A DNA stretch of 22,811 nucleotides. Origin: Rhodoferax sp. Lineage in GTDB: Bacteria; Pseudomonadota; Gammaproteobacteria; Burkholderiales; Burkholderiaceae. Positions within the stretch are counted from its first letter, which is position 1. Every line of letters begins with the position of its first letter. The stretch covers positions 1-22,811 of the forward strand of contig JAIFMT010000210.1 of NCBI GenBank assembly GCA_020048295.1. The letters run 5' to 3'. Positions 1-22,811 of this stretch are shown here, in pieces. The notes beneath the pieces were generated by a model. The model was not told the DNA's origin and searched no databases. It was given only the letters and a program-made list of their open reading frames with translations. Both the position numbers and the translations under genes were made by a program.

Positions 1-716
1 TCAGCGTGCATGAGTTTTTGTACCCGCTGATGCAGGGCTATGACTCGGTGGCGCTCAAGAGTGACCTGGAACTCGGTGGCACCGACCAGAAATTCAACCT
101 GCTGGTGGGTCGTCATCTGCAAGCCGAGTATGGCCAGGAGCCGCAGTGCATTCTGACCATGCCGTTGCTCGAAGGGCTCGATGGCATCGAGAAAATGTCC
201 AAAAGCAAGGGCAACTACATTGGCATCAGCGAAGATGCCAACACCATGTTTGCCAAGTGCTTAAGCATCTCAGACGTGCTGATGTGGCGCTGGTACACGT
301 TGCTGAGCTTTCAGTCGGAGGCGCAGATTGCTGCCCTGAAAGCCGAGGTAGCCGCCGGGCGCAACCCGAAGGAAGCCAAGGTGGCGCTGGCCAAGGAGAT
401 CACCACCCGCTTTCACTCAGGCGCGGCGGCCATTGCTGCCGAGCAGGACTTCATCAACCGCAGCAAGGGCGGCATTCCGGACGAGATCACTGAAATCAAA
501 CTGCCCTTGGGTGACGGCGGCGCAGCGCTGGGCATTGGGGCCTTGCTCAAAGCAGCCGGGCTGGCGGCATCCAGCGGCGAAGGCAACCGGCTGATTGACG
601 GTGGTGGCGTGCGCATCGACTCTGGCGTAGTCAGCGACAAGGGCTTGAAACTTGGCGCGGGCACCTATGTGCTGCAAGTAGGCAAGCGCAAATTTGCCCG
701 GGTGACATTGGCGTAG
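1..716 (+). CDS. tyrS: Tyrosyl-tRNA synthetase, C-terminal part (5' end outside window)
   Basis: This class I aminoacyl-tRNA synthetase charges tRNA-Tyr with tyrosine in the cytoplasm. The reading frame is open from base 3, so only the C-terminal ~238 residues are present and the HIGH-motif region lies upstream of the window. What is visible is the catalytic-core stretch [14 protein letters not shown], the substrate-binding LGGTDQKFN, and the KMSKS loop (KMSKSKGN) near base 200. A C-terminal S4-like RNA-binding domain follows, with [12 protein letters not shown] and [20 protein letters not shown]. The gene ends with TAG at 714-716. The plus-strand gene dtd, which clears D-aminoacyl-tRNAs such as D-Tyr-tRNA, lies 4 kb downstream on the same strand, with the sensor kinase gene between them on the opposite strand. 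Identification is firm. Confidence 0.96.
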
Positions 717-755
717 CTGGTAGCCAGTGTGCGCCGGCAGATGTTCACTGCGGTA

Positions 756-831
756 GCGCAGGGGGCAGGCTTGGCGGCTGACGATTTCTGGTACCCCAGT
801 ATGAGGATGCCGCCAAGCCTGCCCCCTGCGC
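756..831. repeat. Perfect 23-bp inverted repeat with 30-nt loop
   Basis: The arms at 756-778 and 809-831 are exact reverse complements over 23 bp (left arm begins GCGCAGGGGGCAGG, right arm ends CCTGCCCCCTGCGC). They enclose a 30-nt loop that itself contains a small CTGG/CCAG stem around 789-800. It sits between the convergent 3' ends of tyrS and the sensor kinase gene. No T-run follows the stem on either strand, so a classical intrinsic terminator is not supported. It could be a bidirectional transcription barrier, a short palindromic mobile element, or a structured 3' UTR protecting tyrS mRNA. The sequence alone does not decide. Confidence 0.85.
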
Positions 832-865
832 GGCCCACCGTCGACAATCGACCGATTTCGACAGG

Positions 866-939
866 TATTTATATGCCATTTAGGCCTCTATCCCTTATGG
901 AATAAGCGTAACCAGCTACTCTTTCGATACTGAAAAACA
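866..939 (+). repeat. Short palindromic repeat family, copy A (intergenic)
   Basis: A 60-70 bp AT-flanked, imperfectly palindromic element ends directly against the stop codon of the sensor kinase gene. Its core has GGCCT near 883-887, CCCTTATGG near 892-900 and CAGCTAC near 913-919. It aligns without gaps to the copies at 6452-6523, 10138-10200, 12720-12783 and 19664-19735, all in the same orientation on the plus strand. With the inverted repeat at 756-831 it fills most of the 223-bp gap between tyrS and the kinase gene. Confidence 0.7.
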
Positions 940-3900
940 TCACGCCGAAGCGCGCCCGGTAACCCGCAGCAGCACGCGCACCAGATGCGCCATGTTGAAC
1001 GGCTTTCCAACGTGATCATTCATTCCGGCGGCCAGGCAGGCTTCGCGGTCAGAGTCCATGGCGTTGGCGGTCATGGCCACGATGGGCAGTGCGGTGGCAC
1101 TCCAGCGCTCGCGAATGGCTCGGGTGGCGGTTAGCCCGTCCATCACCGGCATTTGCATGTCCATCAGCACCACGTCAAACGCCGCATCGACGGCGCCCAG
1201 CATGTCCAGCGCCTGCTGGCCGTGGTCGGCCAGCGCGACGATGGCGCCCTCGCCTTCGAGCAATTCACTGGCGATTTGTTGATTGACAAAATTGTCCTCT
1301 GCCACCAGCACCCGTAACCCTGTCAGGCTGGGCCGACCGGCCTGGCCAGCCGGGCTACTGGCATCCAGCGGCCGATTGGTATCGGCCACATCAGCGACCA
1401 CCGCCAACGGCACTGAAAAGTAAAAGCGGCTGCCTTTGCCCAGCGCGCTTTGCAACTCCAGTTTGCCGCCCATCAACTCAATGAGCTTCTGGCTGATCGC
1501 CAGTCCCAGCCCGGTGCCACCAAAGCGGCGTGTGGTGGAGGCCTCGGCCTGAGTAAAGCCGGTGAAGATGCGTGCCTGGTTTTCTGGCGCAATGCCAATG
1601 CCGTTGTCTTGCACGGCAAATTTCAGCATGACCTGGCTGGCGCAGCTGTCCATCTGGTGGATGGAGAGTTCTACCTGGCCTTGTTCAGTGAACTTCACCG
1701 CATTGCCGCACAGGTTGATCAGCACCTGTTTGAGGCGCATGGCATCGCCCAGCACCCGTTGCGGCAGGCCCGGGTCGATGGCAAAACGCATCTCCACCGG
1801 CCGCGTGCCAATATAGGCTTGCATGATCACGTCAATGTCATCGACAAGTTGCTTCAGGGCAAACGGATGCGGGTCCAGCGTCATGCGTCCGGCCTCGGCT
1901 TTGGACAGGTCAAGAATGTCATTGAGCAGCCCCAGCAGCGACTGCGCGGCGGCTTCGCTCTTGGCGGCGTAATCGGCCTGCCGTGGGGTCAACTCGGTCT
2001 TTCCCAGCAGCGTGAGCATGCCCAAGATCGCGTTCATGGGGGTGCGAATTTCATGGCTCATATTGGCCAGAAACTGACTCTTGGAGCGCGATGCCAGTTG
2101 CGCCGCCTCGGTGGCCTGCACCAGTTCGGTGATGTCCACCCCAAAGCCTACGGTGCAGCCATTGGACATGCGCCGCTCGACGATGCGCAGCGTGCGCCCG
2201 CTGCTGAGCAGCTGGGTTCGCTGTGACTGCGCCTGCCGGTGCTGCGCCAGCCGCTCTGCCACCCATTGATCAATCTGCCCGGCGGCATCGGCGTACTGGC
2301 CGTGTTCGGCACCGTAACGAATGATCGCCTCAAAGCTGTTGCCCCGCACAATGGCCGGTGCCAACAGCGGAAACAGCGCCAGATAGGGCGCGTTAAACAT
2401 GGCAAGACGGTCTTGGTCGTCAAACAGCACAAACGCATTGTCCAGTGCGTCGATCGAACCGCGCAACAGCTCGGCGTTATGCTGTGCCAGCGCTTCCACC
2501 CGGCGGCGCTCGGTAATGTCTTCAAACAGGTAAAAGCGCCCAAAATACTGGTCGTTCGCGTCACGAATCTGCGTCGTGTAGCGGCGGATGGTGCGGTCTT
2601 GGGTAAAGGCAATTTCGTCTTCGAGCGTATCGCGGTTGTCCCAGTCATGCAGTGGCAGACACGAGGCGAGGTAGCTTGCCGGTTCTGCCAGTTGGCACAA
2701 ACTGGCGGCAGTGATGTCGTCGTTGGTCAATTGCCCACTGCGCAGACCGTCAGCAAGGTGGGCGATGCCCCAGATATCGCAGAAGCGGGTGTTGAAATAC
2801 AGCACTTTGCCGCTCTGGTTGTCCACCACCAAAAACCCCAACGGCGACGAATTGGACATCATCTGCAACAGCGACTGGTTCCAGCGCAGCGTCTGCTCGG
2901 CCTGCTTTTTGGCGGTGATGTCGATGCGGATGGCGACATATTTGGCAATGTTGCCATCGTTGTCAATGAACGGTGCGATGAAGGTATCGACCCAGAAAAT
3001 CGTGCCGTCCTTGCTGCGGTTGCACACCTCGCCACGCCAGGGCAGGCCAGAGGACATGCGTTTCCACATGGCACGCCAAAAATCATTGCTGTGGTAGGCT
3101 GAGTTGACCAGTCGGTGGTCTTGGCCGATCAATTCCTCGCGGCTGTAACCGCTGGTTTCACAAAATGCCTCGTTGACATCCAGAATGCGCCCATCACGGT
3201 CGGCGGTGGAGACCAGCCCCAGCAAGTCCAGCGTGCTCAGCAAGGCATCGTTTTCACGCAGCGCGGTCTCCAGCTGGCCTTGCGAGCGGCGCCGCTCGGT
3301 GATGTCGGACTGAATGGCCATGAAACCATTGATGGCACCGTCGTCGTCGTGCAGCGGCTGGATTTCAAGCGCCAGCCAGAAGTCATTGCCCTGTTTGCTG
3401 CGGTTGAGCACCTCGCCAGTAAAGGTGTCGCCCTTGGCCAGCGCCTCACGCATTCGGGCAATGGTCAATGGGTCAGTCTGTGCGGTTTGCAGCAGCGCCG
3501 GCGAGCGTCCCACCACCTCCTGGGCGCTGTACCCGGTGATGCGTTCAAACGCCGGATTGACCCAGGTGATGCGTCGATCCAGATCGGTGATGACCACCGA
3601 GTTTGAGGTGTTCTGTGCCACCAGCGCGAGGCGTTTGAGGTCTTGCGTCATGCGCCTTGCCAACAACTCGGCCTTTTGCCGCCCACTGGCTTGCTGTTGC
3701 AACAGCAAGGCCAGCAACAGGCTGGTCAAAGCGCCACCCAGCCCCACCAGCCAGGGCACCGGGCTGGCCATTTCTGCCTCAAATTGGGTGCTGCTGTGGG
3801 TGCTCAAGGTCAATTGCCGCCCCAGCAGTGGCAACACCTGACTCGCGTGGAATTGCTGCCCGCTGGCTAACTGGTTTTCAAACAGCAGGTTGTCAGCCAG

Positions 3901-4692
3901 TTGATCCGCAACCAGGTCGCTGTTGCTGTCGGTCAGGCTGAAGTGCAAGGCGTTGCCCAGCACCTCATCCAGACCCGCCAGCAATTCCACCATCACCATC
4001 GGTGCGGACACCAATCCCAGCAGCGCATCGCGGCGCTCGGTGGCCGAATTCAGCCGCGCCACCTTGCGGTAAACGGGCAGGTAGATGATGGCTCCTGCGC
4101 TGGCCTGGCCGCCCTGCACCAGCTTGATCGGTGCCGTCATCACGGGTACGGCACTGTCAATCGCCTGCTCGATGGCGGCGCGCCGGCGTGTCTCAGAGCC
4201 CACATCGGTGCCGAGTGCGCCCTGGTTGTGAATCGCCGGCTCGATGAACTTCACAACAAACGCGCTGTCCGGGTGGGCTTCGCCCAGGCGGCGGATGGCA
4301 AAATCGGCCCCGCCATCGGCGCGCTCGCGGGCGATGAAGTCCGCCTCGTCGCTGCGCGGCACCGGCGCGATAAAGCCAAAGCCCCGCACACCAGGAAACT
4401 CGATTGACACGTCCCGCGCAAAAACATAATCGGCAAATTCGCTGCGGCTCACCTGCTCGTTGGCAGCAAAAAGTCCGCGCACGCCGCTCAAGCCCGACAC
4501 CGGATGCAGCAGGCGGCGCGTAATTTCATCGGCCAGGCGCTGCTGTACGCGTTGGTACTGCAATTCGGTTTGCACCTGGTTGCGGTACTGGAGAAAAAAC
4601 GCCAGCCCCAGCGACAAGGCCGTGCCACCCAAACACAGGCTGAGTGCCAATACAAATCCGGTGCCGAGTTGGCGCTTGGGCCAAAATGCCAT
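940..4692 (-). CDS. CHASE / multi-PAS hybrid sensor histidine kinase
   Basis: This 1250-residue inner-membrane hybrid kinase has an N-terminal TM segment (about residues 12-34). A periplasmic CHASE-type sensor domain follows (about 65-260, with [10 protein letters not shown] and IYLPVYR), then a second TM (about 311-332). Four cytoplasmic PAS-like segments start near 355, 482, 603 and 735; the first three end in DITERRR/DITAKKQ-type linkers. The HisKA domain carries the phospho-acceptor His880 in [12 protein letters not shown]. The HATPase shows NAVKFTE, DNGIGI and GGTGLGL. A C-terminal receiver domain carries Asp1178 in [13 protein letters not shown]. All catalytic residues appear intact, and no HPt domain is attached. 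CHASE domains bind small extracellular ligands, but the ligand here cannot be read from sequence. No partner response regulator lies nearby, so it is an orphan that would pass phosphate to an unlinked HPt or regulator. It is divergent from dtd, with a 76-bp shared upstream region. Confidence 0.93.
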
Positions 4693-4709
4693 GTTTTGAA
4701 GGTTCAGGT

Positions 4710-4738
4710 TTGAAGATGCAGCAATTGAAATCGATTAT
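4710..4738 (+). promoter_or_regulatory. Candidate sigma-70 promoter for dtd
   Basis: TTGAAG (4710-4715), a 17-nt spacer and GATTAT (4733-4738) match the -35/-10 layout. Transcription would begin near 4745, about 24 nt before the dtd start. The region is the 76-bp gap between the divergent kinase and dtd genes. A GATAAT-like hexamer overlaps it on the minus strand (4734-4739) but has no good -35 element. Confidence 0.5.
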
Positions 4739-4768
4739 CCGCCACCGTCGCGCGGGGCCGCTTGAGTC

Positions 4769-5242
4769 ATGATGGCCTTATTGCAGCGGGTCCGCCAGGC
4801 CCACGTTGAAATTGCCGGGATCACCTGCGGGCGCATTGGGCCCGGCCTGCTGGTGCTGCTGTGCGCCGAGCGCGGTGACACCCTCGCTCAAAGTGACAAG
4901 CTATTGGCCAAGCTGTTGAAACTGCGTGTTTTCAGCGATGACCAGGGCAAGATGAACCGCAGTGTGCAAGACCTGGATGGCCGGGGCGGCGCAGGCGGCT
5001 TGCTGCTGGTGAGCCAATTTACCCTGGCTGCAGATACCCGCAGCGGTAACCGGCCCGGCTTTTCCGGGGCCGCCTTGCCAGACGAAGGTCGCCGCCTTTA
5101 CGAGCATTTTGTGTCCCAGGCCAGACTGGCACACCCGCTGGTGCAAACCGGTGAGTTTGGGGCCGAGATGCAGGTGCACCTGATCAACGACGGGCCGGTG
5201 ACGATTCCGCTGCGCATGGCACCAGAGCCCAGCCCGGCTTGA
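4769..5242 (+). CDS. dtd: D-aminoacyl-tRNA deacylase
   Basis: Dtd hydrolyses D-amino acids (and glycine mischarged on tRNA-Ala) from tRNA, enforcing chirality in translation in the cytoplasm. The 157-residue length fits the family. The N-terminus MMALLQRV aligns residue for residue with the family start MIALIQRV, which favours the first of two tandem ATGs. The catalytic SQFTLAADT motif lies near residues 90-98, and the C-terminal Gly-cisPro signature NDGPVT is near residue 145. It lies 22 bp upstream of rodA on the same strand. The ribosome binding site is weak. Confidence 0.96.
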
Positions 5243-5250
5243 AACCTCAC

Positions 5251-5256
5251 GATAAT
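5251..5256 (+). promoter_or_regulatory. -10-like element immediately upstream of rodA (possible leaderless start)
   Basis: GATAAT lies 8 nt before the rodA ATG (5265), in the 22-bp dtd-rodA gap. A transcript starting 6-8 nt downstream would begin at or next to the start codon. No clear -35 element or Shine-Dalgarno sequence is seen. rodA may also be read through from dtd. Confidence 0.35.
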
Positions 5257-5264
5257 CGCCGCCC

Positions 5265-6419
5265 ATGTCGCTGGTTTTTGAACGTCCTTCCCTAAGGCAC
5301 CGCGTGTTGCCCTGGCTCAGTGGCTTTGACGGGCTGCTGGCTTTTGCCGTGTTTATCCTGGCGTGCGCCGGGCTGATGACCATGTATTCGTCGGGCTTTG
5401 ACCACGGCACACGCTTTGAGGACCACGCGCGCAACATGCTGCTTGCCGGTTTCATCATGTTTGTGGTGGCGCAAATTCCGCCGCAGCGGCTGATGGCTTT
5501 GGCCGTGCCCTTGTATCTGCTGGGGGTGGCGCTGCTGATTGCCGTGGCCGTGTTTGGCGTGACCAAAAAAGGCGCGCGACGCTGGCTCAATGTGGGCATG
5601 GTGATCCAGCCCAGCGAAATCCTCAAAATTGCCATGCCGCTGATGCTGGCCTGGTGGTTCCAGAAGCGCGAGGGGCAACTGCGGGCGTTGGATTTTCTGG
5701 TGGCCGGTGTGTTGCTGGCGGCGCCAGTGGGCCTGATCATGACGCAACCCGACCTGGGCACCGCTCTGCTGGTGCTGGCGGCGGGTCTGTCGGTCATCTT
5801 TTTTGCCGGTTTGAGCTGGGGTCTGGTGGCGCCACCCTTGTTGTTGGCGCTGGTGGCCATTACCCTGCTGGTACTGTTTGAGCCCGAGTTGTGCGCCGAC
5901 GGCGTGTCGTGGCCGGGCTTGCGCGACTACCAGCAACAGCGTATCTGCACCTTGCTGGACCCCACGCGCGACCCGCTGGGCAAGGGCTTTCACATCATTC
6001 AGGGCATGATTGCCATTGGCTCGGGCGGCTTTTGGGGCAAAGGCTTCATGCAAGGCACGCAAACCCACCTGGAGTTCATCCCGGAGCGCACCACCGACTT
6101 TATTTTTGCCGCTTTTTCCGAAGAATTCGGATTGTTTGGCAACCTGTTGTTGATTGCCGCCTTTGTCTTCCTGGTGCTGCGCGCGCTGGCGATCGCCCTG
6201 GAGGCCCCCACCGTGTTTTCGCGCTTGCTGGCGGGTGCGGTGGCGATGATTTTCTTTTGCTACGCCTTCGTCAATATGGGCATGGTCAGCGGGATTTTGC
6301 CGGTGGTGGGCGTGCCCTTGCCATTCATCAGTTATGGGGGCACGGCCATGGTGACCTTGGGGCTGGGCGTGGGTATCTTGATGTCGATCGCCAAGTCCAA
6401 GCGGCTGGTACAGTCGTGA
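5265..6419 (+). CDS. rodA: Rod-shape determining peptidoglycan glycosyltransferase RodA
   Basis: RodA is a SEDS-family integral membrane glycosyltransferase that polymerises lipid II into glycan strands for cell elongation, working with the class B PBP2 (MrdA) and the MreBCD complex. The 384-residue protein has about ten hydrophobic segments. It shows the SEDS signatures QPSEILKIA (115-123), QPDLGTAL (161-168), LDPTRDPLGKGFHIIQ, and FIPERTTDFIFAAFSEEFG with the putative catalytic Asp278. Near the C-terminus is GVPLPFISYGGTAM. RodA is favoured over FtsW by TTDFIFA and overall length. The mreBCD-mrdA genes usually next to rodA are not beside it here; dtd is the upstream neighbour. Confidence 0.95.
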   Translation: MSLVFERPSLRHRVLPWLSGFDGLLAFAVFILACAGLMTMYSSGFDHGTRFEDHARNMLLAGFIMFVVAQIPPQRLMALAVPLYLLGVALLIAVAVFGVTKKGARRWLNVGMVIQPSEILKIAMPLMLAWWFQKREGQLRALDFLVAGVLLAAPVGLIMTQPDLGTALLVLAAGLSVIFFAGLSWGLVAPPLLLALVAITLLVLFEPELCADGVSWPGLRDYQQQRICTLLDPTRDPLGKGFHIIQGMIAIGSGGFWGKGFMQGTQTHLEFIPERTTDFIFAAFSEEFGLFGNLLLIAAFVFLVLRALAIALEAPTVFSRLLAGAVAMIFFCYAFVNMGMVSGILPVVGVPLPFISYGGTAMVTLGLGVGILMSIAKSKRLVQS

Positions 6420-6451
6420 AGCGGTGCGGATGGCCTCATCAGCTGGCACTG

Positions 6452-6523
6452 AATTTATATGCGTTTTTGGGCTGTAACCCTTATCCATAAATCGGTGAAA
6501 GCTATTTAATTGATATTAAATGG
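6452..6523 (+). repeat. Short palindromic repeat family, copy B (intergenic)
   Basis: A 70-bp element in the rodA-flaG gap begins TTTATATGC and continues through GGGCTGTAACCCTTAT and AGCTATTTAATTGATA. It aligns without gaps to copy A (866-939): both share TTATATGC, then CCCTTAT at the same spacing, then AGCTA and GATA. It lies just upstream of the sigma-28-type promoter and may also serve as the rodA 3' end structure. Confidence 0.7.
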
Positions 6524-6542
6524 CTGAATAACACCAGACTGC

Positions 6543-6569
6543 TCAAGTTATTACAGGCGCAGCCGATAA
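6543..6569 (+). promoter_or_regulatory. Sigma-28 (FliA) type flagellar promoter
   Basis: TCAAGTTA (6543-6550), an 11-nt spacer and GCCGATAA (6562-6569) match the flagellar consensus TAAAGTTT-N11-GCCGATAA. The -10 element is exact and the -35 matches at 6 of 8 positions. The predicted start near 6576 lies about 26 nt before the flaG-like ATG, which has its own AGGAG site. This places the gene in the late flagellar class. Confidence 0.8.
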
Positions 6570-6601
6570 AGAAGAAAAGCCATTGTCAGGAGTCCAGCAT
6601 C

Positions 6602-6985
6602 ATGAACAACATTTCAAGCCTACCCGCTACCAGCAGCCCGGTGACTCCCTTGATGCGCACAACCGCCGCGCAATCGGCCACCCCGAAGCCCGATGCCGCA
6701 CTGAACACCATGCCACTTCCGGTGAACCGGATCAATCAGCCCACCACGGCGCAACCCACCGAAAATGAGTTGCAGCAAGCGGTGGAACAGGCCAACAAGG
6801 TTCTGGAGAGCAAGACCTCCAAAGAACTGCAGTTTTCGGTGGACAAAAGTACCGGCATCTCGGTGGTCAAAATGATCAACCAGCAAACCGGCGAAACGTT
6901 GCTGCAGTTTCCGTCGGATGCGATGCTGCAGATCGCCAAATACATCGATCAACAGACCGGTGCCCTCGTCAGCAAGAAGGTCTAG
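6602..6985 (+). CDS. flaG: FlaG family flagellar protein
   Basis: The 127-residue protein has a low-complexity, Pro/Thr/Ala-rich N-terminal half and a C-terminal FlaG domain (about residues 55-125). The domain shows ELQFSVDKSTGISVVKMINQ, then QTGETLLQFPSDAML. In this family (PF03646) members affect flagellar filament length or flagellin export, and the gene usually sits beside fliC/fliD; here it stands alone. A Shine-Dalgarno AGGAG (6588-6592) precedes the ATG by 9 nt. The sigma-28-type promoter upstream supports a flagellar role. Its 3' end overlaps the 3' end of the convergent ATP-grasp-like gene by 17 bp, so the two transcripts can form antisense pairs. Confidence 0.85.
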   Translation: MNNISSLPATSSPVTPLMRTTAAQSATPKPDAALNTMPLPVNRINQPTTAQPTENELQQAVEQANKVLESKTSKELQFSVDKSTGISVVKMINQQTGETLLQFPSDAMLQIAKYIDQQTGALVSKKV

Positions 6986-8240
6986 CAGCCCCCACGGCGA
7001 CGGTTTTCAGCAGCAGGGCGCGAAACGCGTCAAACACCTTTTGCATGGCCGGGCGTTTGTAGCCAAATTGTTCCGGCGGGTCCATCGAGTGCACGACCGC
7101 CCCAGGGTCAAGCTCAAACACCAGCAGCTCGCCGTCAGCAGTTTCAGCACAATCGAGCACCAGGTAGTCCAGCCCGAAGCGTTGGTGAATGCTGCTCAGT
7201 GCAGCGCTGTGGCGCTGGGCAAAGACGCTGTCGAAATGCTGCATGAAGGCGGCCTCTTCGGCGCGCTTGGCTTCGCTGTCGGTCATGCCAGCGTTGAGGT
7301 AGTGAATCATCCAGTGCTGCGACACGCCCATGTGGCCGGCAAACGGCGCGCCATCAATCAGCACGACCCTGTATTTGCGAAACAGCCCGTCGGGGCTACG
7401 GTAATCCATGAACAGCGAGAGGTAAAACGCATCGTCTGTCTGCTCGCACAGATACCGGGTCAGACAAGCCCAGTCGTCGATTTTTTCCAGTCCACGGCCA
7501 GCGTGCGAATCAATGGGGCGGATGATCAGCGGAAACTCTGCGTTGGGGAGCAACGCCGCCAACCCCGAGCCGGCTTGCGCTGCCGTCTGTTCCAGTTGGA
7601 CGCGGCTGACTTGCACCGTGGGTGCCATGACGACACCTGGCGCATCCTTGAGCAGATCGAATGCAATCAGCCGGGAGGTGCGCAAAATGCCTTCGGGGAT
7701 GTTCAGTACGGGGCGTGGCCAGGTTGGCAGCGCCGGGCTGAGCTGTTGCAGCAGGCCGCGTGACTGACTCGAATCCGAAATGGCGATGAACGCCACATCG
7801 TGCACTGGCAGTTCGGTGGGCAGCGGCTCGCCTGGCACCAGATAAAGCATGCAGAGCGTGATGTCGGCGTGCTCGAACAAAAACGGCAGTGGCGCGTTGG
7901 CCATCAGGTCACCCGGGGTCATGATGGCTAGCAGCGTCAGGCGGCTGGGCAACTCTGCCGCCAAGGTGTAGGTCCGCTGCACTTGCAGCGCCAGCGCCAG
8001 CGTGGCCAGGCCCTCGTCCCTGAGGCCTTGCAGTTGCAACAGCACGGCCAGATCCATCAGCGCATTGGCATCAAACGCGTTGGTCTGGGCGCGCTGCAGC
8101 AGCGTGCCGGCCAGCGGCATCAGCAGCTGGCCTTCAAACGCCATGCGAAAACAGCTGGCCAGCCCGATCAGCGGCGGCAAGCTGGGTGGCACGGTGCTGA
8201 TGTCGGTGGCTGGCGCGTTGGGCAAGGGGTTTGAGTTCAT
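6969..8240 (-). CDS. TPR-like / ATP-grasp domain protein, function unknown
   Basis: This 423-residue protein has no signal peptide or membrane segment and is probably cytosolic. The N-terminal part (about 35-100) is helical and resembles one or two TPR units (NALMDLAVLLQLQGLRDEG, then LATLALALQVQ). The C-terminal half looks like an ATP-grasp fold: FPLIIRPIDSHAGRG (236-250) could be the phosphate-binding region, RKYRVVLIDG (288-297) the central strand, and FGLDYLVLD (355-363) with LLVFELDPGAVVH (372-384) the metal-binding acidic residues. ATP-grasp enzymes join a carboxylate to an amine through an acylphosphate. It starts inside the stop of the upstream decarboxylase (ATGA overlap), which implies coupled translation and a joint pathway. 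The substrate is unknown. The ATP-grasp assignment comes from motifs read by eye. Confidence 0.7.
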   Translation of the reverse strand: MNSNPLPNAPATDISTVPPSLPPLIGLASCFRMAFEGQLLMPLAGTLLQRAQTNAFDANALMDLAVLLQLQGLRDEGLATLALALQVQRTYTLAAELPSRLTLLAIMTPGDLMANAPLPFLFEHADITLCMLYLVPGEPLPTELPVHDVAFIAISDSSQSRGLLQQLSPALPTWPRPVLNIPEGILRTSRLIAFDLLKDAPGVVMAPTVQVSRVQLEQTAAQAGSGLAALLPNAEFPLIIRPIDSHAGRGLEKIDDWACLTRYLCEQTDDAFYLSLFMDYRSPDGLFRKYRVVLIDGAPFAGHMGVSQHWMIHYLNAGMTDSEAKRAEEAAFMQHFDSVFAQRHSAALSSIHQRFGLDYLVLDCAETADGELLVFELDPGAVVHSMDPPEQFGYKRPAMQKVFDAFRALLLKTVAVGAARPSC

Positions 8241-9730
8241 GGCGATGCGGTGGGTTGCTTGGCAATAACGGGCTGGTTCTGCATGCGCTTGCGGCCCAGG
8301 GTTTGCGTGGCATCGAGCAATGCGTCGATGTCGTCTGCGGTGGTGCGGTGGTTGACGATGGCGGCGCGAATGACGGTGTTGCCGTTGACGCTGCTGACCG
8401 AGGGCACGGCAATGCCCGACTCGTGCAGGTCGGCGACGATCTCGGCGTTGATGGCATCCGTTGCATTCGCATCGGCACAGCGAAAGCGAAAACAGACGAT
8501 GTTCAAGCTCACCGGGGCCATCAGCTCCAGGTCCGGGTACGCGGCTAGCCGCTGCTGCAGGGTTCGCGCCAGCGCGCAGGTGTGTGAAATGACCGCGCCA
8601 ATGCGCTCGGTGCCGTAGCACACCAGCGTGAACCAGGTTTTCAGCGCGCGAAAGCTGCGCGACAAGTCAAAACCCAGATCACACGGCCACGGTGAACCGG
8701 CACCGATGCCACGTGTGTGGCGCGTCAGGTAAGCCGCCGGCGAGGCAAAAGTGTCGGTCTGCGCGCTGCCATCGCGCACCAGAAAAAAGCCTGCGTCGTA
8801 CGGCACCTGCCCCCATTTGTGGAAATCCAGCGCCAGTGAGTCGGCCAGTTCAATGCCCTGCAGGCGCGGCGCAATATCGGCCGATAGCATGCCCAACGCC
8901 CCGAGCGCGCCATCCACGTGAAACCACAGCTGCTCCCGGTGGGCGATGGCAGCCAGTGTGCTGAGGTCGTCGATGGCACCGGTGTTGACGGTTCCGGCGC
9001 TGCCAATCAGCAAAAACGGCTGCAGACCGGCAGCGCGGTCAGCCACTATTTGCCCTGCCAGCGCCTCGGCGTTGATCTGGTCCTGGGCATTCACAGCTAT
9101 CAGCCGCAGCGCCTGTGTGCCAAGCCCGCAGATTTCCATCGCCTTGCTGATGCAACTGTGCGCGGTGCTGGCCACGTAAGCCACCAGCGTGCAGTCGCTG
9201 CCCAGCCCATGCGTGCGCGACGACGGGCCCAACGCCCGGGTGCGCGCCACCAGCACGCCCATCAGATTGGCCGTTGATGAGCCGGTGACAAACAACCCGC
9301 CCGCGCCCACAGGAAAACCAAACAGGTCGCGCATCCAGTGGACGATCTGACGTTCAACCTCAAGCGCCATCTGGTCGCGCCCGCCCAGGTTGGCGTTCAG
9401 GCCGCCCGCCAGCATCTCGGCGAGCATGCCCACCGGCGTGCCGCCGCCCTGCACCCAGCCCATGAAACGCGGGTGGCTGTTGGCCGCGGCGTAGGGCAGC
9501 ACCTGCGTCATGAAGCGCTGGTGCGCCTCTGCCAGACGGATGCCTGAACGCGGCAACGGTGCATCGAACGCCTGGCGCACCGCTTGCGGGATGGGTTGCC
9601 ACACCGGGCGCTGCCGAATGTGTGCGATGTAGTCAAACATGTCGTCGAGCATCTGATGCCCTTGCTGGCGCAAATCGGTCCAGTCGTCGGGGTCAAGCGA
9701 GGTGTTGGGCGTGGGCTGCAAGGTGGGCAT
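8237..9730 (-). CDS. Group II pyridoxal-phosphate-dependent decarboxylase
   Basis: The 497-residue protein belongs to the family of aromatic-L-amino-acid, glutamate, histidine and tyrosine decarboxylases (PF00282), which release CO2 from an L-amino acid to give an amine. Visible landmarks are HPRFMGWVQGGGTPVGMLAEML (86-107), GLFVTGSSTANLMG (145-158), the cofactor-stacking His191 in STAHSCISKA, Asp273 in WFHVDGALGA, and the Schiff-base Lys305 in LDFHKWGQVPYD. The family usually has HVDAAYGG, so the HVDGALGA here is a variant near the active site. Substrate specificity cannot be read. The in-frame ATG at 9775 would add 15 residues; the 9730 start fits the family N-terminus better, but neither has a strong ribosome binding site. 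It is divergent from tldD and overlaps the downstream ATP-grasp-like gene by 4 bp. Confidence 0.88.
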   Translation of the reverse strand: MPTLQPTPNTSLDPDDWTDLRQQGHQMLDDMFDYIAHIRQRPVWQPIPQAVRQAFDAPLPRSGIRLAEAHQRFMTQVLPYAAANSHPRFMGWVQGGGTPVGMLAEMLAGGLNANLGGRDQMALEVERQIVHWMRDLFGFPVGAGGLFVTGSSTANLMGVLVARTRALGPSSRTHGLGSDCTLVAYVASTAHSCISKAMEICGLGTQALRLIAVNAQDQINAEALAGQIVADRAAGLQPFLLIGSAGTVNTGAIDDLSTLAAIAHREQLWFHVDGALGALGMLSADIAPRLQGIELADSLALDFHKWGQVPYDAGFFLVRDGSAQTDTFASPAAYLTRHTRGIGAGSPWPCDLGFDLSRSFRALKTWFTLVCYGTERIGAVISHTCALARTLQQRLAAYPDLELMAPVSLNIVCFRFRCADANATDAINAEIVADLHESGIAVPSVSSVNGNTVIRAAIVNHRTTADDIDALLDATQTLGRKRMQNQPVIAKQPTASP

Positions 9731-9813
9731 GGGCAGAAGGCGGGTAGCGACTGGAGTGTGCAAGCATAAGCGCATGTAAAACCATTCCCGGCAGCGTGGG
9801 TCTGCTGGCCACC

Positions 9814-9819
9814 TAAAAT
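9814..9819 (+). promoter_or_regulatory. -10-like element directly upstream of tldD (possible leaderless start)
   Basis: TAAAAT ends 7 nt before the tldD ATG at 9827, so initiation 6-8 nt downstream would fall on the start codon. No Shine-Dalgarno sequence is present and no convincing -35 hexamer is seen. The layout mirrors that in front of rodA. Confidence 0.4.
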
Positions 9820-9826
9820 CTTGCGC

Positions 9827-11287
9827 ATGATGTCACCCGAACCCACCCTCGAACGCCTAGGCGTTGCCAAATCCCTGTTGCTCACCCCCTTTGGTCTCGA
9901 TGAATCGCACCTGGCGCGGGCGCTGGCGGAAATCCGCGCGCACAAGGTCGATGAAGCCGACCTGTATTTTCAGTACACCCGCAGCGAGGGCTGGAGTCTG
10001 GAAGAAGGCATTGTCAAGACCGGCTCGTTTTCCATCGACCAGGGGGTTGGGGTGCGCGCCGTCAGCGGGGAAAAAACCGCGTTTGCCTACTCGGACGATA
10101 TTTCAGAAGCATCGCTGCTTGATGCCGCCCGCACTGTAAGATCAATTTCGTCTGTAGCCCGCTCTGGTAAAGCGAAATTAGCTACAAACAAAATAGCATC
10201 ATCGCGCATTCTCTATGGCGGCCTGGACCCGATTGCCAGCCTGGACAGCAGCGCCAAGGTGGCCTTGCTGGAAAAGGTTGAGAAGCTGGCGCGCGCCAAA
10301 GACCCGCGCGTGGCGCAGGTGATGGCCGGGCTGGCCGCTGAATACGATGTGGTGCTGGTGGCGCGCGCCGATGGCACACTGGCCGCCGACGTGCGCCCGC
10401 TGGTGCGCCTGAGCGTGACGGTGATCACCGAACAAAAAGGCCGCCGTGAAATGGGCTCGGCCGGTGGTGGCGGGCGCTTTGGCTTTGCCTATTTTGACGA
10501 TGCGCTGATCAGCCAGTACGTCGATGAAGCGGTCAGTGCTGCGCTGACCAATCTGGACGCCCGCCCTGCCCCAGCCGGTGAAATGACCGTGGTGCTGGGC
10601 CCGGGTTGGCCGGGCATCTTGTTGCACGAAGCCATTGGGCACGGCTTGGAGGGCGACTTCAATCGCAAGGGCTCCAGTGCTTTCAGCGGCCGCATTGGCG
10701 AGCGGGTGGCGGCCAAGGGGGTCACGGTGCTTGATGACGGCACCATTGCCGACCGGCGCGGCTCGCTCAATGTCGATGACGAGGGCAACGCCAGCGGCCG
10801 CAACGTGCTGATTGAAGACGGCATTTTGCGCGGCTATATCCAGGACGCGATGAACGCCCGTCTCATGGGCGTCAAACCCACCGGCAACGGCCGGCGCGAG
10901 AGCTACGCCAGCGTGCCACTGCCGCGCATGACCAACACCTACATGCTGGCCGGCGACAAGTCCCCTGAAGAAATCGTCGCCAGCATGAAAAAGGGGCTCT
11001 ACGCCACCAACTTTGGCGGCGGCCAGGTCGATATCACCTCGGGCAAGTTCGTGTTTTCCGCCAGCGTGGCGTATTGGGTGGAGAACGGCAAGATTTTGTA
11101 CCCGGTGAAAGGTGCCACGTTGGTGGGCAGCGGGCCGGAATGCCTCAAGCAGGTCAGCATGATCGGCAATGACATGAAGCTCGACAGCGGTGTCGGCACC
11201 TGCGGCAAGGAAGGCCAGAGCGTGCCAGTGGGTGTTGGCCAGCCGACGTTGCGACTCGATGCCTTGACCGTTGGCGGTACGGCTTGA
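9827..11287 (+). CDS. tldD: Metalloprotease TldD
   Basis: TldD forms a heterodimeric zinc protease with TldE/PmbA that cleaves small unfolded peptides. In enterobacteria it matures microcin B17, degrades the CcdA antitoxin and takes part in modified-peptide processing. The 486-residue protein carries the metal-binding HEAIGHGLEGD motif (His267, Glu268, His272). The C-terminal half is typical of the family (NVLIEDGILRGYIQDAMNARLMG, then GFxxxGGQVDITSGKFVFSAS-like text). Two tandem ATGs (9827, 9830) and an upstream in-frame TTG are possible starts. No tldE partner is in the window. Residues ~104-125, with SISSVARSGKAKLATNKIAS, are encoded by a copy of the dispersed repeat (10138-10200). This is a lineage-specific insert in a region that is otherwise variable. 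Confidence 0.95.
   Translation: MMSPEPTLERLGVAKSLLLTPFGLDESHLARALAEIRAHKVDEADLYFQYTRSEGWSLEEGIVKTGSFSIDQGVGVRAVSGEKTAFAYSDDISEASLLDAARTVRSISSVARSGKAKLATNKIASSRILYGGLDPIASLDSSAKVALLEKVEKLARAKDPRVAQVMAGLAAEYDVVLVARADGTLAADVRPLVRLSVTVITEQKGRREMGSAGGGGRFGFAYFDDALISQYVDEAVSAALTNLDARPAPAGEMTVVLGPGWPGILLHEAIGHGLEGDFNRKGSSAFSGRIGERVAAKGVTVLDDGTIADRRGSLNVDDEGNASGRNVLIEDGILRGYIQDAMNARLMGVKPTGNGRRESYASVPLPRMTNTYMLAGDKSPEEIVASMKKGLYATNFGGGQVDITSGKFVFSASVAYWVENGKILYPVKGATLVGSGPECLKQVSMIGNDMKLDSGVGTCGKEGQSVPVGVGQPTLRLDALTVGGTA
10138..10200 (+). repeat. Short palindromic repeat family, copy C (inside tldD, in frame)
   Basis: This element has TCTGTAGCCC, GGTAAAGCGA and AGCTACAAA at the same spacing as the rseA copy (19664-19735); the two align without gaps over more than 30 bp of core. 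It is AT-rich compared with surrounding tldD sequence and is translated in frame as part of TldD. Confidence 0.7.
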
Positions 11288-11340
11288 CTGGTTGACGGTG
11301 GCTGGCACGGCATGGCAACTGGGCCCTGTGCGTGCGGTTT

Positions 11341-11385
11341 GGGGATTCGCAATCTGTGAGGTTTATAGCGTTATGCGAAGACCCC
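11341..11385. repeat. Near-perfect inverted repeat downstream of tldD
   Basis: GGGGATTCGCA (11341-11351) is mirrored by TGCGAAGACCCC (11374-11385), with 22 nt between. A third related half-site, TTTCGCTTATCTGG, follows at 11397-11410. No T-run follows, so a terminator is doubtful. The layout of repeated TTCGC half-sites resembles ends of mobile elements or recombinase binding sites. It lies beside a transposase remnant but cannot be assigned to a known element by eye. Confidence 0.5.
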
Positions 11386-11524
11386 AGTTAAGAGAGTTTC
11401 GCTTATCTGGCAGCACTGACCGTCCCAACTTTCGGAGATTGTCATGTCTGAGATTGCAGCGTTGCACCCGGTCATTCGGACCTGGTTGTTCGAGGATCCA
11501 CTTTCCTGGTATGTTCCGGCGTAG

Positions 11525-11799
11525 GGCCACATCGTCAAACTCGAAAACCAGTTGAGACAAGAAGTCCAGCCGATTCTCAACGTCCTGCAAGCGCAGGTGG
11601 CCAAACTTGGCTATTGCAGCGATAACAACGTCAAGTCTGTGAACAAGCCAGGCTGATGGCGTTGATTGCCGTGGCCCGCCAAGACCATTCTCCCCACTGG
11701 CGTGAGCGTTTTACAAAGCCTGCGCCGCTGCAGGCAGATGCCACGCCGATGCTGGCGATGACGCACCGTTTGTCGATAGGCTGCCAGAACTGGAACTGA
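11525..11799 (+). pseudogene. IS1182-like transposase remnant, frameshifted
   Basis: One frame reads LQAQVAKLGYCSDNNVKSV and stops at 11654-11656. The next frame, starting at 11653, continues LMALIAVARQDHSPHWRERF, then TKPAPLQADATPMLAMTHRL. Joined by one missing base, this matches the central part of IS1182-type DDE transposases (ADAGYCSEANV...PLIAxGRxxHHxxxxERF...MRHRL). The match then stops and the downstream TPEGxALYxxRK/VEPVFG portion is missing. The N-terminal half is also absent; the stretch before 11525 has an in-frame TAG and no recognisable homology. It is therefore an internally deleted, inactive fragment. The 525-bp region between tldD (ends 11287) and era (ends 11814) holds only this and the inverted repeat at 11341-11385. 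Confidence 0.6.
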
Positions 11800-11813
11800 G
11801 ACAGGCGCTTCGC

Positions 11814-11978
11814 TTACTCGTAACCAAACGAGCGCACGCGCGCTTCGTCGTCGGCCCAACCCGAGCGCACCTTGACCCACATTTCGATGAACACCTTGGC
11901 ATCCATCAGCCGCTCCAGCTCAACCCGGGTTTCCATGCCGATGCGCTTGATGCGCTCGCCCTTGTCGCCAATCACCAC
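11814..11978 (-). pseudogene. era: Out-of-frame C-terminal KH domain of Era
   Basis: This frame encodes [40 protein letters not shown] and WADDEARVRSFGYE, ending with TAA at 11814-11816. That is the canonical Era C-terminus, including the GDKG loop of the type II KH domain and the WVKVxSGWADDE signature. It is not in frame with the upstream era reading frame, which stops at 11972-11974. The first KH strand (the IAATIVVERxxxKGM portion in relatives) is missing between the two frames. The segment has kept good coding character, which suggests a recent lesion or a sequence error. Confidence 0.85.
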
Positions 11979-12781
11979 TTGCCACGGCCAGCCTCTTCTT
12001 CAAATTTGTCGATGACCACGGTCGAGGTGTAGGGCAGCTCGTCGCCGGTCAGGCGGAACAGCTTTTCGCGCACCATCTCAGCAGCCATGAAACGCTCGCT
12101 GCGGTCGGTCAGCTCGTCGGCGGCGTACCACCAGGCTTGTTCGGGCAGAAATTTTTCGCAAATGCCCAGCAGGCGCTCAATGTCCTTGGGGCTTTTGGCC
12201 GACATCGGCACGTATTCGGCAAATTGGTGCTTTTCTGCCATGGTCTGCAGCCACGGCGCAATGTCGCCGCGGCGGTGAATGTTGTCGAGCTTGTTGGCAA
12301 TCAGCAGCGTGGGGATTTTTTTGTCCAGCAGCGCCAGCACGCGCGCGTCGGCCGGGGTAAAGCTACCGGCTTCCACCACAAACAAGATCAGATCGACATC
12401 AGCCACCGCGCCCACCACGGTTTTGTTCAGCGACTTGTTCAGCGCGTTGCCGTGCAGCGTCTGAAAACCCGGCGTATCAACAAACACAAACTGCGTGGCA
12501 CCCAGCGTGTGCATGCCGGTGATGCGGTGGCGCGTGGTTTGCGCCTTGCGCGAGGTGATGCTGATCTTTTGCCCCACCAGCGCGTTGAGCAGCGTTGACT
12601 TGCCCACATTGGGTTTGCCAACAATGGCGATCAGGCCGCAGCGCTGGCCTGCTACCGGGGCCTCCACCGGCCCGGCAGGACGCATATCGCGGCGCAGGCC
12701 CGCCAGCAATTCTTCAACATCATTTTGGTCTTTAGCCCCCGTCCCATCTGCGCTAGTAGCTATATTATTTGTAGTATTCAT
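11972..12781 (-). CDS. era: GTPase Era, truncated before the KH domain
   Basis: Era is an essential GTPase that binds the 3' end of 16S rRNA through its KH domain during 30S maturation. This frame gives 269 residues: a 40-residue N-terminal extension, then G1 GKPNVGKST (55-63), G3 DTPGF, G4 NKLD, and the linker ending [11 protein letters not shown]. It stops with RGKW and TGA, about 15 residues after the G domain would normally lead into the KH domain; relatives are ~300 or more residues. The KH domain follows in another frame (11814-11978). Total length from start to the KH stop is 968 nt, not a multiple of three. The start overlaps the rnc stop by 4 bp (ATGA). The first ~21 residues are encoded by a dispersed repeat (12720-12783). 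Confidence 0.85.
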
Positions 12782-12783
12782 GA
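12720..12783 (+). repeat. Short palindromic repeat family, copy D (forms the era start and N-terminus)
   Basis: Read on the plus strand this has CATTTTGGTCTTTAGCCCCC, TCTGCGCTAGTAGCTA and a terminal TTCATG. These align without gaps to the rseA copy (19664-19735: ATTTTGGCCTGTTGCC, TCTGCGCTGACAGCTAC, TTCATG). On the minus strand it supplies the era ATG, the rnc stop overlap and the peptide [20 protein letters not shown], which is unlike Era proteins elsewhere. Confidence 0.75.
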
Positions 12784-13464
12784 TTTTCCTTGGGACTTGA
12801 TTTTTTGCAGCATGGCGCTGGCGGCAGCTTGTTCACCCGAGCGGCGTGAGCCGCCAATGCCGCGCTCGCTCAATTTCAGTTCGGCAATGGCGCATTCCAC
12901 ATCAAAGGTTTGCTGATGCGCCGCACCCTGCGTACACACCACCCGGTAACTTGGCAGCTGCATGCGCCGGCCTTGCAGCCACTCCTGCAGCTCGGTTTTA
13001 GGGTCTTTGCCCAGGCCGGCCATGGCGGCGTTGATGGCCAAACCTTCATAAAGCCGGCGCACCAGCGCCCGCGCGGCAGCAAACCCGCCGTCCAGGTACA
13101 CCGCGCCGATCAGCGCTTCGACGACATCCGCCAGAATGGAAGGCCGCTTTTGGCCACCCGAGCGCAATTCACCTTCGCCCAGCCGAATGACCGACGGCAG
13201 CTCAAGCTTGACGGCCAACTGGTGCAGCGTGTCCTGGCGCACCAGGCTGGCCCGCACGCGCGACAAATCGCCTTCAGGCAAGTCTTTGAGCTGCTCATAC
13301 AGCAATTCAGCCACACACATGCCCAGCACCGAGTCGCCCAGAAACTCCAGGCGTTCATAGTGGTCAGCTGAAAAACTGCGGTGCGTGAGCGCCAGCGTCA
13401 GCAGCTGCGTATTGGCAAACTCATGCTGCAGGCGCTGTTGCAGCGCCGCCAGGTCTGCGTTCAA
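12778..13464 (-). CDS. rnc: Ribonuclease III
   Basis: RNase III cleaves double-stranded RNA, processing the 30S rRNA precursor and structured mRNAs. The 228-residue protein has the signature [12 protein letters not shown] (37-48, with catalytic Glu40 and Asp44), the second acidic cluster [16 protein letters not shown] (112-127), and a C-terminal dsRNA-binding domain (about 155-225, ending [16 protein letters not shown]). The start is TTG at 13464. It is preceded by AGGTG at 13474-13470 with 5-nt spacing, whereas the nearby ATG (13469) is out of frame and stops after two codons. The rnc stop overlaps the era start by 4 bp. The order lepB-DUF4845-rnc-era is the usual betaproteobacterial operon. 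Confidence 0.96.
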
Positions 13465-13488
13465 ACCATCACCTGTGCTTCCACGCGA

Positions 13489-13842
13489 CTATTTGGAGTG
13501 ACCGGAGTACTTGAGCGTCAGGTACGCCGGGCCGGCCAGGTGAATCTCGCGCTGGTAAGCAAAGCTGACCACCACCTTGTCGCCCTCTTTGGTCACGTCA
13601 AGGTCTTTGCCGGTGATGGAGCTGATGGCATCAATGGCGGTAGCCTTGTCAAAAATCGAGCGCACTTCGGGCACGGTGTTGCCCTCAGAGGCCTTTTGCA
13701 CCGCCTTGGTGATGGCCTGGTATTCCAGCAGCGTGGGGAACACCTGCGCTGCCACCACGCCGGTGGCCGCCAGCACCACAGCCACAAACACCAGGCCAAT
13801 GAACGAAATGCCGCGTTGGCCGGATTTGAAACGGGTTGTCAT
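13489..13842 (-). CDS. DUF4845 membrane-anchored protein
   Basis: This 117-residue protein has one N-terminal membrane segment (about residues 11-33, GISFIGLVFVAVVLAATGVV) preceded by basic residues, followed by a small soluble domain that probably faces the periplasm. It resembles the DUF4845 family found between lepB and rnc in many proteobacteria; the biochemical role is unknown. The N-terminus also recalls type IV pilin-like GxSFIGL leaders, but no peptidase site is evident. The chosen ATG at 13842 has a strong AGGAG site 6-7 nt upstream, placed directly after the lepB stop. An earlier in-frame start at 13872 would lie inside lepB and lacks this site. Confidence 0.9.
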   Translation of the reverse strand: MTTRFKSGQRGISFIGLVFVAVVLAATGVVAAQVFPTLLEYQAITKAVQKASEGNTVPEVRSIFDKATAIDAISSITGKDLDVTKEGDKVVVSFAYQREIHLAGPAYLTLKYSGHSK

Positions 13843-13855
13843 CTTGGTCTCCTGA

Positions 13856-14821
13856 TCAGTTGAACGAACCAATGCGTTTGAGGCTGCTGAAATTCATCCA
13901 GACAAAAAACGCCTTGCCCACAATGTTTTTATCCGGCACAAAGCCCCAGTAGCGCGAATCGAGCGAGTTGTCGCGGTTGTCGCCCATCATGAAGTAATGG
14001 CCCTGCGGCACCTTGCACACCACGCCCTCGACACTGTAGCGGCAATTGCTTTTGAACTCAAATTCGTCAGCACCGGGCACAAACGCCGGGCGGTTGTCGT
14101 CGTTGAGCAGGCGGTGCTTCTTGTCGCCCAGCGCTTCTTCAAACTGCTTGAAGTAGCGCATCGCGTCGGCATCAAAAAACTCGGGCAGCGTATTGGTTTC
14201 AATGGCTTTGCCGTTGATGCTCAGGCGCTTGTTGAGGTAGGCCACCTCGTCACCGGGCACACCCACCACACGCTTGATGTAGTCCAGGCTGGGCTTGGGC
14301 GGGTAGCGAAACACCATCACATCGCCGCGCTGCGGGGCAGTACCTTCGGTGATCTTGGTGTTGATCACCGGCAAGCGCAGGCCGTAGTGGTATTTGTTGA
14401 CCAGAATCAGGTCGCCCACCAGCAGCGTGGGAATCATCGAGCCTGAGGGAATCTTGAACGGCTCAAACAAAAACGAGCGCAAGATGAACACGCCAATGAT
14501 CACCGGGAACAGCCCGGCCGTCCAATCCAGCCACCAGGGTTGCGCCAGCAGCGCTTTTTTGGCTTCGGTCACGTCGCCGTCGATCCTGGCAATACCGAGC
14601 TTGGTCAAGTCTTCATTGCGCTTGATCGTCTGTGCCTCCAGCGCGGCCGCCGCTTGCTGGCGCCGGGGCAAAAACACAAAGCGCTCGGCCAGCCAGTAGG
14701 CACCGGTGACCACTGTGGCCAAAAAAAGCAGCAACGCAAAGTTGCCCTCGACCACACCAAAATACCAGGCGCCCACATACGCGACAAACGCCGCCAGAAT
14801 CACAGAAGTCAATGCCTGCAT
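13856..14821 (-). CDS. lepB: Signal peptidase I
   Basis: LepB is the inner-membrane Ser/Lys protease that removes signal peptides from Sec- and Tat-exported proteins. The 321-residue protein has N-terminal membrane segments (about 4-22 and 28-46) and a further one before the catalytic domain (about 101-120). It shows catalytic Ser128 in IPSGSMIPTL, Lys183 in DYIKRVVGVPGDEV, and box E GDNRDNSLDSRYWGFVP near the C-terminus. The start ATG (14821-14819) overlaps the lepA stop by one base (TGATG), implying coupled translation. A longer frame extending into lepA is not supported. Confidence 0.96.
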   Translation of the reverse strand: MQALTSVILAAFVAYVGAWYFGVVEGNFALLLFLATVVTGAYWLAERFVFLPRRQQAAAALEAQTIKRNEDLTKLGIARIDGDVTEAKKALLAQPWWLDWTAGLFPVIIGVFILRSFLFEPFKIPSGSMIPTLLVGDLILVNKYHYGLRLPVINTKITEGTAPQRGDVMVFRYPPKPSLDYIKRVVGVPGDEVAYLNKRLSINGKAIETNTLPEFFDADAMRYFKQFEEALGDKKHRLLNDDNRPAFVPGADEFEFKSNCRYSVEGVVCKVPQGHYFMMGDNRDNSLDSRYWGFVPDKNIVGKAFFVWMNFSSLKRIGSFN

Positions 14822-16632
14822 CACGCGTCCACTTTCAAAATGGCCAGGAACGCCTCTTGCGGCACCTCGACCGAGCCAATCTGCTTCATGCGCTTCTTGC
14901 CTTCCTTTTGTTTCTCCAGCAACTTGCGCTTGCGCGAAATATCGCCACCGTAGCACTTGGCGATGACGTTCTTGCGCAGCGCCTTGATGGTTTCACGGGC
15001 GATCACGTTAGCCCCGATGGCCGCCTGGATGGCCACGTCGTACATCTGGCGTGAAATCACCTCGCGCATTTTCGACACCACGGCTCGGCCACGGTACAAC
15101 GACTGCGAGCGGTGCACGATGATGGAGAGTGCATCCACCTTTTCGCCGTTGAGCAAGATATCGACCTTGACGACGTCAGCGGTGCGGTATTCCTTGAACT
15201 CATAGTCCATCGAGGCATAGCCGCGCGACACGCTCTTGAGCTTGTCAAAAAAGTCCATCACGATCTCGCCCAGCGGCATCTCGTAGGTCAGCACCACCTG
15301 GCGCCCCTTGTAGGCCATGTTCATCTGCACGCCGCGCTTCTGGTTGGCCAGCGTCATTACCGGGCCGACATATTCCTGCGGCATATACAAATGCACGGTA
15401 ACGATGGGTTCGCGGATTTCATCGAGCCGGCCCTGATCGGGCATCTTGGACGGGTTTTCGACCATCTTCACTTCACCATCAGCCTGCACCACCTGATAGA
15501 CCACGCTGGGCGCGGTGGTGATGAGATCCTGGTCAAACTCGCGCTCCAGGCGCTCCTGCACAATTTCCATGTGCAGCAGGCCAAGAAAGCCACAGCGAAA
15601 GCCAAAGCCCAACGCCTGCGACACCTCGGGCTCGTAGTGCAACGAGGCATCGTTCAATTTCAGCTTTTCCAGGCTGTCGCGCAGGCCTTCGTACTGGTTG
15701 GCCTCGGTGGGGTACAGCCCGGCAAACACTTGAGGCTGAATTTCCTTGAAACCCGGCAACGGCACCGTCGCAGTGGCGGCCGCGCCGCCGCTGCCCGGGC
15801 GGATCAGCGTGATGGTGTCGCCCACCTTGGCCGCCTGCAATTCGCGGATGCCGGCAATGATGTAGCCCACCTCGCCGGCCTCAAGCGCCTGGCGCGGCTG
15901 GTTGGCCGGGGTAAAAACCCCCAGACTGTCGGCGTTGTAGGTGGTCTCAGTCGCCATCATCTTGATGCGCTCGCCCCGGGCCAGCCGTCCATCGACCACC
16001 CGCACCAGCATCACCACGCCCACATAAGAGTCAAACCAGCTGTCGATGATCATCGCGCGCAGTGGCCCGGCCGGGTTGCCCTTGGGGGCCGGAATGCGCG
16101 CCACCACAGCTTCGAGGATGTCGTCAATGCCCATGCCGGTCTTGGCCGAACAAGGAATGGCGTGCGCGGCATCGATGCCAATCACGTCTTCAATTTCTGA
16201 CTTGGCGTTTTCCGGGTCGGCGTTGGGCAAGTCCATCTTGTTGAGCACCGGCACCACTTCCACACCCAGATCGAGGGCGGTGTAGCAATTGGCCACGGTT
16301 TGCGCTTCCACGCCCTGGCTGACATCAACCACCAACAAAGCCCCTTCACAGGCGGACAGCGAGCGGCTGACCTCGTACGAAAAGTCCACGTGGCCGGGGG
16401 TGTCGATCAAATTGAGGTTGTAGGTCTGGCCGTCTTGTGCCTTGTATTGCAGTGCCGCGGTTTGCGCCTTGATGGTGATGCCGCGCTCTTTCTCGATGTC
16501 CATCGAGTCGAGCACCTGGGCTTCCATCTCGCGCTCCTGCAGGCCGCCGCAACGCTGGATCAGCCGGTCGGCCAACGTCGATTTGCCATGGTCAATGTGG
16601 GCGATGATCGAAAAGTTTCTGATGTGGTTCAT
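14821..16632 (-). CDS. lepA: Elongation factor 4 (LepA)
   Basis: LepA/EF4 is a translational GTPase related to EF-G that acts on the ribosome, affecting initiation or back-translocation and 30S biogenesis. The 603-residue protein starts [20 protein letters not shown] (P-loop 11-19) and has DTPGHVDF and NKMDLP. Its C-terminus is LepA-specific ([20 protein letters not shown]). The start at 16632 matches the family; the frame remains open upstream for 63 codons without homology and crosses an intrinsic terminator. It is followed directly by lepB. A separate promoter may lie in the 205-bp gap after mucD. Confidence 0.97.
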
Positions 16633-16673
16633 TCGGGAAGACCGACAAGGTAGGTGAAAGCCTTTTTCAGCAG

Positions 16674-16704
16674 AAAAAAGGGCGCGGTCTGCGGCGACGC
16701 GCCC
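16674..16704 (-). terminator. Intrinsic terminator between mucD and lepA
   Basis: On the minus strand GGGCGCG (16704-16698), an 11-nt loop, CGCGCCC (16686-16680) and TTTTTT (16679-16674) form a textbook Rho-independent terminator, 42 nt before the lepA start. It would end the sigma-E operon transcript after mucD. If the promoter-like element at 16744-16749 is active, it would instead act as a leader terminator for lepA. Confidence 0.8.
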
Positions 16705-16743
16705 TGTGCCAACCGTGGCTGGCTTCTGCAAAGCTGAGGGCGC

Positions 16744-16749
16744 ATTGTA
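16744..16749 (-). promoter_or_regulatory. -10-like element upstream of lepA
   Basis: TACAAT on the minus strand lies 112 nt before the lepA ATG and is followed by a GC-rich discriminator (GCGCCCT). No clear -35 is seen. It lies upstream of the intrinsic terminator at 16674-16704, so its transcripts would have to pass that hairpin. Confidence 0.35.
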
Positions 16750-16837
16750 GGCAAAAAGGCAGGCCTGCTGGCCGCCCGGCGCAGCCGGTGGCCTTGGGGC
16801 CCCGGGCAACGCACCGAACACGCGCCAAATTGGCCGC

Positions 16838-18301
16838 CTATTTGAATGGCCGAATCACCACAATCTGCGCCAAATCCCCCCGGCGCACCAGCAAGCCCAG
16901 CGGCTTGTTCTTGTCCACCTTGGCCAGCGCCGCCTCGAATGTTTTCAGGTCAGTCACCTGGTAGTTGCCCACCTGCATGACCACATCGCCTTCACGGATG
17001 CCGGCGCGGGCAGCACCGTCAGTCGCTGAATCAACCCGAACCCCGCCAGAAATTGACAGCTCGGCCTTCTGATCTTTGGTGAGTTCGCTCACCGCCAGGC
17101 CAATGGACTCGCCAATTTTGGACAGCTTTGGCTTTTCTTCCTTGTCGCTGGGTTTACGGGCAGATTTTTCGGCCTCGATCTCGACAACCGTCACCGTCAG
17201 CTCTTTGGTGACACCGCGGCGAAACACCGTCAGCGTGCTGCGGGTGCCGGGTTTGGTAGCGCCCACCATGCGTGGCAAGTCGCTGGATTTTTCAACCGGC
17301 TTGCCATCAAATTTGAGGATGATGTCGCCCGCCTCAACGCCCGCCTTGTCCGCGGGCGCACCGGCCTCGACATTGCTGACCAGCGCACCCTGTGGCTTGC
17401 CCAGACCAATCGACTCGGCCACCTCTTTGCTGACCGGGCCAATCTGCACGCCAATGCGGCTGCGGGTGACGCGGCCATGGGCGCGCAACTGCTCGCTGAC
17501 GCGCATTGCCTCATCCATCGGGATGGCGAACGAAATGCCCATCGAGCCACCCGAGCGCGAGTAGATCTGGCTGTTGATGCCCACCACCTCGCCACGCATG
17601 TTGATCAGCGGCCCACCCGAGTTGCCGGGGTTGATGGCCACATCGGTCTGGATGAAAGGCAGGTAGTCGCCGGTGTCGCGTTGTTTGGCGCTGACAATGC
17701 CGGCCGTCACGGTGTTTTCCAGGCCAAACGGCGAGCCAATCGCCATCACCCATTCGCCCACCTTGAGCCGGCCCACGTCGCCCACCTTGACGGCGGGCAG
17801 GCCGGCCGCGTCGATCTTCACCACCGCGACATCGCTGCGCTTGTCGGCACCCATGATTTTGGCCTTGAACTCGCGCTTGTCGGTCAGGGTCACCACCACT
17901 TCGTCGGCCCCTTCCACCACATGCGCATTGGTCATGATCACGCCATCGGCACTCAGAATAAAACCGGAGCCCACACCGCGCGGCTGCTCTTCTTCTTGCG
18001 GCCCGCGTCTGGGCGACGGGTTGGCGCGCGGAATATTGGGCATTGGCAGCCCAAAGCGGCGGAAAAACTCCTGCATTTCCTTGTCACCGAAGTTGCCGTG
18101 GGGTGTCTCGGCGCTGACTTTTTCCAGCGTGCGGATGTTCACCACCGAAGGGCCAACCTGTTCCACCAGATCGGTGAAGTCGGGCAAGGCGCGCGCTTGT
18201 GCGAAGGCGGCAGTGGCAGGCAAGAATGCCGCACCCGCGCCTGTCGCCAGCACGCCAGACAGCGCGTACGCCAGCCAATTGTTCCTGTTGAATTGCATCA
18301 T
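16838..18301 (-). CDS. mucD: Periplasmic serine protease MucD (DegP/HtrA family)
   Basis: The 487-residue Do-type protease/chaperone degrades misfolded envelope proteins and damps sigma-E activation. It has a Sec signal peptide (about 1-34, ending TAAFAQA) and a trypsin-like domain with triad His127 (TNAHVVEG), Asp157 (SDVAVVKI) and Ser228 (NPGNSGGPL). Two PDZ domains follow (about 280-365 and 400-487). The ATG pair at 18301/18298 has an AAAGG site 6 nt upstream. It follows rseB by 40 bp, the arrangement of algU-mucABCD, but without a mucC/rseC gene. It would be co-expressed with rpoE. Confidence 0.95.
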
Positions 18302-18341
18302 CTTCAGCCTTTCCAGATTGATAAAGCGGGTAAATAGAGTC

Positions 18342-19367
18342 TCATTTTTTTCTCTCAAGCCCCTGGGCAAACAAAACCAGCGTGGCCACCGGCACCTCGC
18401 CAACGGCGGTCAGCCACCAGTCGCCCAACTGGCGCATCAGCACATGCGTCGCTCCCATGACCAGCGGTGTTTGCACCTGCGTGGGCTGATGCCGCGTGGC
18501 ATCAAAGGGCTCGATGAACAGCGACACCGAAGCCAAGCCGTCCGAATAGACACATTGCAGGGTGCCACGCGGGTCGCCGGGTAGCTGGCCCTCCATCCGC
18601 TTGTTGCAGCTGATGGGCTTGAATCCGGGCACCCCGGAGGTTTGCAGCCAGCCCTCTTGCCCGGCGGTGGTTTGCACCAGGTCAGCGCGGCGCAGCTGGT
18701 AGCCCTGGGTGTTGTTCATCTGCCCGCTGAGTTTGGCCATGACCACCGGCGCACCCAGTTGCAGTTCGGAAAATGCCGCCTGCTCCAGCACCGCCTGGGT
18801 CGCATCCAGAGTTTGCAGCTTGATCACCAGGCCGGTTCTTTTCTCGGTCCAGATGCGATAGCCAAAGCGAAGCGCATCAACCGGCTGCAACTGCGCCACG
18901 TCAGCGGCCAGACCAGCCACGCGCTCGTGCCCAATGGTCTTCAAACGGTAAAACTGCGCCAGCGATGAATCGACCTGGCTTAGCAGATCGGGAAACAGCC
19001 CGAGCGACTCGCGCCGCTCCTGGATGGCCACCCGGCTGGCTGGAAAAAACGTGACCACCTGATCGTTGCGCCGAAAGGTCGAGCGTGGCTCGCCCGTCAG
19101 GGCATCGACACGCTCCATTTGCTGGTTTCCGTCACACACATGCCAGATGCGCGACGACGACATGTACTGACTGGTCGTCACCACAAAGGTGCCAATGTAG
19201 GCGCGCCCGCGCGAGGCGGTGTGCAAACGCAGCAACCATTGGTCCAGCGAAGGCGATACCGGCAGTGCCGATGCTGCCCCGGATGCCGATGCCGGAGTCT
19301 GTGCATGAACCAAGCCACCGGTCAAACACAGTAGCGCAGTCAGCAGGCATAACGCCAGCTGCTTCAA
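18342..19367 (-). CDS. rseB: Periplasmic sigma-E regulator RseB (MucB)
   Basis: RseB binds the periplasmic part of the anti-sigma factor RseA and shields it from DegS-type cleavage until lipid or LPS signals release it. The 341-residue protein has a signal peptide (about 1-22, LLTALLCLTGGLVHA) and MucB/RseB family landmarks. These are YIGTFVVTTSQYMSSSRIWH near 57-76, the R-rich segment with REPSTFRRN-like text near 93-101, RFGYRIWTEKRTGLVIK, and VYSDGLASVSLFIE. Its start overlaps the rseA stop by 4 bp (ATGA). The gene ends in a run of seven A's reading into the TGA. Confidence 0.93.
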   Translation of the reverse strand: MKQLALCLLTALLCLTGGLVHAQTPASASGAASALPVSPSLDQWLLRLHTASRGRAYIGTFVVTTSQYMSSSRIWHVCDGNQQMERVDALTGEPRSTFRRNDQVVTFFPASRVAIQERRESLGLFPDLLSQVDSSLAQFYRLKTIGHERVAGLAADVAQLQPVDALRFGYRIWTEKRTGLVIKLQTLDATQAVLEQAAFSELQLGAPVVMAKLSGQMNNTQGYQLRRADLVQTTAGQEGWLQTSGVPGFKPISCNKRMEGQLPGDPRGTLQCVYSDGLASVSLFIEPFDATRHQPTQVQTPLVMGATHVLMRQLGDWWLTAVGEVPVATLVLFAQGLERKK

Positions 19368-19960
19368 CGCTGACCCTCATCGAAGGTGGCGTTGCGCAAA
19401 AAGCCCGACGGCATTTGCAACGCGGAGGTACCGCCAAACTGGCGATGCGCGGCCAGCAAGGCATCAAGCCGGGGGTCACGCAGCATGACGGGCTGCGCCG
19501 CGCCGACCGAAGGCGTGCCAGCGCCCGCCGTCTCGGCCAGCTGTACAGCCGTCCCAGCGGTGTGTCCTGCGAGCAGTGCATACCCCTGCCAAGCCAGCAC
19601 GCTCACCAACGCCACCGAGGCCAACCCGGCAACACGCTGCCACCAGCCCTCGTTGGCACTCTGATTTTTTATGCTATTTTGGCCTGTTGCCTTTATGGGT
19701 TCTGCGCTGACAGCTACAAATTTAATATTTTCATGGGCCAGTTTGTGTTGCAGCTTCTGCACGAACGCCGGGTCGTGCGGGCGAGCGCTGGCAGCGCCGG
19801 AGCGCAGCACTTCACCCACCAGGTGGTAACTGTCCCAGGTTTGCTGCGCCTGCACCGATTGCGTCAAATACGCCATCACACGGTCAAGCTCGGGCACCGG
19901 CAGTTCACCGTCGGTCAGCAAAGAAACGCGTTGCGCGTCTTGATCATCTTGGTTCAACAT
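19364..19960 (-). CDS. rseA: Anti-sigma-E factor RseA (MucA)
   Basis: RseA is a single-pass inner-membrane protein that sequesters sigma-E. The 198-residue protein has the cytoplasmic RseA N-terminal domain (about 8-70: RVSLLTDGELPVPELDRVMA, then WDSYHLVGEVLR). Next come a linker, one TM segment (about 107-130, VAGLASVALVSVLAWQGYALL) and a periplasmic tail that RseB would bind. Linker residues 76-99 are encoded by a copy of the dispersed repeat (19664-19735). The gene follows rpoE by 37 bp and is coupled to rseB by an ATGA overlap. Confidence 0.92.
   Translation of the reverse strand: MLNQDDQDAQRVSLLTDGELPVPELDRVMAYLTQSVQAQQTWDSYHLVGEVLRSGAASARPHDPAFVQKLQHKLAHENIKFVAVSAEPIKATGQNSIKNQSANEGWWQRVAGLASVALVSVLAWQGYALLAGHTAGTAVQLAETAGAGTPSVGAAQPVMLRDPRLDALLAAHRQFGGTSALQMPSGFLRNATFDEGQR
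19664..19735 (+). repeat. Short palindromic repeat family, copy E (inside rseA, in frame)
   Basis: Read on the plus strand this has TATGCTATTTTGGCCTGTTG, CTTTATGGG, GCGCTGACAGCTAC and TTAATATTTTC. It is the most complete copy in the window and aligns without gaps to copy A over ~60 bp. On the minus strand it is translated as ENIKFVAVSAEPIKATGQNS within RseA, between the sigma-binding domain and the membrane helix. Confidence 0.8.
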
Positions 19961-19997
19961 CTTGTCTCTGCCTTAAAAAACGCACGCCTGCATCCTG

Positions 19998-20645
19998 TTA
20001 CCAGCGCTTGCTGGTCTGCTTCTCCAGCATGGGCTTGATCCTGGCCGATATGGCTTCGCGGGCACGAAAAATGCGCGAGCGCACCGTACCGATCGGGCAA
20101 TTCATCATTTCTGCAATGTCCTCATAACTCATCCCGTCCATTTCCCGCAGCGTGAGCGCTTGCCGAAGGTCTTCCGGCAAGGCGTTGAGTGCCGCGTTGA
20201 CCGCCTGGCCAATTTCTTTGGCGGCCAGCACGGTTTCAGGTGTTTCGTCTGAACTTGGTTCGCTTTTTGGGTGAAAAGTTTCATCCTCATCCTGATGCCG
20301 GTCGAGTGTGCTTTGCAACACGGTCGGATCGTGCTTCATCTCCAGCAGGAATTTTTTGGCGGTGTTGACGGCAATGCGGTACAGCCAGGTGTAGAACTGC
20401 GCCTCACCGCGAAACTTGGGCAACGCGCGGTAGGCACGGATGAAGGTCTCCTGCGCGATGTCTTCAACCAGATCGACATCGCGCACCATGCGGCCAATCA
20501 GCCGTTCGATGCGGCGCTGGTATTTGATGACCAGCAGCGTGAACGCCGCAGGGTCGCCCGCCACGCTGCGCTCGACCAGAGCCAGGTCGCTGTCCACGGC
20601 AGCCGGCTGCCGGGCATCAGGGGTGTCGTCGTCCGGATTGCTCAC
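19998..20645 (-). CDS. rpoE: ECF sigma factor RpoE (AlgU/sigma-E)
   Basis: This ECF sigma factor directs RNA polymerase to envelope-stress promoters. The 215-residue protein has region 2 (LVEDIAQETFIRAYRALPKF, FYTWLYRIAVNTAKKFL) and region 4 with the helix-turn-helix (LREMDGMSYEDIAEMMNCPI, GTVRSRIFRAREAI). The start codon is GTG (20645) with only a weak upstream TTGG; no better in-frame start is nearby. The N-terminal ~20 residues are acidic and disordered. It leads the rpoE-rseA-rseB-mucD module, whose anti-sigma and protease control genes follow directly. No clear GGAACTT-type autoregulatory promoter was found upstream by eye. Confidence 0.96.
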   Translation of the reverse strand: MSNPDDDTPDARQPAAVDSDLALVERSVAGDPAAFTLLVIKYQRRIERLIGRMVRDVDLVEDIAQETFIRAYRALPKFRGEAQFYTWLYRIAVNTAKKFLLEMKHDPTVLQSTLDRHQDEDETFHPKSEPSSDETPETVLAAKEIGQAVNAALNALPEDLRQALTLREMDGMSYEDIAEMMNCPIGTVRSRIFRAREAISARIKPMLEKQTSKRW

Positions 20646-20677
20646 GTTACCAAGGGTTGTGAAGAGTCTTGCACCGC

Positions 20678-21130
20678 TTATGCCGCCGTAACCGCAGCAT
20701 CAGCCGCCGTTGGAACTGGCGCAAACACGGCGCGGCGCAAGGCCAGCCAGTGCAGCGGCGCAGTGTGCTGCTCCGGCCAGACCCACATGCGCCACACGCT
20801 GGACTGACGCTTGAGTTTCAGCAGCAAAAACGCCTGCATGTCCAGCGCCACCTCAGGCACCACCGGCAGGGTTTCATCAGCCTGCGTCCAGGTCCAGACG
20901 CTACCGTCCCAGGCCAGTACACCCACTGGCGTGCGCCGCCAGTGCCAGACTGCCAGGGTGCTGCTGGCCAGCCACAGTAGCACCGCCACCCACTGGCGCA
21001 GACCCGCTGCGTCAGCCAGCCAGGTCCAGCCCAGTACCGTCAAAGCCCCCAGCACCACGATGGGCCACAGCAACAGCGCATGAAAACGCGAACGCCCCAC
21101 CGGGTAGCTGACCGCTGGGGCGTTGTGCAT
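20678..21130 (-). CDS. Small two-TM membrane protein, function unknown
   Basis: The 150-residue protein has two adjacent membrane segments (about 16-38, LLLWPIVVLGALTVLGWTWL, and 46-63, WVAVLLWLASSTLAVWHW) and a Trp-rich soluble C-terminal half (WDGSVWTWTQADE, SSVWRMWVWPEQ). The short hairpin plus small beta-rich domain recalls the YgfX/CptA-type fold (PF07254), whose members inhibit cytoskeletal proteins or pair with SdhE; this likeness is tentative. It lies 43 bp after fabF and 32 bp before rpoE on the same strand, so it is probably co-transcribed with the sigma-E genes. Confidence 0.75.
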   Translation of the reverse strand: MHNAPAVSYPVGRSRFHALLLWPIVVLGALTVLGWTWLADAAGLRQWVAVLLWLASSTLAVWHWRRTPVGVLAWDGSVWTWTQADETLPVVPEVALDMQAFLLLKLKRQSSVWRMWVWPEQHTAPLHWLALRRAVFAPVPTAADAAVTAA

Positions 21131-21173
21131 GTCAACAGGATGGCCGAAACGCGCTGCCTGCCTTCAATGGCGA

Positions 21174-22421
21174 TCACGGCGCGCGCTTGAACACCAGCGA
21201 GCCATTGGTTCCGCCAAAGCCAAAATTGTTTTTCAGCGCGACATCGATCTTCATCTCGCGCGCCGTGTTGGCGCAGTAGTCCAGGTCGCACTCGGGGTCG
21301 GGGTTGGCGAGATTGATGGTCGGCGGGCTGATCTGGTGGTGCAGGGCCAGCACCGTGACCACCGACTCCAGGCCCCCGGCACCCCCGAGCAGATGACCGG
21401 TCATTGACTTGGTGGAATTCACCACAGTCTTTTTGGCGTGTTCGCCCAGCGCTGCCTTGATGGCGTTGGACTCGTTGAGATCACCGAGCGGCGTGGAGGT
21501 GCCGTGCGCGTTGATGTAATCAATCTGGTCGGCGTTGACACCCGCGTTTTGCATGGCGATCTGCATGGCGCGGCGCGGGCCGTCCATGTTGGGGGCGGTC
21601 ATGTGGCCGGCATCGGCGCTCATGCCAAAACCGGCCAGCTCGGCGTAAATTTTGGCCCCGCGTGCCTTGGCGTGCTCGTATTCTTCAAGCACCAGCACAC
21701 CCGCGCCTTCGCCCAGTACAAAGCCGTCACGGTCTTTGTCCCACGGGCGCGAAGCGGTGGCAGGGTCATCGTTGCGGGTGCTCAGGGCACGCATCGAGGC
21801 AAAGCCACCCACGCCCAGCGCCGACACCGTGGCTTCAGAGCCGCCCGCCACCACCACGTCGGCATCGCCGTACTCGATCATGCGGCCACCCTGGCCAATG
21901 CAATGCAGACCGGTGGTGCAAGCGGTCACGATGGCCAGGTTCGGTCCCTTGAAGCCAAAGCGAATCGACACATGGCCAGCAATCATGTTGACGATGGTCG
22001 AGGGCACAAAAAAGGGCGAGATGCGCCGTGCGCCGCGCTGCATGAACTCAGTGTGCATGTGCTCGATCATTGGCAGCCCGCCAATGCCGGAGCCAATCAC
22101 GCAACCAATGCGGCAAGCCAGCTCTTCTGAGAGCGCCGCACCGGTGGGCAGACCGGCATCCGCCACCGCTTGCGCTGCGGCCGCAATGCCGTAATGAATG
22201 AAGGTGTCCATGGTGCGCGCCTCTTTGGCGCTCATGGTGGCCTCAATGTCAAACCCTTTGACCTCCCCCGCCACTTTGCAACTGAAGCTGGAGGCATCAA
22301 ATTTGGTGATCAGGCCAATGCCAGATTGGCCGGCAAGCAGTTGGGCCCAAGTGGCATCCACCGTGTTTCCAACGGGACTGACGCAACCCAAACCGGTGAC
22401 AACGACGCGACGACGGGACAT
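21174..22421 (-). CDS. fabF: 3-oxoacyl-ACP synthase II (FabF, KASII)
   Basis: FabF condenses malonyl-ACP with acyl-ACP in fatty-acid elongation and controls unsaturated chain length with temperature. The 415-residue protein starts [19 protein letters not shown] and carries the catalytic triad Cys168 ([14 protein letters not shown]), His306 ([11 protein letters not shown]) and His343 ([13 protein letters not shown]). It ends [16 protein letters not shown]. It follows acpP in the conserved acpP-fabF pair, separated by 151 bp with a terminator-like hairpin. No clear Shine-Dalgarno sequence precedes the ATG. Confidence 0.97.
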
Positions 22422-22448
22422 AAGAATAAAGGGTCAGAGGTTCGTCTG

Positions 22449-22481
22449 AAAAATAACCAGCACCGCGCAAGGGGGTGCTGG
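22449..22481 (-). terminator. Intrinsic terminator/attenuator between acpP and fabF
   Basis: On the minus strand CCAGCACC (22481-22474), a 9-nt loop and GGTGCTGG (22464-22457) are followed by TTATTTTT (22456-22449). The stem is 8 bp, extendable by pairs at its base. The interrupted T-run suggests partial termination, which would give high acpP and lower fabF expression from a shared promoter. Confidence 0.75.
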
Positions 22482-22572
22482 CTGTGAATCTGGTGCTGCT
22501 GCCACCGGCGGAACAAGCCAGCCCGGGTGGCAACAGACTGATGTGACATCCGCAAATGCCACAGGTCTGGTG

Positions 22573-22811
<239 letters not shown>

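Follow-up and report, generated by a model that had tools for sequence, protein, structure and literature searches.

How does a palindromic repeat come to be translated within unrelated genes: by insertion into their reading frames, or by the choice of codons in sequence that was already there? The question is raised by a window of 22,811 nucleotides from Rhodoferax sp. (contig JAIFMT010000210.1; "the window" denotes this whole stretch), for which a first-pass annotation had described five aligned copies of a dispersed palindromic family, three of them translated, in tldD, era, and rseA, and had proposed that the element spread by in-frame insertion, as the Rickettsia palindromic elements (RPEs) do. 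Our analysis supports the family and its translation in the three genes and contradicts the insertion where it can be tested: no coding copy spanned by our alignments gains ~21 residues.

The 64-bp motif within and beyond the window

The five copies are real: a profile of 64 positions, trained independently on 400 kb of the relative G008 with the window excluded, finds the same five (34.7–57.6 bits) at the same places and nothing else in the window above 5 bits, their core aligns without gaps, and the reversed window, used as a control with the same profile, has no site above 5 bits. The ungapped alignment had been assigned to the plus strand; the five are in fact all minus-strand copies, and the element measures ~64 bp. 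Two copies are intergenic, one (869–932, minus strand, 57.6 bits) just 3' of the stop of a minus-strand ORF (940–4692; a sensor kinase, by eye), the other (6455–6518, minus strand, 54.5 bits) after an ORF that is RodA/FtsW-like by eye (5265–6419). The third (10135–10198, minus strand, 34.7 bits) lies within tldD (9830–11287, plus strand; Pfam PmbA_TldD domains), antisense to the gene and in phase AS2; the fourth (12713–12776, minus strand, 52.1 bits, phase S2) encodes ~21 residues directly after the start codon of era (11972–12781, minus strand; Pfam MMR_HSR1); and the fifth (19667–19730, minus strand, 51.6 bits, phase S2) encodes part of the linker of RseA, the product of an rseA-like anti-sigma factor gene (19364–19960, minus strand; Pfam RseA_N). 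The copies had also been said to be read in different frames or strands, which holds for TldD, with its opposite strand and other open phase, but not for Era and RseA, which share both strand and phase. The Era frame is 269 aa long here and ~342 aa in most of the 120 relatives listed.

The consensus is 64 bp long, begins with TGCTAT or TACTAT, has a GC content of 28–30%, and differs in its core between the genomes G008 and G009; the motif is over-represented relative to a reversed-pattern control. The profile search of relatives that the annotation had proposed finds the family dispersed at about one copy per 4.6–5.6 kb in three relatives, where 207 copies divide, by our home-made gene calls, into 75 intragenic, 32 overlapping gene ends, and 100 intergenic. 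Among the 75 coding copies, 54 use two frames that are open in the G008-type consensus, and the frames of TldD, Era, and RseA are among these. In the G009-type consensus, both of the preferred frames are interrupted by stop codons, an observation that counts against reading the motif as a signal.

Sites are denser between convergent genes (34 in 14.9 kb), as compared with tandem (86 in 77.3 kb) and divergent ones (8 in 29.8 kb). This enrichment, together with the dyad symmetry, would suit a family of structural RNAs or terminators, but coding copies are found on both strands, one pair is a G-G mismatch in 74 of 81 G008 copies, and we set RNA structure aside as very unlikely on the grounds that no Rfam match in the window exceeds its gathering score and that the palindrome arms show no covariation (30 pairs, largest z 2.6).

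Among the papers listed in searches of open-licence PMC texts, we recognised none as describing this motif. One element to compare is the beta-proteobacterial repeat element BRE, which is reported in Rhodoferax ferrireducens (four copies) and Polaromonas, partly within coding sequences, and as ~90 bp long, 69% GC in Bordetella, and often tandem (PMC3110155). The motif shares with it the occurrence in Rhodoferax and within coding sequences and differs in being 64 bp long, AT-rich, and dispersed; the two are set apart by BRE's description and not by its sequence, that is, on GC content, length, and copy number only.

Coding copies sit on ancestral reading frames where testable

An element of this length inserted in-frame should lengthen its host protein by ~21 residues, and the RPEs, which likewise are palindromic repeats translated in unrelated genes, are described as inserted in-frame (PMC3733652). 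The coding copies spanned here show no net gain of that size. The solved E. coli TldD structure 5nj5 aligns across the tldD segment with a net difference of 2 residues, so that this segment is no block of extra residues, as had been supposed; the copies of era and rseA are in variable regions. Low-copy relatives lack the DNA repeat in tldD and era and yet have both segments, as long as here or nearly so, which the first-pass annotation had itself named as the result that would speak against insertion. The RseA linker varies in length among relatives and carries no weight either way. Against solved structures, TrpF runs through the element without a gap in its three best solved relatives (1lbm, 1dl3, and 1v5x), ArgJ aligns with 3it4 without a gap and with 1vra with a single gap, at the element edge, and is 4 residues longer than 1vz6, and AroA shows a net gain of 5, TldD of 2.

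The same holds across genomes. In comparison with element-free Hydrogenophaga, which may itself have lost the motif, none of 14 spanned coding copies comes near +21 residues (12 of 26 copies were not spanned); the net difference is 0 in five comparisons, covering three proteins, and +3 to +11 residues at some other coding copies. Between G009 and G033, which are 92.65% identical, none of the 49 and 50 aligned copies faces an empty site: counting one match per site, with presence decided by a score test, 49/49 and 49/50 are shared, and the odd one is a same-length site below threshold. These comparisons show that the coding copies, where testable, occupy reading frames that are ancestral and have not grown by 21 residues. 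The mobile element inserted in-frame in the manner of RPEs, for which the use of two open frames by most coding copies, the variable regions of era and rseA, and the gains of 3 to 11 residues can be cited, is contradicted already at TrpF and ArgJ and is extremely improbable as a general account; for some intergenic copies insertion could still hold.

Each of the three gene segments of the window was recoded synonymously 20,000 times and the recodings were scored with the profile: the tldD copy scores 34.7 bits against 3.1 for its best recoding, the era copy 52.1 against 24.7, and the rseA copy 51.6 against 30.7. Among coding copies, which were picked by score, 69 of 72 lie at least 3 SD above their synonymous recodings (median 6.1), and the reversed control in the regions of those copies yields no site at 12 bits. 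At one site the score is 31.7 bits in G009 and 0.1 in G011, with no change in length and 87% of residues identical. Codon choice carries the motif inside genes, which appears, from such patterns, to have been written over existing protein code and not inserted.

Persistence and decay among relatives

The copies are also old and kept. At 80.2% identity, 28 of 30 aligned G009 copies are kept in G011, and 23 of 25 G011 copies in G009, both misses being cut alignments of motif-like appearance; only 7 of 21 G011 copies are kept in the low-copy sister G045, at 82.95% identity (P 7e-6 for the difference in persistence). High-copy genomes thus hold their sites over ~20% sequence divergence, and in G045 decay has affected most of these sites, usually with little or no change in length. 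We looked in G045 for another dialect and dropped the idea, the 14 most over-represented 10-mers listed resembling ordinary coding words.

Within intergenic copies shared by G009 and G033, conserved columns change more slowly than flanks (171/1274), whether the columns are taken from the genomes' own motif (21/546, P 7e-11) or from that of G008 (42/697, P 2e-7). At third codon positions the own columns likewise suggest slower change (18/204 vs 11175/72314 outside, P 0.008), but this is not robust to the independent G008 columns (33/266, P 0.20), and we no longer count it as support; no clear difference in rate was seen at first and second codon positions.

Candidate readers of the signal

We consider that the copies probably form a genome-wide DNA signal of ~64 bp read by a putative sequence-specific protein acting in trans, comparable to uptake signals or to REP/RAYT systems, with membership in either not established; one such factor would have been lost or changed in the low-copy lineages.

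A REP/REPIN-type population whose copies are kept or slowly rewritten by a RAYT transposase, itself single-copy and inherited vertically, is an alternative that we rate as rather unlikely. The motif resembles REP/REPINs in being palindromic, multicopy, and preferentially downstream of genes (here densest between convergent ones), in its company of a single-copy vertical RAYT, and in having some intragenic copies (PMC3733652, PMC8049555, PMC2817692). A PF01797 protein is encoded by 79 of the 89 genomes of the genus and is missing from 1 of 38 high-copy and 9 of 51 low-copy ones (P 0.04). We read 22 RAYT loci: where the genome has at least 40 sites, 14 of 16 loci carry an antisense element at the stop codon of the RAYT gene, and where it has at most 20, G045 is the only one of 6 to do so (12.1 bits). 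However, an antisense element lies within 20 nt of the stop in 43 of 903 genes, so that a single ancestral site at the RAYT stop is expected at ~5%, and in low-copy genomes this site decays as all others do. Low-copy genomes, moreover, retain a RAYT in which the usual motifs can be recognised by eye, for which reason it was rejected as the sole cause, and transposition would insert, which the spanned coding copies do not reflect. Unlike REPs, given as 20–40 bp (PMC3733652), the motif is 64 bp long, lacks a GTAG or CGTC tetranucleotide at its ends, and has about a third of its copies within genes.

Returning to a signal with a reader in trans, our guess at the factor's type, which we hold as doubtful, is biased recombination of the uptake-signal kind, because the motif holds 50–58 bits where by our own estimate ~13 would suffice to find its sites, and because its core differs between genomes and it fills permissive frames. 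Other types of factor would be a protein that binds the chromosome or the RAYT transposase. The DNA uptake sequences of Neisseriaceae are 10–12 bp long, and the motif is far longer. ComEC does not separate high-copy from low-copy genomes (missing in 3/38 and 3/51; present in 83/89), and the HHH_3 family, which takes in more than ComEA, is found in 88/89 with no split by copy number; loss of competence genes was therefore discarded as the cause of low copy number. The likeness would lie in abundance, in intragenic and intergenic placement, in dialects, and in dyad-symmetric pairs (PMC3630211).

More broadly, and tentatively, the motif may represent a new class of chromosomal signal, long at 64 bp, that is maintained in Burkholderiales by biased uptake or recombination or by an architectural protein, written by codon choice onto ancestral genes, and abandoned wholesale, site by site, upon loss of its reader. 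This suggests a DNA-level demand strong enough to decide which codons are used along 64 bp of core genes such as trpF, argJ, aroA, tldD, and era, and one that would act in free-living bacteria, and it cautions that finding a repeat translated in many genes does not prove that it was inserted into them. With G011 keeping the signal and G045 losing it, the search for the reader becomes tractable by comparative genomics. Copies are spaced more evenly than under a null in G009 (0/4000) and G008b (P 0.02), which speaks for a signal, and the evenness does not reach significance in G008a (0.11) and G011 (0.17), which speaks against it.

Recovery, abundance and placement of the repeat

The palindromic repeat, a DNA element of about 64 bp with three of its five window copies lying within tldD, era and rseA, was modelled as a 64-column profile trained on 400 kb of G008, a genome of the same genus, and not on the window. 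That training sequence holds 85 sites above 8 bits, against none in its reverse, and the profiles of the G008 type and of the G009 type, from a second related genome, carry 58 and 50 bits of information, respectively. Scanning the window with the G008 profile independently recovered precisely the five sites that the first-pass annotation had aligned and placed all five on the minus strand, not on the plus strand as first annotated; the reversed window gave no site above 5 bits. Between the first open reading frame (TyrS-like by eye) and copy 1 lies a separate feature, a perfect inverted repeat with 23-bp arms and a 30-bp loop (756-831).

The relatives comprise 89 genomes of the genus, reached through a search with RseB (two Rhodoferax loci and five others), in which sites were counted with a 16-base gapped pattern allowing at most one mismatch, with the reversed pattern as control. 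Matches occur in 74 of the 89 genomes, ranging from 0 to 545 per genome (control 0 to 3); at the family level, 122 of 399 genomes have a match and 56 have at least 20. The earlier description of a dispersed repeat family is thus borne out, as profile and pattern searches of relatives find many copies and reversed controls stay near zero. We term the 38 genomes with at least 40 sites high-copy and the other 51 low-copy, the latter consisting of G045 (20 sites), G085 (24) and 49 genomes with fewer than 20. Sites of at least 20 bits number 86 in 400 kb of G009, 81 in 400 kb of G008 and 40 in 200 kb of G011, at a mean spacing of 4.6-5.6 kb, which is more even than null placement in G009 and in one stretch of G008, with no significant departure in the other G008 stretch or in G011.

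With genes called by a home-made method, the 207 copies from these three genomes divide into 75 inside genes, 32 overlapping a gene end and 100 intergenic, and those outside genes are densest in convergent spacers, with 34 in 14.9 kb compared with 86 in 77.3 kb of tandem and 8 in 29.8 kb of divergent spacers. By reading phase of the motif (S, sense; AS, antisense), 34 in-gene copies are AS2, 20 are S2 and 21 fall in the remaining four frames. The G008-type consensus is open in AS2, open in S2 until a terminal stop, and interrupted by internal stops in the other four, whereas no frame of the G009-type consensus is free of stops; among the 132 non-coding copies, stop-free frames are S2 in 48, AS2 in 40, AS0 in 32, S0 in 21, AS1 in 9 and S1 in 4. 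In the window, the proposal that the three coding copies are read in different frames or strands applies to TldD, which uses AS2, but not to Era and RseA, which both use S2.

Length comparisons and codon choice in genes carrying the motif

The first-pass annotation had regarded the coding copies as insertions, in the manner of Rickettsia palindromic elements. This is contradicted in tldD and era, where motif-less low-copy relatives carry the segment at equal or near-equal length. The TldD segment is identical in length across all 30 loci read, with the motif at 14 bits or more in 12 of 20 loci from high-copy genomes and in none of 10 from low-copy ones; the solved structure of TldD, 5nj5, shows a 2-residue difference, and some genomes outside the 30 loci (e.g., G010 and G034) have matches 11-12 bases longer overall. 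At the Era site 16 of 19 high-copy loci have the motif at 14 bits or more, whereas none of 11 low-copy loci does, and the N-terminus in the latter is of the same length or two residues shorter. At the RseA site the counts are 14 of 18 and 1 of 12 (the one being G085), and the variable linker length among loci means that RseA decides nothing on insertion.

Two further observations concern this region. The era frame (11972-12781) stops at 269 aa, most of 120 listed relatives having about 342 aa, and its C-terminal part seems to run on in another frame at about 11820-11990, a frameshift that is either real or a sequencing error. The tldD-era interval (11290-11810) contains no convincing intact gene and looks by eye like a decayed one.

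Other coding copies were compared with 800 kb of Hydrogenophaga, which has no site at 12 bits and provides an orthologue for 26 of them. Fourteen alignments span the element, including two at only 27% identity and one in a 95-aa frame unlikely to be a gene; the remaining 12 do not and permit no judgement. Net length changes in the 14 are 0 in five comparisons (three proteins), -9 to +5 in six and +9 to +11 in three, with no gain near +21 residues. Against solved structures, TrpF needs no gap with any of three relatives; for ArgJ, 3it4 aligns gap-free, 1vra requires a single gap bordering the element and 1vz6 gives +4; and AroA exceeds 3nvs by 5 residues. The names TldD, AroA, TrpF and ArgJ were assigned from database matches, and a further net-0 protein is presumably DUF1415.

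Codon choice was assessed by randomising coding segments with synonymous codons at the genome's own usage. None of 20,000 recodings per window gene matched the observed score, which was 34.7 for TldD (best recoding 3.1), 52.1 for Era (24.7) and 51.6 for RseA (30.7). Of 72 relatives' copies wholly within genes, 69 exceed their recodings by at least 3 SD (median 6.1, minimum 2.6), an excess inflated by the choice of copies by score; the reversed control gave no site at 12 bits. One coding site scores 31.7 bits in G009 against 0.1 in G011, at equal length and with 87% identical residues.

Persistence of copies and the proposed signal

Between G009 and G033 (92.65% identity), all 49 aligned G009 copies reach at least 16 bits in G033 (37 unaligned), as do 49 of 50 aligned G033 copies in G009 (5 unaligned). 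Between G009 and G011 (80.2%), 28 of 30 aligned G009 copies persist (15 of the 17 coding and all 13 non-coding ones; 56 unaligned), and so do 23 of 25 in the other direction (15 unaligned), both misses being cut alignments that look motif-like. In low-copy G045, by contrast, 7 of 21 aligned G011 copies persist (82.95%; 19 unaligned), so that a larger share of copies survives between the more distant pair, in which both genomes are high-copy. The 14 copies lost in G045, one of which still looks motif-like, comprise 8 of the same length within 3 bases, 4 off by 4-12 and 2 opposite a gap of at least 30.

In the G009/G033 copies that lie between genes, the two genomes differ at 21 of 546 conserved-column positions when the columns are defined from these genomes and at 42 of 697 when defined from G008, against 171 of 1274 in 60-bp flanks (P 7e-11 and 2e-7, respectively), 2044 of 21051 in other intergenic DNA and 82 of 423 in low-information columns. 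Third codon positions appear slowed when the columns are defined from these genomes (18 of 204 vs 11175 of 72314 outside, P 0.008) but not when they are defined from G008 (33 of 266, P 0.20). No covariation was found between the palindrome arms.

These results agree with a long DNA signal acting at the sequence level, which would be kept in place where a lineage retains a putative reader, that is, a sequence-specific trans-acting protein recognising the motif, and would decay where the reader is missing. An uptake-type drive, which would account for the in-place writing, the dialects and the even spacing, is a tentative possibility, but competence families fail to separate high- from low-copy genomes.

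RAYT genes beside the motif

A REP/RAYT system would account for the palindrome and for the neighbouring REP-associated transposase (RAYT, PF01797), yet it offers no account of the missing inserted residues, and we consider it unlikely. A PF01797 protein occurs in 79 of the 89 genus genomes, being absent from 1 of 38 high-copy vs 9 of 51 low-copy genomes (P 0.04). Among 22 RAYT loci read, 14 of 16 from high-copy genomes have an antisense element starting 0 to 53 nt before the gene end, the exceptions being G001, without an element, and G053, where a different RAYT has one 16 nt after the gene; the six low-copy loci show no element apart from a trace in G045 (12.1 bits). Across 903 genes, 43 have an antisense element within 20 nt of the stop, and a single ancestral RAYT-end site is therefore expected at about 5%.

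Inspection by eye shows the customary HUH and tyrosine motifs in the RAYT protein (about 232 aa; loci L180-L199, G008 and G009). The protein is kept even by genomes from which the repeat has been lost, where its persistence may reflect a role of its own. Contig C1 of G013, a genome that is almost motif-free, has seven PF01797 matches, three of them equal-scoring over nearly the whole domain, which is the pattern that an IS200-like element would be expected to give.
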